DNA of 64,000 nucleotides from Weeksella virosa DSM 16922 (GTDB lineage: Bacteria > Bacteroidota > Bacteroidia > Flavobacteriales > Weeksellaceae), in the NCBI RefSeq assembly GCF_000189415.1, contig NC_015144.1, positions 687,501-751,500 on the forward strand. The letters are read 5' to 3'. Below are positions 1 through 64,000 of the stretch, piece after piece; position 1 is the first letter of the stretch, and each line of letters opens with the position of its first letter. Position numbers and translations under genes: made by a program. Under the pieces are notes generated by a model that did no database searches, was not told the origin of the DNA, and was given only the letters and a program-made list of their open reading frames with translations.

Positions 1-54
1 TTTAAAGAAGAACAATCAGAAGCATATGAAATTTATACCATCCGTGTATTTTGA
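1..54 (+). CDS. 3' end of an unidentified gene (partial)
   Basis: The first frame stays open from the window edge and ends at a TGA at 52-54. It gives 17 codons rich in Glu and Tyr (ending EIYTIRVF) that read like a plausible protein tail. No family can be recognised from so short a piece. A second frame is open to a TAA at 65-67 but its product looks less protein-like. This is a weak call that depends on sequence outside the window. Confidence 0.3.
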   Translation, partial: FKEEQSEAYEIYTIRVF

Positions 55-364
55 GCAAACCTACTAAAAAAACTTCTCGTTTACGACCTGTAACAATACA
101 ATTCGAGTTGTAGTAAGATTACTTGCATAAATCTTTTCAATGATTAATTCTTTTTTTATTCAAAAACCCAACCAGGTAGTCTTTCTCATCTGAATTTTGT
201 AGAGGTGTAACAATAGAATAAAAATATTGCAATTATCTTCTAACTAAGAAAGAGTATTGATGATTATAATAAATAATTATAGGTGATTATAAAAAATTTA
301 TCATCTCCTAAATCATTCTCAACCAACGAGAAAAAAAATATTTTTATTTTTTTTTATAATTAAT
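55..364. other. AT-rich intergenic region without a visible gene
   Basis: No credible open frame, RNA gene or repeat is seen between the partial gene at the window edge and the tRNA promoter. The stretch is very AT-rich, with imperfect repetition of a GATTATAA-like word around 259-295. Confidence 0.5.
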
Positions 365-396
365 TTGGTAAAACGAAAAAACTTGCAATATATTTG
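365..396 (+). promoter_or_regulatory. Promoter of the tRNA-Gly/Leu/Gly operon
   Basis: TTG at 365-367 and TATATTTG at 389-396 match the -33 (TTG) and -7 (TAnnTTTG) elements of the Bacteroidota primary sigma factor, with a 21-base spacer. The -7 box ends 12 bases before the first tRNA, which fits a start just ahead of the tRNA. Confidence 0.7.
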
Positions 397-408
397 CACC
401 CACAATAA

Positions 409-481
409 GCGGGAATAGCTCAATTGGTAGAGCGTCAGCCTTCCAAGCTGAATGTTGCGAGTTCGAGTCTCGTTTCCCGCT
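409..481 (+). tRNA. tRNA-Gly (UCC), copy 1
   Basis: A full cloverleaf can be drawn: acceptor GCGGGAA/TTCCCGC, D stem GCTC/GAGC, anticodon loop CTTCCAA giving anticodon UCC (reads GGA), and a T arm with TTCGAGT. The discriminator base is T481. CCA is not encoded here, since CTA follows. The mature body is identical to the copy at 615-687. Confidence 0.95.
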
Positions 482-501
482 CTACTTCAAAAGAAGTGGG
501 A

Positions 502-585
502 GCCTTGGTGGTGGAATTGGTAGACACGCAGGACTTAAAATCCTGTGTCCATTAGGACGTGCGGGTTCAAGTCCCGCCTGAGGTA
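502..585 (+). tRNA. tRNA-Leu (UAA)
   Basis: Class II tRNA with a long variable arm (around TGTCCATTAGGACG). The anticodon loop CTTAAAA gives anticodon UAA. The acceptor GCCTTGG pairs with CTGAGGT through two G-U pairs, and the T loop is TTCAAGT. It lies between two identical tRNA-Gly genes and is probably cut from the same transcript. Confidence 0.95.
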
Positions 586-614
586 CAAAAATTTACTTAT
601 AAACGCAGTTAATT

Positions 615-690
615 GCGGGAATAGCTCAATTGGTAGAGCGTCAGCCTTCCAAGCTGAATGTTGCGAGTTCGAGTCTCGTTTCCCGCTCCA
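615..690 (+). tRNA. tRNA-Gly (UCC), copy 2, with encoded CCA
   Basis: Its 73-base body is identical to the copy at 409-481, with anticodon UCC. Here the discriminator T687 is followed directly by CCA (688-690), so this copy may encode its own 3' end while copy 1 does not. A terminator follows at once, making this the last gene of the tRNA operon. Confidence 0.95.
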
Positions 691-722
691 AAAAACAGCA
701 CAATTATAGTGCTGTTTTTTTT
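691..722. terminator. Terminator of the tRNA operon, probably bidirectional
   Basis: Inverted repeat AAAACAGCAC / GTGCTGTTTT with a short AT loop, followed by a T run on the plus strand and by T's on the minus strand. It can also end the minus-strand gene whose stop codon is at 721-723. Confidence 0.85.
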
Positions 723-1716
723 ATTCGCTAAACTCTAAGTAGGGTTCCATTTCTTTGAATTTAGCATCTGAAATTACATAACATTTCTGTAACGTTGCGG
801 CATCGGGAAATCGTCCACCAAGTGAATAGCGATATTTAATAATCGTATTGGCCTGTCTTTCTGTGAAACCTATTTTCATCCAACCTTCTTTATCGAGTTT
901 ATTGGGATCAAATTTCTCTAACTCAATAGTCTGTTTTTGTTCGTTAGTAATTGTTGCAGCGGAAGATTCTTTAACTGACGTATTGTTTAACGTTTTACTT
1001 GTTCGATAAACAGGTGACTTCTCTGGTAAATCGATATAAGGTTTCATTTCTTGGAACTTCTCGTCAGAAATCACATAGCATTTTGATAATTGCTCTAAGG
1101 ATGTAAACTCATTACCGACAATTCTTTTGTACTTAAGAATTGTTTCTGCTTGCTTTTTGCTAAAACCGATTTTCATCCAATCATTTTCCGAATAATCATT
1201 CGGATTGAAGCGGGAATAAACAATATTTCTCCTTGTTTGTTGCTTGCCTAATCGCAGATCACTTTTAGATTTTTCGGGTAATAAAATATACGGTGATAGC
1301 ATCGCATAGGCTTCGTCATTGATTACATAGCATTTTCTTATTTGTTCTTTCGACTCAAATTTCCCACCTAACATTGCTTTGTATTTCATGATTACTTCTG
1401 CTTGTTTTGGTGTAAAACCATATTTATGCCAATCGGTTTGGGTAAGATCATTCGGGTCGAATGCAGTTATAACAGTATCAATTTTCGATTTCGAAAAGCG
1501 ATTCTTGTAAGGGGATGAAGATAAGGTTGCTTTTGCTTCTGCAGAAAGTAAGATTTGCTTTAGTTCGCTTTGCTGAATTTCCTCGAAAACCAAATTTTCT
1601 TTCGAACTCCCAAATACCATTATACCCTCACCTATCAATAGAATAATACAAAAAACTATAAGACCTGTTTTCTGTGTTTTGGTCAATAATAGAAAAGGTA
1701 ATAAAGAAGATTTCAT
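721..1716 (-). CDS. Membrane-anchored protein with three helix-hairpin-helix repeats
   Basis: 331 aa. One membrane segment lies at about residues 14-36. Three near-copies of a 62-residue module follow at about 86-147, 170-231 and 269-330. Each module starts with FDPN or FNPN, then W..(Y/I)GF...QA..I.KY, then G..F......KCYVI.(D/N)E and ends in a Pro-Tyr. This is the helix-hairpin-helix pattern of ComEA-like proteins, which bind DNA without sequence specificity, but here the module is triplicated and tethered to the membrane. Known family members in Flavobacteriia are uncharacterised. The gene runs toward the tRNA operon and shares its terminator. A DNA-binding role is only inferred; protein binding is possible. 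Confidence 0.75.
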   Translation of the reverse strand: MKSSLLPFLLLTKTQKTGLIVFCIILLIGEGIMVFGSSKENLVFEEIQQSELKQILLSAEAKATLSSSPYKNRFSKSKIDTVITAFDPNDLTQTDWHKYGFTPKQAEVIMKYKAMLGGKFESKEQIRKCYVINDEAYAMLSPYILLPEKSKSDLRLGKQQTRRNIVYSRFNPNDYSENDWMKIGFSKKQAETILKYKRIVGNEFTSLEQLSKCYVISDEKFQEMKPYIDLPEKSPVYRTSKTLNNTSVKESSAATITNEQKQTIELEKFDPNKLDKEGWMKIGFTERQANTIIKYRYSLGGRFPDAATLQKCYVISDAKFKEMEPYLEFSE

Positions 1717-1874
1717 GAATCGTTAGTTTTTTGTTATTACAAAAACCAGCGTACAAATCTAAACTATACAAACAAATGTCAGTGTTTGTTAACCTTCTAT
1801 AACAAGTAGTTGAGATGTAAAGATAAACAATAAAAGAATATAAAACAACTATTAATTGACTAATGTTGAGTATT

Positions 1875-2096
1875 TTATAAATCGAATACCGATTTTCTTC
1901 TGACAACAAAGCAGTCTTTTACCCACAAAGCAAAGGCCATAACGAAATAGATTATAAAGGCAATACCCAAGGTCGCGAAAGCTAAATAAATGTACAAAAG
2001 ACGTAATTTGGCAACTCGTACACCTATTTTATCTGCAATCCTCTCGATTACATTGAACCATGAAATCTCGGTGATGTTTCTCAACTTATCTAGCAT
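1875..2096 (-). CDS. Small PspC-domain membrane protein
   Basis: 73 aa with a hydrophobic helix at about residues 33-58, preceded by a basic helix (DKIGVRVAKLRLLYIYL) typical of PspC domains. In Proteobacteria PspC takes part in the phage-shock envelope stress response, but stand-alone short PspC proteins in Bacteroidota have no settled role. It starts 11 bases inside the 3' end of the upstream DUF2851 gene, so the two are probably translationally coupled. The family call rests on overall pattern and neighbourhood. Confidence 0.7.
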   Translation of the reverse strand: MLDKLRNITEISWFNVIERIADKIGVRVAKLRLLYIYLAFATLGIAFIIYFVMAFALWVKDCFVVRRKSVFDL

Positions 2097-3366
2097 AGGG
2101 TTTTAGCACTTCGTATCCGATGCTGCAATTTAAACATTTTTTTGGTAAACAAAAATGTTCGTACGCTTGTATATAAGCCTGAGAATCGTAAGCATTTTTA
2201 TTTTTCAGACCTGCTTTTTCATAACAATTTGTTATATTATTTTTCTCTGGTTTTAACTCTTCATACATCGTAAGCCAGCGCTCGTCTACTTCTTCATCAC
2301 GATAAACAGCATACGCAAAACGCAAAGGCAATATAGTATTTAGTATAATATTTTCTATCTTAGATACACTTATTTTCTTACTCACTTTTACGCTTTCTTC
2401 TCCAAAACGATAACGTTTTTCCCAATATAAATCTACTTCGATTGATTGAAAAACTGCTATTATTTCTTCTTTTGATGATGCACTCATCAAAACCGAAAAT
2501 AAGTTTTTATACATTCCGTACAAAGCGGCTAACTGAGCAATCCGAATGGTCGGGAAACTTATCGGACGCATACGAAAGTAACGAAACAAATGGTCAGGTA
2601 TCGGATCAAGGTCGTACTTTACTCGAAGGAATTGATATTTTTCTGATAAGCTTCTATGATACTCATCCTGATACGCGTCTTCTAACATCCCTGCCTGACC
2701 GAAAAACAAAGCTGTTAGTACTTCTCTATTAAATTGTACTTTTTGCAAAACCGAAAAAGGAAAAGAAACACTCCATTGCGAAAATATTTCTGCATTCACT
2801 TTCAGCCCAAAAGTATAGGATAATTGACGAAAAAGAACAGCTTCCCAATTGTTTTGTACTTTCTCTAATTCAGATAATATTTTTGTGGATTTCATCATCA
2901 TTCTATCCAACAAAAGTTGATTTTTCCATAAAGATAGCTTCTCCTCCTCTACTCGATCAATCAACAAATAGCATGGAATATTGTATCTTTCTGTAGTCAA
3001 TTGATGATAAACTTCGATTGTTTTTGGGTCGATGAGGTTTTTTAGCTCTAAGGTTTCAATACCCAAATCTTCTAGCAATGGAATAGTTACATCTTGCTCA
3101 TAAACCACATGCAAAATTATCGTATGATAATTTGGGTTTATGTTGTGATTATGATGCAACCAATCGGATGATTTTGTGTGAATTTCGACCGATCCATACC
3201 AATTCAATTGATCAATCTTCAGATGAGCTTCTAGAAAATCTGGGCCAGCATTCGGATTAGAAACGCCAACCTTTTCTATATCGATCGTTTTGCCTGATAG
3301 AGTTTTTGCATTCTTGAACCGAAATAGCTTGAATCGCCAAATATGATGTAGAAAATCCTCCCTCAT
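2086..3366 (-). CDS. DUF2851 family protein
   Basis: 426 aa, without signal peptide or membrane segments, so probably cytoplasmic. The N-terminal part has the pattern I associate with the Bacteroidota DUF2851 family: HHIWRFKLF, then NPNAGPDF..A.., a GSVEIH.KSSDW..H.H segment (residues about 58-75), and a Cys-rich end (CLPKKCLNCSIG, about 407-418). The GSVEIH..S.W stretch recalls nuclease-like folds, but I cannot place catalytic residues. The four-cysteine tail could bind a metal. It overlaps the downstream PspC gene, and prfA lies upstream on the same strand beyond a terminator. Function unknown. Confidence 0.75.
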   Translation of the reverse strand: MREDFLHHIWRFKLFRFKNAKTLSGKTIDIEKVGVSNPNAGPDFLEAHLKIDQLNWYGSVEIHTKSSDWLHHNHNINPNYHTIILHVVYEQDVTIPLLEDLGIETLELKNLIDPKTIEVYHQLTTERYNIPCYLLIDRVEEEKLSLWKNQLLLDRMMMKSTKILSELEKVQNNWEAVLFRQLSYTFGLKVNAEIFSQWSVSFPFSVLQKVQFNREVLTALFFGQAGMLEDAYQDEYHRSLSEKYQFLRVKYDLDPIPDHLFRYFRMRPISFPTIRIAQLAALYGMYKNLFSVLMSASSKEEIIAVFQSIEVDLYWEKRYRFGEESVKVSKKISVSKIENIILNTILPLRFAYAVYRDEEVDERWLTMYEELKPEKNNITNCYEKAGLKNKNAYDSQAYIQAYEHFCLPKKCLNCSIGYEVLKPYAR

Positions 3367-3417
3367 GTGACTCGATTTTTTACTTAGCTTGTCTAAAAGC
3401 TACAAAAATTTTTTATC

Positions 3418-3452
3418 AAAAAAAAATCGATTTGATTTCTCAAACCGATTTT
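3418..3452 (-). terminator. Terminator after prfA
   Basis: On the minus strand AATCGGTTTGA - GAAA - TCAAATCGATT (one G-U pair) is followed by a run of nine T's, between the prfA stop and the DUF2851 gene. Confidence 0.8.
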
Positions 3453-3493
3453 CTTCCAAAGCATTAAGCGTGTATTATATACTTCTTCGAGTT

Positions 3494-4582
3494 CTAAATA
3501 TCGTCGTCTCCTTTTAATTTTTCTGCATTTTCTGCAACCTTCAACGCATCGATCATTTCTTGGATGTCGCCATTCATGAAATTGTCTAAATTATAAATCG
3601 ATTTATTAATACGATGATCGGTTACACGACCTTGCGGATAATTATAGGTTCTGATTTTTGCCGAACGGTCACCAGTAGAAACCAAAGATTTTCTCTGTTC
3701 TGATCGTTCTGCATGTTTCTTTTCGAATTCTATTTCGTACAATTTGGTTCGTAATAACTGTAAAGCTTTTTCACGATTTTTATGTTGTGAGCGTGCTTCT
3801 TGACAAACAATTACGATCCCAGAAGGCTTATGAGTCAATTGTACTTTTGTTTCTACTTTGTTCACATTCTGCCCACCTGCACCAGACGAACGCGCCGTTT
3901 GATATTCTAAATCAGCTGGGTTAATTTCTACGTCGACTTCCTCTGCCTCAGGCAAAACCGCCACTGTAATGGCCGAAGTATGTACACGACCTTGCGATTC
4001 GGTTTCTGGTACTCGTTGTACACGATGCACACCCGACTCGTATTTCATCGTACCATAAACAGCATTTCCTTCTACCGAAATGACCATTTCTTTGAAACCT
4101 TTCCCAGATGCTTCAGAGGTATTGAGAACCTCATGTTGCCAACCCTTTTGTTTGAAGTACATTGCGTACATTCGGTAAATATCTTCTACGAAAATTGCCG
4201 CTTCATCTCCTCCGGTTCCGGCACGCAACTCAACTATTACGTTTTTGTCATCTTCGGGATCTTTCGGGATTAGCATAAATTTTATTTCTTCTTCCAGCTT
4301 TGGAATTTTGTGCAATGCTTCGTCTTTTTCTAGCTTTGCCAACTCAACCATTTCTTCATCCGATCCATCGGCAATAATTGCATTTGCCTCCTCAAGCACA
4401 TTGAGCAAACCTTCGTATTCTTCTTGTTTTTCTACATAATCACGTAGATCCGAATATTCTTTGTTTAGTTTAGCGTAGCGTGCTTGATCGGTGATAATGT
4501 CGGGTTGAATGATTAAATCTGCTACTTCATCAAACCGCTGTTTTATAGCACGTAATTTATCTAATAGTCCTGTATCTGCCAT
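3494..4582 (-). CDS. prfA: Peptide chain release factor 1
   Basis: 362 aa, the usual RF1 length. It ends translation at UAA and UAG by triggering peptidyl-tRNA hydrolysis. The GGQ tripeptide that enters the peptidyl transferase centre is at residues 236-238 (context [14 protein letters not shown]). A PxT-type codon-reading tripeptide (PET) at about 192-194 marks it as RF1 and not RF2. The N-terminal coiled-coil domain occupies about residues 1-100. There is no in-frame programmed shift. It follows the glycosyltransferase gene by 73 bases on the same strand and has its own terminator. Confidence 0.95.
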
Positions 4583-4655
4583 TTTTTTTCTTTGGGTGGT
4601 AAAGATACGGCTTCACAAGCATTTCTGGAAATTTGGCTTTAACTTTCCACCGATT

Positions 4656-6305
4656 TTAGAATTTATCTGATTCTATAGAAATTTTATTAGAAACAGAATA
4701 CATAGGCAAACCTCTTGGCTGTAGCCCGACATAAACTTTCTTGCTCTTTCCTAACAAATTCGACCTTACAGAAACCTGAATCGTTTTTTGATGCTTGATT
4801 TTCCCTTCCCACAACACCTCTCGAATATCTTCTAAATATACCACAGAATGATGCGGATCGCCAATAAACACCAAGTAAAGTAAAGGTAAATCTTGAAAGT
4901 TTTTACTGGAAAAAATAGCAGGTGATACAGATGACAACTCGATAACAACAATGTTTTCTGCAGGATAATTGACACTGCTCATAAGATGAAAAGCATAGTT
5001 TTCTTCGGGTTTGAAATTTTCTACTTTCGTAATAAAGTAGGGTTTGTCTCGCCATCCTATCACCGATTGATTGCTTTTTTGCCAACGAGAAACAAACACA
5101 AAATCCTTCCCATCAAAATCGTTCAATTGTTGCCAATCATCGAAACTCGACCGTCGGTTATCCAAGGTTCTATATACCCATGTAGACCTATTTGCATAAA
5201 ATGCGAACAAGGATGCTTCTTGATATTTTTCGAATATAACAAGAGAATCTTTTACTTCGTTTCCAATGCGCAAGGCCGCGTCTCGATTGTCATACAACCA
5301 AGATAAAGAAGGAGAAAGTAATAAAATTCTTGCAACAATTAGCACAATAAGATTCGCAAATCCTAACCGAAAAAATAATTTATTGTCTAGATCTTCTGTT
5401 TGATACAACCATATGAGTTGTGCAACAAATCCTATCAAAAGCCATTGAAGTTGCGGTTTGTTTTTTAGGCTCATCACCAAAAAAAACACCATTGGCATTA
5501 AAGATAAATACAAAATAGACTGATCGAATCTATATCTTCTTTTTATATTTTTTATCGAGAAAAAAGTTTTCCAAAGAAAAGGAGAATACGCCAATGTCCC
5601 CAAAAACAAACCCCCAATAAGCAGATAAGCAATAGCATCGAAATGTATTTTGGTCTGATTTCGTTCGGCGAGATGATACCGAAAAGGAACAAAATCGTGT
5701 TCGATTAACCAAAATATATGAGGAATATAGAGTAGGAATGCGATGAAAATAGTAAGATAGAATTTTTTACTGTTCAGTAAGAACAGAAAATGTGGCAACA
5801 AGGTAAATGCAACCACTAAAAATCCGTGATATTTACTGTAAAACAAACCAGCGATAGCAAAAGATAGTCCTAAAAAAGTCAAGGATTTTTTTTGATCTAA
5901 AAATTGCTTCAGATAATAGAGGTACAATAAAGTAAAAAACAACAAGACTGTATCAGGTGTAGAGATGAATCCGAAGAGTTGTAAAAACGGTGTGGAAGCA
6001 AAAAGACATAAAACTTTCCAACGTTGCAAGGTTGATTTAGGTTGTAAGATTGCGTAAAAAAGGAAAAAATTGAAGGTAAAAAGAATTGTTGAAATAAATC
6101 TTAATCCTATTTCTTGCGTTGTTACAAAATTTCCTAACCTAATCATCCATGCAATCATCGGTGGATGATCATAATATCCAAAAGCGAGATGTTTAGACCA
6201 TACCCAGTAATATGCTTCGTCATCGACTAAGGGTGTAAAGGTTGCCTGAAGAAAATTGAGCAGAAGAAGCAACACAAAACAAAGGACAAAAGCGTATTTT
6301 TTCAT
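4656..6305 (-). CDS. GT39/ArnT-like membrane glycosyltransferase
   Basis: 549 aa with about 10-12 hydrophobic segments in the first two thirds and a soluble C-terminal domain. The first extracytoplasmic loop carries DDEAYYWVWSKHL at about residues 28-40, then YYDHPPM. The acidic pair plus YDHPPM is the catalytic-loop signature of the PMT/ArnT fold (GT39/GT83 relatives), which moves sugars from polyprenyl phosphates to lipids or proteins outside the membrane. The substrate cannot be told from sequence. Lipid A, S-layer or O-glycoprotein modification are all possible. The gene is next to prfA, which says little about its role. Confidence 0.75.
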   Translation of the reverse strand: MKKYAFVLCFVLLLLLNFLQATFTPLVDDEAYYWVWSKHLAFGYYDHPPMIAWMIRLGNFVTTQEIGLRFISTILFTFNFFLFYAILQPKSTLQRWKVLCLFASTPFLQLFGFISTPDTVLLFFTLLYLYYLKQFLDQKKSLTFLGLSFAIAGLFYSKYHGFLVVAFTLLPHFLFLLNSKKFYLTIFIAFLLYIPHIFWLIEHDFVPFRYHLAERNQTKIHFDAIAYLLIGGLFLGTLAYSPFLWKTFFSIKNIKRRYRFDQSILYLSLMPMVFFLVMSLKNKPQLQWLLIGFVAQLIWLYQTEDLDNKLFFRLGFANLIVLIVARILLLSPSLSWLYDNRDAALRIGNEVKDSLVIFEKYQEASLFAFYANRSTWVYRTLDNRRSSFDDWQQLNDFDGKDFVFVSRWQKSNQSVIGWRDKPYFITKVENFKPEENYAFHLMSSVNYPAENIVVIELSSVSPAIFSSKNFQDLPLLYLVFIGDPHHSVVYLEDIREVLWEGKIKHQKTIQVSVRSNLLGKSKKVYVGLQPRGLPMYSVSNKISIESDKF

Positions 6306-6428
6306 AAATAACTAATCATCTATCCAAAAATAACTGTATTTTTATGGTTTTGAAGCTAGAAAAGAATGATATTATTCAACATAACGAAAAATTCATGTTG
6401 CAAATTCCTTAAAACCCAACAATATTTA

Positions 6429-6436
6429 TATTTTTG
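6429..6436 (+). promoter_or_regulatory. -7 promoter element upstream of sucC
   Basis: TATTTTTG matches TAnnTTTG and ends 21 bases before the sucC start. No well-spaced TTG is seen for the -33 element. Confidence 0.45.
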
Positions 6437-6457
6437 TAATCTGAAAAACTAAAAAGA

Positions 6458-7648
6458 ATGAATCTTCACGAATATCAAGCAAAACAAATTTTAAGTAAGT
6501 ATGGTGTTAAAGTACAACGAGGAATAGTTGCAACAACACCAGATGAAGCTGTTGAAGCTGCACAAGAGTTAACCAAAGAAACGGGCACATCTTGGCATGT
6601 TGTAAAAGCCCAAATCCACGCAGGTGGACGCGGTAAAGGTGGCGGAGTAAAACTTGCTAAAAGTTTAGAAGAAGTAAAAGAAAAGGCTACGGATATTATC
6701 GGTATGCAATTGATAACCCCACAAACTCCACCAGAAGGAAAGAAAGTAAATCAGGTATTAATCGCTGAAGATGTTTACTATCCTGGAGAATCTGAAATAG
6801 AAGAATTCTACGTTTCAGTATTATTAAACCGTGCAACTGGAAGAAATATGTTTATGTATTCAACCGAAGGGGGGATGGATATCGAGGCAGTTGCAGAAGC
6901 TACTCCAGAAAAAATCTTCACCGAAGAAATTGACCCTGCAGTTGGTTTAACAGGTTTCCAAGCTGCAAATATTGCCTTCAACTTGGGTGTAAAAGGAGCA
7001 GCTTACAAAGACATGATAAAGTTTATTCATGCACTTTACAATGCTTATATTGGGATTGACGCTTCATTGTTCGAGATCAACCCAGTACTGAAAACATCAG
7101 ACGACCAAATTATGGCGGTTGATGCAAAAGTTGTTTTGGATGGTAACGCATTATTCCGTCATAAAGACTTAGCAGAATTACGTGACACTCGAGAAGAAGA
7201 TCCTACCGAAGTAGAAGCTGATGCAGCGGGATTAAACTTTGTGAAGTTAGACGGAAACGTTGGTTGTATGGTAAATGGTGCTGGTTTAGCGATGGCAACA
7301 ATGGATATCATTAAGCTTTCTGGAGGAAACCCAGCCAACTTCCTAGACGTAGGAGGAACTGCAGACGCAGAACGTGTAGAAAAAGCATTCCGTATTATCC
7401 TGAAAGATTCCAACGTAAAAGGAATCTTGGTAAATATCTTTGGAGGAATCGTTCGTTGTGACCGAGTTGCTCAAGGAATTTTGGATGCATACAAAAACTT
7501 AGGTGACTCGATTAATGTACCTATCATTGTACGATTACAAGGTACCAATGCCGATATTGCAAGACAAATGATTAGCGAATCTGGTTTACAAGTACATGCA
7601 GTAGACACTTTACAAGATGCTGCCGACAAAGTAGCTGAAATACTGTAA
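6458..7648 (+). CDS. sucC: Succinyl-CoA synthetase (ADP/GDP-forming) beta subunit
   Basis: 396 aa, close to the 388 of the E. coli protein. The start [12 protein letters not shown] is the family signature of the ATP-grasp domain. Further marks are [14 protein letters not shown] (about 52-65, nucleotide binding), the acidic metal site near FEINP (about 206-210), and [13 protein letters not shown] (about 331-343) in the C-terminal CoA-ligase domain. With SucD it forms the TCA cycle enzyme that makes succinate from succinyl-CoA with substrate-level phosphorylation. sucD is not adjacent, which is common in Bacteroidota. A perfect-stem terminator follows, so the gene is probably transcribed alone. 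Confidence 0.95.
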
Positions 7649-7677
7649 ACATACTGTAATAATTTTAAGAAATATTT

Positions 7678-7714
7678 AAGAGCTTTTGAATATTCAAAAG
7701 CTCTTTTCTTTTTG
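7678..7714 (+). terminator. Terminator after sucC
   Basis: Perfect 13-base inverted repeat AAGAGCTTTTGAA / TTCAAAAGCTCTT followed by TTCTTTTTG. Confidence 0.85.
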
Positions 7715-7743
7715 TACCTTTCACTTTACCCTAATACTCCTTT

Positions 7744-8352
7744 ATGGATAAACAAACAATAACTATTGGTCTAACGGGCGGTATCGGATCTGGAAAATCA
7801 ACAGCTGCAAAATTCTTCGAAAAAGCTGGTATACCAATTTATTACGCCGATCAACGAGCCAAAGACTTGATGAACAATAATCCCCAGCTTATCAAGAAGA
7901 TAAAAAATATTTTCGGTGAAAAAGCTTACCAAGACGGAAATTTGAATCGGGTTTGGATAGCTGAAAAAAGTTTTAGCAATCCTGAAACTTTACAACAACT
8001 CAATCAGGCGGCGCACCCTATTGTCTACAAAGATTACAAACAATGGATTAGCCAGCAAGCATCGCCATTGGTAATGAAAGAAGCTGCCATCTTGGTAGAA
8101 AGCGGATCGTACAAAAACTGTGACGAAGTAATTGTAGTAGTTGCAGATGAAAAGCGAAGAATAGAACGCGTAAGCAAGCGTGATCGCACTACACAAGAAG
8201 CGATACAGCAGAGAATGAACAATCAGTTGAGCGACGAAGAAAGAAAAAAATTTGCTACTTTTATTATAGAAAACAATGAAGGTATTGAGCAATTAGAAAA
8301 ACAAGTTTCTAAGATAATTGTAGCACTACGAACCAAATATCATTTGACCTAA
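7744..8352 (+). CDS. coaE: Dephospho-CoA kinase
   Basis: 202 aa. It catalyses the last step of coenzyme A synthesis, phosphorylating the 3'-hydroxyl of dephospho-CoA. The P-loop GLTGGIGSGKST is at residues 9-20, followed by the substrate-side YYADQRAKDLM (about 34-44) and the lid region with RVSKRDRTT (about 142-150). Length and motif order are normal. It ends four bases before the histidine kinase gene, so coaE, the kinase and the regulator probably form one operon. Confidence 0.95.
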   Translation: MDKQTITIGLTGGIGSGKSTAAKFFEKAGIPIYYADQRAKDLMNNNPQLIKKIKNIFGEKAYQDGNLNRVWIAEKSFSNPETLQQLNQAAHPIVYKDYKQWISQQASPLVMKEAAILVESGSYKNCDEVIVVVADEKRRIERVSKRDRTTQEAIQQRMNNQLSDEERKKFATFIIENNEGIEQLEKQVSKIIVALRTKYHLT

Positions 8353-8356
8353 CCCT

Positions 8357-9907
8357 ATGAAGAAAGGATTTTATAAAGTTTTGATTATTGTCATGAGCGT
8401 CGCGCTTATCGGACTGATGGTCATCCAATTCTATTGGTTGAAATTAACTTTTGACTCGAGCAAAGAAAACTTCAACACCAGTGTTTATCAGGCGATGAAC
8501 AATACAGTAGAAAAGATAAACAAAGGAGAACTCGAGATGTATTACAAACAATTCGAACATGTCCAGAAAGATTTCCAAAACAACCAAAACAAACCTGAAG
8601 TTTTTTCTACTCAAGCGATTAAGGATTCGGTTGGCGTTACGTATGTTCTATTTACACGGTATATTCTCGACCGTGCTATGTTGCCAATTTCTGGACAATA
8701 CAATGATAGTATTACCAAAGCCGATGTTTATAAACAAGAAAGTTTGATCAAAATTCCGAAAGATACTTCGGCAATAGGTGTTTCTCCATTGAATATGAAT
8801 TTCGAAGAAGCTTTTAAGAATTCTACCTACTCTATCGAACGTTTGGCTCGTATAGACGCTGGAACGAAACCTATCGAAATGAGAGTTTCACTAGAGGTTA
8901 TCGATTCAATCTTCAAAAAAGAACTGAAACATCGTGGCGTGCATGCCAACCCAGAATTAGGAATTACAAAAGTAGATTCGGGTGACACGAAGATCAAAAC
9001 TCATAATTTTCGTCTGGCAGATACTAATTATTCGATTCCTTTGTTTTATGACAAAGATGAACATCCCGTTTATTATTTTAACGCTTATTTTCCACAACAA
9101 GTATTTGCTATTTTAGGCCCTATTGTTCCGATTTTGGCCTTGACATTTATCTTGACCTTGATTATAATTTCTGTTTTCTCCTTGGCTATTTATTATATGC
9201 AAATGCAACGAAATATATCCGAGATAAAAACAGATTTCATCAATAACATGACCCACGAATTCAAAACTCCTATTGCAACCATCAATATTGCTTCGGACGC
9301 TTTGAAGAATGAAAAAGTTACCCAAAACCCCGAAAAAGTAAGATATTATGCAGACCTCATCAAACAAGAAAACAAACGAATGAACTCTCATGTAGAAATG
9401 GTTCTTCGAATGTCTAAACTCGAAAGAAACCAAATGGAGATGAATCTGCAAAGTGTAGACATGGATAGTATTATAGAAAATGCATTAGAACCTATTCGAT
9501 TTATTGTATCTGAACGAAGTGGTACAATTTTTGAAAGTTATGAAGCAGATCAAACTATCGTCAATGGTGATTCTTTCCATTTAGAGAATATTGTGATTAA
9601 TATTTTAGACAATGCACGAAAATACTCTACTGGGAAACCCGAGATATCCATCAGAACTTATAACGATGATCGGTACTTTATCCTCGAAGTGAAAGATAAA
9701 GGAATTGGGATGTCACCTTCAGTTTTACGGAAGATATTTGATCAATTTTATAGAGAAGAAACAGGAAATATACACAATGTAAAAGGACATGGACTAGGTC
9801 TTGCCTACGTGAAAAAAATTGTAGAACTGCACCACGGAGCAGTTTGGGCAGAAAGCAAATTAGGCGAAGGAAGCAAATTCTATGTAAAAATACCTTTAAA
9901 AAAATAA
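8357..9907 (+). CDS. Sensor histidine kinase, RprX-like
   Basis: 516 aa. Two membrane helices (about 8-30 and 252-280) enclose a periplasmic sensor domain of roughly 220 residues with no recognised fold. The HisKA segment has the phospho-acceptor His300 in THEFKTPIATI. The ATPase domain shows the N box (IVINILDNARKYS), the G1 box (VKDKGIGM) and the G2 box (GHGLGLAYVKKIV). Length and layout resemble Bacteroides RprX (about 519 aa), a kinase tied to envelope stress. The partner regulator starts two bases after the stop codon, so the pair is made together. The signal sensed is unknown. Confidence 0.9.
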   Translation: MKKGFYKVLIIVMSVALIGLMVIQFYWLKLTFDSSKENFNTSVYQAMNNTVEKINKGELEMYYKQFEHVQKDFQNNQNKPEVFSTQAIKDSVGVTYVLFTRYILDRAMLPISGQYNDSITKADVYKQESLIKIPKDTSAIGVSPLNMNFEEAFKNSTYSIERLARIDAGTKPIEMRVSLEVIDSIFKKELKHRGVHANPELGITKVDSGDTKIKTHNFRLADTNYSIPLFYDKDEHPVYYFNAYFPQQVFAILGPIVPILALTFILTLIIISVFSLAIYYMQMQRNISEIKTDFINNMTHEFKTPIATINIASDALKNEKVTQNPEKVRYYADLIKQENKRMNSHVEMVLRMSKLERNQMEMNLQSVDMDSIIENALEPIRFIVSERSGTIFESYEADQTIVNGDSFHLENIVINILDNARKYSTGKPEISIRTYNDDRYFILEVKDKGIGMSPSVLRKIFDQFYREETGNIHNVKGHGLGLAYVKKIVELHHGAVWAESKLGEGSKFYVKIPLKK

Positions 9908-9909
9908 CT

Positions 9910-10608
9910 ATGAGCGAAAAACAAAGACTGCTTTTAGTGGAAGATGATCCAAGTTTTGGTAGTGTACTAAAAGATTATTTATTAATTAATGATTTTGATG
10001 TTACCCATGCAATTGATGGAGAAGATGGTCTTAATAAGTTTAAAGAAGGCGAATACGACTTATGCATACTGGATGTGATGATGCCAAAAAAAGACGGTTT
10101 CACGCTGGGGAAAGAAATAAAACAACTAAAACCAGAGCAACCCATCATTTTTCTTACCGCAAAAAATATGCGAGATGATGTATTGAATGGTTATAAAATT
10201 GGTGCTGATGACTATGTACTCAAACCATTCGATTCGGAAGTTTTATTGTATAAAATAAAAGCGGTTTTACAACGTAATTTTGGTGAAGAAGAAAAATTCG
10301 AACAAGAAGAGTTTACGATTGGGAAATTTCATTTCAATGCTAAACTTAGACAACTAGTTTACGAAGGAAAATCACAGAAATTATCACCAAAAGAAAACGA
10401 ATTGCTTCGTTTGTTAGCAATTTATAAGAACGATTTAATGCCGCGTGAAATTGCCCTAACCCGTATTTGGCACGATGATAATTACTTTACCTCTCGTAGT
10501 ATGGACGTTTACATTGCAAAATTACGCAAATACCTAAAAAAAGACCCTAATGTAGAAATTGTCAATATTCATGGTGAAGGATTTCGTTTGCTCATACAAG
10601 AAATATAA
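9910..10608 (+). CDS. OmpR-family response regulator, RprY-like
   Basis: 232 aa from the ATG at 9910. A longer frame begins at 9844 inside the kinase gene, but the receiver domain starts right after MSEKQRLLLVEDD, so the shorter start is better. The acidic pocket is at about E11-D13, the phospho-acceptor is D55 (CILDVMMPK), and the conserved Lys is in ADDYVLKPF. A winged-helix DNA-binding domain fills the C-terminal half (KLSPKENELLRLL ... RSMDVYIAKLRKYL). It is the cognate partner of the upstream kinase. Targets cannot be deduced from the window. Confidence 0.92.
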   Translation: MSEKQRLLLVEDDPSFGSVLKDYLLINDFDVTHAIDGEDGLNKFKEGEYDLCILDVMMPKKDGFTLGKEIKQLKPEQPIIFLTAKNMRDDVLNGYKIGADDYVLKPFDSEVLLYKIKAVLQRNFGEEEKFEQEEFTIGKFHFNAKLRQLVYEGKSQKLSPKENELLRLLAIYKNDLMPREIALTRIWHDDNYFTSRSMDVYIAKLRKYLKKDPNVEIVNIHGEGFRLLIQEI

Positions 10609-10624
10609 AATGATGTATCAAAAC

Positions 10625-10666
10625 AAAAAGCACAAGATATACCTCTAAATCTTGTGCTTTTTTTCT
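10625..10666. terminator. Terminator between the response regulator and yqeY
   Basis: Inverted repeat AAAAGCACAAGAT / ATCTTGTGCTTTT with T's on the plus strand and an A run on the other side. It lies between convergent genes and may serve both. Confidence 0.85.
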
Positions 10667-10684
10667 ATTGAATTAATCTAATTT

Positions 10685-11137
10685 TTAGGCAGACAATATT
10701 TTTTTCACTTGTTCAGAAATTGTTTTGCCATCTGCTTTACCCGCTAACTGTTTTGATGCTACTCCCATCACCTTACCCATATCTTTTGGAGAGGTCGCAC
10801 CTACTTCTGCCACAATAACTTCTAAGGCACTCACCAACTCTTCCTCAGACAATTGGGCTGGTAAGAAGGCCTGGATAACTTCTGCTTGCTTCAATTCTTT
10901 CTCTTCTAATTCTGGACGATTATTGACTCTGAATTGTTCCGCTGCTTCTTTTCGTTGTTTCACTAACTTTTGCAACAATGTAATTTCGTCCTGCTCGGTT
11001 AATTCTCCTAGATTTTCACCCGAAGTTTTTGCCAATAACAATTCAGATTTTATTGCTCTTAGGGCTTCTAAAGCAACTGTATTTTTTTCTTTCATAGCAG
11101 CTTTCATTTGCTCCATGATGTTGGTCTCTAAACTCAT
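10685..11137 (-). CDS. yqeY: GatB/YqeY domain protein
   Basis: 150 aa, the usual length of stand-alone YqeY proteins, which resemble the tail domain of the GatB amidotransferase subunit. Family features are MKEKNTVALEALRAIKSELL (about 15-34), a charged middle, and DMGKVMGVASKQLAGKADGK (about 118-137). YqeY proteins may act in tRNA-dependent amidation or tRNA binding, but their role is not settled. It lies downstream of ftsZ on the same strand, separated by a terminator. Confidence 0.88.
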   Translation of the reverse strand: MSLETNIMEQMKAAMKEKNTVALEALRAIKSELLLAKTSGENLGELTEQDEITLLQKLVKQRKEAAEQFRVNNRPELEEKELKQAEVIQAFLPAQLSEEELVSALEVIVAEVGATSPKDMGKVMGVASKQLAGKADGKTISEQVKKILSA

Positions 11138-11266
11138 TTGTACTTTATTTTGTTATCCAAATTTACGAAATTTCTATCTTATAATTTTTGTCCTTGTTCG
11201 ATTTTCGTTCGTTGTATAAGCTGGTTTTGCTCGGATATTTTTCCTGCCCCTCTACTGTTACGAAAC

Positions 11267-11302
11267 AAAAAAGCTCCACCTTTTCAGTACGGAGCTCCTT
11301 TT
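11267..11302 (-). terminator. Terminator after ftsZ, end of the dcw cluster
   Basis: Read on the minus strand, GGAGCTCC is followed by a 13-base loop, GGAGCT and six T's. It lies 27 bases past the ftsZ stop and separates the cluster from yqeY. Confidence 0.7.
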
Positions 11303-11328
11303 GAATTAATAAGAATATAATATAGCGA

Positions 11329-13104
11329 TTAATCTACATTATCGTGTAAAAAATTATTAGGTTTGATTTTAGAATCAGGACCAATCATGAAGTCTGAAGG
11401 CTTATTTTCTTCTCTTTCAGAAAGATTCAATCCTTGACGCTTATACGCTGGAATCGACTCAAACTCGTCTACTTGTGCGTTATTCAAAGTGTTTTTAAAT
11501 TTGAAATTAAATTGCTTCAAACGATTTCTTCGTTCTTCTATGGTCGAATTCAGTGCTTCAGAAATAGGCTTTTGGAAATCTACAATTGGTGTTTCGATTA
11601 TCTCCTCTTTCATGGTTTCCACATCTTGTGCAGCCATTGAGGTTTTTTTATCCTGATTGAGACTAAAAATTACCGTTTCTTGCTTTTCTACGATAGGTTT
11701 ACTCGGATTTTGGACAAAAGAATTTTTCGGCTGATCAGGATTCGAACTTCCTATGTTTTGATAAGATGATCCGGTTTGATTTTGAGTAGAATTCTCATTA
11801 TTGATTTCTGATTTTAGACGCGGTTCATATTCATCAAAATGTTTTGTTTCTTCTGATTTGTACGTAGACTCTTCATCCAAAACATACTTGGTTATGCCTT
11901 CATCATCACTTTCTTTATCCTTAATTGGTTCTTGAAATGTATCTTGGTCGTGTTGGATAAACTCGTCTTTTTCTTCTGATCTTGTACCGAAATTCAACTC
12001 GAAATTAATCGGATTTACTTTAGGGGTAAGCGGTTGATCTATCGCCAATGTTTTGGTTATAGGTTGATCTTCTTCTAGAGCATGAATAATTTTCTCTTCT
12101 TCTTTTCCTGTATATACTTGGTCATCTTTTGGGAAGCCAGTCGCCACAATTGTAATCGAAATTTCTTCACCCAAACTTGGATCTTCGCCGATACCCATGA
12201 TAATATTCGCACTATGTCCAGCTTCATTTTGGATATAATCATTGATGATTCCAATTTCATCCATCGTCAATTCATTATCACCAGATAGCAATAACAATAG
12301 AACATTTTTAGCACCTGTGATTCGGTTATTATTCAGTAATGGCGAGTCTAATGCAGCCTGGATTGCTTCTTTTGCTTTGTTTTCACCTTTTGCTTTAGCA
12401 GATCCCATAATTGCGGTTCCACTATCGGCTAAAACTGTTTTGGCATCGCGTAAATCTATGTTTATCGAGTAGTTATGCGTAATAACTTCTGCAATACCTT
12501 TGGCGGCTGTTGTAAGCACTTCATCGGCTTTTGCAAATCCACTTTTGTACCCTAAATTACCGTATAACTCTCGAAGTTTATCGTTATTGATAACAATCAA
12601 TGAGTCTACATTACCGCGTAGTTTTTCGATTCCTAACTCGGCTTGTTCCAACCTCATTTTACCTTCGAAATAAAATGGAGCTGTTACAATCCCTACCGTT
12701 AAGATTCCTAATTCTTTTGCAATACCTGCAATTACAGGAGCAGCACCTGTTCCAGTTCCGCCACCCATACCGGCAGTGATAAAAGCCATTTTGGTGTTGC
12801 TATCGAGGACTGTTTTTATCTGGTCCATACTTTCTAAGGCGGCTTGTTCGCCTACTTCTGGGTTTGCACCAGCTCCCAAACCTTCTGTTATAGCTTCACC
12901 TAGCTGTATTCTGATCGGAATTGAGCTATTTTCTAGTGCTTGTGCATCGGTATTACATACCACAAAGTCTACTCCTGTAATCCCTTGTTCAAACATGTAA
13001 TTCACGGCGTTACTTCCGCCTCCACCAACGCCTATGACTTTTATGGCTGATGATCGGTGTTTTGGTAAGTCGAATTTGACTAGTCCTTCTGTAATATCGC
13101 TCAT
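11329..13104 (-). CDS. ftsZ: Cell division protein FtsZ
   Basis: 591 aa, far longer than the 383 of E. coli but normal for Flavobacteriia, where a long tail follows the tubulin-like core. The core shows GVGGGGSNAVNYM (about 25-37), the tubulin signature GGGTGTGAAP at 114-123, and the T7 loop with NIDLRDAKTVLADSG (about 215-229). Residues from about 340 to 530 form an acidic, low-complexity linker. The end holds IPAYKRQGL, the conserved C-terminal peptide of Bacteroidota FtsZ, followed by about 34 further residues ending HDNVD. It forms the Z ring and recruits FtsA, whose gene lies 40 bases upstream. It is the last gene of the dcw unit. Confidence 0.97.
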   Translation of the reverse strand: MSDITEGLVKFDLPKHRSSAIKVIGVGGGGSNAVNYMFEQGITGVDFVVCNTDAQALENSSIPIRIQLGEAITEGLGAGANPEVGEQAALESMDQIKTVLDSNTKMAFITAGMGGGTGTGAAPVIAGIAKELGILTVGIVTAPFYFEGKMRLEQAELGIEKLRGNVDSLIVINNDKLRELYGNLGYKSGFAKADEVLTTAAKGIAEVITHNYSINIDLRDAKTVLADSGTAIMGSAKAKGENKAKEAIQAALDSPLLNNNRITGAKNVLLLLLSGDNELTMDEIGIINDYIQNEAGHSANIIMGIGEDPSLGEEISITIVATGFPKDDQVYTGKEEEKIIHALEEDQPITKTLAIDQPLTPKVNPINFELNFGTRSEEKDEFIQHDQDTFQEPIKDKESDDEGITKYVLDEESTYKSEETKHFDEYEPRLKSEINNENSTQNQTGSSYQNIGSSNPDQPKNSFVQNPSKPIVEKQETVIFSLNQDKKTSMAAQDVETMKEEIIETPIVDFQKPISEALNSTIEERRNRLKQFNFKFKNTLNNAQVDEFESIPAYKRQGLNLSEREENKPSDFMIGPDSKIKPNNFLHDNVD

Positions 13105-13144
13105 ACTAATTCTTTTTATTAATTCTTATTTATTCAGTTAATTT

Positions 13145-14581
13145 TTATTCTGTTTCGTTGATCATTTGGATGAATTTGTCTGTCCACTTGGAAAAGATGT
13201 TTGATTTTTTAGGCTTTTCACTGCTTTTTACTTTAGCACCTAATTTTACTCCCATCAATTCGTCTTCTTTTTCTTCTTCTTTATTCTGATGTTTTTCTTT
13301 GTTTTCGGTTTCTGCTTTTGAGAGGTTGAGTGTTTGATCTGAAGAGCTATCTTTACTCATCGAACCAATAATATTTTCGGTCATTGGATTTGCGTAAAGT
13401 TCTTTCATCTGTTTGTTTTCTAACTCTTCAATCCCTTTCATCAATAATCCGACGGCAGTTGCATATTCTGGTCCTGATAATTCTTCAGCTTTTGCGCCAA
13501 CGATATGTTCATTAGAGTAACCAATTCGTACATCCATTCCTGTAATATATTCGGTCAATTGACGAATATGTTTTAACTTAGATCCACCCCCTGTTAGTAC
13601 AATTCCTGCAATGAGTTTCGAGTTTTGCTCTTCGCACCCATAGTTTTTTAGTTCTAAAAATACTTGTTCGAAGATTTCTTGTACACGAGCATTGATAATT
13701 TGCGATAATCTTTTAAGCGAAATCTCTTTTGACCCGCGCCCTTTGAGTCCTGGAATAGAAACGATTTCTGTTTCTTTATTTTCTCCTGGCCATGCAGAAC
13801 CATAACGCTCTTTGAGTAGCTCCGCCTGTCTACCAATAATGGAACATCCGGTTTTGATATCCTCTGAAATTACATTTCCTCCGAACGGAATTACTGAGGT
13901 ATGTCGGATTACGTTATCCTTGAAAACTGCGATATCTGTTGTTCCTCCTCCTATATCGACAAGTGCTACCCCTGCTTCTTTTTCTTCTGGACTAAGTGCT
14001 GCATTAGATGATGCAAGCGGTTCTAAGGTGATACCAGAAAGTCGTAAACCAGCATTTTTCACGCAGCGGGCAATGTTACGAATAGATGCTACTTGACCAA
14101 TTACTACATGGAAATTAGCTTCTAGACGGCTACCGTACATCCCGATTGGCTCTTCGATTTCATCTTCGTTATCTACTTTATATTCTTGCGGAAGAACATG
14201 GATAATTTCTTCGCCTGGTAGCATCACCAATTTATAAACTTGATTAATCAATAAACGTAAATCTTCTTCATCGATGACTTCTTCTGCATTTAGACGAGTT
14301 ATGTAATCGCTATGTTGTAAACTTCTTATGTGTTGTCCTGCAATTCCTACTGTAACTTCTTCTATTTTGATCCCAGACATTGCTTCTGCTTGGGATACAG
14401 CAAGTTTTATAGAGTTAATAGTTTGGGTAATATTGTTCACTACACCACGGTGCACGCCTAGGCTTGGTGCATGACCGTATCCTAGTATTTCGATTTTTCC
14501 GTTGTCATTTTTCTTCCCGACTAAAGCGACAATTTTGGTTGTCCCGATGTCTAATCCGACTGCGATTTTACTATTATTCAT
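13145..14581 (-). CDS. ftsA: Cell division protein FtsA
   Basis: 478 aa from the ATG at 14581, which gives the usual start MNNSKIAVGLDIGTTK; an upstream in-frame ATG at 14605 adds eight residues inside ftsQ. FtsA is the actin-like membrane tether of the Z ring. Actin-fold ATP motifs are GLDIGTTKI (about 9-17), VDIGGGTTDIAVF (about 209-221) and GIVLTGGGSKLKH (about 325-337). An amphipathic C-terminal helix (NIFSKWTDKFIQMINE) matches the membrane-targeting sequence. The charged stretch before it is longer than in E. coli. It overlaps ftsQ by 8 bases. Confidence 0.95.
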   Translation of the reverse strand: MNNSKIAVGLDIGTTKIVALVGKKNDNGKIEILGYGHAPSLGVHRGVVNNITQTINSIKLAVSQAEAMSGIKIEEVTVGIAGQHIRSLQHSDYITRLNAEEVIDEEDLRLLINQVYKLVMLPGEEIIHVLPQEYKVDNEDEIEEPIGMYGSRLEANFHVVIGQVASIRNIARCVKNAGLRLSGITLEPLASSNAALSPEEKEAGVALVDIGGGTTDIAVFKDNVIRHTSVIPFGGNVISEDIKTGCSIIGRQAELLKERYGSAWPGENKETEIVSIPGLKGRGSKEISLKRLSQIINARVQEIFEQVFLELKNYGCEEQNSKLIAGIVLTGGGSKLKHIRQLTEYITGMDVRIGYSNEHIVGAKAEELSGPEYATAVGLLMKGIEELENKQMKELYANPMTENIIGSMSKDSSSDQTLNLSKAETENKEKHQNKEEEKEDELMGVKLGAKVKSSEKPKKSNIFSKWTDKFIQMINETE

Positions 14582-15311
14582 TTTCGTTTGTTTTGGTTGC
14601 CACAACTTGATTTATAAATTTAATACTGATTTTCTTATAATAATCTAATCCTACATTACCGAGGTATTGATCATAAAAAAGTTTCAGATTCTTTAGTTTC
14701 TTCTCAAAATTATATAGGGTCCCTAGCTCAATATAATAGTTTCCTTTGTTCACTATTAAATTATACGATCGTTGACCAACTTTTTGTATACCAATGATAT
14801 GATTTTTTAATAAATTATCCGTGTTAATATATTGTATCAAATCACTCAATCCCACATAGTCTTCTTCTTTTACATCTCCTGCAACCATGATTACTGGTGC
14901 AGAATAAACTTTTGAGATGGGCATTCTTTTTCCATCTGTTGTTATATAAAATTCATCTTTTGCAGTGTTTACACGTGCGATTGGTTCTTTTTGTTCTATG
15001 TTTACGTGTATGTTGCCATAAATATCTTTGCTTACTTGGGCGGTATCTACGTACGGACTTTCGTTTATTTTCTTTTCCATTTCATACACATCGAGATTAC
15101 CGATTGGTGTATCCATGATTGGCTGACCGTCTTCTTCTATGATATTTTTCACGATACTATCATTCAAAAAATAATTATTTTTTTGATGTTCGATAATAAC
15201 TTTCAATGACTCTACTTTTCGGCATGCATTTTTTCTTACCGAAAAACCGACCAAAACACCTAGAATTACTAATCCCAAGAAGACTTTTAATATTTTTAAT
15301 TTAGTTTTCAT
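14574..15311 (-). CDS. ftsQ: Cell division protein FtsQ
   Basis: 245 aa, with one membrane helix at about residues 7-25 and a periplasmic body. The POTRA-like region begins near residue 33. The beta domain contains KKINESPYVDTAQVSKD and NIEQKEPIARVN (about 85-118). FtsQ links early and late division proteins (FtsB/FtsL). The sequence is poorly conserved, so the call leans on position between murC and ftsA, topology and the EP(I/V)A motif. It overlaps murC by 11 bases and ftsA by 8, indicating tight translational coupling. Confidence 0.9.
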   Translation of the reverse strand: MKTKLKILKVFLGLVILGVLVGFSVRKNACRKVESLKVIIEHQKNNYFLNDSIVKNIIEEDGQPIMDTPIGNLDVYEMEKKINESPYVDTAQVSKDIYGNIHVNIEQKEPIARVNTAKDEFYITTDGKRMPISKVYSAPVIMVAGDVKEEDYVGLSDLIQYINTDNLLKNHIIGIQKVGQRSYNLIVNKGNYYIELGTLYNFEKKLKNLKLFYDQYLGNVGLDYYKKISIKFINQVVATKTNENE

Positions 15312-16641
15312 TTAGCCATTCTTTTATGGGATTCACTAAGGTATCGATATTTCCAGCGCCTGCAGTGAGCAATATATCAAATTTCTTGGTTTTTAATAGG
15401 TCCATTGCTCCTTCTAAACTACAAACTTTTTTTTGGTCTAGCGTAATTTTAGACAATAGCCACTCAGAAGTAACGCCTTCTATCGGGAGTTCTCTTGCTG
15501 GATAGATGTCTAATAAAACTAACTCATCTACTGCTGATAGGCTTTCTGCAAATTCGTTTACAAAATCACGTGTTCTTGTATACAAATGTGGTTGAAAAAC
15601 TAGTAGCAATTTTTTGGTAGGATACAATTCCCTTACCGATTCGATTACTGCTTTCAGTTCGTTTGGATGATGTGCATAATCATCGATATAGATTTTGTCA
15701 GTATATTCGAAACGATTGAATCGACGTTTGACACCTTTGAACTCTGCCAATGCTTCGATAATTTTCTTTTCATCGATCCCCATATAATCGGCAACAGCCA
15801 AGGCTGCCAATGCATTCTCCATATTATGTCTACCTGGTAATAGAATTCCTACATTGTGAATTTCTTTGGTTGGCGTCTGAACGTCGAATACATAGTGCCC
15901 ATCTTCTATGCGTACATTTTTTGCTACATAATCAGCCTCTTCTTCTACGCCATAAGTTAAGGAATTTGAGAAATTTAATCCTTTCCGAACAAATAATTTT
16001 TCTTCTACAAGTTGTCCAAATTCATGAAAAGATTTTTCTACTTCTTTTCGTTCACCGTATATATCCAAATGATCTGCATCGATAGAAGTAATGATGGCAA
16101 GTTTTGGCGACAAGCGTAAGAAAGAACGATCGAACTCGTCGGCTTCTGCAACGGTTACTTCTCCTCCATTCAAGATGATACTAGAATGATAGTTTTCGGC
16201 AACTCCACCCAAAAATGCAGTGCTCTTTACCTCTGCAAACTTCAGCACATGCCCTAATATAGATGATGTGGTTGTTTTCCCGTGTGTTCCTGCTACGCCG
16301 ATGCTGTAGGTGTGTTTGGTGATTTCTCCTAATACCTGAGAACGTTTGAGAACGGTAAAGCTATTTGCTCTGAAATAATTAAGCTCTTGATGATCAGATG
16401 GTACTGCAGGAGTATAAATCACTAAGGTATTATTAGGATTAATTTCGGTAGGAATCAACGCAACATTATCTTCGAAGTGGATTTCAATACCTTCATCCAT
16501 CAAAGTTTTGGTTAATTCAGTTTGAGTTTTGTCGTAGCCCAAAACGTTTTTTCCTAATGATTTGAAATAACGTTCTAAAGCACTCATACCGATTCCTCCT
16601 GCACCGATAAAATAATAATATGTATAGTCTAAAACATTCAT
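15301..16641 (-). CDS. murC: UDP-N-acetylmuramate--L-alanine ligase
   Basis: 446 aa. It adds L-Ala to UDP-MurNAc, the first amino acid of the peptidoglycan stem. Seen are the Rossmann-like start FIGAGGIGMSALERYF (about 11-26), the ATP loop GTHGKTTT (118-125), EADEFDRSFL (about 168-177) and DDYAHHPNELKAV (about 316-328). The start abuts the end of murG (shared base at 16641), as in a TAATG junction. In most Bacteroidota murC follows murG as here. Confidence 0.96.
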   Translation of the reverse strand: MNVLDYTYYYFIGAGGIGMSALERYFKSLGKNVLGYDKTQTELTKTLMDEGIEIHFEDNVALIPTEINPNNTLVIYTPAVPSDHQELNYFRANSFTVLKRSQVLGEITKHTYSIGVAGTHGKTTTSSILGHVLKFAEVKSTAFLGGVAENYHSSIILNGGEVTVAEADEFDRSFLRLSPKLAIITSIDADHLDIYGERKEVEKSFHEFGQLVEEKLFVRKGLNFSNSLTYGVEEEADYVAKNVRIEDGHYVFDVQTPTKEIHNVGILLPGRHNMENALAALAVADYMGIDEKKIIEALAEFKGVKRRFNRFEYTDKIYIDDYAHHPNELKAVIESVRELYPTKKLLLVFQPHLYTRTRDFVNEFAESLSAVDELVLLDIYPARELPIEGVTSEWLLSKITLDQKKVCSLEGAMDLLKTKKFDILLTAGAGNIDTLVNPIKEWLNEN

Positions 16642-17747
16642 TATATTAATCCTAATACGATATCTACAATTTCTTTGGTGGCATTTGGTTTTGCCAATTT
16701 ATTTATATTTTCACCTAAACGTTTTTGTTTCTCTTTATCGTTTGCTAATAACAGAACTTCTGTAACTAAACGTGTTTTGGCTTGTTCGTCGCTCAGCATT
16801 AATGCTGCATCAGCTTCTACCAAAGCTTGTGCATTTTTGGTCTGATGATCTTCTGCTGCAGTTGGTAATGGAATCAGTACCACTGATTTCCCAACCATTT
16901 CTAGCTCTGATATGGCCATTGCTCCGGCTCGCGATACAATTGTATCAGCTGCTGCATAGGCATCTTGCATATCATAAATAAATTCTGCCAAATGAATCAT
17001 CGGATAACCATCACCCAATTTTTCTTTAATCGAGTTATAATCTAACTTTCCGGTTTGCCAAATCAACTGAACGCCCGACTGTGCAAGCTGATTGATGTTG
17101 GCCAGCCAAGCATTGTTAATTGCTCTAGACCCTTGACTTCCTCCTACACTTAGCACCGTTGGTTTTGTTGGGTCTAAGTGAAATTTACGGATCGATTCTT
17201 CTCTATCGGGTAAGTTCTGAAACATATCTACCCGAATCGGATTCCCAGTATAATGAGTTTTCTCTTTCGGGAACTGTGGAATTTCTTCGTACGCTGTGCA
17301 AATTGCCGATGCTTTTCTCATCAGTAACTTATTGGTCACACCTGGATACGAATTTTGTTCTTGCAATACATAAGGAATTTTATGTTTACCAACTTCCCAT
17401 AACATCGGGCCAGAAGCATATCCTCCTGTACCTACTGCAATATCAGGCTGAAATTCTTTTCTTATTTTTTTAGCCAATAAAAGTGATTTCATTAATTTTA
17501 TCGGGAAATTAACATTAGCCAAAAGATTGCCACGATCGAAACCGACAATTGGCAAACCTTTTATTGTGTACCCTATTTTTGGTACTTTTTCCATCTCCAT
17601 TCTTCCATCGGCACCGACAAATAATATAGCAGCATCGGGAAGTCGACGTTTGATTTCGTCGGCTATCGCTATCGCAGGGTAAATATGTCCGCCTGTTCCT
17701 CCTCCGCTGATTAATATTCTAGGCGATATCTTCGATGACTTCTTCAC
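16641..17747 (-). CDS. murG: UDP-GlcNAc transferase forming lipid II
   Basis: 368 aa GT28 enzyme that transfers GlcNAc to lipid I on the inner membrane face. Motifs are ISGGGTGGHIYPAIAIADE (about 13-31), VLQEQNSYPG (about 131-140), SVGGSQGSRAIN (about 200-211) and the nucleotide-sugar site VSRAGAMAISELEMVGK (about 272-288). The start lies 29 bases inside ftsW, an unusually long overlap for this cluster but supported by the MKKSSKISPRILISG start. Confidence 0.96.
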   Translation of the reverse strand: MKKSSKISPRILISGGGTGGHIYPAIAIADEIKRRLPDAAILFVGADGRMEMEKVPKIGYTIKGLPIVGFDRGNLLANVNFPIKLMKSLLLAKKIRKEFQPDIAVGTGGYASGPMLWEVGKHKIPYVLQEQNSYPGVTNKLLMRKASAICTAYEEIPQFPKEKTHYTGNPIRVDMFQNLPDREESIRKFHLDPTKPTVLSVGGSQGSRAINNAWLANINQLAQSGVQLIWQTGKLDYNSIKEKLGDGYPMIHLAEFIYDMQDAYAAADTIVSRAGAMAISELEMVGKSVVLIPLPTAAEDHQTKNAQALVEADAALMLSDEQAKTRLVTEVLLLANDKEKQKRLGENINKLAKPNATKEIVDIVLGLI

Positions 17748-18918
17748 TGTTTAATTCTTTTTCTAATTCTATTTCTTCTTTCGATTTGATTTTTGTACTC
17801 ACACTGAGAATTACTCCAAACGATATACAGGTCATCCACAAGGATGTTCCTCCATAACTTATTAATGGTAGGGGCTGTCCTGTTACAGGAAATAAACTAA
17901 CGGCTACTGCCATATTAACAAATGCCTGTATGATGATCGGCATGCCCACCGCAAAAACTAAGAGAGTTCCAAAGATAGTATGTATTTTAGTGGCAATTAC
18001 ACAAATTCTATAAAGAATAAATGTAAAAACTCCTATGAGAAACAGGGCTCCGAATAAGCCATATTCTTCCACAATTATTGCGAAAATAAAATCGGATGAG
18101 GACTGTGGTAGAGTTTGTTTAAAGACGCTTTTTCCTGGTCCAGCCATTTCTACCAATCCTTTTGCTATTGCAGCTTTTGCACGTAATACTTGGTACCCTT
18201 CTACTCCTTCGTCATTAAAAAACTTATTAATTCTAGACATCCAAGTATGTACACGGGTATTGGGAATAAGATCTGGGAAATATAGCGCTACATAGATAAA
18301 CAATCCTATCAAAATTCCACAAACTAATCCAACACCTAATAAATATTTTGTAGGGAAACCTCCTATAAACAATAGTATACCACACATAAAGAGTAGCATA
18401 AGTGCTGTAGATCCATTGGCAGGTAGGATTAATCCTACTACAACCACTATCGGAAGAAATAAATATAGAAAGATATTTTGGAGATTTGGCTGCTTGTTTC
18501 TGTTGATGGTAAGGTATCTTGCAATGTAAATTAACAAGGCTTGGGATGCCAAAACCGAAGGCTGAATACCTACCCCAATTCCTGGTATAGATAACCAACG
18601 TGCTGCATTAGCTCCCTCTATGGTAGTACCCATTAGGGCTGTGAATAACAAGATGATAGAAGTGATAAAAACTCCAAAAATAGCTATTACACCAAACCAT
18701 TTATAATCAAATCGTTGTACGAAAAAAATAATCAACAAACCACCTAATAGGAAACCTGCATGTTTTATCATATGAGACAAAACGGTACCCGAACCCACTG
18801 TGTACACCAAGTTCGAGCTTGCTGAATAGACAGGTAAAAATGAGAACAAAGCAAGCAAAATAATAAATGCCCACAATGCTTTGTCACCTTTTAGGTTGTT
18901 TTGGATAATGTTTCGCAT
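17719..18918 (-). CDS. ftsW: Lipid II polymerase FtsW (SEDS family)
   Basis: 399 aa with about ten membrane helices and no large soluble domain. The SEDS features are present: GANAARWLSIPG (about 103-114), PSVLAS (about 119-124), FAIIVEEYGLFGA (about 275-287) and the end loop GQPLPLISYGGTSLW (about 344-358). It makes glycan strands at the septum together with the class B penicillin-binding protein encoded upstream (ftsI). It starts four bases after murD and overlaps murG by 29 bases. Confidence 0.95.
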   Translation of the reverse strand: MRNIIQNNLKGDKALWAFIILLALFSFLPVYSASSNLVYTVGSGTVLSHMIKHAGFLLGGLLIIFFVQRFDYKWFGVIAIFGVFITSIILLFTALMGTTIEGANAARWLSIPGIGVGIQPSVLASQALLIYIARYLTINRNKQPNLQNIFLYLFLPIVVVVGLILPANGSTALMLLFMCGILLFIGGFPTKYLLGVGLVCGILIGLFIYVALYFPDLIPNTRVHTWMSRINKFFNDEGVEGYQVLRAKAAIAKGLVEMAGPGKSVFKQTLPQSSSDFIFAIIVEEYGLFGALFLIGVFTFILYRICVIATKIHTIFGTLLVFAVGMPIIIQAFVNMAVAVSLFPVTGQPLPLISYGGTSLWMTCISFGVILSVSTKIKSKEEIELEKELNSEEVIEDIA

Positions 18919-18922
18919 TCGT

Positions 18923-20254
18923 TTATAATTCTTTTACTTCTTTTTTAAATTGGTTTCCGCGATCTTGGTAACTTGTAAACAAGTCGAAACTTGCACAAGC
19001 GGGAGATAACAAAACGGTATCACCTTTTTCACCATACATATAAGCTGCGCGTACTGCGTCTTTCATTGTTTTGGTTTCGGTGATTTTTTCTACAACCCCC
19101 GAAAAGGCTTCGATAATTTTATGATTATCAACCCCAAGACAAACTATAGCTTTTACTTTTTTCTTGACAAAAGGCATTAGTTCGCTATAATCATTCCCTT
19201 TATCGGTTCCTCCGACAATCCAAATAACAGGATTTTTCATACTTTCTAATGCAAAATAGGTTGCGTTAACGTTGGTTGCTTTACTGTCGTTGATAAATTC
19301 TATTCCACCAATTTTCAGTACATTTTCTAGTCGGTGTTCTACCGACTTAAAATCGGATAAGCTACGCTTTATCACATCCTTTCTTATTTTCAAAATATTG
19401 GCTGCTGTAGCTGCAGCTAAAGAATTCGACACATTGTGTTTTCCTATCAATCCAAGATCTGCTATTGGCATTAGGAAACTGTTATCATTATCTTTTATTT
19501 CGAAAATCTTTTCGTTTGCATACGCTTTCTGTTTTTTATCTTTCATAGAAAAAGATGTTTTATTAGCTTTTATTTTTAGTTCTTTTATTAGCTCGTTAAT
19601 CTTCTCATCATCTACATTGTACACGAAATATTCTTTATCGGTTTGGTTTTCTGTAATACGAAATTTAGAGTGAGCATACTTATCAAAATTATTCTCGTAC
19701 CGATCTAAGTGATCAGGTGTAATATTTAGTATTATTGCGATATAAGGCTTGAAAAATCGAATGTCATCCAACTGAAAACTACTGATTTCTATCACATAAT
19801 ACTCATGAGGATCTTCTGCGACTAATTGCGCAAAACTTTTCCCGATATTTCCGCACAAGCCTACATCTAGACCTGCTTCTTTCATGATATGATACATGAG
19901 CGAAGTGGTCGTAGTCTTTCCGTTACTCCCGGTAATGGCTATTATTTTAGATTCGGTGAATCTCGAGGCAAATTCGATTTCAGAAATCACTTCTATTTGC
20001 TTGGCTTTTAGGGCCATTATCAAAGGTACGTTTTCTGGGATTCCTGGACTTTTTACCACTAAGTCTGCCGACATTATTTTTGCTTCGGTATGATGAGCAA
20101 ATTCATATTCTATTTGATGTTCATCCAATATTCTCTTATAGTTATCTTTTAGCACTCCTCGGTCTGACAAGAAAACCTGATAACCTTCTTTTTTTCCCAA
20201 GATTGCTGCGCCAACCCCGCTCTCTCCTCCACCTAATATTACCAACTTTTTCAT
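18923..20254 (-). CDS. murD: UDP-N-acetylmuramoylalanine--D-glutamate ligase
   Basis: 443 aa. It adds D-Glu to UDP-MurNAc-L-Ala. The N-terminal loop LGGGESGVGAA (about 7-17) binds the UDP part. The ATP loop GSNGKTTTT is at 109-117, followed by the ISSFQLDDI segment (about 157-165), and the C-terminal ligase domain has INDSKATNVNA (about 321-331) and DLFTSYQDRGNQFK. Its ATG overlaps the mraY stop by one base (TAATG), so the two are coupled. Confidence 0.96.
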   Translation of the reverse strand: MKKLVILGGGESGVGAAILGKKEGYQVFLSDRGVLKDNYKRILDEHQIEYEFAHHTEAKIMSADLVVKSPGIPENVPLIMALKAKQIEVISEIEFASRFTESKIIAITGSNGKTTTTSLMYHIMKEAGLDVGLCGNIGKSFAQLVAEDPHEYYVIEISSFQLDDIRFFKPYIAIILNITPDHLDRYENNFDKYAHSKFRITENQTDKEYFVYNVDDEKINELIKELKIKANKTSFSMKDKKQKAYANEKIFEIKDNDNSFLMPIADLGLIGKHNVSNSLAAATAANILKIRKDVIKRSLSDFKSVEHRLENVLKIGGIEFINDSKATNVNATYFALESMKNPVIWIVGGTDKGNDYSELMPFVKKKVKAIVCLGVDNHKIIEAFSGVVEKITETKTMKDAVRAAYMYGEKGDTVLLSPACASFDLFTSYQDRGNQFKKEVKEL

Positions 20255-21489
20255 TATCTTATTTTTAGAGTGATGATGGCAACAATCGCTAAGAAAATTC
20301 CTACGATGATGGCACGGTTAACTATTTTACTTTCGTGATAACCCAATTTCTGGAAATGGTGATGCAATGGCGACATCAGAAAGATTCTTCTTCCTTCTCC
20401 GTACTTTCGTTTGGTATATTTGAAGTAGGACACCTGCATCATCACCGATAAGCTTTCTGCAAAGAAAATTCCGCACAATACTGGCAGCATCAATTCTTTT
20501 CTGACTATTAGTGCCAAAACAGCAATCAGGCCACCAATAGTTAAACTACCTGTATCACCCATAAACACTTGGGCTGGATAGGTATTGTACCATAGAAAAC
20601 CTATTAAACCTCCGATAAAAGCACCACAGAAAATGAGTACTTCTTCTGATCGTGGAATAAACATAATGTTGAGATAATCGGCAAATACGATATTCCCAGA
20701 TACAAATACAAAAAGTGATAGAGCCAAGACTATTACAGATGAAGTTCCTGCGGCCAAGCCGTCGATTCCGTCGGTAAGATTTGCCCCATTTGATACGGCT
20801 GTTATAATAAAAATAACTGCAAAAACGAACACAAATAGAACCACCCAAGAATATTGCTCTTTCTGATGGTCGTCTAGAAAGAACAGAATATCTCCATAGT
20901 TAAACTCGTTACCTTTGAGAAATGGAACAGTTGTATCTAAGCTTTTTTCTTCTTCGCCAAAGCGGACTATTTGATAACTATTCTCTAAATGTTCAGTTTT
21001 ATTTTCTTGATGTTTCACTGTTACTTGAGGACTGAAATACAGGGTTAATCCTACTAAAACCCCTAAACCTACCTGTCCGAGTATCTTAAATTTACCTTTT
21101 AGTCCTTCTTTATTTTTTTTGAAGACTTTGATATAATCGTCTATAAAACCAATCACTCCAAGCCAAAGCGTAGAGATAAGCAACAGGATGATATAAATAT
21201 TTTCGAGTTTTGCGAACAACAAAGTCGGGACGATAATCGCCAATATAATGATGATACCACCCATTGTTGGCGTTCCTGTTTTTTCTTTTTGTCCGGTCAA
21301 TCCCAAATCGCGAACGATCTCTCCCATTTGTTCTCTACGTAGATAATTGATGATTTTTTTCCCATAGAATAAACTTATCACCATTGCCAACAAAACCGCA
21401 CAGGCAGCTCTAAATGAGGTGTACTGAAAAATCCTTGCTCCAGGAAAATGGTATTGTTCATGTAAAAAATCAAATAAATAGTATAACAT
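20254..21489 (-). CDS. mraY: Phospho-MurNAc-pentapeptide transferase
   Basis: 411 aa, about 50 longer than the E. coli enzyme. It makes lipid I by moving phospho-MurNAc-pentapeptide to undecaprenyl phosphate. About ten membrane helices, the [19 protein letters not shown] loop (about 117-135), the metal-site [12 protein letters not shown] and FMGDTGSL are present. The extra length is a polar loop at about residues 160-215 between membrane segments, as seen in other Bacteroidota MraY proteins. It lies one base from murE and overlaps murD by one base. Confidence 0.96.
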
Positions 21490-21490
21490 A

Positions 21491-22957
21491 TTATTTATTT
21501 AGTTGGTGACTTAATTCTTTTGCAACTTCTACATCCGAGAAGTGATTTCTTACTCCGTTTATTTCTTGATAGGTTTCGTGACCTTTTCCTGCAATAAGAA
21601 TAATGTCGTGTTTCTGACTCATTTTCAGTGCAGTTTTTATTGCTTCCTTCCGATCCGTAATTTTCAATGTTTTATCATAAAACTGTGGCTCTACTCCGGC
21701 TTCCATATCGGCCAAAATGGCTTCAGGATTTTCGGTACGAGGATTATCTGACGTAAAAATTGCTAAATCTGATTTTCGAGCTGCAATATCGGCCATTTCT
21801 GGTCGTTTTGTTTTATCGCGATCACCTCCGCACCCTACCACGGTTATCAATTGCTCGTTTTTGGTGCGTATCCCCCCTATCGTATCCAATACATTCTCTA
21901 GCGCGTCTGGTGTATGTGCATAATCGACTATTATTACACGATCGCCTTGAGTATGAAAAGTCTGGAAACGTCCTTCTACACTCCCCAAAACACTCAAAAT
22001 CGTTAAGACCTCTGTATCCTCTTGCCCCAACAAATGTGCAATACCGTATACCAACAAAAGGTTATAAGCGTTGAATTGCCCTATCAGGTTGGTCCAAAAT
22101 TCTTGCTGATTAAAATTGAGCAGCATTCCATCAAATCGAGATTCTAGGATTTTACCTTTAAATTCAGCATCGCCCTTTAACGTAAAGAAATGTTTACTTG
22201 CTACAGTATTTTGTAACATTACACGGCCATTTCTATCATCCAAATTCACCAAAGCTTTTGTTGAAGCCGGTAATTCATCAAAGAATTTCTTTTTCGCTTG
22301 AATATAATTTTGGAAAGTGATATGATAATCTAGATGATCGTGCGTTATATTGGTAAAAGCCGCCACCCGAAAGTATAAACCAGCTATTCTATTTTGTACA
22401 ATACCGTGCGAACTAACTTCCATAAAAGCATATTCACACCCTTTATCTACCGCTTGACGGAATATTCTGTTCAGGGTTACTATATCTGGTGTTGTATTTT
22501 GGGTAGGAATGATGTCACCATCTACAACTATCTGAATAGTTGATACCAATACCGAAGCATACCCTAATTTGGTAAAAAGCTCATACAGCAAACTTGTTGT
22601 GGTTGTTTTCCCATTGGTACCTGTAATGCCCACCAATTGCAAGTTTTTGGTAGGATTATCGTAATAATTAGAAGCCATCACGCCTAGAGCTATTGAGGCA
22701 TCTTCTACCAAAACATAAACTATATTTTCTTTTTGTATCTCTGGAAGAACTTCGCACACGATTACCGACACTCCTATCTCTGTAACTTGTTCTATATACG
22801 AATGTCCATCGGTTTGCGTTCCTTTTATTGCGACAAAAACATCCCCCTTTTTAGCTTTTCGCGAATCGAAAATTAATTCACCAACAAGCACACCTTCGGC
22901 ATCACCAATAGTTTTGATGATGGAAAGGTTTGTTAAGATGGTTGTTAGTTGTTTCAT
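21491..22957 (-). CDS. murE: UDP-MurNAc-tripeptide synthetase, meso-DAP type
   Basis: 488 aa. The N-terminal [16 protein letters not shown] (about 31-46) and the ATP loop GTNGKTTTT (113-121) are clear. The substrate-selecting motif is DNPR at 404-407, which in this family marks addition of meso-diaminopimelate rather than lysine. This agrees with dapF at 47226-48008. The catalytic [11 protein letters not shown] is at about 344-354. It shares one base with the ftsI stop and lies one base from mraY. Confidence 0.96.
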
Positions 22958-24927
22958 TATTTTAATACTAAATAAATCGTTTCACCTTTTTTGAACTTTG
23001 TACCATTCGGTAGAGACTGGCTAGTAACTTTTCCGATTCCGGTATAGCGAACATCGAGTCCTAGATTTTCTAACGTTGGAATTACCTCACTTCCAGAATA
23101 TCCTACCACATTTGGTACTATTTTTTTCGACATATCCACATTCAGTTTTAATGAATTTGCCAATTGAGTTGTTAGATTTTTACCATTGGAATTAGGCTGT
23201 ACACTTTTTGGTGTTTTCGAATACACCCAGTCAGAAATACGTTTAAAAACAGGTGCTGTCACTCGCCCTCCGTAATATCCTTTGCTTCTGTCGGGCTTAT
23301 GAATAACGACAATAGAAGAATATTTCGGATTATCTGCTGGGAAATATCCAGCAAAAGATGCTCTGTATTGCATTGGTTGATTTTTTAGCCAATACTCTAC
23401 TCTTGCTGTTCCTGTTTTCCCTGCTATAGAATAATTTTCGGTAAAAATATTTGCAGCTGTACCTCCTTGCTCCACGGCACCTGTCAACATATGCTGCATA
23501 GCACGCACATTCTCTAAGCTAGAAATTCTTTCGACTAGAATTTCGGGTTCATATACTATTTCGGGCTCTCCTTTTCTCACTACCTTATCCATAAAAAGAG
23601 GTTTCAGCATTACCCCATCATTTGCAATTGCATTATAAAATGTTAGAATCTGAATTGGAGTCATTCGAAATCCATAACCATATGCCATCACCGGTAGCGT
23701 TACTTTACTCCAAGTAGGATCTTTTGGCCCGATGATTCTCGGCTCTGCTTCTCCAGGAATATCAACACCTAGTGATTTGTCCAATTTCCATTCGTGCAGT
23801 TTTTTCAAGAATTTCTCTGGCTCTGCACCGTAAGCATTATTGATTAATTTCGCTGTTCCGATATTTGATGATTTTTTTATTACTCCATCCACAGTCAGGG
23901 TTCCATATCCACGGCTATCAGTAATAGTTCTGTTATATAGTCGGTAAGATCCATTTCCTACTACCACTGTAGATTCTGCATTGAAGTACCCATCATCCAT
24001 ACCGGCCAATATAGAAACCGGCTTGAAGGTTGAGCCAGGCTCAGCTGCTTCCCCAACAGCATAGTTATACACATCTAGATAAGATCCATCTTGCATACGA
24101 GACAGATTGACGATTGCTCGTATTTTTCCGGTACTTACTTCCATCACTACTACACATCCGTGTTCTGCATTATATTCCGCCAACTGATCGTGCAAAGCAT
24201 CGTAAGCTATCATTTGTAAATCAGCATCGATAGTAGTATAAACAGAAGATCCTGGAATCGGTTCTTGCTCCCAGTTTTTAAAAGGTTTCCAAGTTCCATT
24301 CCCCATTTTCTGCTCCATCCGAATACCTTCACGCCCTTTCAGTAGACTACTGTAAGCACCTTCTAATCCGGTTTTGCCACGTGCATCATCAAACCCAATA
24401 GTCCTTGCTCCGACATCGCGCACAATAAGTTCTCGTTTATTTTCTGTTTCGTGAATAAATCCACCTTTTATTTGCCCTTTATTGAAAATTGGAAAACTTT
24501 TGATTCGCTGGTATTGTTCGTAATCGAGATTTTTCACCAAACGCATGTATCGATTACCTTTTTTTCTTTCTTCTCTAAAACGTTTTTCATACTCTGCTGC
24601 AGGTTTACCAAACATGATAGAAAGTGAATCAGACAGTGCTTTTATTTCTGTTTCGAACAAGTCATCTTTTATGGTTTTTAAATCCACAAAAACATTATGT
24701 TTTGTTACCGTAGTTGCCAACAAAGCTCCGTTCGATGCATACAAGTTTCCTCTTTCCGCTTCTTCTGTCGCCAATCGAAAGTTGTTTTCTTGTGCAAACT
24801 CATCGAGCTCGTCTCCCTCTACTAGCTTTATACGCAACATAGCAACAACTATGAGCACAGCCCAAATAACCATTAGAAAGGCGATAAACCAACCACGTAA
24901 AAGCGCAGTATTTCTATTCTTCAACAT
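22957..24927 (-). CDS. ftsI: Class B penicillin-binding protein FtsI with a C-terminal PASTA domain
   Basis: 656 aa septal transpeptidase. One membrane helix (about 12-31) anchors it. The dimerisation domain comes next, then the penicillin-binding domain with the active serine S299 (STFK, 299-302), SSN at 353-355 and KTG at 504-506. Residues about 597-656 form a PASTA domain (VPNVVGYSGSEVIPTLENLG ... GETIYLVLK), giving the protein a SpoVD-like layout, typical of Bacteroidota FtsI. It overlaps the FtsL-like gene by 14 bases and murE by one. Confidence 0.95.
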   Translation of the reverse strand: MLKNRNTALLRGWFIAFLMVIWAVLIVVAMLRIKLVEGDELDEFAQENNFRLATEEAERGNLYASNGALLATTVTKHNVFVDLKTIKDDLFETEIKALSDSLSIMFGKPAAEYEKRFREERKKGNRYMRLVKNLDYEQYQRIKSFPIFNKGQIKGGFIHETENKRELIVRDVGARTIGFDDARGKTGLEGAYSSLLKGREGIRMEQKMGNGTWKPFKNWEQEPIPGSSVYTTIDADLQMIAYDALHDQLAEYNAEHGCVVVMEVSTGKIRAIVNLSRMQDGSYLDVYNYAVGEAAEPGSTFKPVSILAGMDDGYFNAESTVVVGNGSYRLYNRTITDSRGYGTLTVDGVIKKSSNIGTAKLINNAYGAEPEKFLKKLHEWKLDKSLGVDIPGEAEPRIIGPKDPTWSKVTLPVMAYGYGFRMTPIQILTFYNAIANDGVMLKPLFMDKVVRKGEPEIVYEPEILVERISSLENVRAMQHMLTGAVEQGGTAANIFTENYSIAGKTGTARVEYWLKNQPMQYRASFAGYFPADNPKYSSIVVIHKPDRSKGYYGGRVTAPVFKRISDWVYSKTPKSVQPNSNGKNLTTQLANSLKLNVDMSKKIVPNVVGYSGSEVIPTLENLGLDVRYTGIGKVTSQSLPNGTKFKKGETIYLVLK

Positions 24928-25267
24928 AGACTTTCTCGATTAACACATAAGGTTGCGAACTTGGCAACTCTAAGCCTAATTGCTGTGTATGCGAAATAAT
25001 AGACGACTCTAGCTGTAGCTGCATCAACTCACTATGCTTATCTGTATACTGAGTTTTCAGATCGCTTACCGAATTTTTCAGCTCTGCAATACGCACTACT
25101 TTTTTGTCTACCGAATGCGCACTGGTAATACTAATAAAAGCTAAGCCCACTAGAAACAACATGAATTTCCAGTTTTGCCCCGCAGTATCGTTAGTCAAAA
25201 ACTCTCCACGTAAAAAGCCTGCAAAAGTTTTCTTTTTTACTTTTGTATTTTTTCTTTTCTTGGCCAT
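24914..25267 (-). CDS. ftsL: FtsL-like cell division protein
   Basis: 117 aa: a basic N-terminus (KKRKNTKVKKKTF), one membrane helix at about 33-49, then a heptad-like coiled coil (about 55-95). This topology and the position between rsmH and ftsI match FtsL, the bitopic partner of FtsB and FtsQ, although FtsL is too divergent to be named by motif. It starts two bases after rsmH and overlaps ftsI by 14 bases. Confidence 0.82.
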   Translation of the reverse strand: MAKKRKNTKVKKKTFAGFLRGEFLTNDTAGQNWKFMLFLVGLAFISITSAHSVDKKVVRIAELKNSVSDLKTQYTDKHSELMQLQLESSIISHTQQLGLELPSSQPYVLIEKVYVEE

Positions 25268-25269
25268 GA

Positions 25270-26175
25270 TTAGTATTTTACAGCAATCCTCATTTTCGCA
25301 CTTCTCGCTCTCGAATTTTCTTCGATCTCTTTTTCACTTGGCACAATCACTTTTGACTGTAATGGTTTGAAGGGCGCTGACCAATTCCCGTAGATATCGC
25401 GCTCTGGCTCACCTTCAAACACGCCATTTCTCATATACCTCTTCACCAAACGATCTTCTAATGAATGATACGAAATCACTACTAAACGACCCTCTGGACG
25501 AACTATCTCTCCCGACTGCAACAGCATTTCGCGTAAGGCAGCCATCTCATCATTCACCTCTATTCGCAAAGCCTGAAAAACTTGCGCAAAGAATTTATTT
25601 TCTTTGTTTTTGGGTATAAATGAAAAGATATCTTTTAAATGTTCTATAGTTTCAATCGACTGATTATTTCTTGCTTTAATAATTTCAGACGCCAATCGAC
25701 GCGAGCCTTTTAACTCTCCGTAATTGTAGAAAATATCAGCCAATTGGTCTTCATCATACTCATTTACGATGTTTTTTGCCGATAACGATGAATTGATATT
25801 CATGCGCATATCGAGTTCACCGTCGAAACGAATAGAAAACCCTCTCTCGGGCGTATCAAATTGATGAGAAGAAACACCTAAATCGGCCAAAATCCCATCG
25901 ACTTGTTTCACCCCACGAAAGCGTAAATTATTTTTCAGATAACGAAAGTTTTGATCTATCAACTCGAAACGTTCGTCTTCTATTTTATTTTGTTTTGCAT
26001 CCTCATCCTGATCAAAAGCATACAAACGACCGTTATCGTCTAAGCGAGAGAGAATTTCCCTCGAGTGTCCACCACCCCCAAAAGTACAATCAACATAAAC
26101 ACCTGAAGGATTTACGACCAATGCATCTACACTTTCTTGTAAAAGAACTGGATTATGATAACTCGAATTCATCAT
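25270..26175 (-). CDS. rsmH: 16S rRNA (cytosine(1402)-N4)-methyltransferase
   Basis: 301 aa. It methylates N4 of C1402 in the ribosomal P site. SAM-binding motifs are VDCTFGGGGHSREIL (about 28-42), AFDQDEDA (about 53-60) and ILADLGVSSHQFD (about 94-106). The C-terminal YHSLEDRLVKRYM is also typical. The start could be 26175 or 26172 (MM). It overlaps the end of mraZ by 23 bases, the usual mraZ-rsmH arrangement. Confidence 0.95.
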   Translation of the reverse strand: MMNSSYHNPVLLQESVDALVVNPSGVYVDCTFGGGGHSREILSRLDDNGRLYAFDQDEDAKQNKIEDERFELIDQNFRYLKNNLRFRGVKQVDGILADLGVSSHQFDTPERGFSIRFDGELDMRMNINSSLSAKNIVNEYDEDQLADIFYNYGELKGSRRLASEIIKARNNQSIETIEHLKDIFSFIPKNKENKFFAQVFQALRIEVNDEMAALREMLLQSGEIVRPEGRLVVISYHSLEDRLVKRYMRNGVFEGEPERDIYGNWSAPFKPLQSKVIVPSEKEIEENSRARSAKMRIAVKY

Positions 26176-26623
26176 TTTGATTTCCCATTACCTCTTCAGC
26201 TAAATCTGCAAAACTCTCAAAGTCTGCAGAAACTACTTTTTCATACTCCTCCTTATCCCACACTTCGATAACATCGATATTGAGCACCAAAACAACATCT
26301 TTATCAATCTTAGCGAAGCCGATCAAATCTTTCGAAAGCTGAAGCCTACTATTTGCATCAACCTCAACCTCTCTTACTCCCGCTGTAAAACGACGAATAA
26401 ACTCGTCGTTTTTTCTTATAAAACGATTAAGCTTATTGATTTTCGCCATCTTGGCTCTAAACTCAGCTATCGGATGAATCTCTAAACACTGCTGAAAAAT
26501 AGCACGTTTCAGCACAAAGCCATCTTCCATCACCTCTGCAAGTTGCTTCTTAACTCCTGCTGGTAATGGCAAGCGACCTTTGGCGTCAACTTTACATTCA
26601 TATGTCCCGAAAAGAGAATTCAT
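26153..26623 (-). CDS. mraZ: Transcriptional regulator MraZ
   Basis: 156 aa from the ATG at 26623, which gives MNSLFGTYECKVDAKGR; an in-frame ATG at 26659 would place the start inside the operator repeats and is less likely. Two AbrB-like half-domains each carry the DNA-contact motif, DAKGR (about 13-17) and the degenerate second copy DANSR. MraZ forms ring-shaped multimers and represses its own dcw operon through tandem short repeats, and such repeats lie 28 bases upstream (26651-26680). It is the first gene of the cluster. Confidence 0.93.
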   Translation of the reverse strand: MNSLFGTYECKVDAKGRLPLPAGVKKQLAEVMEDGFVLKRAIFQQCLEIHPIAEFRAKMAKINKLNRFIRKNDEFIRRFTAGVREVEVDANSRLQLSKDLIGFAKIDKDVVLVLNIDVIEVWDKEEYEKVVSADFESFADLAEEVMGNQNDEFELS

Positions 26624-26650
26624 CAATATTTTTTTCAAAAATAGAAAATA

Positions 26651-26680
26651 TTTTACCACAATTTACCATTTTTTACCACA
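26651..26680 (-). promoter_or_regulatory. Three tandem 10-base repeats, probable MraZ operator
   Basis: Read on the minus strand the three adjacent blocks are TGTGGTAAAA (26680-26671), AATGGTAAAT (26670-26661) and TGTGGTAAAA (26660-26651). The first and last are identical and the middle one keeps TGGTAAA. A further AAAGTGGAAA lies at 26704-26695, two turns upstream. MraZ proteins are known to bind short TGG- or AAAGTG-containing direct repeats with about 9-10-base spacing in front of mraZ. The position and period fit, but binding here is inferred. Confidence 0.75.
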
Positions 26681-26704
26681 TTGTTGATAACTTTTTCCAC
26701 TTTA

Positions 26705-26997
26705 TCTGAAAATAGTTTAGTACAAAGTAACTTTTTAACTGTATTGATTTCTTCTGTAAGTATGATATCTTCAATAAAAATGGACTAAAAAACTGATTTT
26801 TAATTTTTTAAAAAACTTTCGGGGTAAAGACATTTTTTTAAACGATTTGTTTTTTTTGGAAATTAAAATTAAATTTTCATCATATCGTGATTATTTTTTT
26901 TGCTTGAAGAAATTCTTAAAAACAGCAGTAAAATAAAACTACTGGTTATTAAAACAGCTTTTTTCTTAACATTTCATTCATATAATAATAAATGTTG
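26705..26997. other. AT-rich divergent intergenic region between mraZ and the hydrolase gene
   Basis: No gene is visible. The region separates two divergent units and should hold the dcw promoter on the minus strand. Only an imperfect -7 match, TTACTTTG, is seen (26730-26723 read on the minus strand). T-rich and A-rich runs dominate. Confidence 0.5.
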
Positions 26998-27005
26998 TAA
27001 ATTTG
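26998..27005 (+). promoter_or_regulatory. -7 promoter element upstream of the hydrolase/engB pair
   Basis: TAAATTTG fits TAnnTTTG and lies 22 bases before the start codon. No TTG at the right distance is visible. Confidence 0.4.
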
Positions 27006-27027
27006 CTGACTTAACGAGATTATACGC

Positions 27028-27807
27028 ATGTCATTTAGCTTAAAACAAAAAGACAATTTCTCCTTCATAGAAATAGGTGAAGGAATACCAATCGTACTAT
27101 TGCATGGTTTGATGGGAGAGTTAAGTAATTTTAGTGCTTTAACGGATTATTTTTCTAAAAAAGGGTATCGGGTATTTGCTCCAGAATTACCTCTCTATAC
27201 TTTAGCTCCTAATGAAACGCGTGTAAAAAACATCGCAAAATTTGTTCATGAGTTTATAGAAAAAATAATTGGCGAGCCAGTAGTTTTGGTAGGAAATTCT
27301 TTGGGCGGTCATGTAGGCTTAGTGGTTTGCAAACATCATCCAAAAAGTGTTCGTGCACTTTGCCTAACGGGGAGCTCTGGATTATACGAGAAGTCATTCG
27401 GAGAAACTTATCCAAAAAGAGGTGATTACGATTATGTAAAACGAAAAACAGAGGAGGTTTTTTATGATCCTTCTGTTGCGACAAAACAAATCGTAGATGA
27501 TGTTTTTGATACGGTAAATGACCGAAACAAAGCCATTAAAACTTTATATATTGCGCGCGATGCGATCCATTACAACATGAAGGATGATTTGCAAAACTTC
27601 TTGATGCCTGTTTGCCTTATTTGGGGAAAACAAGACAATGTAACCCCCCCTGAAGTAGCAATAGAATTTCATGAGGGCTTACCAAATTCTGATTTGTATT
27701 GGATAGACAAGTGCGGTCACGCTCCGATGATGGAACACCCCGAAAAATTTAATGAAATTTTACATGAGTGGTTAATAAAAGTAGGTATTACCGCTCCTCA
27801 ACAATAA
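27028..27807 (+). CDS. Alpha/beta hydrolase
   Basis: 259 aa single-domain alpha/beta hydrolase. The oxyanion loop is HGLMGELSNF (about 26-35), the nucleophile S91 sits in GNSLGG, the acid is probably D203 (WGKQDNVTP), and the base is H231 (CGHAPMMEHP). All three catalytic residues are present, so it should be an active esterase, thioesterase or C-C hydrolase. The substrate is unknown. It ends five bases before the engB start and is probably cotranscribed with it. Confidence 0.88.
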   Translation: MSFSLKQKDNFSFIEIGEGIPIVLLHGLMGELSNFSALTDYFSKKGYRVFAPELPLYTLAPNETRVKNIAKFVHEFIEKIIGEPVVLVGNSLGGHVGLVVCKHHPKSVRALCLTGSSGLYEKSFGETYPKRGDYDYVKRKTEEVFYDPSVATKQIVDDVFDTVNDRNKAIKTLYIARDAIHYNMKDDLQNFLMPVCLIWGKQDNVTPPEVAIEFHEGLPNSDLYWIDKCGHAPMMEHPEKFNEILHEWLIKVGITAPQQ

Positions 27808-27812
27808 AAAAC

Positions 27813-28430
27813 ATGAGTGTACAAAGTGCCGAATTTATTAAAAGTGCGCAAACTTACAAAGATTGTCCTAAACCAGATTTACCAGAATATGCTTTTATTG
27901 GACGATCGAACGTAGGGAAATCATCGTTAATAAACATGTTAACCAATAAACGAGATTTGGCAAAGACATCGGGCACGCCTGGTAAAACTCAGCTTCTCAA
28001 TACCTTTTTAATCAACAGCAATTGGTATTTGACCGATTTACCTGGATATGGCTATGCGAAAGTTTCGAAAACGAACCGAGCTGGATTCGAGCGGATGATT
28101 TATGATTACTTAGAGTTTCGTACGAATTTGGTCTGTACTTTTGTTTTAGTTGATAGCCGGCATGAGCCTCAAAAAAACGATTTGAAATTCATGGAATGGC
28201 TCGGACATAAACAAATACCGTTCGCGATTATTTTTACCAAATTGGATAAATTATCGAGTGCAAAGTTTCAGAAAAATCTCAATACATATAAACGAGAATT
28301 ACTCAAAACCTGGGAAGATTTACCCATGATTTTCGCTACCTCATCAAGTAGTTTTATCGGAAGGAACGAATTGCTCGATTATATCAACACTCTTACCGAA
28401 CAATTGAAAGACGAGTTTAACAACAAATAA
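27813..28430 (+). CDS. engB: Ribosome biogenesis GTPase EngB (YsxC/YihA)
   Basis: 205 aa from the ATG at 27813. An upstream in-frame start at 27768 overlaps the hydrolase gene and adds 15 residues not expected in the family. G1 is GRSNVGKSS at 30-38, G2 falls in GTPGKTQ, G3 is DLPGYGYAKV (about 77-86) and G4 is TKLD. It helps assemble the large ribosomal subunit and is usually essential. Confidence 0.94.
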   Translation: MSVQSAEFIKSAQTYKDCPKPDLPEYAFIGRSNVGKSSLINMLTNKRDLAKTSGTPGKTQLLNTFLINSNWYLTDLPGYGYAKVSKTNRAGFERMIYDYLEFRTNLVCTFVLVDSRHEPQKNDLKFMEWLGHKQIPFAIIFTKLDKLSSAKFQKNLNTYKRELLKTWEDLPMIFATSSSSFIGRNELLDYINTLTEQLKDEFNNK

Positions 28431-28454
28431 TTCGTCTATATCTAATCTGCAAAA

Positions 28455-28877
28455 TCAATCGATCAGAAATTTTTCTATTGCCAATCGATAACCATCCAAT
28501 CCCTTACCCGAAATTATATCTACACAGTTTTCGCCCGTTACGCTTATTTTTCTAAAATCCTCACGTGCATAAATATCAGAAATATGCACTTCTATTACGG
28601 GCGTTCTTATGGCTTTTATCGCATCGGCTATGGCATACGAATAATGCGTATAAGCTGCCGCATTGAGAACAATTCCATCATACAGAAAACCTACTTCGTG
28701 TAGCTTATCGATTACATCTCCTTCGTGATTCGATTGATAATATTGCAAAGAAATATTGGGAAATTGATGTTTCAACGTATCGAAAAAATATTCAAAGGAT
28801 TGGCGCCCATAAATTTCGGGTTCTCGAATACCTAATAAATTGAGATTTGGACCGTTAATAATCTGAATTGTCTTCAT
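28455..28877 (-). CDS. aroQ: Type II 3-dehydroquinate dehydratase
   Basis: 140 aa, slightly short but complete. The third step of the shikimate pathway. Motifs are INGPNLNLLGIREPEIYG (about 7-24, with the catalytic Tyr23), NHEGDVIDKLHE (about 50-61), NAAAYTHYSYAIADAI (about 72-87) and VHISDIYAREDFR (about 97-109) with the catalytic His. It converges with engB and has its own, unmarked promoter in the divergent region shared with hmuT. Confidence 0.95.
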   Translation of the reverse strand: MKTIQIINGPNLNLLGIREPEIYGRQSFEYFFDTLKHQFPNISLQYYQSNHEGDVIDKLHEVGFLYDGIVLNAAAYTHYSYAIADAIKAIRTPVIEVHISDIYAREDFRKISVTGENCVDIISGKGLDGYRLAIEKFLID

Positions 28878-28933
28878 CTTTTTTTTTCACAAATTACTTC
28901 TTTTTCTAATAAATTTTACTTGCAATATTAATT

Positions 28934-28952
28934 ATTTAAATTAATTCTAAAT
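28934..28952. promoter_or_regulatory. Fur-like 9-1-9 inverted repeat upstream of hmuT
   Basis: ATTTAAATT-A-ATTCTAAAT: the right arm's reverse complement is ATTTAGAAT, so 7 of 9 positions match between arms, and the flanking TTA/TAA continue the symmetry. The 19-base 9-1-9 layout is that of Fur/PerR boxes. It lies upstream of a -7-like GATATTTG at 28980-28987 (one mismatch to TAnnTTTG) and 67 bases before hmuT. Iron control of the heme genes is likely but inferred. Confidence 0.55.
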
Positions 28953-29018
28953 AATATGTGAAATGTAAAATTTTTTTACGATATTTGCTTTTTATTTAGT
29001 CTTATTATAAATAGTAAC

Positions 29019-29894
29019 ATGAAAAAAATAATTTTACTCGGCTGCACTTTGACTTTTATGATAGCGTGCAATTCGGAAACTAAAACAGAGGATACACAAA
29101 AAACAACCATAGAAAAAACAAAATCGATGAATACAGAGCGAATAGTTTCGCTCAACGGATCGGTTACAGAAACCTTGGCACTTCTCGGTAAAGGAGGAAA
29201 CATTGTTGGTGTTGACATCACGAGTACATTTCCGCAAAACATTAAAGAACAGGCAGCAAATCTTGGACATGTATCGAGTATTTCGGCCGAATCGATTCTT
29301 GCCTTGAAACCAACTTTGGTCTATGCAACAAGCAAAGAAATGAAACCAGAATTACAGAAACAATTAGAGCAAGCCAAGGTTACCGTCCGTTTAATCGACC
29401 AGCCAATGGCAGCAGATGAAACCAAAAAAATGATTGCAACGATTGCCACAGATATGCATTCATCTAATTATGAAAAATATCTAACCGAAATAGACAAAAA
29501 AATTCAACAAGTAAAACCCGTAGACCAAAAACCAAAAGTCTTATTTATCTATGCGCGTGGAGCAGGAAATCTCATGATTGCCGGACAGAAAACTCCAATA
29601 GAAAACATAATAGAAATGGCTGGCGGCATCAACGCGGTGAACAACATAGAAGATTATAAACCTTTGACTCCTGAAGCGCTGATTAATGCAAATCCTGACT
29701 ATATCTTACTTTTTGATCGAGGCCTACAAAGTTTAGGTGGCAAAGAAGGGGTACTAAAAATAGAAGGAGTCTCGGCAACCAATGCGGGAAAAAAGATGAA
29801 TATCATTTCTATGGATGGGCAGCTTTTATCAGGATTTGGACCTAGATTAGGCGAGGCTACCTTGCAATTAAATCAGTTATTACAAGGAAAGTAA
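29019..29894 (+). CDS. hmuT: Heme ABC transporter substrate-binding lipoprotein
   Basis: 291 aa. The N-terminus has a signal with a lipobox at about residues 14-17 (MIAC), so the protein is probably a lipoprotein. The body has the class III binding-protein pattern: ERIVSLNGSVTETLALLGKG (about 40-59), GVDITSTFP (about 64-72), SAESILALKPTLVYA (about 89-103), and GPRLGEA near the end. In heme-binding relatives (ShuT, PhuT, HmuT) an axial heme ligand Tyr lies in the TS.YP loop; here that position is Phe71. It probably passes heme to the HmuU permease, whose gene is 27 bases downstream, but the ligand could differ. Confidence 0.85.
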   Translation: MKKIILLGCTLTFMIACNSETKTEDTQKTTIEKTKSMNTERIVSLNGSVTETLALLGKGGNIVGVDITSTFPQNIKEQAANLGHVSSISAESILALKPTLVYATSKEMKPELQKQLEQAKVTVRLIDQPMAADETKKMIATIATDMHSSNYEKYLTEIDKKIQQVKPVDQKPKVLFIYARGAGNLMIAGQKTPIENIIEMAGGINAVNNIEDYKPLTPEALINANPDYILLFDRGLQSLGGKEGVLKIEGVSATNAGKKMNIISMDGQLLSGFGPRLGEATLQLNQLLQGK

Positions 29895-29921
29895 AATCGG
29901 ATAATGGTAATTTAAAGTAAA

Positions 29922-30956
29922 ATGCAGAAAAAGCTAAGGTTTTACATATTTTCTTTTGGTCTGTTCACGATTCTCATCTCTATCACAGCTTTGTTTATTG
30001 GTGTCTATCAATTCAATACCCCAATCACAGAACACTTTAAGAATATTATTCTAATGAAAAAGATTACCGATGAAAGTGATGCTTATGTATTGTTCGATTT
30101 ACGTTTACCCCGAATATTAATGGCGATTTTGGTAGGTAGTGGTTTGGCTGTTACCGGCACCTGTTTACAAGGAATTTTTAAAAATCCATTGGCTTCCCCA
30201 GACCTTATCGGAATTACATCGGGTTCTATTCTATTTGCGGCAATAACGATTGTATTAGGCCATCATTTATACGCCTTTTTACCAAAATTTGTACATTATT
30301 TTCTACTAAGCATCATGGCATTCATTGGTGCTTTGCTTACCATTTGGTTAGTGTATAAAATTTCTACCAAAAACGGACAAACCAATATTTCGTTACTTTT
30401 GCTTTCGGGTGTTGCCATTTCTGCGCTTTGCGGTGCTGGTACAGGTTTACTCACCTATTTATCTACAGAAGAAGAACTAAGAAACCTTACATTTTGGACT
30501 CTCGGAAGTTTAGCAGCGGCTAATTGGTACTCGATCGCAATTCTGAGTACAATTCTATTTTTCAGCTTTCTATTTCTCCTATCAAAAGGCAAAACCCTAA
30601 ATACAATGCTATTAGGAGAAAAAAATGCGACACACATTGGGATTGATATCGAGCAGTCTAAAAAACAAATTATCTTATTTTCTGCTTTGATTGTCGGAAG
30701 CATTGTATCTTTCACCGGTACAATAGGATTTGTTGGTTTAATAATTCCGTACATTTTACGCCTAATATTTCATTCTAATTTCACCTATATGCTACCGTTA
30801 TCTGCAATCTTAGGAGCATCTCTGGTGATTATTGCCGACACATTGAGTAGAACAATTGTAGCACCAGCCGAGATACCGATTGGGATTTTAACCTCGTTGA
30901 TGGGAGCGCCCGTTTTTATTTCTATATTGATACAATACAAAAAAAGCTTATCATGA
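29922..30956 (+). CDS. hmuU: Heme ABC transporter permease (FecCD family)
   Basis: 344 aa with about nine to ten membrane helices, the BtuC/FecCD type. Family marks are DLRLPRILMAILVGSGLAVTG (about 58-78), QGIFKNPLASPDLIGITSG (about 82-100) and FVGLIIPYILRL (about 272-283), the part that contacts the ATPase. The first helix (about 9-29) follows a short basic tail. It overlaps the start of the ATPase gene by four bases (ATGA), and it lies 27 bases after hmuT. Confidence 0.9.
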   Translation: MQKKLRFYIFSFGLFTILISITALFIGVYQFNTPITEHFKNIILMKKITDESDAYVLFDLRLPRILMAILVGSGLAVTGTCLQGIFKNPLASPDLIGITSGSILFAAITIVLGHHLYAFLPKFVHYFLLSIMAFIGALLTIWLVYKISTKNGQTNISLLLLSGVAISALCGAGTGLLTYLSTEEELRNLTFWTLGSLAAANWYSIAILSTILFFSFLFLLSKGKTLNTMLLGEKNATHIGIDIEQSKKQIILFSALIVGSIVSFTGTIGFVGLIIPYILRLIFHSNFTYMLPLSAILGASLVIIADTLSRTIVAPAEIPIGILTSLMGAPVFISILIQYKKSLS

Positions 30957-31726
30957 TTCGTGCAGAACAAATACGTTTTCCCTCCAAAACAGCTGTCATT
31001 CTAAAGAATATAAAATTCCGTGCAGAAAAGGGGAAATTTATTGCGATTATCGGACCGAATGGCGCAGGCAAAAGTTCTTTATTGAATTATTTAGCAAATG
31101 AAATCGATCCGAAGATAAACCGTACGTGTTTCAAAGGAAAAAACTACCGAGAATGGTGCCGAAAAGAATTGGCGTGCCAAAAAGCAAAATTTTCTCAACA
31201 ACAACAAAACGACATCCCTTTGCGAGTAAAAGATATTTTATTAATGGGTCGTTATCCGTATTTTCATTATCAACCCCAAAAAACCGATTGGGAAGCAACA
31301 AAAATATGGATGGAAAAAACAGAAATTTCTCATCTAGAAAACCGTGATTACAATCAACTTTCGGGAGGAGAAAAACAACGTGTTCATTTGGCGAGAATTT
31401 TTGCTCAGGTAGAAAATAAAGCTCAAGAAAAATTAGTATTTTTAGATGAACCCTTGAACAACTTAGACATTGCTCATCAATTCAAAATCTTACAAACAAT
31501 CAAAGATTTTACACAAAATAACAATACGGCAATTACGGTTCTACACGACCTTAATCTTACAGCACAGTTTGCAGATGAAGTAGTATTGATGCAAAACGGA
31601 AAAATAAAAATGTACGATTCGCCGGAAAATGTTTTCCAAGAAAAAATCATTGAAAATGTTTATAAATTTCCATGTAAAATAATTTCTAACCCAATAACCA
31701 ATAGACCCTATATCGTCTTTGGATAA
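30953..31726 (+). CDS. hmuV: Heme ABC transporter ATP-binding protein
   Basis: 257 aa. Walker A is GPNGAGKSS at 34-42, the Q-loop falls near FSQQQQ (about 80-85), the signature LSGGEKQR is at 136-143, Walker B LVFLDE is at 161-166 and the switch His is H198. It powers heme import through HmuU. Its start overlaps hmuU by four bases and hmuS follows after 14 bases. Confidence 0.92.
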   Translation: MIRAEQIRFPSKTAVILKNIKFRAEKGKFIAIIGPNGAGKSSLLNYLANEIDPKINRTCFKGKNYREWCRKELACQKAKFSQQQQNDIPLRVKDILLMGRYPYFHYQPQKTDWEATKIWMEKTEISHLENRDYNQLSGGEKQRVHLARIFAQVENKAQEKLVFLDEPLNNLDIAHQFKILQTIKDFTQNNNTAITVLHDLNLTAQFADEVVLMQNGKIKMYDSPENVFQEKIIENVYKFPCKIISNPITNRPYIVFG

Positions 31727-31740
31727 AAAAATAGAATAGT

Positions 31741-32772
31741 ATGAATTCAACCTTATTACACGAAAAATGGGATTTGCTAAGGAAAGAGCAACCCAATTTA
31801 CGAATCAGAAATGCAGCCAACACGCTCGGAGTAAGCGAAGTAGAACTACTTTGTTTGCAACTAGGAAAAGGAGTTACTCGCCTAGAACCTAAATTTTCTG
31901 ACCTTTTACAAGCTGTAGAATCTCTCGGGAAAGTAATGGCACTTACTCGAAACGACGAAGCTGTACACGAACGAAAAGGTGTTTATCTAAATCCAGATTT
32001 CAGCTCTCCACATGCTCAACTTTTTGTTGGCGAGGATATTGATTTGAGAATTTTTTCTTCATTCTGGCAAAGTGCTTATGCAGTTATTGAACCCACAAAA
32101 AATGGAGACAGAAGGAGTTTACAATTCTTTGGCAAAGATGGATCGGCTGTGCATAAAATATATCTTACCCCACAAAGCAATGTAGTCGCATTTGACTCTT
32201 TGGTAGAGAAATATAAAAATCAGGACCAGAGCTCGGTAGAAAAAATAAATTATCAAGAAGAAATAACTGAAGAAAAAGATGATAAAGAAATCGATGTGGC
32301 TGCTTTTCAGAAAGATTGGCTCGACCTTAAAGATACTCATGATTTTTTTATGATGCTAAAAAAACATGCCGTAAGCAGAACACAAGCTATGCGCTTGGCA
32401 CCGTCGGATTATCATGCGCAAAAAATCGAATCGAATAAAATTGTAGAGGCCCTAGAAAAAGTTGCGAACAATCAGACTCCCATCATGGTTTTCATCGGAA
32501 ACAAAGGAATGATCCAAATTCATACAGGCCCAATAAAGAAATTAATGTGGCATGACCAATGGTACAATATAATGGATGCTGATTTTAATATGCATTTGGC
32601 GATGGACAAAATCGATAGTACTTGGATTGTTCGTAAACCGACCGAAGATGGTGTAGTAACATCGATCGAAGCCTTTAACAAAAAAGGTGAATTGATTGTT
32701 CAGTTTTTCGGAAAAAGAAAACCAGGAGTTCCCGAATTAGAGCAATGGCAACAAGTTATTGCAGAATTGTAA
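31741..32772 (+). CDS. hmuS: Cytoplasmic heme-binding/degrading factor (HemS/HmuS family)
   Basis: 343 aa in two similar halves, the duplicated fold of HemS, ChuS and HmuS. The first half has LRKEQPNLRIRNAANTLGVSE (about 13-33) and the second has WLDLKDTHDFFMMLKKH (about 192-208), where the family's heme-ligand His is found, followed by SRTQAMRLAP and GNKGMIQIHTGPI (about 250-262). Members bind incoming heme and either open the ring or pass it on. It is the last gene of hmuTUVS and ends at a terminator facing the hmuRY unit. Confidence 0.9.
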   Translation: MNSTLLHEKWDLLRKEQPNLRIRNAANTLGVSEVELLCLQLGKGVTRLEPKFSDLLQAVESLGKVMALTRNDEAVHERKGVYLNPDFSSPHAQLFVGEDIDLRIFSSFWQSAYAVIEPTKNGDRRSLQFFGKDGSAVHKIYLTPQSNVVAFDSLVEKYKNQDQSSVEKINYQEEITEEKDDKEIDVAAFQKDWLDLKDTHDFFMMLKKHAVSRTQAMRLAPSDYHAQKIESNKIVEALEKVANNQTPIMVFIGNKGMIQIHTGPIKKLMWHDQWYNIMDADFNMHLAMDKIDSTWIVRKPTEDGVVTSIEAFNKKGELIVQFFGKRKPGVPELEQWQQVIAEL

Positions 32773-32801
32773 GCTCCCTTATTTAATTTATTGTTTTTCT
32801 T

Positions 32802-32838
32802 AACCCGATTCTTATAAGAAAGAATCGGGTTTATTATT
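32802..32838 (+). terminator. Terminator after hmuS
   Basis: Perfect 12-base arms AACCCGATTCTT / AAGAATCGGGTT with a six-base loop, followed by a T-rich stretch. Confidence 0.85.
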
Positions 32839-32861
32839 TTTTCAGTTAGCAAATCACCATA

Positions 32862-32892
32862 CAAAAAAAGGTTGCCTAAAAGACAACCTTCT
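32862..32892 (-). terminator. Terminator after the T9SS HmuY-like gene
   Basis: On the minus strand AAGGTTG / CAACCTT closes a nine-base loop and is followed by seven T's. It lies back to back with the hmuS terminator. Confidence 0.85.
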
Positions 32893-32916
32893 TAAGATAG
32901 ATATAAAATACAGAAA

Positions 32917-34158
32917 TTATCGCAGAGCGATTTTTTTCGATTTTTTGATGCCGTTGCTTTCTATATTCACGATATATATACCAGATCCTAACTTGGATAA
33001 ATTGATTTTTTTGGTCGTAAATTGTGCGCTCGGACGATAACTTTCTTGATGCACTATTTGTCCATTAAGATTGAACACACTAATCAGCATATTTTCGTTG
33101 GTAGAGAATTGTCCATTAAAAACAACCTGAATTGTTTTCGGCTCGCTCTGAATTGTATATACATCAAAGTTGCTGGTTCGGATGTCAGAGATACTTAATG
33201 AGCTGGTAACATCTTCATAATCGAAGGTGATTTTCCCGGTAGAGCTTCCTTCGAAACCAGTAAAATTCAGTCGATATATCCTGTTGGTATTGGTGTTTTT
33301 GATAAAATAGTTTAGGTTGGATAAACTGTAAGTAGACCCGTTAAAGGTTTTCCAATCGTACCCAATCGAATTTATTTCCGCCTTGTATGCATCGTCATCA
33401 CTAGGATTTCCCGCTTCTGTTTTGGCTACTTTCACCAAATCTGATTGTAAAATTCCGGTAACAGGATACATTATAGTCCCACCTTCGTATGGTAGTGGGG
33501 TTTGGTATTTTGTAAACTTCATCTCCCATTTGTCCTGTTCTGCCTCTGCATTTACAATTTGTTTTGTAGACAGATTATAATAGTTGAAAATACGATTTTG
33601 GGATGTATTTTGCTCGATATTTACACGCTCATCGGCAGACCATGTGCCATTTTCCCACTTAGAAAAAGTGAAAGTATAAGTCCCATAAGCCAATTTATCG
33701 ATGCGTAATTTTATATAATCACCGTTATCATACTTCAAAACAAAAATTATTTTACCGTTGACATGATGCGTTACCATGTCATATTCTCCCCAACCGTAGG
33801 TTGCAGAACCATGATTGAAAGCACCTTCGTCCCACTTTTCGACGCTATTATAGAGGGGAACCCAAGTGCTTTCATTGCTTGGTGAGATCGAATTCCAATC
33901 GCTAAAAGAATTAGAAGCTTCGAAAACCTGAATACCTTTTGTATCATTTACTCGAATTCCTAAACCATACATAGATTTTCTAAAAAAAGCTAAATCCCAT
34001 TCTTGTCGATTCACCTCGAATTGTGTCTGATTTTCTAAGCCAAAATATACATCATTTTGATAGGCTTGCCCCATCGAAATTTCACCTTGGATTATTTGAG
34101 CTTGCAAGCTAAGCCCTATCAAAAATGTTGTACTAAATAGAGTAAACTTTTTATTCAT
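32917..34158 (-). CDS. HmuY-like protein with a type IX secretion sorting domain
   Basis: 413 aa. A cleavable signal peptide covers about residues 1-20 (ends SLQAQ). Two HmuY-like modules are suggested by repeated W(D/E)..F segments, WDLAF at 54-58 and WEMKF at 211-215. A His pair is at 131-132 (THHVNG). Residues about 340-413 form a type A T9SS C-terminal domain (VFNLNGQIVHQ ... LGSGIYIVNIESNG..KSKKI), so the protein should be exported through the outer membrane and attached to or released from the surface. HmuY is a heme-binding hemophore in Porphyromonas; that this one binds heme is inferred from its likeness to the upstream lipoprotein and from the locus. Confidence 0.75.
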   Translation of the reverse strand: MNKKFTLFSTTFLIGLSLQAQIIQGEISMGQAYQNDVYFGLENQTQFEVNRQEWDLAFFRKSMYGLGIRVNDTKGIQVFEASNSFSDWNSISPSNESTWVPLYNSVEKWDEGAFNHGSATYGWGEYDMVTHHVNGKIIFVLKYDNGDYIKLRIDKLAYGTYTFTFSKWENGTWSADERVNIEQNTSQNRIFNYYNLSTKQIVNAEAEQDKWEMKFTKYQTPLPYEGGTIMYPVTGILQSDLVKVAKTEAGNPSDDDAYKAEINSIGYDWKTFNGSTYSLSNLNYFIKNTNTNRIYRLNFTGFEGSSTGKITFDYEDVTSSLSISDIRTSNFDVYTIQSEPKTIQVVFNGQFSTNENMLISVFNLNGQIVHQESYRPSAQFTTKKINLSKLGSGIYIVNIESNGIKKSKKIALR

Positions 34159-34203
34159 GATTACAATTTTTATTATTTATTTTTTTGTTTTTAACTATTT
34201 ATA

Positions 34204-35604
34204 TTATGGTATAAGTTGATATTCTAAACGTGGATATCCTCTTTCTCCTGATGTATTTTTTAGGTTGAGCATTCGTAGTTTATAGAAATAACCTTCTGTG
34301 TCTTTTAGGATAAAGAATCGATTTTTGATTACAGTTCCTTCAAAAACATTTCGCCAATTGCTTCCGATAGTTCGTATATCTTTATCGAATTTTGATGCAT
34401 CAATCATCGATTTTGAAAAACTAGAGAAAGTCTGATCCTTGGTTTCGGTCACCATATACACTTCTACGCTACCCAAGCGATTATGAACGATGAAGTCAGA
34501 GTTCCCATACGACCCACTGCCTTCGATGAGCGTGGTAAAAACTGTAAAACCAATATCCCACTTGGTAGATTCTGGTTGAGCTTCTACTAGTTTATGCTCT
34601 TGTAGATTGACAAAGCTAAAATTGGCTCGTGAATTTTTTGAGATTACGATTTCTCGATGAGTTGTTTCATTTAATTTGGCATATTGTAGCAGATAATTTC
34701 CATTTCTTTTCAATACTCTAATTTTCATCCAACCTCTGTGATCTCCTGCGATTGCCACAGAACCTATTGCAGGTGTTATACTCCCTACCTCATAACCTAG
34801 ATTGATTAGATAGACACTATTTTCGTCATCATTATCAGCTATTTCTGCAATGGCGGTTTGGTTTATGTCACCAGAAGGATGATCGATATATGCAGCATTT
34901 TGTGCATCGAAAGTTCCTACAGCAACTTGCGGAAAGAAAATCTTTACTTGATCTTCTGTTACTTGATCTATATCATAAACCAATAACTTTTTCGCTGCCA
35001 TATAAATAGATCCGTTGAGGATGACACGAAATTCATTCCCGGTATAAAAACCAAAATCCCACTGATCTCGTCTAACTTCGAACATTTTCTCTTCACTGAG
35101 GTCGATATACACTTGGTTTGGTTCATTTGGTCCACCAACATTCGGCGCAAGCGTTGCTCCGATTGATGCCTCGAAAGAAATTGTCAATTGCGTATATCCT
35201 TGTATAGAATATGCCTCATCGGATTCGATAGTTTTTATTTTGAATTGAATTCTTTTATCTGCACGATCAAACGGATAAATAAGATTGGTAAAAGAAAAAC
35301 TCAACCGATTAGCATCTTTCTCATAGGGCAAACGAATTTGTTTGTTTTGTGCTTTTGGAGTTGTGGTGTAATCATTGTCATATTCGGCATTTTCATCAAC
35401 TATTTCTATAATTACTACGCCGTTTTGCGATGCAGGTTTAGAGAAGTCCAACTCAATTTTTTGTTCATTTTGGATGTTCGAATAGTTGAGTGATTGATTG
35501 GCAAAAGCAATCACAAATGGCTGAGACAATGGTTGTTCATCGTCTACGCAAGACGAGAAAAATAAAACTGAAAAAAAAGAGAGTATCCAAAAATATTTAG
35601 ACAT
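34204..35604 (-). CDS. HmuY-family lipoprotein with an added N-terminal beta domain
   Basis: 466 aa. The lipobox FSSC places Cys19 as the lipidated residue. Residues about 30-148 look like a Calx-beta type domain (ELDFSKPASQNGVVIIEIVD ... DNDYTT). Two HmuY-like modules follow, with VYIDLSEEKMFEVRRDQWDFGF (about 165-186) and FVNLQEHKLV..QPESTKWDIGF (about 331-353). It is about twice the length of Porphyromonas HmuY. The gene lies two bases after the receptor gene, so it is probably its partner, collecting heme or heme proteins at the surface. Heme ligands cannot be assigned by eye. Confidence 0.75.
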   Translation of the reverse strand: MSKYFWILSFFSVLFFSSCVDDEQPLSQPFVIAFANQSLNYSNIQNEQKIELDFSKPASQNGVVIIEIVDENAEYDNDYTTTPKAQNKQIRLPYEKDANRLSFSFTNLIYPFDRADKRIQFKIKTIESDEAYSIQGYTQLTISFEASIGATLAPNVGGPNEPNQVYIDLSEEKMFEVRRDQWDFGFYTGNEFRVILNGSIYMAAKKLLVYDIDQVTEDQVKIFFPQVAVGTFDAQNAAYIDHPSGDINQTAIAEIADNDDENSVYLINLGYEVGSITPAIGSVAIAGDHRGWMKIRVLKRNGNYLLQYAKLNETTHREIVISKNSRANFSFVNLQEHKLVEAQPESTKWDIGFTVFTTLIEGSGSYGNSDFIVHNRLGSVEVYMVTETKDQTFSSFSKSMIDASKFDKDIRTIGSNWRNVFEGTVIKNRFFILKDTEGYFYKLRMLNLKNTSGERGYPRLEYQLIP

Positions 35605-35606
35605 AA

Positions 35607-37721
35607 TTAATTGTATTTCAGATTATAAAGAAATTTTATAAAATAAGAACGTCCATATCCTAACATCATCCTACTGTTGGCTAACGCATGCCCGTTTGCC
35701 CCTTGTGTCGTATTACGAATGGTTTTTACGTCGAACAAATTTCTTGAACCAAGCACTAATTCTATTCTATTATCGAATAGTCTTTGACGAATAGATGCAT
35801 CCATCCAACTATACGAGTCTTGTACACCTTTCACATACTCTGTTTGCTGATCCAATTGACTTTGTTCTCGAAACAATTCTTGTTTACCATTGTATTTATA
35901 GAAAAAAGAAAAAGTAGTTTTGGTTGATGGTATCAGAAAAGAAGCATTAAGGTTGAAGTTTGTTGAATAAAAATATTTTTCATCAACATTTGCTTCTTCA
36001 GCTAAATTTTGTTTTATACCGGTTAATGAAATTCCTGCGCCGAACTGTAAGGTTTTCCATTTCCAATCCGAACTATAAGTTAGCCCTTGCGTATCATACT
36101 TATCTACATTGATATATTTGTACTTTAGCGGTGATAAACTCAAAGCCATAAGTTCTATTTTATCGCGTAAATGAATTTTCCAGGCAGAAAATTTTTGTTC
36201 ATAAGAAGAGTTTTCCCAATACCATTTTTTTTTCAGATGCAAGAAAAGAGAACTTCCTTTTTCGGGTTTCAAGTCTGGGTTTCCCTGCAAGTCGTGGTTA
36301 ACATCTACAAAGTAAGTAAACAGCTCGTCAAAATCGGGCGTTCTTGGCGATGTTCCAGCAATCACTCTCAACTCAAAATCTTTAGGCAAGAGAATCTTAG
36401 TACTTAAACTTGCCGCGTGCTGGGTATCGAATAAGTTAGAAAGCATGACTCTGTATCCCGGCCGCACAGAGAATTTTGGAGAAAAATTTATTTCGGAAGA
36501 TGCAAAAAAGTCATACGAACTTACCTGACGATCAATCGGATTGGCATAGATATCTTTGCGTTGTGCTGCTTTCCCGAATATTGTATTGATTTCATAACCA
36601 AACTGAAAGTCGAATATCCCTCCCGTCACAACATTGCTAATCGTGGCTTTAGAGTAGATTGTTTCTCGGCTATCGAAGGTAGAAGTGCGCACATCGTTTT
36701 CGGTCTGTGAAGCAATTTGGTATTGATAGTTTTTTTGTTGCCTTCGTTGGTTTTGGTAGGACAAACTCGCATCGTATTGCCACTCATCCGAAATATTTCC
36801 ATTTGCATTGAATAAATTGTACCAACGTTGCGTCTTGAATTCGGTGTCTTCTGCAAGAGCGTTATTGGTTGCTGTTGAAGGCTGTTCGTGCAGTTGTACT
36901 ACTGGATTATAATAGTTTGTTTTTTCATTGAAGTATTCGAGTCGATAAAAAAACTGATGAGCTGCCGTAGCATACCTCATCAAAAACTTACTGCCATTTT
37001 GTTCTTTTGGTAGCCAAGAGTAACCTCTTCCCCCATTGTTTTCGGCATGATGTTTTCCTTTTTTATCATCCCAAAAACCTTTAAAATCATTTCGATTGAA
37101 ATTAAATTCCGTATACCATCTAGGACTGATGGTGTGTCCAATTTTCAGTGATTGTATATGTCGACCTTTATTTTTCAGATTATATTCATCGTTCACAGTT
37201 TCTTCTTGTACAAATGCAGAAATGTCGACCTTACCTCTCGCATTCTTTCGGGTAATAATATTGATAACTCCTGCCAATGCATTGGCACCATAATCCACTC
37301 CCATAGCACCTTCTACAATTTCTATCTGTAGAATATCATCTAAATGAAGCTGTGTCAAATCGGTATGATTTCCTAAACCTTCGTCGTTGAGCAGTGGAAT
37401 ATTATCGACCAATACTTTGAAATACTGCCCACCCATCCCGAACATGCTTACCGATGATTTCCCAGTATTTGGACTACTTATCACGGTGAGATTGAGTGTT
37501 TGATTGAGCACATCGGCCAAGTTATTAGCAGCTAAACGATCAATCACATCTCGGTTGAGTACTTTTACTTCATAGATCGATTTCTTTACCGATTGTTTGT
37601 TGTATTGTCCAGACACGATGATTTGTTCTAATTCTATTGGGTTAGAGATAATAGAATCTTTGGTCTGAGCAAAAGTAGCCTGAAACACAACTCCCGATAT
37701 AAACAAAAACAGAAACCTCAT
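35607..37721 (-). CDS. hmuR: TonB-dependent heme receptor, HmuR-like
   Basis: 704 aa. A signal peptide (about 1-19, ends TFAQ) is followed by a short N-terminal region, the plug domain (about 45-158: NNLADVLNQTLNLTV, GMGGQYFKVLVDNIPLL, EIVEGAMGVDYGANALAGVINI) and a 22-strand type barrel. Heme receptors carry FRAP and NPNL boxes with a conserved His between; here the matching loop reads PRTP (459-462), His476 and NPDL (481-484). A TonB box cannot be named. With the two downstream HmuY-like genes it forms the outer membrane part of the heme system. No carboxypeptidase-like N-terminal extension is present, so it is not a SusC-type protein. Confidence 0.85.
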   Translation of the reverse strand: MRFLFLFISGVVFQATFAQTKDSIISNPIELEQIIVSGQYNKQSVKKSIYEVKVLNRDVIDRLAANNLADVLNQTLNLTVISSPNTGKSSVSMFGMGGQYFKVLVDNIPLLNDEGLGNHTDLTQLHLDDILQIEIVEGAMGVDYGANALAGVINIITRKNARGKVDISAFVQEETVNDEYNLKNKGRHIQSLKIGHTISPRWYTEFNFNRNDFKGFWDDKKGKHHAENNGGRGYSWLPKEQNGSKFLMRYATAAHQFFYRLEYFNEKTNYYNPVVQLHEQPSTATNNALAEDTEFKTQRWYNLFNANGNISDEWQYDASLSYQNQRRQQKNYQYQIASQTENDVRTSTFDSRETIYSKATISNVVTGGIFDFQFGYEINTIFGKAAQRKDIYANPIDRQVSSYDFFASSEINFSPKFSVRPGYRVMLSNLFDTQHAASLSTKILLPKDFELRVIAGTSPRTPDFDELFTYFVDVNHDLQGNPDLKPEKGSSLFLHLKKKWYWENSSYEQKFSAWKIHLRDKIELMALSLSPLKYKYINVDKYDTQGLTYSSDWKWKTLQFGAGISLTGIKQNLAEEANVDEKYFYSTNFNLNASFLIPSTKTTFSFFYKYNGKQELFREQSQLDQQTEYVKGVQDSYSWMDASIRQRLFDNRIELVLGSRNLFDVKTIRNTTQGANGHALANSRMMLGYGRSYFIKFLYNLKYN

Positions 37722-37757
37722 GCGTAATTATTTATAATTAGTCTACATAAATTTTAA

Positions 37758-37787
37758 CAAATATAATATTATTTTTAATCATTCCAA
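37758..37787 (-). promoter_or_regulatory. Promoter of the hmuR-hmuY unit with an AT palindrome
   Basis: On the minus strand TTG (37787-37785), a 19-base spacer and TATATTTG (37765-37758) match the Bacteroidota consensus; the -7 element ends 36 bases before the start codon. A perfect palindrome ATAATATTAT (37763-37772) sits on the edge of the -7 element, where a repressor could act. Confidence 0.65.
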
Positions 37788-37815
37788 ATAAAAATTACGA
37801 AAAATGTTTTTTTAG

Positions 37816-37858
37816 AAAAAAAACTAGCTCAACTATATATAGCTGAGCTAGTTTTTAT
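37816..37858 (-). terminator. Terminator after rarA
   Basis: Arms AAACTAGCTCA / TGAGCTAGTTT with T runs on the minus strand. It separates rarA from the hmuR promoter. Confidence 0.85.
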
Positions 37859-37875
37859 TGATATCTTTAACCGTG

Positions 37876-39150
37876 TTAATACTTATTCTTCCAGCGTGCT
37901 TTCATTATTTGTTGATCGACTTGTTCTCGTTTATTATTGCCAGGTTCGTAGAAAGAAGTTCCGGTCAATTCTTCTGGCAGAAACTCTTGGCAGACAAAAT
38001 TCTCATCATAATCATGCGCATACAAATAGTTTTTGCCGTAATCCATATCTTTCATCAACTTCGTTGGCGCATTGCGTAAATGCAAAGGCACAGACAAATC
38101 TCCTGTTTCTTTCACCAATTGTTGAGCACGATTAATCGCCATATAAGTCGAATTACTTTTAGGTGAATTGGCCAAATAAATAGCACATTGACTAAGAATA
38201 ATTCTACTCTCTGGATAACCAATAACACTTACCGCCTGAAATGTGTTGTTTGCCAAAATAAGTGCAGTAGGATTAGCGGCACCGATATCTTCCGAAGCAG
38301 CAATTAGCATTCTACGTGCAATAAATTTCACATCTTCCCCACCTTCTATCATACGTGCCAACCAATAAACCGTTGCTTGCGGATCAGATCCGCGAATTGA
38401 CTTTATAAAAGCGGATACAATATCGTAATGTTGTTCTCCGGTTTTATCGTATCTAGCTGTATTTTGTTGTATTCTTTGTTGCACCGTTTCATTCGTAATG
38501 ATTATTTCTTCATTCTCACCAAAACTATTCACAACCAACTCAAAAGCATTTAATAATTTCCGAGCATCTCCTCCCGAAAAACGAATCAAAGCATCGGTTT
38601 CATCAAGACGAATCTTTTTGGTAGACAAGAGATTATCTTCTTGTATTGCTCGAAACAAAAGATCTTCTAAATCTTCTTTCACTAAAGCATGCAATGTATA
38701 GACTTGAGCGCGTGATAGCAAAGCTGGAACCACCTCGAAACTTGGATTTTCGGTCGTTGCACCAATCAACGTAATATATCCTTTCTCGACTGCACTTAAC
38801 AAACTATCTTGTTGAGATTTATTGAATCGATGAATCTCGTCTATAAAAAGAATTGGATTTTTTTCGGTGGTGAATAGGTTCTGACTTTTTGCTTTATCTA
38901 TCACCTCTCGTACATCTTTCACTCCTGCATTAATAGCACTTAACGTATAAAAAGGGCGATTCGATAATTCTGCAATCAATTGAGCCAAAGTTGTTTTTCC
39001 TGTTCCTGGTGGCCCCCAAAAAATCATAGAAGCAATCATGTCATGCTGCAGCATCATCCGAATAGGTGCATTTTCACCTAACAAATGCTTCTGATTAATA
39101 TACTGATCCAATGATTTTGGTCGCATTCTTTCGGCTAAAGGTGCTATCAT
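37876..39150 (-). CDS. rarA: Replication-associated recombination protein A (MgsA/RarA AAA+ ATPase)
   Basis: 424 aa. The N-terminal [22 protein letters not shown] is the family start. Walker A GPPGTGKT is at 46-53, Walker [10 protein letters not shown] is at about 101-109 with D104-E105, and sensor residues lie in GATTENPSF (about 133-141). The C-terminal half ([42 protein letters not shown]) forms the tetramer domain. RarA acts at stalled replication forks with SSB. A -7 element TAACTTTG lies upstream at 39175-39168. Confidence 0.94.
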
Positions 39151-39167
39151 ATCGAACTATTTTTTAT

Positions 39168-39175
39168 CAAAGTTA
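39168..39175 (-). promoter_or_regulatory. -7 promoter element upstream of rarA
   Basis: TAACTTTG on the minus strand fits TAnnTTTG, 17 bases before the rarA start. No well-spaced TTG is seen. Confidence 0.35.
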
Positions 39176-39267
39176 CGGATTATCACCAAAAATTCATCGC
39201 GACACAAATCGACGCTAAGCTTTTGAATATTTGTTATACGGTTATATAAATTATAAAAACAATAATC

Positions 39268-39603
39268 ATGAAAGAAGCATTGGAACAAGCCTTATTAATT
39301 TGCAAAAAACACGAAAAATTGGTGAATGATTTGTTGTATCATAATCTGGATAAAAACACTTACAAAAAGAAACTTTCCCTGTGTTTATCTATAGAACGAG
39401 AAATGCAACTATTTTTAGCGGACGTGGCCGAGCATAAATTCGAAATTATTTTGGAAAAAGAAAGCATGAATATTTTTTATTATTTACAAAAATACTTTTT
39501 GCATTTACACGAAAAGAATACCTCGGATTTGTACAAAAAAAATCCTCGAATAAGAACGAGAATTATAAACAACAAAATAGAAACGATACAAATAAGTTTT
39601 TGA
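39268..39603 (+). CDS. Small helical protein of unknown function
   Basis: 111 aa, Lys- and Leu-rich, predicted from composition to be largely helical. No signal, membrane segment or known motif is seen. LADVAEHKFEIILEKESMNIFYYLQKYFLHLHEK (about 50-83) is the most regular part. It lies between the divergent rarA gene and the thioredoxin-like gene, with a 43-base gap to the latter. It could be a lineage-specific gene. Codon use looks like its neighbours. Confidence 0.55.
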   Translation: MKEALEQALLICKKHEKLVNDLLYHNLDKNTYKKKLSLCLSIEREMQLFLADVAEHKFEIILEKESMNIFYYLQKYFLHLHEKNTSDLYKKNPRIRTRIINNKIETIQISF

Positions 39604-39646
39604 TTTACCACAAAAATTCTTGTACTTTGTCATAAAATATAGAGTT

Positions 39647-40159
39647 ATGAGATTAATGTTTTTTGTGAGTATGTTTTTCTTTTTAGTGAATGCAAATTTA
39701 TCTGCGCAAAACACGATCGAAAAAAATATTTATCAACCCGAAGCTAATGCAGAGGAGCAAATCAACCAAGCGATTGCTTTGGCTAAGAAAGAAAACAAAC
39801 ATGTTTTTGTGCAAATAGGTGGAAATTGGTGTCCGTGGTGTCTAACTTTTAATCATCTTTTGACCACGAATGAAGAGCTAAAAAATACGCTCAGAGACCA
39901 CTACAAGGTTGTGCATCTGAATTATAGTAAAGAAAACAAAAACCTTCCGATGTTGGCTAAACTTCGACATCCAGAGCGTTTTGGTTTTCCGGTTTTTGTA
40001 ATTTTAGACGGGAATGGAAAATTACTTCACACCCAGAATTCTGCATATTTAGAGAATAAAGATGGTACAACTGGGCACGACCCAAAAATTGTCAAAGATT
40101 TCTTAGAGGCTTGGACCTACAAAGCATTAGATCCAGCTACGTACGAATCAAAAAAATAA
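39647..40159 (+). CDS. Exported thioredoxin-fold protein with a CPWC site
   Basis: 170 aa from the ATG at 39647; an upstream in-frame ATG at 39620 would place nine polar and basic residues before a clean signal peptide ([20 protein letters not shown]). The active site CPWC is at about 62-65 in GGNWCPWC, and the cis-Pro loop is [14 protein letters not shown]. The CPWC site and the length point to a periplasmic DUF255/thioredoxin_7-like reductase or isomerase. Substrates are unknown. It lies 10 bases before yidD. Confidence 0.82.
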
Positions 40160-40169
40160 AAAATTCTTC

Positions 40170-40397
40170 ATGCGAAAGATTCTTATCTATCCTTTTGTTT
40201 TTTTGGTCAGACTTTATCAAGTGATGCTTTCGCCTTTGCTTGGTAGTAATTGTCGTTTCCAGCCAACTTGCTCATCCTACATGATACAAGCATTGCAAAT
40301 GCATGGTTTACTAAAAGGACTATATTTGGGTACGAAAAGAATTTTACGTTGTCATCCTTGGGGAGGCAGCGGTTATGATCCTGTTCCAAAAAAATAA
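40170..40397 (+). CDS. yidD: Membrane protein insertion efficiency factor YidD
   Basis: 75 aa. The three-cysteine core [15 protein letters not shown] (about 28-42) and [14 protein letters not shown] (about 60-73) are the family signature. YidD assists YidC in membrane insertion; it is usually next to rnpA or yidC but stands apart in many Bacteroidota. Here it precedes lgt by four bases. Confidence 0.94.
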
Positions 40398-40401
40398 CAT
40401 T

Positions 40402-41292
40402 ATGCCAATACATCTTTTTTCATTTATTACCTGGGATCCAAGTCCATATTTAGTCGATTTAGGCTTCCTAAAAATTCATTATTACAGTCTTTGTTGGATT
40501 CTTGCCTTTGTTATCGGTTGGTACATGATGGCGAAAATCTTCCGACAAGAAAACGAAAAGAAAGAACTACTCGACCCTTTATTTTTGTATGTTTTTATAG
40601 GTTGTATTTTAGGGGCTAGGCTAGGAGAGTTTATATTTTATGACCCGAAAGCATTTATCGATCGCCCCATAGAAGTATTGCTCCCCGTTGCTTATAGTCC
40701 AGGACATACAGCTTTTGGTTTTTTACAAGATTACGAATTTGTAGGTTTCCAAGGACTCGCTAGTCATGGTGCTGCTTTAGGAGTGATTATATCGGCTTAT
40801 TTTTTTTCTAGAAAATATCTTAAAAGAAGTGCTTTGTGGATTCTCGACCGAATTGCAGTAGTTGTTCCTTTAGGAGGAGCAGCTGTACGTTTTGGTAACT
40901 TCATGAATTCTGAAATTGTCGGCAAACCTTCTGATTTGCCTTGGGCAGTGAAGTTTTTAGCACAAAGTTCCTCATACGGTGAAGTAGTTCCTCGTCATCC
41001 AGCGCAATTATATGAAGCATTAGGCTATATAATTTTAGGGTTTATTATGTGGACTTTGTACCAAAAAATACAATATCGGAAACAAATGGGTGCTTTGCTT
41101 GGCGTGTTTTTGTTCTTTTTATTTCTGATTCGTTTTATTGTCGAGTTTTTTAAAGAAAATCAAGGCAAGGAAGCTGTGGCAGAAACCATAAATGTAGGAC
41201 TGAATAATGGACAAATCTTGAGTATTCCCTTTATGCTAATCGGATTGTACTTATTTATCAGCTCGAAAAACAGGATATTTAACCGAGCATAA
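40402..41292 (+). CDS. lgt: Prolipoprotein diacylglyceryl transferase
   Basis: 296 aa from the ATG at 40402; the ATG at 40375 overlaps yidD and adds nine residues. About seven membrane helices. The catalytic segment contains GLASHGAALGVIISAYFFSRKY, and the Lgt signature is RFGNFMNSEIVGKPSDLPWAV, with the R/N/E residues in place. R..PAQLYEA follows. It adds diacylglycerol to the lipobox cysteine of prolipoproteins, including the lipoproteins HmuT, the HmuY-like lipoprotein and others in this window. Confidence 0.95.
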   Translation: MPIHLFSFITWDPSPYLVDLGFLKIHYYSLCWILAFVIGWYMMAKIFRQENEKKELLDPLFLYVFIGCILGARLGEFIFYDPKAFIDRPIEVLLPVAYSPGHTAFGFLQDYEFVGFQGLASHGAALGVIISAYFFSRKYLKRSALWILDRIAVVVPLGGAAVRFGNFMNSEIVGKPSDLPWAVKFLAQSSSYGEVVPRHPAQLYEALGYIILGFIMWTLYQKIQYRKQMGALLGVFLFFLFLIRFIVEFFKENQGKEAVAETINVGLNNGQILSIPFMLIGLYLFISSKNRIFNRA

Positions 41293-41348
41293 AAACTTAT
41301 TTTGTTCAACCAATAAAAGATAGTTAGTTTATGCGAAACTAATTTTTA

Positions 41349-41356
41349 TACCTTTG
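41349..41356 (+). promoter_or_regulatory. -7 promoter element upstream of mscL
   Basis: TACCTTTG matches TAnnTTTG, 48 bases before the start codon. Confidence 0.45.
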
Positions 41357-41404
41357 TATATTAAAAAAATTATTTTTCATTACCAATCGTAAAACTTTTA
41401 CATT

Positions 41405-41788
41405 ATGGGATTTATCAAAGAATTTAAAGAATTTGCTGCTCAAGGTAGCGTTATCGACCTTGCTGTCGGTGTGGTAATTGGTGGTGCTTTTGGCAAAATT
41501 GTCACATCTCTTGTCGACGATATTATTACACCTGCCATCCTTAGTCCTGCACTAAAAGCGATCCATGCAGAAGAGTTAGAGAAGCTTGTAATTCCTGGTA
41601 CAGCAATCAAGTATGGTAATTTTATTTCGGCTTCAATTTCTTTTATTGTAGTAGCATTCGCATTGTTTTTATTAATCAAAGGAATCAACCAACTAAAGAA
41701 ACCTAAAAAAGTTGAAGAAGAAGCTCCGGCAGCTCCGTCACAGGAAGAATTATTAGCAGAAATAAGAGATTTATTGAAAAATAAATAA
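41405..41788 (+). CDS. mscL: Large-conductance mechanosensitive channel
   Basis: 127 aa, the usual length. The first helix and TM1 are FIKEFKEFAAQGSVIDLAVGVVIGGAFGKIV (about 3-33), with the conserved glycine-rich gate. TM2 is SASISFIVVAFALFLLIKGIN (about 77-97), followed by the cytoplasmic bundle EEELLAEIRDLL. It opens under membrane tension and protects against osmotic downshock. Flanked by its own promoter element and a terminator. Confidence 0.95.
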   Translation: MGFIKEFKEFAAQGSVIDLAVGVVIGGAFGKIVTSLVDDIITPAILSPALKAIHAEELEKLVIPGTAIKYGNFISASISFIVVAFALFLLIKGINQLKKPKKVEEEAPAAPSQEELLAEIRDLLKNK

Positions 41789-41800
41789 ACTGAATTATAC

Positions 41801-41835
41801 AAAAAAACGGTTACAAAAAGTAACCGTTTTTTTAT
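41801..41835. terminator. Bidirectional terminator between mscL and ompP1-like gene
   Basis: AAAAAACGGTTAC / GTAACCGTTTTTTT with a short loop lies between convergent genes, with T's on both strands. Confidence 0.88.
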
Positions 41836-41865
41836 TGTATAGTTTATATTCTGAGTTGTCTGCTA

Positions 41866-43239
41866 TTAGAACTTCCAACCCAAAGTTACTAAATAACTAT
41901 TGTTGTTGTTTTTTACTTCGCCACTGTTTAAAGCCAAATTTACAGATGATTTACCATCCACAAAATGGCCACCTATCGGCATTACATATTTCTGATTCGA
42001 GTATTGATAAGCTGCATCTATAAAGAAACCTCCAAAATCATAACCAAACCCGAAGCTTACACGATTTAGGTTGCCTAGGTACATATTTTTGTAGTTATTG
42101 GCTATCGTGATTGTTTGCCCTTGATCGTTGATACCTTCGGTAAATATAGTTGCATCTTTGATTGAAGATTGCACATATGTGTATCCTGCACGAACTTTAA
42201 ACTTGTCGTATCGATATTCACCTCCTATGCGAACTTCACTACTGTTATTTACATTATCGTCTATGAACTGATTGGCACTTCGTAAGTTATTATCCGAAAA
42301 ATTTATCATTTTATTGAAGTGCTGGGTATAATCTATATCAAATGCGAAAGATTTCCCAATAACAAATCCAAGAGATCCCACCATTCTACCACCCGATTGA
42401 AGTTTATAATTTGAGTAATAAATGTTATTCATTCCTGCATCATCTACTCTGAAATATTCTTCATCTACATTATACCACACCGGAGTATGAAAGGCTAAAC
42501 CTGCTCGCAGATTCTGGTTCAATTTTCCGATAACCCCCAATCCAAAAGAAAAGCCTTGCCCAATTTCCGAGTATGGCGCACCGTCTAAATTCATATAAGA
42601 AACAGCTCCATTGGGTGCAACATCCGAATAAATGATAGAGTTGTTATAATTGGTTTCATGAAAATTGAAGTTTGCTCCTAAAAATAGTCGATCTTGATAA
42701 GATGTACCAAAATTGAGGGTAAATTTGGTTTTATAACCTGAAACTCCATCATAAAAACCATTCATTTTATAGGCATTCCCTTGATCATCGTACGTAGCTA
42801 TTTTTGCATTAGGCCCAAACACGACTTCGTTATCTAGCTGCTCATTTAGAAAAATAAAACCAAGCACAAAACGATTCCAATCCTCCGATCGTGTATTGAA
42901 CACTAAGGTTCCTCCTGCTTGACTAAAATCGAACGTGTTATCTTCCGATGTGACCACCTTATCCATTTGAGTTTTATTTTTATAAGCTTTTACGGAAGCC
43001 GTAAAGGCTACTTCAGAAGATATTGCTACACCTGTACCTGCAGGATTTTGTTCGGTAGAGTTTATTTCACCCCCCAACGCACCATTTGCACCTGCCATGG
43101 CTACACTTCTGGCAGAACCTGCCTGAACTCCTTCCCCGTAAAAACGAAGGGCATTGGTCGGATATTGCACATTATAGTCCTGCGCCCATACATTTGAAAA
43201 GCCTATTGCAAAGAATAGGCTCAATGTTATTTTCTTCAT
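41866..43239 (-). CDS. OmpP1/FadL-family outer membrane transporter
   Basis: 457 aa. A signal peptide (about 1-19, ends NVWAQ) is followed by a FadL-like N-terminal hatch: ARSVAMAGANGALGGEINSTEQNPAG (about 43-68), and a beta-barrel ending in VTLGWKF with a terminal aromatic residue, as in outer membrane proteins. FadL channels take up long-chain fatty acids or other hydrophobic compounds; the substrate here is not known. It is 28 bases after the gene for an aromatic-rich lipoprotein and is probably in the same operon. Confidence 0.87.
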   Translation of the reverse strand: MKKITLSLFFAIGFSNVWAQDYNVQYPTNALRFYGEGVQAGSARSVAMAGANGALGGEINSTEQNPAGTGVAISSEVAFTASVKAYKNKTQMDKVVTSEDNTFDFSQAGGTLVFNTRSEDWNRFVLGFIFLNEQLDNEVVFGPNAKIATYDDQGNAYKMNGFYDGVSGYKTKFTLNFGTSYQDRLFLGANFNFHETNYNNSIIYSDVAPNGAVSYMNLDGAPYSEIGQGFSFGLGVIGKLNQNLRAGLAFHTPVWYNVDEEYFRVDDAGMNNIYYSNYKLQSGGRMVGSLGFVIGKSFAFDIDYTQHFNKMINFSDNNLRSANQFIDDNVNNSSEVRIGGEYRYDKFKVRAGYTYVQSSIKDATIFTEGINDQGQTITIANNYKNMYLGNLNRVSFGFGYDFGGFFIDAAYQYSNQKYVMPIGGHFVDGKSSVNLALNSGEVKNNNNSYLVTLGWKF

Positions 43240-43267
43240 ATATTAACGTTATCTCTTTCAATTATAC

Positions 43268-44557
43268 TTATCTTCTTGTTCCTCTTGCTCCTCCACCTAT
43301 AGAACTTCTAGATGTACCTATCGAACCACTTCCCATTGATGAACGAGAAGGTTGTGAATAAGTAGGAGAACGTTCTAATGATGAAGATCTTGGCGTCATA
43401 TTCCCTCTATTGGTTGGATACGATGACGAACGTGGCGTAGAAGAACGATCGTATTGTGGTGAGGTTCTAATGGTAGAGCCACTTCTTGTTGGTTGTTGTG
43501 TTGATCGAATCTGACTACGATCTACTTGTGGACGAACGACACGATCTGTAGAACGAACTGGAGCAGAATTCGTGTTCATTTGCTCTGCCTCTGTACGAAC
43601 AGGTCTTGTTGTTCTGATGGTTTGATTCTGTGATGCACGTATCGGTCTTGTTGTCTGCATAGTTTCTTGCTGAGAACTTCTTATCGTACCAGTAGCATTA
43701 TTTCTTATTGTTGAAGAAGCATTTCTATCAGGGCGTATAGTTTCTCTTACATTGCTATTAGACGAACGAATTGTAGAGTTTACTGCACCCGAACGAACTG
43801 CAGACGAACTATTGCGTAACGTACCAGAGTTATGATTGATTATTGAACGCCCGTAATCGCGATTGGTAGCACGTATTCCAGGTCGAGAGCCCGCATATGC
43901 TCTTTGCCCATAACGCGGATAGTAACCATAGTAACCGTTATAATAACTACCATAACCATAGTAACCATAGTACGGATATCCCCAATTTCCGTAACCACCC
44001 CAATAATAATAAGGTGAATACCAAGGATTCCATCCCCATGCATAGTATGGTATGTACCAAGAGTACCAACCCCAATGTCTATACCAAGGGTAGTAACCTA
44101 GCCCGTAATAATTCCATCCGAAAGGAGAATACCAAAAAGAATTTCCCCAATAATTGACTTGGACATCTACCCCATCGTATCTACCCCAATCTGTAGTTGG
44201 CTCTAATGAAAAAGTCTGGCTTCCGTAATATCCAGGGTTCGTGTAAATATTTACGGTTTGATTTTTCTGCTTATATTCAGTGGCATCTGCTTTGGTTACC
44301 GAATCATCATAAAACAAATCTTCTGCTCCATTTCCATTGGCATCAAAATAAGCACCACCAATCCTAATCATTCCATCATTAGCATTGTTTTCTGCTTCTG
44401 CTTGTGCCAACGTTTTATCACTAGAAGGATTATAATAAACCCCATCGGTTTCTACACCACCCACTGATTGGGTTGCACAAGAAACCAATCCTAAAAATAA
44501 AACAAAAGAACTAGTTATTTTTAGAATTTTTTTGGTAATGTTATAAAACTTATCCAT
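43268..44557 (-). CDS. Lipoprotein with an aromatic-rich region and an R/S/T-rich tail
   Basis: 429 aa from the ATG at 44557, which gives a lipoprotein signal with Cys27 (LVSC); an earlier in-frame ATG at 44608 adds 17 residues before it. Three zones are seen: a moderately ordered part (about 28-135), an extremely Tyr/Trp/Gly-rich stretch at about 136-216 with [17 protein letters not shown]-type runs, and a basic tail (217-429) with many repeats of TIR, TRP and RSS words. No enzyme motif is visible. Proteins of this kind sit next to OmpP1-like genes in Flavobacteriia and have been misnamed after the adjacent proS. It probably lies at the outer membrane; role unknown. Confidence 0.75.
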
Positions 44558-44562
44558 AATTG

Positions 44563-44591
44563 TTGTTTTAATTAATGTTGTACTATTTTTG
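44563..44591 (+). promoter_or_regulatory. Promoter of proS
   Basis: TTG at 44563-44565, an 18-base spacer and TATTTTTG at 44584-44591 fit the consensus. The start codon is 66 bases downstream. A divergent -7 match TATATTTG (44649-44642, minus strand) lies in the leader and may serve the lipoprotein gene. Confidence 0.6.
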
Positions 44592-44657
44592 CAAATAGAT
44601 ATTGGCAATTTTTATACCAATTCTACCAAACAAACTATATACAAATATACGAAATTT

Positions 44658-46136
44658 ATGGCAAAACTTACTTCAAGAGCTGAAGATTATTCTAAGTGGT
44701 ACAATGAGTTAGTCGTTAAAGCTAACTTAGCAGAAAATTCGGGCGTTAGAGGTTGTATGGTAATCAAACCATACGGATACGCTATTTGGGAGAAAATACA
44801 AGCCGAATTGGATAAACGTTTTAAAGAAACCGGACATCAAAACGCATATTTCCCCATTTTTGTACCTAGAAGCTATTTCGAAGCCGAGGAAAAAAATGCC
44901 GAAGGTTTCGCTAAAGAATGTGCTGTAGTAACACATTATCGATTGAAAAATGACGAAAGTACACCTGGGAAATTAATGGTTGATCCGGAAGCAAAATTAG
45001 AGGAAGAATTGATTGTTCGCCCAACCTCTGAAGCCATTATTTGGAGCACCTATAAAAACTGGATCCAATCTTACCGCGACCTTCCAATACTCATTAATCA
45101 ATGGGCAAATGTTGTCCGCTGGGAAATGCGCACACGTCTTTTTCTACGAACTACTGAATTTCTTTGGCAAGAAGGACATACGGCACATGCTACAAAAGAA
45201 GAAGCGATTAGCGAGTCTAGACAAATGCTCGATGTATATACAGAGGTAGTCGAAAACCATATGGCTATCCCAGTTGTACGAGGATGTAAAACGCCGTCGG
45301 AAAGATTTGCAGGAGCCGAAGAGACTTACACCATAGAAGCTATGATGCAAGACGGTAAAGCTTTGCAAGCTGGTACTTCTCATTTCCTTGGCCAAAACTT
45401 TGCGAAAGCTTTTGATGTGAAATTTACCACAAATGAAGGAAAACAAGATTATGTTTGGGCAACCTCTTGGGGTGTTTCTACTCGCTTGATGGGAGCTTTG
45501 ATTATGACGCATTCAGATGATTATGGATTAGTGCTCCCTCCGAAAATTGCACCAATCCAAGTGGTAATCGTACCGATTTTCAGATCAGAAGAGCAACTTA
45601 TACAAGTTTCTGAGGTCGCCAATCGTATCAAAAATGAATTACACTCGATAGGTATTTCGGTAAAATTTGATGATGATGAAAAAACAAAACCGGGCTGGAA
45701 ATTTGCAGAGTACGAACTTAAAGGTGTACCTGTTCGAATAGCAATCGGGCCAAAAGATTTAGAAAACAACCAAGTAGAGATTGCCCGACGTGATACCTTA
45801 GAAAAATCGACTATTCCGATGGACGGCATTTCTTCGTACGTAGAAAATCTATTGGTAGACATACAAGAAAATCTTTTTACTAAAGCAAATGAATACCGAG
45901 ATTCTCATATAACAGAAGTAACTTCTTATGAAGAGTTTAAAGAGCTTATAGAAACCAAAGGTGGGTTTTTTTCTGCTCTTTGGGATGGCACAGAAGAAAC
46001 CGAAGAAGCAATAAAAAATGAAACCAAAGCAACGATTCGTTGTATTCCTTTAGATTACGAAACACCAACAGAGGGTGTCGACTTTTATTCGGGGAAACCT
46101 GCTAAATTTAGAGTTTTATATGCAAAAGCATATTAA
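44658..46136 (+). CDS. proS: Prolyl-tRNA synthetase (short, class 3 type)
   Basis: 492 aa from the ATG at 44658 ([19 protein letters not shown]); an upstream in-frame ATG at 44589 falls in the promoter. Class II motifs are present: [18 protein letters not shown] (motif 1 region), [24 protein letters not shown] (motif 2) and the motif 3 segment with [12 protein letters not shown]. The anticodon-binding domain and a C-terminal Zn-like domain follow. The length fits the archaeal/eukaryotic-like ProS found in Bacteroidota. A terminator follows. Confidence 0.95.
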
Positions 46137-46142
46137 TTAATA

Positions 46143-46176
46143 AAAAAAGCCTTCAGAAAATCTGGAGGCTTTTTCA
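46143..46176. terminator. Terminator between proS and mltG
   Basis: AAAAAGCCTTCAGA / TCTGGAGGCTTTTT (one G-U pair) with a three-base loop between convergent genes. Confidence 0.85.
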
Positions 46177-46195
46177 TTTATTATCTTCTCGTGTT

Positions 46196-47224
46196 TTACT
46201 TTATATCACGAGCCTTTATCCATTCTCGATATTTTTTCGCATTCTTCACATGCTCTTGATAATCATTAGTGTAGAGATGGTAACCAGGCTTGTCGGGATC
46301 GGCAACAAAGAATATATAATCATGATTAGCAGGATTTAGAACCGCATCGATTGCTTTTACATTTGGCAGACAAATTGGCGCTGGTGGTAAACCTTTGTTG
46401 CGATAGGTGTTGTATTCGTTAGCAGATTGTGTCCATTTATAGTAAACACGTTGAATTTTATGGTCGAAACCATTCTCTAACTTATATGCATAAATTGATG
46501 TAGGATCCGCCTCTAATCGCATATCTTTATCCAAACGATTCATATAGGCTTTTGCTACGCGTTGTTGCTCATCAAAATTATCAGAAGATTCTAACTGAAC
46601 AATAGAAGCGAGCGTAACCACTTCTAATGGTGTCATATGAAGTGCTCTAGCTTCATCAATTCTTTTCTGATTCCAAACTTTTTTATACTCTTTTTCCATT
46701 CGTTCTACAAACTGATCGGCCGACATATTCCAATACACGAAATAGGTTTCGGGTATAAAATACTGTTTCACCGTCTCTTCGGTCAAAGTAGAATCTTTGG
46801 CATTTGCCCATTTCATAACCGACTGAATAATTGAAATGGAGTCGGCATCGATTTGTTTAGAAACTGCACTGGCCATATGAAAAAGAGTTGGATGATTTTT
46901 GATTTGTAAACGTACTTCTTCTTGAGCTCCGTCTTGCAATCGATTGAGTAAAGAGCGAGAACTTTCGTTGGCAACAATTTTATATTTTCCAGATTTAATA
47001 GTACTTGGATACAAATCCTCTTCGGCCAATTTTCTAAAAAATGCTGGGTTTTGTAGATATGGAGTCAAAGAATCCATCACCTGATCGAAATTAGCACCGC
47101 GAGGTATGTACACAAACCCGTCTTTGATAGGATTTCCTTTGAAACTCTCGATAAAAGTACAGCTACTCATCAAGCCTAGAACACATAAGGCGATAAATGT
47201 TGGAATCGTTCTTATTTTTTGCAT
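46196..47224 (-). CDS. mltG: Endolytic murein transglycosylase MltG (YceG)
   Basis: 342 aa. The YceG domain is clear: YIPRGANFDQVMDSL (about 41-55), LASIVQLESSDNFDEQQRVAKAYMNRL (about 205-231, with the Glu of the catalytic segment), LEADPTSIYA and NTYRNKGLPPAPICLPN. It cuts nascent glycan strands near the membrane. Family members usually have a single N-terminal membrane helix; here residues 8-22 end in LMSSC, a good lipobox with Cys22, so this one may be a lipoprotein. It lies one base after dapF. Confidence 0.9.
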   Translation of the reverse strand: MQKIRTIPTFIALCVLGLMSSCTFIESFKGNPIKDGFVYIPRGANFDQVMDSLTPYLQNPAFFRKLAEEDLYPSTIKSGKYKIVANESSRSLLNRLQDGAQEEVRLQIKNHPTLFHMASAVSKQIDADSISIIQSVMKWANAKDSTLTEETVKQYFIPETYFVYWNMSADQFVERMEKEYKKVWNQKRIDEARALHMTPLEVVTLASIVQLESSDNFDEQQRVAKAYMNRLDKDMRLEADPTSIYAYKLENGFDHKIQRVYYKWTQSANEYNTYRNKGLPPAPICLPNVKAIDAVLNPANHDYIFFVADPDKPGYHLYTNDYQEHVKNAKKYREWIKARDIK

Positions 47225-47225
47225 A

Positions 47226-48008
47226 TTAATTTTCTAATGTTATCATTCCTTCAAAAACAAACTGTGCAGGGCCCTCTAACCACACTTGTTCATAACGCAA
47301 ATTTGCTAACATAAACTGTACCGATAAATCACCCCCTACAGCTTTTACATGTATTGGTAGTTGCGATACCTTCCCGGCAGAATAAGCAGCGATAGCTGCA
47401 GCCGTAACACCTGTACCACAAGCTAAGGTTTCGGCTTCCACTCCTCGTTCATACGTTCGGATGTGCAGGGTTTGATTTTCGTCTACTTCCACAAAATTCA
47501 CATTACTTCCTTGCTCAAAATATGGCGCACCGTACCGTATTTTCGCACCTTCCTTTTGCACATCTATCTTTTGCACATCGGCTACAAATTGTACATGATG
47601 CGGTGATCCTGTATTGAGGAAATAATGAGAAGGATAGACCTCTACTTTATCTACATCAATCATTTCTAACGCAACATAAGTAGGATGAACCACAGCTCGG
47701 TGCAAACCATCGATCGCCTCGAAAGTCATTTCTTGTTGCACAAGTCCCAAGTCAAAAGCAAACTGCGCAATGCATCGTCCGCCGTTACCACACATGCTGC
47801 TTTCTCTACCATCGGAGTTGAAGTATCGCATTCTAAAATCGTACGGATTACTATTTTGCAATAAAATCAATCCATCGGCACCCACACCGAAATTACGGTG
47901 ACATATTCTCTCTATTTTTTGTCGATCCACCAAAAAGGTTTCCTCTCGATCATCTAATAACACAAAATCGTTACCTGCACCTTGGTATTTGTAAAAAGTG
48001 TACTTCAC
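47226..48008 (-). CDS. dapF: Diaminopimelate epimerase
   Basis: 260 aa. It turns LL-DAP into meso-DAP for peptidoglycan and lysine. The two catalytic cysteines are C73 (SMCGNGGRCIAQF) and C197 (LACGTGVTAAAIA), and GNDFVLLDD is at about 12-20. The presence of dapF fits the DNPR motif of MurE. Its -7 element TAAATTTG lies at 48036-48029. Cotranscribed with mltG, another wall gene. Confidence 0.95.
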   Translation of the reverse strand: MKYTFYKYQGAGNDFVLLDDREETFLVDRQKIERICHRNFGVGADGLILLQNSNPYDFRMRYFNSDGRESSMCGNGGRCIAQFAFDLGLVQQEMTFEAIDGLHRAVVHPTYVALEMIDVDKVEVYPSHYFLNTGSPHHVQFVADVQKIDVQKEGAKIRYGAPYFEQGSNVNFVEVDENQTLHIRTYERGVEAETLACGTGVTAAAIAAYSAGKVSQLPIHVKAVGGDLSVQFMLANLRYEQVWLEGPAQFVFEGMITLEN

Positions 48009-48028
48009 TTAGATTTGTTTTTCTATCA

Positions 48029-48036
48029 CAAATTTA
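48029..48036 (-). promoter_or_regulatory. -7 promoter element upstream of dapF-mltG
   Basis: TAAATTTG on the minus strand matches TAnnTTTG, 20 bases before the dapF start. No clear -33 element. Confidence 0.4.
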
Positions 48037-48128
48037 GTATATTTTCTTAGGAAAATAGCATTTGGTAAAGCTTAGCTAATAATTGTTAAAAAGCAGTTAA
48101 ACCATTTAAATGTTAAAATGTTTGGTTA

Positions 48129-48136
48129 TAAATTTG
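48129..48136 (+). promoter_or_regulatory. -7 promoter element upstream of the HtrA gene
   Basis: TAAATTTG matches TAnnTTTG, 45 bases before the start codon. No clear -33 element is visible. Confidence 0.4.
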
Positions 48137-48181
48137 ATATTACAGATAACAACATAGAAAAGAATATTATTTATTAGTACA

Positions 48182-49669
48182 ATGAAAAAATATACAAATT
48201 ACTTATTGGTCGGGCTTTTCAGTTCGATGACAACTTTGGGAGGTTTCTATGCCTTATCGAAGTATGATAATGAAAATGGAAATATAATTACGGATGCACG
48301 TGTTTTGAACAAAGGTGATTTTCAGTATGTGGATTATAAAGGTAATTATGGATACGATGCACCTAATTTTGTAGAAGCAGCAAACAAATCGGTTAATACA
48401 GTTGTTGCGATTAACAACTATCAGAAGCAAACTCGTCAACAATCCCGAGATCCTTTCTTTGATTTCTTTTTCGGGTTTCCGGATCAGCGCCAACAACGTC
48501 AACAAGAAAACCAACCTTCGGGTTCGGGTTCTGGTGTAATTATTTCTGCCGATGGATATATTGTTACCAATAATCATGTAATTAAAGGAGCAAATAAAAT
48601 CGAAGTTAAACTCAATAACCAGAAAACGTATATCGCTGATTTGATTGGGACGGATCCAAGTACAGATATTGCATTGATCAAAATTGACGAAAAAGCATTA
48701 CCTTATATGAAATTTGTTGATTCTGATGCGATTAACGTCGGAGATTGGGCTTTGGCTGTAGGAAATCCGTTTGGGTTAAACTCAACCGTAACTGCCGGGA
48801 TTATTTCTGCCAAAGGAAGAAGTATCAATATTTTACGACAAAACACAGATTCTCCAGTTGAATCGTTTATCCAAACCGATGCAGCAATCAATCCAGGAAA
48901 TTCTGGTGGGGCACTAATCAACGTAAACGGAGACCTTATCGGGATCAACACGGCGATTGCTTCTCCCTCTGGTACGTATGCTGGTTATGGTTTTGCTGTC
49001 CCTTCTAACTTGGTGAAAAAAGTGGTAGAAGATATCAAAAAATACGGTTTAGTTCAGAGAGGTTATTTAGGTATTCGCGGGTTTGATTTATCGAATGACG
49101 AAGCGGTAAGACAATACAACACCCAGAACAAAACATCTCTAAAAACTGGAAACGGTGTCTATATTTCGGATGTAGAAGCAAGAGATACAGGACTGAAATC
49201 GGGTGATGTTATTATTGAAGTAGATGGTAAACCAATTTCTTCGATGGCTAATTTATCGTTCATCGTAGGAAGCAAACGCCCTGGTGATAAAGTTAATGTA
49301 AAAGTTAACCGTAATGGTAAAATAAACAGTTATACGATTACTCTACGCGATGCTAAAGGAAATACCAATCTAAGAAGCAGAGCCGACTTATTGCCTAACG
49401 AAATTTTAGGTGCTGATTTCGAAGAGTTGACCGAAAGACAAAAAGACAATTTCGGGTTGAACTATGGAGTACTCGTAAAAAACCTGAAACAAGGAAAATT
49501 AGCTCAAGCCGGAATTAGAGAAGACTATATCATACTGAAAATCAATGATAAAGAAGTAAAAAATGAAGATGATGTCAATCGAATTCTCAAAAATTACAAA
49601 GGTAGAGTTTCTATTAACTTTATCGATTATTATGGACAAATCTATACAAAAGGTTTCCAGATGGACTAA
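48182..49669 (+). CDS. Periplasmic serine protease, DegP/HtrA family
   Basis: 495 aa. A signal sequence or anchor covers about residues 5-24. The trypsin-like domain holds the triad H132 (NNHVIKGA), D162 (STDIALIKI) and S241 (GNSGGAL), so it should be active. Two PDZ domains follow, about 285-385 (GYLGIRGFDL ... SGDVIIEVDGKPI) and 400-495. A Q/R-rich flexible segment (about 80-112) precedes the catalytic domain, like the LA loop of DegP. It should degrade or refold misfolded envelope proteins. It has its own promoter element and terminator. Confidence 0.93.
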   Translation: MKKYTNYLLVGLFSSMTTLGGFYALSKYDNENGNIITDARVLNKGDFQYVDYKGNYGYDAPNFVEAANKSVNTVVAINNYQKQTRQQSRDPFFDFFFGFPDQRQQRQQENQPSGSGSGVIISADGYIVTNNHVIKGANKIEVKLNNQKTYIADLIGTDPSTDIALIKIDEKALPYMKFVDSDAINVGDWALAVGNPFGLNSTVTAGIISAKGRSINILRQNTDSPVESFIQTDAAINPGNSGGALINVNGDLIGINTAIASPSGTYAGYGFAVPSNLVKKVVEDIKKYGLVQRGYLGIRGFDLSNDEAVRQYNTQNKTSLKTGNGVYISDVEARDTGLKSGDVIIEVDGKPISSMANLSFIVGSKRPGDKVNVKVNRNGKINSYTITLRDAKGNTNLRSRADLLPNEILGADFEELTERQKDNFGLNYGVLVKNLKQGKLAQAGIREDYIILKINDKEVKNEDDVNRILKNYKGRVSINFIDYYGQIYTKGFQMD

Positions 49670-49697
49670 ATTTTTGAAAATATAATTAAAAATAAGT

Positions 49698-49730
49698 AAA
49701 GCTACCGCCTATGTTCGGTAGCTTTTTCTT
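49698..49730 (+). terminator. Terminator after the HtrA gene
   Basis: AAAGCTACCG / CGGTAGCTTT arms with an eight-base loop, followed by TTCTTTTC. Confidence 0.85.
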
Positions 49731-49800
49731 TTCTACCGTTATATTTACATTCTCGTCTATCAAAAGATGATAATTTAATCGTTATCTGAAAAATTGATTT

Positions 49801-49808
49801 TATTTTTG
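49801..49808 (+). promoter_or_regulatory. -7 promoter element
   Basis: TATTTTTG matches TAnnTTTG only five bases before the start codon at 49814, so a transcript from here would have almost no leader, or the real start lies further in. Confidence 0.35.
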
Positions 49809-49813
49809 TACTT

Positions 49814-50311
49814 ATGAAAAAGATTGCTGCACTTCTAATAATATTGGGTATCTCATCGGTGCTTCTAGGGCAACAAAAAAATCCTACTACGCCGTATTTT
49901 CTTCTACAAACTGGCTACACAAATTGGAATGGTAATTATGGTAAACTAGGTGCTGATCTATATTTGGTTCAACCAAACGACAATATAATCGATCTTGGGC
50001 TGGCAGGCAATTTAGGCTACATGCAAAATAATTTTATTTTAATACCTGAAGCTTCGATTGGCTATTTATTCAATTTTTATCAAAAAGCAGCTGATCCGTA
50101 TAGCAAAAGCTTTCGTTCTTCTTTTTATACTGCACGCATCAATGTTTCCCCATGGAGTATTTCACCCGAACTTGGTTTTACTGTACTAAGTGTATTTGAG
50201 TTCAATGCCGGTTATGCTATCGAGTTTAGAGAATACAAAGATTTCAAATCGTTAGAAGGGTTACGTTTTGGTTGTACGTTTCATCTTCCGACTCAACTGT
50301 TTGCCAACTGA
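49814..50311 (+). CDS. Small exported protein, probable beta-barrel, unknown function
   Basis: 165 aa. A signal peptide covers about residues 1-19 (ends VLLGQQ). The rest alternates polar and aromatic residues (YFLLQTGYTNWNGNYGKLGADLYLV, LGFTVLSVFEFNAGYAIEFREY), in keeping with a small outer membrane beta-barrel of about eight strands. No family is recognised. Its 3' end overlaps that of the convergent gene by 19 bases. Confidence 0.6.
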   Translation: MKKIAALLIILGISSVLLGQQKNPTTPYFLLQTGYTNWNGNYGKLGADLYLVQPNDNIIDLGLAGNLGYMQNNFILIPEASIGYLFNFYQKAADPYSKSFRSSFYTARINVSPWSISPELGFTVLSVFEFNAGYAIEFREYKDFKSLEGLRFGCTFHLPTQLFAN

Positions 50312-50784
50312 AAATCTTTCAACTGCAAATATAAATCATAGGTAGAAGTGAGACTCGGTCCGCTACTGAAAACAAATTGTGTATGGTCTACGTATAAATA
50401 AATCGTTTCTTGCCCATCACTTAAACTGAAAGAATTTTTGATGTTTTGACCTTCCGATTCATCGTGCCATTTGATAACAACCGTATCTGGATAAAAGACT
50501 TTATCTTCGGTATGAAAAGAATCTTTGAAATAGATTAACTTATTCATCGTGTATAAAATTCCACTTCCCTGAAATTTTTTTTCTTTGAGAAATCTTCCTT
50601 GTGGACGACCAATATTGAATCGGACAATGGCTTTTCCTGTCGTTGATTCTGGTAAATCTTGTAAAAGTTTTAGTTGCAAAAGATCTCGCTTTTTAGCATC
50701 CTGATACGCTATAACCATAAGAATACTCACCGGTATAATGAGAAAGGCAATAAAAATTAGGATAGGAACTAAAACATTATACAT
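50293..50784 (-). CDS. Single-pass membrane protein of unknown function
   Basis: 163 aa. One membrane helix at about residues 4-27 is followed by a basic stretch (QDAKKRDLLQLK) and a beta-rich domain (GKAIVRFNIGRPQGRFLKEKKFQGSGILYTMNKLIYFKDS) that loosely recalls a PH-like fold. No family is recognised with confidence. It overlaps the convergent gene at 49814-50311 by 19 bases at the stop codons, and no terminator is visible between the two. Confidence 0.6.
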   Translation of the reverse strand: MYNVLVPILIFIAFLIIPVSILMVIAYQDAKKRDLLQLKLLQDLPESTTGKAIVRFNIGRPQGRFLKEKKFQGSGILYTMNKLIYFKDSFHTEDKVFYPDTVVIKWHDESEGQNIKNSFSLSDGQETIYLYVDHTQFVFSSGPSLTSTYDLYLQLKDFQLANS

Positions 50785-50807
50785 ATTTCTGAATTTTAGA
50801 TAAAAAT

Positions 50808-50839
50808 AAAAAAACCTTTGAGTATCTCAAAGGTTTTTT
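50808..50839 (-). terminator. Terminator after the E2 gene
   Basis: AAAAAACCTTTGAG / CTCAAAGGTTTTTT with a three-base loop, just past the E2 stop codon on the minus strand. Confidence 0.85.
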
Positions 50840-50851
50840 CTACACATATTT

Positions 50852-52153
50852 TTAGATTTCTGCATCCATATCAAAATTTTCTAAATATTCGGCCACCCGC
50901 TTCACAAACATTCCACCCAAAGCACCATCTACCACACGATGATCATACGCATGTGATAGATACATTTTATGTCGAATACCGATCATATCTCCTTGTGGAG
51001 TTTCAATAACAGCAGGTTTCTTCACGATTGCTCCTACCGCCATAATGGCTACTTGCGGCTGAGGAATAATCGGCGTCCCTAGGGTGTTACCGAAAGATCC
51101 TATATTGGTTATCGTATAAGTGCCACCCTGAATTTCGTCTGGTTTTAATTTGTTCTGACGAGCTCTATTCGCCAAATCGTTTACTTTCTTAGCCAAGCCA
51201 GATAAACTGTATTGGTCTGCATTTTTGATGACTGGTACGATGAGATTGCCACTTGGTAATGCGGCAGCCATCCCAATATTAATATTTTTCTTTTTAATGA
51301 TTCGTTCACCATCTACCGAAACATTGATCATCGGGAAATCGAGAATTGCCTTTGTTATTGCCTGGATGAAAATTGGCATATAGGTAATCTTCTCGCCATA
51401 CTTTGCTTCGAAAGCTTTCTTGTTTTTCTCTCTCCACAGAACAATGTTCGTTAAATCAGCTTCGATGAAAGACGTTACATGAGGTGCAATTTGTTTGGCT
51501 TGTACCATATTTTTCGCAATTATTTTACGCATTCTATCCATCTCGATAATTTCATCTTCACCCGAAACTGTCATCACTGGAGCAGTTGCTGGAGAAATTG
51601 ATTGTTGACTTGTAGCAGCTTGTGTTGTTGATTCTATCTTTGGTTGTTGACCGCGAGTTTCTAAATATTTTTTTAGATCATCTTTGGTTACACGTCCCTC
51701 GAGACCTGTTCCATGAATTTGATCCAATTCTGTTTGTGAGATGCCTTCTTCTTTGGCAATCGATTTCACCAAAGGAGAATAGAAACGATCAGCAGACGAA
51801 ACTACTTCTTGTACAGGGTTTTCTTGGCTAGTTGTTACCGATTGTTTTAGTTGGTCTATATCTTTTTCTATAGTTTCACTTGCTTGTACTACTTCTTCTT
51901 GTTCAACTTCTCCATCGACTTCTAAAATTGCAACTGGTTCACCTACTTTTGCAACTTCATCAACCTGAACTAAAATTTCTTTTAAAGTACCACTAACTGG
52001 TGAAGGCAAATCCGAATCTACTTTATCTGTAGCTATTTCTACTACCGATTCGTCTTCGGCAATTGTATCGCCAATATTTTTCAACCAATTGGTTACTGTT
52101 GCTTCCATAACACCTTCTCCCATCGAAGGTAATATCAGTTTATAATCCGCCAT
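50852..52153 (-). CDS. Dihydrolipoamide acyltransferase (E2), probably of branched-chain 2-oxoacid dehydrogenase
   Basis: 433 aa. One lipoyl domain (about 2-78) has the lipoylated Lys44 in EIATDKVDSDL. A linker leads to the E3/E1-binding domain (about 128-165: FYSPLVKSIAKEEGISQTELDQI) and to the catalytic domain (about 205-433) with the active His405 in SHAYDHRVVDGALGG. The HRVVDGALGG form and a single lipoyl domain favour a branched-chain E2 over 2-oxoglutarate (HRIVDG) or long pyruvate E2 enzymes. E1 and E3 genes are not adjacent. It has its own promoter element upstream (TAGTTTTG, 52183-52176). Confidence 0.88.
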   Translation of the reverse strand: MADYKLILPSMGEGVMEATVTNWLKNIGDTIAEDESVVEIATDKVDSDLPSPVSGTLKEILVQVDEVAKVGEPVAILEVDGEVEQEEVVQASETIEKDIDQLKQSVTTSQENPVQEVVSSADRFYSPLVKSIAKEEGISQTELDQIHGTGLEGRVTKDDLKKYLETRGQQPKIESTTQAATSQQSISPATAPVMTVSGEDEIIEMDRMRKIIAKNMVQAKQIAPHVTSFIEADLTNIVLWREKNKKAFEAKYGEKITYMPIFIQAITKAILDFPMINVSVDGERIIKKKNINIGMAAALPSGNLIVPVIKNADQYSLSGLAKKVNDLANRARQNKLKPDEIQGGTYTITNIGSFGNTLGTPIIPQPQVAIMAVGAIVKKPAVIETPQGDMIGIRHKMYLSHAYDHRVVDGALGGMFVKRVAEYLENFDMDAEI

Positions 52154-52175
52154 ATTTGTGAATTTTGATGCATTA

Positions 52176-52183
52176 CAAAACTA
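52176..52183 (-). promoter_or_regulatory. -7 promoter element upstream of the E2 gene
   Basis: TAGTTTTG on the minus strand matches TAnnTTTG, 22 bases before the start codon; no good -33 element is seen. Confidence 0.35.
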
Positions 52184-52292
52184 AACATTTTTTAATTGTA
52201 ATAGGGAATTTTTGGTTGCATTTTATCAATCTCACAAATACAAACGAGAATTACTCTGTTTCTTTATGATATTGATAATATTATTGTATATA

Positions 52293-52330
52293 ATAAAAAA
52301 ACCCCTATTAAAAAAATAGAGGTTTTTCTT
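52293..52330 (-). terminator. Terminator of the rpoBC-DUF3467 transcript
   Basis: On the minus strand ACCTCTATT pairs with AATAGGGGT through one U-G pair, followed by seven T's. Confidence 0.8.
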
Positions 52331-52346
52331 TTTTATCTTCTTTCGA

Positions 52347-52637
52347 TTATGCTTCGAAATTAGCCGTCAAGTTTTGTTTAGGCTCAACGATTTCTCCAAA
52401 ATTGTTCTCGAAGTTACTAACATTTTCTGCTAATGATTTCGCTAACGATTTTGCTTGCAATGGTGATAATATAATTCTAGATTTTACGCTTGGTCTAGCA
52501 CCTGGCATAAATTGAATAAAATCTACCACAAATTCTGATGGTGAATGATTGATAATTGCACCTGTTGCGTAAACTCCTTGAGCTACCATTTCGTTTAACT
52601 CAATGTTTAATCCGTCGTTTTGTTGATTGTCTGACAT
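52347..52637 (-). CDS. DUF3467 family protein
   Basis: 96 aa, no signal or membrane segment. The family pattern is clear: LNIELNEMVAQGVYATGAIINHSPSEFVVDFIQFMPG (about 10-46) and SRIILSPLQAKSLAKSLAENV (about 53-73). DUF3467 proteins are small and conserved after rpoC in Bacteroidota; they have no assigned role. The start codon shares one base with the rpoC stop (TAATG), so its synthesis should be tied to that of RNA polymerase. A role with RNA polymerase is only inferred from position. Confidence 0.88.
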   Translation of the reverse strand: MSDNQQNDGLNIELNEMVAQGVYATGAIINHSPSEFVVDFIQFMPGARPSVKSRIILSPLQAKSLAKSLAENVSNFENNFGEIVEPKQNLTANFEA

Positions 52638-55600
52638 TATGATTCTTGTTTTGCGTTAATTAATTCTTCGTATTCTTTATTTGATCCTACGATGATATTT
52701 TGATATTCTTTTAATCCTGTACCTGCAGGGATTAAATGCCCTACAATTACATTTTCTTTTAATCCGTTTAACTCGTCGATTTTTCCAGCAACTGCAGCTT
52801 CGTTAAGTACTTTTGTTGTTTCCTGGAACGATGCCGCAGACATAAACGATTTTGTTTGTAACGATGCTCTTGTAATCCCTTGCAATACAGCTTCTGCCGT
52901 TGCAGGCATTGCATCACGCGCTATAACGAGCGCTTTATCTTCACGTTTCAGACGAGAGTTTTCGTCGCGTAATTCACGTGGAGTAATGAATTGTCCAGGA
53001 CGTAACACATCGCTATCTCCTGCATCTTCGACAATTTTCTTACCGAAAATTTTATCGTTTTCTTCCATAAAGTCGTCTTTATGTTCTAAGCTATCTTCTA
53101 AGAATCGGGTATCACCTGAATCTACAATTCTAACTTTTCTCAACATTTGACGAACAATAATCTCGAAGTGTTTATCGTCAATTTTCACTCCTTGTAAACG
53201 GTATACATCCTGAATTTCATTTACTAAATATTCTTGTACAGCCGTTGGACCTTTGATACGTAGAATGTCATCTGGTGTAATCGCACCATCTGATAAGGAT
53301 TCACCTGCACGAACGAAGTCATTTTCTTGAACCAAAATTTGTGCAGATAACTTCACTAAGTATCGACGAATTTCACCGTTTTTAGATTCAACGATAATCT
53401 CTCGGTTACCTCGCTTGATTTTACCAAACGATACTACACCGTCCATCTCACATACGACCGCTGGGTTGGATGGGTTACGTGCTTCGAATAACTCGGTTAC
53501 TCGTGGTAAACCTCCGGTGATATCTCCTGATTTTGCAGATTTACGAGGTATTTTCACTAAAACTTTACCTGCTTTAATTTTCTCCCCATCATTTATAATT
53601 AAGTGGGCTCCTAATGGTAGGTTATAAGTTTTTTCTTCTCCGTCTTTGGTAATAACCTTCAGAGCAGGAACAATTTTCTTGTTACGAGATTCAGAAATTA
53701 CTTTTTCTTGGAAACCAGTTTGTTCGTCTATTTCTAATTGATAAGTTACTCCTTGCTCCAAGTTTTCGTATTCAACTTTTCCTGGTGCTTCGGCAATAAT
53801 AACTCCATTGTATGGATCCCAGTATGCGATTGTATCACCTTTTTCAACTTTTGATCCGTTCGTTACCTTTAGAATCGTACCATAAGAAATATTGGTTGTT
53901 TGTCGTATGTTTCCGTCCTTATCCATCAACTTCATTTCGGTAGAACGAGAAACAACTACATCTACTGTTTTCCCTTCATCGTCTTCTGATTTTACTGTAC
54001 GTAAATCATCAAACTCAACTATTCCATCAATTTTTGCTGTGATAGAAGATTGTTCTGATACGTTACCTGCAGTACCACCTACGTGGAATGTACGTAGAGT
54101 TAACTGAGTTCCAGGCTCACCAATTGATTGTGCTGCAACTACTCCTACTGATTCTCCTTTGCGAACTAATTTACCAGTAGAAAGATTACGACCGTAACAT
54201 TTTGCACAAATTCCAACTTTCGCTTCACACGTTAATGGAGAACGTACTTCTACAGTTTCGATACCTGCTTGCTCGATTGAATTTGCAATTTCTTCGGTAA
54301 TCATTTCACCTGCTTCTACCAACAATTCATTGGTATCCATATTATAGATATCGTTGAGTGAAGTTCGTCCTAAGATACGAGAAGATAAGCTTTCTAAGAT
54401 TTCTTCTTTTTTCTTGAGTGCTGATATTTCTAGACCACGCAAAGTACCACAATCATCAGACATTACGATAACGTCTTGTGCTACGTCTACTAAACGACGA
54501 GTTAGGTAACCAGCATCGGCAGTTTTCAGAGCGGTATCGGCCAAACCTTTACGTGCACCGTGCGTAGAAATGAAATACTCTAGAATCGAAAGACCTTCTC
54601 GGAAGTTAGAGATAATTGGGTTCTCGATAATGTCACCTCCAGACGTACCTGCTTTTTGTGGTTTTGCCATTAACCCTCGCATTCCTGCTAACTGACGAAT
54701 TTGCTCTTTCGATCCACGTGCTCCAGAATCTAACATCATAAATACAGAATTGAAACCTTGGTCGTCTTCTGTCATGCGACGCATTACGACTTCTGTTAAC
54801 GTGGCATTGGTACTCGTCCAAACATCAATTACTTGATTATAACGTTCGTTATTGGTTATGAGTCCCATGTTATAGTTCATCTTGATATTCTCTACTTGCT
54901 CGATAGCTCCGTTGATAAGTTCTTTTTTCTGTTCTGGGATAATAATATCTCCAAGCGAGAATGACAATCCACCTTCGAATGCATTTCGATATCCTAGATT
55001 TTTCATGTCATCTAAGAATACAGCAGTTGTAGGAAAATCGGTTAATTTGATGATATCGGTAATGATGGTACGTAACGATTTTTTTGTCAAAACCTCGTTA
55101 ACGAAACCAACTTGTTCTGGTACAATTTTATTAAATAATACTCGCCCAACAGAAGTTTCGATCAACTCGTATACAAATTCTTCGCCTTTACGAATGCGTG
55201 CTCTTACTTTAATTGGAGCGTTGAGTTCTACGGCTTTTTCGTTATAAGCAATTTGTACTTCTTCTTCTGAATAGAAGGTAAGTCCTTCTCCTTTTACTTT
55301 TCTATCTTCAGTAGAACGACGGATTTTGGTCATATAATATAAACCTAAAACCATGTCTTGTGAAGGAACTGTAATTGGTGATCCGTTGGCCGGATTCATG
55401 ATATTTTGAGAAGCCAACATCAATAATTGAGCTTCTAAAATAGCCTCAGGCCCTAGTGGTAAATGCACTGCCATTTGGTCACCATCAAAGTCAGCATTAA
55501 ACGCCGTACATACTAATGGGTGTAGACGGATTGCTTTTCCTTCGATTAGTTTCGGTTGGAATGCTTGGATACCTAAACGGTGAAGCGTTGGAGCACGGTT

Positions 55601-56911
55601 CAATAATACAGGATGTCCTTTGATTACATTCTCTAAAATATCCCAAACAACAGGCTCTTTACGATCGATAATTTTCTTGGCTGATTTAACGGTTTTTACA
55701 ATACCACGTTCGATTAATTTACGAACGATAAATGGTTTGTATAATTCTGCAGCCATATCTTTTGGTAAACCACACTCGTGTAATTTCAGATTAGGTCCCA
55801 CTACAATCACAGAACGTGCCGAATAATCTACACGTTTACCTAATAAGTTCTGACGGAACCTTCCTTGTTTACCTTTTAATGAGTCTGATAGTGATTTCAA
55901 TGGTCGATTACCATCCGCTTTTACAGCAGAAGCTTTTCTTGTATTATCGAACAACGAATCCACAGCTTCTTGCAACATACGTTTTTCGTTGCGCAAGATT
56001 ACTTCTGGTGCTTTGATTTCTATCAAACGTTTCAGACGATTGTTACGGATAATTACACGACGGTAAAGATCATTTAAATCAGATGTAGCAAAACGTCCTC
56101 CATCCAAAGGAACTAATGGTCGCAACTCAGGTGGTATAACCGGAATTACACGCATTACCATCCACTCTGGGCGGTTGGTATAACGTTCATTCGCTTCACG
56201 CAACGATTCTACAACTTGAAGTCTTTTTAGGGCTTCGGTACGACGTTGTTTCGATGTTTCGTTATGTGCTTTGTGACGTAAGTCATAGGACAATTCGTCT
56301 AAATCAACACGAGAGAGAAGATCTTCTAAGGCTTCTGCTCCCATTTTGGCGATAAATTTATTTGGATCCGAATCTTCTAAATATTGATTTTCGATCGGAA
56401 GAGTTTCTAAAATATCCAAATACTCTTCTTCTGTCAAGAAATCTAGTTTATTTAATTCTTCTCCTTCTATACCTTTTGCTATACCTGGTTGAATTACAAC
56501 ATAACGCTCATAATAGATAATCATGTCGAGTTTCTTCGATGGCAAGCCAAGTATATAACCTATTTTATTGGGTAGAGAACGGAAGTACCAAATATGGGCA
56601 ATAGGCACTACCAAGTTGATGTGTCCTATGCGCTCGCGACGTACTTTCTTTTCGGTTACTTCTACCCCACAACGGTCACAAACTATCCCTTTATACCGGA
56701 TACGTTTATACTTTCCACAAGCACACTCGTAGTCTTTTACTGGACCGAATATTCGCTCACAGAACAAACCATCGCGCTCTGGTTTATGCGTTCTATAATT
56801 AATCGTTTCGGGTTTTAGAACTTCTCCTTTCGACTCTTGCAAGATAGACTCTGGTGAAGCTAACCCAATACGGATTCTAGAAAATTGACTTGTTTTGTTT
56901 TTTGTTGACAT
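52637..56911 (-). CDS. rpoC: RNA polymerase beta' subunit
   Basis: 1424 aa. The N-terminal zinc site has cysteines at 63, 65, 78 and 81 ([17 protein letters not shown]). The catalytic NADFDGD motif chelates the active-site Mg, the trigger loop region contains MRGLMAKP, and a second zinc site is in [16 protein letters not shown]. The N-terminal [13 protein letters not shown] is typical. With RpoB it forms the catalytic core. It starts 61 bases after rpoB and shares a base with the DUF3467 gene. No insertion or deletion beyond the usual lineage-specific ones is apparent. Confidence 0.98.
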
Positions 56912-56972
56912 ATAGGAATGTATCTAACAATTTTTATATATAACGATTAGGAAGAATTAATAGGCAAGCCTA

Positions 56973-59900
56973 TTAATCTTCCAAATTGATGTCTAATCCA
57001 AGACCTTGTAACTCATGCAACAATACGTTGAATGATTCTGGTATACCAGGTTCTGGCATTGGTTCTCCTTTTACGATTGCTTCGTAAGTTTTAGCTCTAC
57101 CTACTACGTCATCAGATTTAACTGTTAAAATCTCACGTAGGATATTCGCAGCACCAAAAGCTTCTAGTGCCCAAACCTCCATTTCTCCGAAACGTTGTCC
57201 ACCGAATTGTGCTTTTCCTCCTAATGGTTGTTGTGTAATCAACGAGTATGGACCAATAGAACGTGCGTGCATTTTGTCATCGACCATGTGCCCAAGCTTC
57301 AACATATAGATTACTCCTACTGTTGCTTTTTGAGCGAAACGTTCTCCTGTATTCCCGTCGTATAGGTATGTTGTACCGTGTTTAGGGATACCTGCTTCAT
57401 CGGTAATATTATCAATATCTTCGATTTCCGCACCGTCGAAAATAGGGGTAGCAAATTTCTTACCTAATTTCATACCAGCCCATCCTAGAACTGTTTCATA
57501 AATCTGTCCAATATTCATACGAGATGGTACTCCTAATGGGTTTAGGACAATATCTACTGCGGTTCCATCTTCTAAGAAAGGCATGTCTTCATCTCGTACA
57601 ATTCTTGCCACGATACCTTTGTTACCATGTCTACCGGCCATTTTATCTCCTACGCGTAACTTACGTTTTTTCGCAATATAGATTTTGGCTAATTTTACAA
57701 TTCCTGCTGGTAATTCATCCCCTACAGCAATGGTAAAGCGTTCTCGGTTTAAGGCACCTTGCAAATCATTATGTTTGATTTTGTAGTTATGCAATAATTC
57801 TTTTACCAACTCGTTTTTATCTTCATCGGTAGTCCAAACTGTTTCACTTCCATTCAAGTTTAGGTAATCTTCAACATTTTGAAGCATCTTTTGGGTATAT
57901 TTTACGCCTTTTTTGATGACTTCTTCTTTAAGATCATTGTAAACTCCCTGTGAAGTTTTTCCATTTAAAAGGATATATAGTTTTTCTAAAAGTACGTTGC
58001 GTAGTTCATTAAACTTAACTTCAAATTCGTTTTCTATGCTTTCGATAATGGCTTTATCTTGTGATCTTTTTCGTTTATCTTTAATCGATCGTGAGAATAA
58101 TTTCTTATCGATTACAACACCCCGAAGTGATGGAGAAGCTTTTAATGAAGCATCTTTTACGTCACCTGCTTTGTCTCCAAAGATTGCACGTAATAATTTT
58201 TCTTCAGGGGTAGGATCGGATTCTCCTTTAGGAGTAATCTTGCCGATTAAGATATCGCCTGGTTTCACTTCGGCACCGATACGAATCATACCATTTTCAT
58301 CTAAATCTTTGGTTGCTTCTTCTGATACATTAGGTATATCAGCTGTTAGCTCTTCCATTCCCAACTTGGTATCTCGAACATCTAGCGAGTATTCATCAAT
58401 ATGGATTGAGGTAAACCAATCTTCGCGTACTGCTTTTTCAGAGATCACAATCGCGTCCTCGAAATTATATCCTTGCCATGGCATAAAGGCTACAACCATA
58501 TTACGTCCTATTGCCAGTTCTCCACCTTCGGTTGCATAACCTTCACACAATACTTGCCCTTTATCTACTCGATCTCCAACTTTTACAATTGGTTTCAGGC
58601 AGATGGTTGTTCCTTGATTCGTTTTACGGAATTTGGTCAAAGAATAGGTCTTTTCATTCGAATCGAAACTTACTAATTCTTCATTTTCGGTACGATCGTA
58701 TGCAATGATAATCTTATTGGCATCTACGTAAGTAACAGTTCCTTCTCGTTCTGCGTTGACCAAAATTCGAGAGTCTTTGGCAACTTGTTTTTCTAAACCT
58801 GTCCCTACAATTGGGGCTTGTGGTTTTAATAACGGAACTGCCTGACGCATCATGTTCGATCCCATCAATGCACGGTTTGCATCATCATGCTCAAGGAATG
58901 GGATTAAGGATGCAGAAATAGAAGCTATCTGATTTGGAGCAACGTCCATTAAATCAACTTCATGTGGTTCTACTACAGGGAAATCTCCATCTTCGCGAGC
59001 AACAACACGCTCGGTTTGTATCGTTCCATCCTCTCCCATTTCGATATTCGCCTGAGTAATGATTTTTCCTTCTTCTTCTTCTGCAGATAGATAAATAGGA
59101 TCTTTCTCTAAGTTTACTTTACCTTTCTCTACTTCTCGATACGGCGTTTCGATAAAACCTAAATTATTAACTTTCGCAAATACACAAAGAGAAGAAATCA
59201 ATCCAATATTTGGTCCCTCTGGGGTTTCAATCGGACACAGTCGTCCGTAGTGCGTGTGATGTACGTCACGCACCTCAAAACCTGCTCGTTCTCTCGAAAG
59301 ACCACCTGGTCCTAGTGCCGAAAGACGACGTTTGTGGGTAATCTCTGATAATGGATTTGTTTGATCCATGAACTGAGACAACTGATTGGTTCCGAAGAAT
59401 GAGTTAATGACGGATGATAAAGTTTTTGCATTAATCAAGTCTATTGGCGTAAACACTTCATTATCTCGGACATTCATTCTCTCTCGGATTGTTCTTGCCA
59501 TACGAGCAAGACCAACGCCAAACTGAGCGGCCATTTGCTCTCCAACTGTACGTACGCGACGGTTAGAAAGGTGATCTATGTCGTCTACTTCTGCTTTAGA
59601 ATTAATTAATTCGATTAAGTATTTAATAATCGAAATTATATCATCTTTGGTTAACACTTCGATATCTTCTGAAATGTTAAGCCCTAATTTTTTATTTAAA
59701 CGGTAACGTCCTACTTCTCCTAATGAGTAACGTTGATCAGAGAAGAATAATTTATCAATAATTCCGCGTGCGGTTTCTTCATCTGGTGGCTCTGCGTTAC
59801 GTAATTGTCTATAGATATATTCTACCGCTTCTTTTTCGGTATTGGTTGGATCTTTTTGTAGGGTATTGTGTATAATACCATAGTCTGCAGAATTATTGTC

Positions 59901-60809
59901 TTCTTTGTGTAGAAGAATTGTTTTCACTCCAGAGTCTACGATTTGATCAATATGATCTTTTTCGATGATGGTTTCTCGGTCTAGAATGATTTCATTACGC
60001 TCGATAGATACTACTTCACCAGTATCTTCGTCTACGAAATCTTCGTGCCAAGTATTCAATACACGAGCAGCTAGTTTGCGTCCTAAAATTTTTTTCAGAT
60101 TAGCTTTGGTAACTTTTACTTCTTCTGCTAAATCGAAAATTTCTAAAATATCTTTATCTCTCTCGTAACCTATAGCTCTTAATAAAGTCGTAAGTGGTAA
60201 TTTTTTCTTACGATCAATATAGGCATACATTACGCTATTAATATCTGTTGCAAATTCTATCCACGAACCTTTGAATGGGATAATTCTAGAAGAATATAAT
60301 TTTGTCCCATTGGCATGGAAAGATTGTCCGAAGAAAACACCTGGTGAACGATGTAGTTGTGATACTATAACACGTTCTGCTCCATTAATTATAAACGATC
60401 CCGATGGGGTCATGTAGGGGATTGTACCTAAGTACACATCTTGTACGACTGTTTCGAAATCTTCGTGTTCTTCGTCGGTACAATATAGTTTTAGACGTGC
60501 TTTTAGCGGCACGCTGTACGTTAGTCCTCGCTCGATACACTCATCGATAGAATAACGTGGTGGATCTACAAAGTAGTCCAAGAATTCTAAAACAAACTGA
60601 TTGCGAGTATCTGTAATTGGAAAGTTCTCTGCAAAAGTTTTGAAAAGACCTTCATTATTGCGTTGGTCTGGTCTTGTTTCTAACTGGAAAAAATCTTCGA
60701 AAGATTTGATTTGAATGTCTAAGAAATCTGGAAACTGAGCAACTGCTTTGGTAGATGCGAAACTCAATCTTTCGTTTTTTACAGCTGGGTTGTTTGTTGT
60801 TGTAGCCAA
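56973..60809 (-). CDS. rpoB: RNA polymerase beta subunit
   Basis: 1278 aa. The rifampicin region reads [33 protein letters not shown] by segments matching sensitive RNA polymerases, with the residues equivalent to D516, H526 and S531 (E. coli numbering) unchanged, so the sequence gives no sign of target-site rifampicin resistance. The conserved [12 protein letters not shown] and the final GLDINLED are present. The gene is preceded by a hairpin in the rplL-rpoB gap. Cotranscribed with rpoC. Confidence 0.98.
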
Positions 60810-60848
60810 TTTCGAACGAATTTTGGATTAGATAATATCTTAATGCTT

Positions 60849-60890
60849 AAAAAGGCTTAGACCTATCACACAATGGTGAAGGCCTAAACC
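60849..60890 (-). terminator. Hairpin between rplL and rpoB, probable attenuator
   Basis: On the minus strand GGTTTAGGCC pairs with GGTCTAAGCC through two G-U pairs, an inner TCAC/GTGA stem extends it, and five T's follow. Enterobacteria have a partial terminator at the same place that sets the ribosomal protein to RNA polymerase ratio. Function here is inferred. Confidence 0.7.
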
Positions 60891-60912
60891 TATATTGGTG
60901 GAGTAAAAAAGA

Positions 60913-61281
60913 TTACTTCAATTCCACTTCAGCACCAGCTTCTTCAAGCTGTTTTTTCAAAGCTTCAGCTTCTTCTTTAGAAACTTGTTCTTTGATTGTT
61001 GCAGGAGCAGAGTCTACTAAATCTTTCGCCTCTTTTAATCCTTTACCTGTTAAATCTTTTACTAATTTAACAACCGCTAATTTATTAGCACCACCCGCTT
61101 TAAGAATTACGTCGAACTCTGATTGCTCTTCAGCAGCAGCTTCTCCTGCTCCTCCTGCAACAACTACTGCAGCAGCAGCTGGTTCGATTCCGTATTCATC
61201 CTTAAGGATAGTTGATAATTCATTAACTTCGACAACTGTTAAATTTACTAATTCTTCAGCTAATTTTTTTAAATCTGCCAT
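60913..61281 (-). CDS. rplL: 50S ribosomal protein L7/L12
   Basis: 122 aa. An N-terminal dimerisation domain (about 1-33), an Ala/Gly-rich hinge (about 35-52) and the C-terminal domain with [31 protein letters not shown] (about 60-90) that recruits translation factors. It lies 49 bases after rplJ and is followed by the rplL-rpoB hairpin. Confidence 0.97.
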
Positions 61282-61330
61282 TTTTGTTTTCTTTTTGTTT
61301 TACAACTTTATATTTAATAGTGAGTGCGTC

Positions 61331-61849
61331 TTACGCTTCTGCAGGAGCTTCTCCTTCTTCTGCATTGTTTTTGTTCTCTAATTGTGAAAGAACAGTTTGG
61401 ATTGGTGACTTCAATAGTGCAATAATATCTGCAATTAATTCTTCGCGAGACTTGAAGTTTGCTAACGTCACAAGCTTGTCATCACCTACATAGGTTACAT
61501 TGTCAATCCATGCACCTTTAAGGATTGGTTTTTCAGATTTTTTTCTGAATGCTTCTATTACTTTTGCCGGTGCATTTTCTTTCTCTGCAACCATCAAAGC
61601 TGTATTTCCTTTTAAAGATCCATAAAGCTCTTCGAAGTTTCTATCCTCGATTCGCTCCATTGCCTTCTTTAATAAAGTGTTTTTTACAACGCGTAAAGAC
61701 ACATCGCTCTTAAAGCATGCTCTTCTTAATTCAGTAGAATTAACAGAGTTTAATCCTTCGATATCTGCAAGATAGATTACTTTAGAGTCTTGTAAAACTC
61801 CTTGTAATTCCTCTATCATGGTTGCTTTTTCATCTCTTGTCATTGCCAT
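61331..61849 (-). CDS. rplJ: 50S ribosomal protein L10
   Basis: 172 aa. The rRNA-binding N-terminal domain has MTRDEKATMIEELQGVLQD (about 3-21) and LRVVKNTLLKKAME. The C-terminal helix (SPIQTVLSQLENKN) holds L7/L12 dimers. It ends in an acidic tail (EEGEAPAEA). Only 13 bases separate it from rplA, so there is no room for a long L10 autoregulatory leader directly in front of the gene. Confidence 0.96.
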   Translation of the reverse strand: MAMTRDEKATMIEELQGVLQDSKVIYLADIEGLNSVNSTELRRACFKSDVSLRVVKNTLLKKAMERIEDRNFEELYGSLKGNTALMVAEKENAPAKVIEAFRKKSEKPILKGAWIDNVTYVGDDKLVTLANFKSREELIADIIALLKSPIQTVLSQLENKNNAEEGEAPAEA

Positions 61850-61862
61850 AATATTCTACTTT

Positions 61863-62558
61863 TTATGCGTTTACACTTTTAGGATCTACTGGAATACCAG
61901 GCGATTGAGTAGACGAAAGTGTGATGCTTTTTACATATACACCTTTCGCTGCTGTTGGTTTCAATTTCACCAAAGTTGTCATCAACTCATTGATATTTTC
62001 TTGCAGTTTTACCGGCTCGAAAGATACCTTTCCTATCGCTGCATGGATAATCCCGTAACGATCTACTTTAAAATCAATTTTACCTGCTTTTACTTCTGAT
62101 ACTGCCTTACCAACTTCTAGAGTTACTGTACCAGATTTTGGATTAGGCATTAAACCACGTGGCCCTAAAATACGACCTAATGGACCTAATTTACCCATAA
62201 CTGCAGGCATTGTTACTATTACATCTACGTCTGTCCAACCTTCTTTAATCTTTTGTAAATATTCATCTAAACCTACGTAGTCTGCTCCAGCTTCTTTTGC
62301 TTCTGCTTCTTTATCTGGAGTTACTAAAGCCAAAACACGTACGTCTTTTCCGGTACCATGTGGTAAAGAAACAACACCACGTACCATTTGATTGGCTTTT
62401 TTAGGATCTACACCTAAACGTACAGCGATATCAACCGATGCATCGTATTTGGCGTAATTAACTTCTTTCACTAATGAAGTTGCTTCTTCAACTGAGTAAA
62501 GAGAAGTTCTATCTATTTTTTCTAAAGCTTCCTTTTGCTTTTTGGTTAATTTTGCCAT
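61863..62558 (-). CDS. rplA: 50S ribosomal protein L1
   Basis: 231 aa. Family marks are [38 protein letters not shown] (about 34-71, in segments) and [19 protein letters not shown] (about 126-144). L1 binds the mobile stalk of 23S rRNA and in other bacteria represses its own operon by binding the mRNA near rplK. It lies 22 bases after rplK. Confidence 0.97.
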
Positions 62559-62580
62559 TTCTGATAATTGGTTTGATTAA

Positions 62581-63021
62581 TTACTCTGGAGCTTGTCCAC
62601 CTTTTACAGTTATACCCATAGAACGTGCAGTACCAGCAACCATTTTCATAGCAGATTCTACAGTAAAGCAGTTCATATCTGCTAACTTATCTTCAGCGAT
62701 TGTTCTTACTTGATCCCAAGTTACTGAACCAACTTTTTGACGGTTAGGCTCTCCAGAAGCTTTCTTCAATTTTGCTAACTCCATTAACTGTACTGCAGCT
62801 GGAGGAGTTTTAATTACAAAATCAAATGATTTGTCTTGATAAACAGTAATCACTACAGGCAATACTTGCCCTTGTTTTTCTTGTGTTCTACCATTAAATT
62901 GTTTACAAAACTCCATAATGTTTACACCAGCAGCACCTAAAGCAGGCCCAACAGGTGGTGAAGGATTTGCTTGCCCTCCTTTTACTTGAAGTTTTACAAC
63001 TTTTTCAATTTTTTTTGCCAT
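62581..63021 (-). CDS. rplK: 50S ribosomal protein L11
   Basis: 146 aa. The N-terminal [28 protein letters not shown] (about 16-43, in segments) has the conserved proline-rich helix that contacts the factor-binding region. The C-terminal rRNA-binding domain ends with [10 protein letters not shown]. It lies 39 bases after nusG. Confidence 0.97.
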
Positions 63022-63060
63022 TTCTTTATATAATAAAATTAAGCGTTATGTGGAAGCAGC

Positions 63061-63609
63061 CTAAATTTTTTCAACTTGACCGAAGTTTAACTCAAGTGGT
63101 GTTTTACGTCCGAATATTAGAACCATTACCTCTAACTTGCGTTTATCTTCATGAATTTTTTCTATACTTCCCGTAAATCCACTGAAAGGACCGTCGATTA
63201 CTTTGATTGTTTCTCCTACGTCAAAAGGAATAGAATTACTCTCAATTGAGTCAGCCAACTCATCTACTTTTCCTAACATACGATTTACCTCTGATTGGCG
63301 CATAGGAACAGGATCTCCACCTTTAGTGGCACTCAAGAAACTAATTACGCCTGGGATATTTTTCACGATATGTGGAACTTCTCCCTGCAGAGATGCCTCT
63401 ATCATAACATACCCCGGGAAGTGTACCTTTTCTTTTTGGTACTTTTTACCATTACGTATTTGAAACACTTTTTCCATAGGCACAACAACCTGACCAATAT
63501 AATCGGTTAGTTTGTGATATTGTGCTTCATTTTCAATATAGTTTTTCACCTTAAGCTCTTGCCCGCTTACAGTTTTTACTACATACCATTTTTTATCAAC
63601 CATGCTCAA
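63061..63609 (-). CDS. nusG: Transcription termination/antitermination factor NusG
   Basis: 182 aa. The NGN domain starts KKWYVVKTVSGQE (about 5-17), with FPGYVMIEASL (about 64-74). The KOW domain has GETIKVIDGPFSGFTGSIEKI (about 128-148). Two start codons (63609 and 63603) are possible; the first is kept. It links RNA polymerase to Rho or the ribosome. It lies 17 bases after secE. Confidence 0.96.
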   Translation of the reverse strand: MSMVDKKWYVVKTVSGQELKVKNYIENEAQYHKLTDYIGQVVVPMEKVFQIRNGKKYQKEKVHFPGYVMIEASLQGEVPHIVKNIPGVISFLSATKGGDPVPMRQSEVNRMLGKVDELADSIESNSIPFDVGETIKVIDGPFSGFTGSIEKIHEDKRKLEVMVLIFGRKTPLELNFGQVEKI

Positions 63610-63626
63610 CTACGTTGTACGGATTA

Positions 63627-63818
63627 TTATCTTAATGTTTCGTAAATGTTGTATAATATTTTTGCAAAAACAGAATCTATTATATACAAAAATATAGCCA
63701 ACAATACAGTTGCTATAGTTACAATAATTGTATCTTTTTGTAAGTCTTGAAAAGAAGGCCAAGTAACATTCTCTTTAAACTCTACAAAAGATGATTTTAT
63801 AAAATTGACAACTTTCAT
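63627..63818 (-). CDS. secE: Protein translocase subunit SecE
   Basis: 63 aa, the short one-helix type. An amphipathic part (FIKSSFVEFKENVTWPSFQDLQKDT, in segments, about 6-30) with the conserved VTWPS is followed by one membrane helix (about 31-53). It clamps SecY in the general secretion channel. It follows tRNA-Trp and precedes nusG, the usual order. Confidence 0.95.
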   Translation of the reverse strand: MKVVNFIKSSFVEFKENVTWPSFQDLQKDTIIVTIATVLLAIFLYIIDSVFAKILYNIYETLR

Positions 63819-63833
63819 ATCATGTTATCTTAG

Positions 63834-63904
63834 CACGGGCACAAGGATTCGAACCCTGATCAACGGTTTTGGAGACCGCTATTCTACCATTGAACTATGC
63901 CCGT
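63834..63904 (-). tRNA. tRNA-Trp (CCA)
   Basis: On the minus strand the acceptor ACGGGCA/TGCCCGT, D arm GTTC...GAAT, anticodon loop CTCCAAA (anticodon CCA) and T loop TTCGAAT give a full cloverleaf with discriminator G (C63834 on the plus strand). CCA is not encoded. It sits between tuf and secE, as in other Bacteroidota. Confidence 0.95.
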
Positions 63905-63908
63905 ATAA

Positions 63909-63936
63909 AAATGGTAGTCATGGATGACTACCATTT
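63909..63936 (-). terminator. 13-base-pair hairpin between tuf and tRNA-Trp
   Basis: AAATGGTAGTCAT / ATGACTACCATTT are perfect arms with a two-base loop, followed by TTAT and at once by the tRNA. It could end tuf transcription or be an RNA-processing site; there is no room for a promoter between it and the tRNA. Confidence 0.6.
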
Positions 63937-63946
63937 CTTATATTTA

Positions 63947-63962
63947 CTATACTTTCGTATAG
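63947..63962 (-). other. GNRA-loop hairpin just after tuf
   Basis: On the minus strand CTATAC-GAAA-GTATAG begins three bases past the tuf stop codon. GAAA is a stable GNRA tetraloop. It may protect the 3' end of the tuf message. Confidence 0.45.
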
Positions 63963-63963
63963 C

Positions 63964-64000
63964 TTATTCTATAATTTCAGTTACCTGACCAGCACCAACT
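63964..64000 (-). CDS. tuf: Elongation factor Tu, C-terminal end (partial)
   Basis: The last twelve codons before a TAA at 63966-63964 read VGAGQVTEIIE, the C-terminal end of bacterial EF-Tu. The rest lies beyond the window. EF-Tu delivers aminoacyl-tRNA to the ribosome. Position ahead of tRNA-Trp, secE and nusG supports the call. Confidence 0.85.
   Translation of the reverse strand, partial: VGAGQVTEIIE

Follow-up and report, generated by a model that had tools for sequence, protein, structure and literature searches.

The window analysed here, a 64-kb stretch of the Weeksella virosa genome (one contig of 2,272,954 bases), contains two convergent gene units between 28.9 and 37.8 kb, with hmuTUV and hemS on the plus strand and a receptor gene followed by two further genes, A and B, on the minus strand. 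We interpret these units, with a probability of about 0.6, as an iron-repressed heme-acquisition locus in which two different surface HmuY-fold proteins, A and B, serve one receptor. Heme binding by A or B, their surface location, control by Fur itself and the order of hand-over are what we infer for this system. The locus represents a real and widespread variant of the Hmu system that has received little study. Work on HmuY, a hemophore-like protein well known from oral pathogens, has dealt almost exclusively with a small lipoprotein. A doubled relative with a tag for the type IX secretion system (T9SS) was found in about a third of the sampled Bacteroidia genomes, usually beside a receptor and a doubled lipoprotein.

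Gene layout, receptor and promoter sites

The plus-strand unit begins with an hmuT-like gene for a periplasmic binding lipoprotein (29019..29894; Peripla_BP_2, 104.6 bits, with an IsdE-related match below cut-off). It is followed by an hmuU-like FecCD permease gene (29922..30956; FecCD, 284.6 bits), an hmuV-like ATPase gene (30953..31726) that scored 263.2 bits with NF010068 (heme ABC transporter ATP-binding protein), just over the cut-off of 261, and the gene of a HemS/ChuX-type cytoplasmic heme-handling protein (31741..32772; PF05171, 263.2 bits in two stretches). We take the name hmuS to denote this HemS/ChuX protein, as in Yersinia. An intrinsic-terminator-like hairpin with a 12-pair stem and a T-rich tail lies 3' of hemS on the plus strand (32802..32831). 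On the minus strand, an HmuR-like TonB-dependent receptor of 704 aa (35607..37721; Plug, 70.4 bits) is separated by 2 nt from A (34204..35604), which in turn is separated by 45 nt from B (32917..34158). Pfam domains over cut-off in the locus included HemS, ChuX, FecCD, Peripla_BP_2 and Plug. The closest named relatives found were Weeksella massiliensis and Vaginella massiliensis, and the gene order of the entire block is identical in both. A sequence-only reading of the window had described hmuTUVS facing hmuR and two HmuY-like genes, and the positions of the open reading frames bear out this order, the strands and the coordinates.

The receptor carries the box PRTPDFDELFTYFVDVNHDLQGNPDLKPE. 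This box is of the FRAP...His...NPNL type, a heme-receptor motif discussed in PMC9331221, and its His was kept in all aligned receptors linked to B. The heme-specific NCBIfam models scored the receptor far under their cut-offs; TIGR01785 (TonB-hemin) reached 64.8 bits against a cut-off of 316.85. Judged by its sequence, the protein is thus placed outside TIGR01785, among TonB receptors that have a heme-receptor box. The Riemerella receptor RhuR (L104:4893-6950) is about 20% identical to the Weeksella receptor and is without the conserved NH...GN box, which suggests that two receptor lineages serve HmuY proteins.

The assignment to heme uptake made by the sequence-only reading stands, based on the HemS/ChuX domain, the heme ABC ATPase above cut-off, the HmuY folds described below and the His box of the receptor. 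The same features argue against import of another tetrapyrrole, such as cobalamin or porphyrin precursors, in which case the heme label would be wrong. FecCD/BtuC-type permeases are broad and the best NCBIfam scores of the receptor include a B12 receptor model, below cut-off, but we consider this explanation very improbable.

The whole 64 kb was scanned against the Riemerella consensus for Fur sites, ATTTAGAATTATTCTAAAT (PMC5609570), with scores out of 19 positions. The best match in the window, ATTTAAATTAATTCTAAAT (17/19), lies upstream of hmuT on the plus strand (28934..28952), and the span that the sequence-only reading had assigned to the locus (28934-37787) starts at exactly the first position of this site. 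A second Fur-box-like site upstream of hmuT (28994..29012, plus strand) scored 16/19. Upstream of the receptor operon, two sites on the minus strand scored 16/19 (37730..37748) and 15/19 (37771..37789). These were the only four windows with at least 15/19 in the 64 kb, all at the hmuT and receptor promoters. Three of them reach at least 16/19, where 0.23 would be expected, and all three lie in the two promoters. Sites equivalent to the one at 28934 and to the one at 37730 are present in W. massiliensis and Vaginella. As a control, the Riemerella locus was scanned, and its best site lies 78 nt from rhuR, the distance reported for the Fur box tested there (PMC11967795). A sigma-70 scan is uninformative for Flavobacteriia; a Flavobacterial -7 element (TAnnTTTG), TATATTTG, lies upstream of the receptor operon (37758..37765, minus strand), at -44 from the start codon. 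The Fur-box-like sites at both promoters speak against the lack of any link to iron, and iron-type regulation of the locus is supported to that extent.

Folds, modules and export signals of A and B

The HmuY family (PF14064, cut-off 27) matched A, a protein of 466 aa, with 98.2 bits and B, a protein of 413 aa, with 43.7 bits, in two stretches each. The sequence-only reading had seen a W(D/E)..F module twice in each protein, about 157-167 residues apart, and the motifs are indeed found at residues 182 and 349 of A (167 apart) and at residues 54 and 211 of B (157 apart). Family alignments were cut into modules and the profiles were compared HMM-HMM. The first modules of A and B matched each other with 98.0% (E 2.6e-13) and the second modules with 99.2% (E 8e-20), while the first module of A matched the second module of A with 29% only. 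Comparison of the modules to single-domain HmuY gave 87.9-97.6%, with 96.8% for the second module of A and 97.6% for the first module of B. These matches identify the repeats as homologous domains, not chance motifs. The modules of A and B pair by position, indicating that duplication came first and the split into A and B followed. On this profile evidence, the doubling of the module is older than the divergence of the two proteins.

We corroborated the family assignment with AlphaFold2 models, which were built from alignments of 25 (A) and 35 (B) sequences and had mean pLDDT values of 88.1 and 87.8. For A, the best VIA rows were HmuY-family chains with Z 13.6-15.8, led by HmuY (3h8t; Z 15.8, rmsd 2.4, 136 aligned). 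For B, they were again HmuY-family chains (Z 10.7-13.8), with PinO at the top (Z 13.8, rmsd 3.0, 126 aligned), and the model compared to PinO, HmuY and Tfo gave Z 11.7-13.8. Thus the predicted folds of both proteins match solved HmuY structures. Profiles and folds were required for this result: single-sequence phmmer searches of the PDB with A and B returned nothing useful, and for B, HmuY chains ranked high with VIA but not with Foldseek alone.

In A, the lipobox Cys19 is followed by a Calx-beta-fold domain (residues 28-145) and the HmuY body (145-466). An extra Calx-beta-like domain had been proposed before, and this holds at the level of the predicted fold (Foldseek 3.6e-5; VIA to Calx CBD1, Z 13.1), but Pfam gives no Calx-beta match. 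The domain occurs in some genera only, and A of Chryseobacterium-like relatives (361-373 aa) is without it. B consists of a signal peptide, which was called by eye, modules at about 22-172 and 173-318, the first of which contains the motif GWGEYDMVTH with His131, and a sorting domain at 325-413.

The two HmuY relatives carry different export signals, as the sequence-only reading had stated. Cys19 of A is invariant in the 25-sequence alignment, and the acidic residues VDDE that follow it presumably fit a surface-export signal. The tail of B scored 37.4 bits with PF18962 (Por_Secre_tail; cut-off 27) and 34.3 bits with TIGR04183 (cut-off 23), and residues 325-413 match T9SS sorting domains in structure comparison (mirolase CTD, VIA Z 10.9). 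The genome encodes SprA, a T9SS core gene product (2048 bits), and contains 37 sorting-tail matches, of which 32 are above the family cut-off; by these sequence matches, a T9SS is present in this genome.

The axial heme ligands of the HmuY family are His/His in HmuY itself (His134/His166) and Met/Met in Tfo and others. Of the 35 aligned sequences, 34 keep the motif GWGxYx4H of B, which provides His131, as do 18 of 20 from distant loci. When module 1 of B was aligned to HmuY, His131 fell on His166, but the probability of this alignment was very low. We tentatively regard it as the sequence counterpart of His166 and a candidate iron ligand. No second conserved ligand was found in B, the other ligand of HmuY being without a counterpart in the alignment. 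Neither His134 nor His166 is kept by alignment in the second module of A; Met202 of A is conserved in 24 of 25 aligned sequences, but lies elsewhere in the sequence.

That the two ligands of HmuY are not both conserved in B would suit a protein that carries no heme and instead grips hemoglobin or another hemoprotein, from which A or the receptor strips the heme, comparable to HxuA with hemopexin. Two modules would offer a large surface for such a grip, and the HmuY-like RhuA of Riemerella may bind heme but fails to extract it from hemoglobin (PMC11967795). However, the conservation of GWGxYx4H, with its His tentatively aligned to His166, favours a direct ligand, and we find this role of B distinctly unlikely.

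Distribution of the cassette

HmuY matches were found in 117 of the 197 genomes of the family. About 100 of these 117 have the long form (frames of at least 350 aa). Full-length B is present in 77 of the 197, always together with an HmuY gene (77/77), and is missing from 40 of the HmuY-positive genomes. B lies within 12 kb of the HmuY gene in 73 of the 77 genomes, in 12 cases adjacent on the same strand and in 61 on the opposite strand. In the opposite-strand loci examined in full, the receptor is located between B and the HmuY gene. In a sample of 395 genomes across Bacteroidia, B was detected in 137 (counted at E < 1e-50), from at least 34 families. Twenty Bacteroidia B loci were examined in full. 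A related receptor was present in 19 of them, and in 18 it was accompanied by another doubled HmuY-like protein, which in most cases has a lipobox. The doubling had been presented as an oddity, set against characterised HmuY proteins, and this was not confirmed, given the frequency of the long form in the family and the recurrence of cassettes of B, receptor and doubled A across Bacteroidia. Neither the doubling nor the use of two export routes is peculiar to this genome: both are real and belong to a common, conserved design. No description of doubled HmuY proteins was found in the open-access literature. If B is the heme-capturing stage, its many carriers among Bacteroidia acquire heme by a route on which there has been hardly any experimental work, and His131, the motif GWGxYx4H and the gene set of the cassette offer concrete handles on heme capture of the B type. 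One family genome shows an expansion, with three B-type genes and eight HmuY matches (G002, L098). In another locus (L100:5541-12001), a B-type gene adjoins apparent heme-biosynthesis genes, which were recognised by eye.

The absence of B from 40 HmuY-positive genomes implies that A and the receptor can work without B. Together with the HmuY fold common to both proteins, and with a Flavobacterium columnare mutant in which loss of a T9SS-type HmuY had no effect on growth (PMC9618737), this speaks for A and B as parallel, partly redundant heme binders that dock independently on the receptor and suit different heme sources, with no relay between them. That B is tightly linked to both the receptor and A suggests a shared pathway, yet this fits relay and parallel use alike. 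We judge independent docking to be somewhat unlikely.

A broader and unlikely proposal is that the pair of a lipoprotein and a T9SS-delivered two-module HmuY protein would be an ancient, class-wide heme-relay machine of Bacteroidia, that single-module HmuY would be its reduced derivative and that both modules would form one composite heme site. The composite site is suggested by the superposition of one HmuY molecule across both repeats in each model. The solved single-module HmuY of 182 residues aligns across both modules, from the beginning of the first to the end of the second, with ranges of 145-466 in A and 19-320 in B that are known by their ends only. The models hint at strand exchange between the modules in A and B.

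Proposed relay and known systems

In the favoured reading of an iron-repressed locus with two surface proteins and one receptor, Fur would release both convergent units when iron is scarce. B would be exported by the type IX system, shed its sorting tail and stay on or leave the surface. It would be the outermost capturer of heme or hemoprotein, with His131 as candidate iron ligand. A, as a surface lipoprotein, would keep heme beside the receptor, which would import it using TonB energy. HmuTUV would move heme across the inner membrane into the cytoplasm, where the HemS-type protein would take it over. By analogy, such a two-stage relay, which the sequence-only reading had suggested as surface capture handing heme to the receptor, is plausible: it fits the genetics and the precedent of RhuH, RhuA and RhuR in Riemerella (PMC11967795).

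In Riemerella anatipestifer, a member of the same family, a Fur-controlled receptor is combined with an HmuY-like protein and a separately secreted haemophore. The haemophore RhuH extracts heme from hemoglobin, RhuA binds but cannot extract it, and RhuR imports it (PMC11967795). This is the logic proposed for the Weeksella locus. In contrast to A and B, RhuA is a single-module protein of 210 aa (locus L104), and RhuH (8XJC) belongs to DUF6607/PF20311 and is unrelated to B. In Porphyromonas gingivalis, HmuY (3h8t/6ewm) likewise combines the HmuY fold with a neighbouring TonB heme receptor, HmuR, and is a lipoprotein as A is. However, it has a single module and about half the size, without a T9SS-tagged partner or a Calx-beta-fold domain, and its ligands His134/His166 are not both kept in Weeksella A and B. 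Flavobacterium psychrophilum HfpR-HfpY resembles the Weeksella locus in having an iron-controlled receptor and an HmuY-family heme-binding protein, but it has one HmuY protein and a DoxX-family gene in between, and no T9SS partner is described (PMC9331221).

The closest described equivalent of B, by description, is C6N29_01035 of F. columnare, with an HmuY domain and a Por_Secre_tail, which was reported as T9SS-secreted and whose deletion mutant grew normally; doubling, a partner lipoprotein and receptor linkage are absent from its description (PMC9618737). POREN0001_0445 of Porphyromonas endodontalis is likened to B, also by description, as a T9SS-tagged protein from an hmu operon; its published description goes no further than a beta-barrel-like protein whose role is unknown (PMC11208336). 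For neither of these published equivalents of B, both single proteins, has a role been demonstrated (PMC9618737, PMC11208336).

PF20311 was not found in the Weeksella genome by profile search; the same model finds 16 of the 197 family genomes above cut-off, eight of which also have B. By analogy, B may fill the outer role of RhuH where RhuH is missing. Orthology of B and RhuH was considered as well, since in Chryseobacterium-like genomes B lies upstream of the receptor in divergent orientation, like RhuH in Riemerella. It was rejected: the Riemerella gene (L104, 7073-7969) matches 8XJC (E 9e-202) and PF20311, whereas B matches only the HmuY and tail models. In several genomes (L124, L125, L091, L099), a RhuH-family gene is the immediate neighbour of a B-type gene, which gives the cassette an optional fourth member. 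PF20311/DUF6607 is still labelled as of unknown function, and the membership of RhuH gives this family a likely role.
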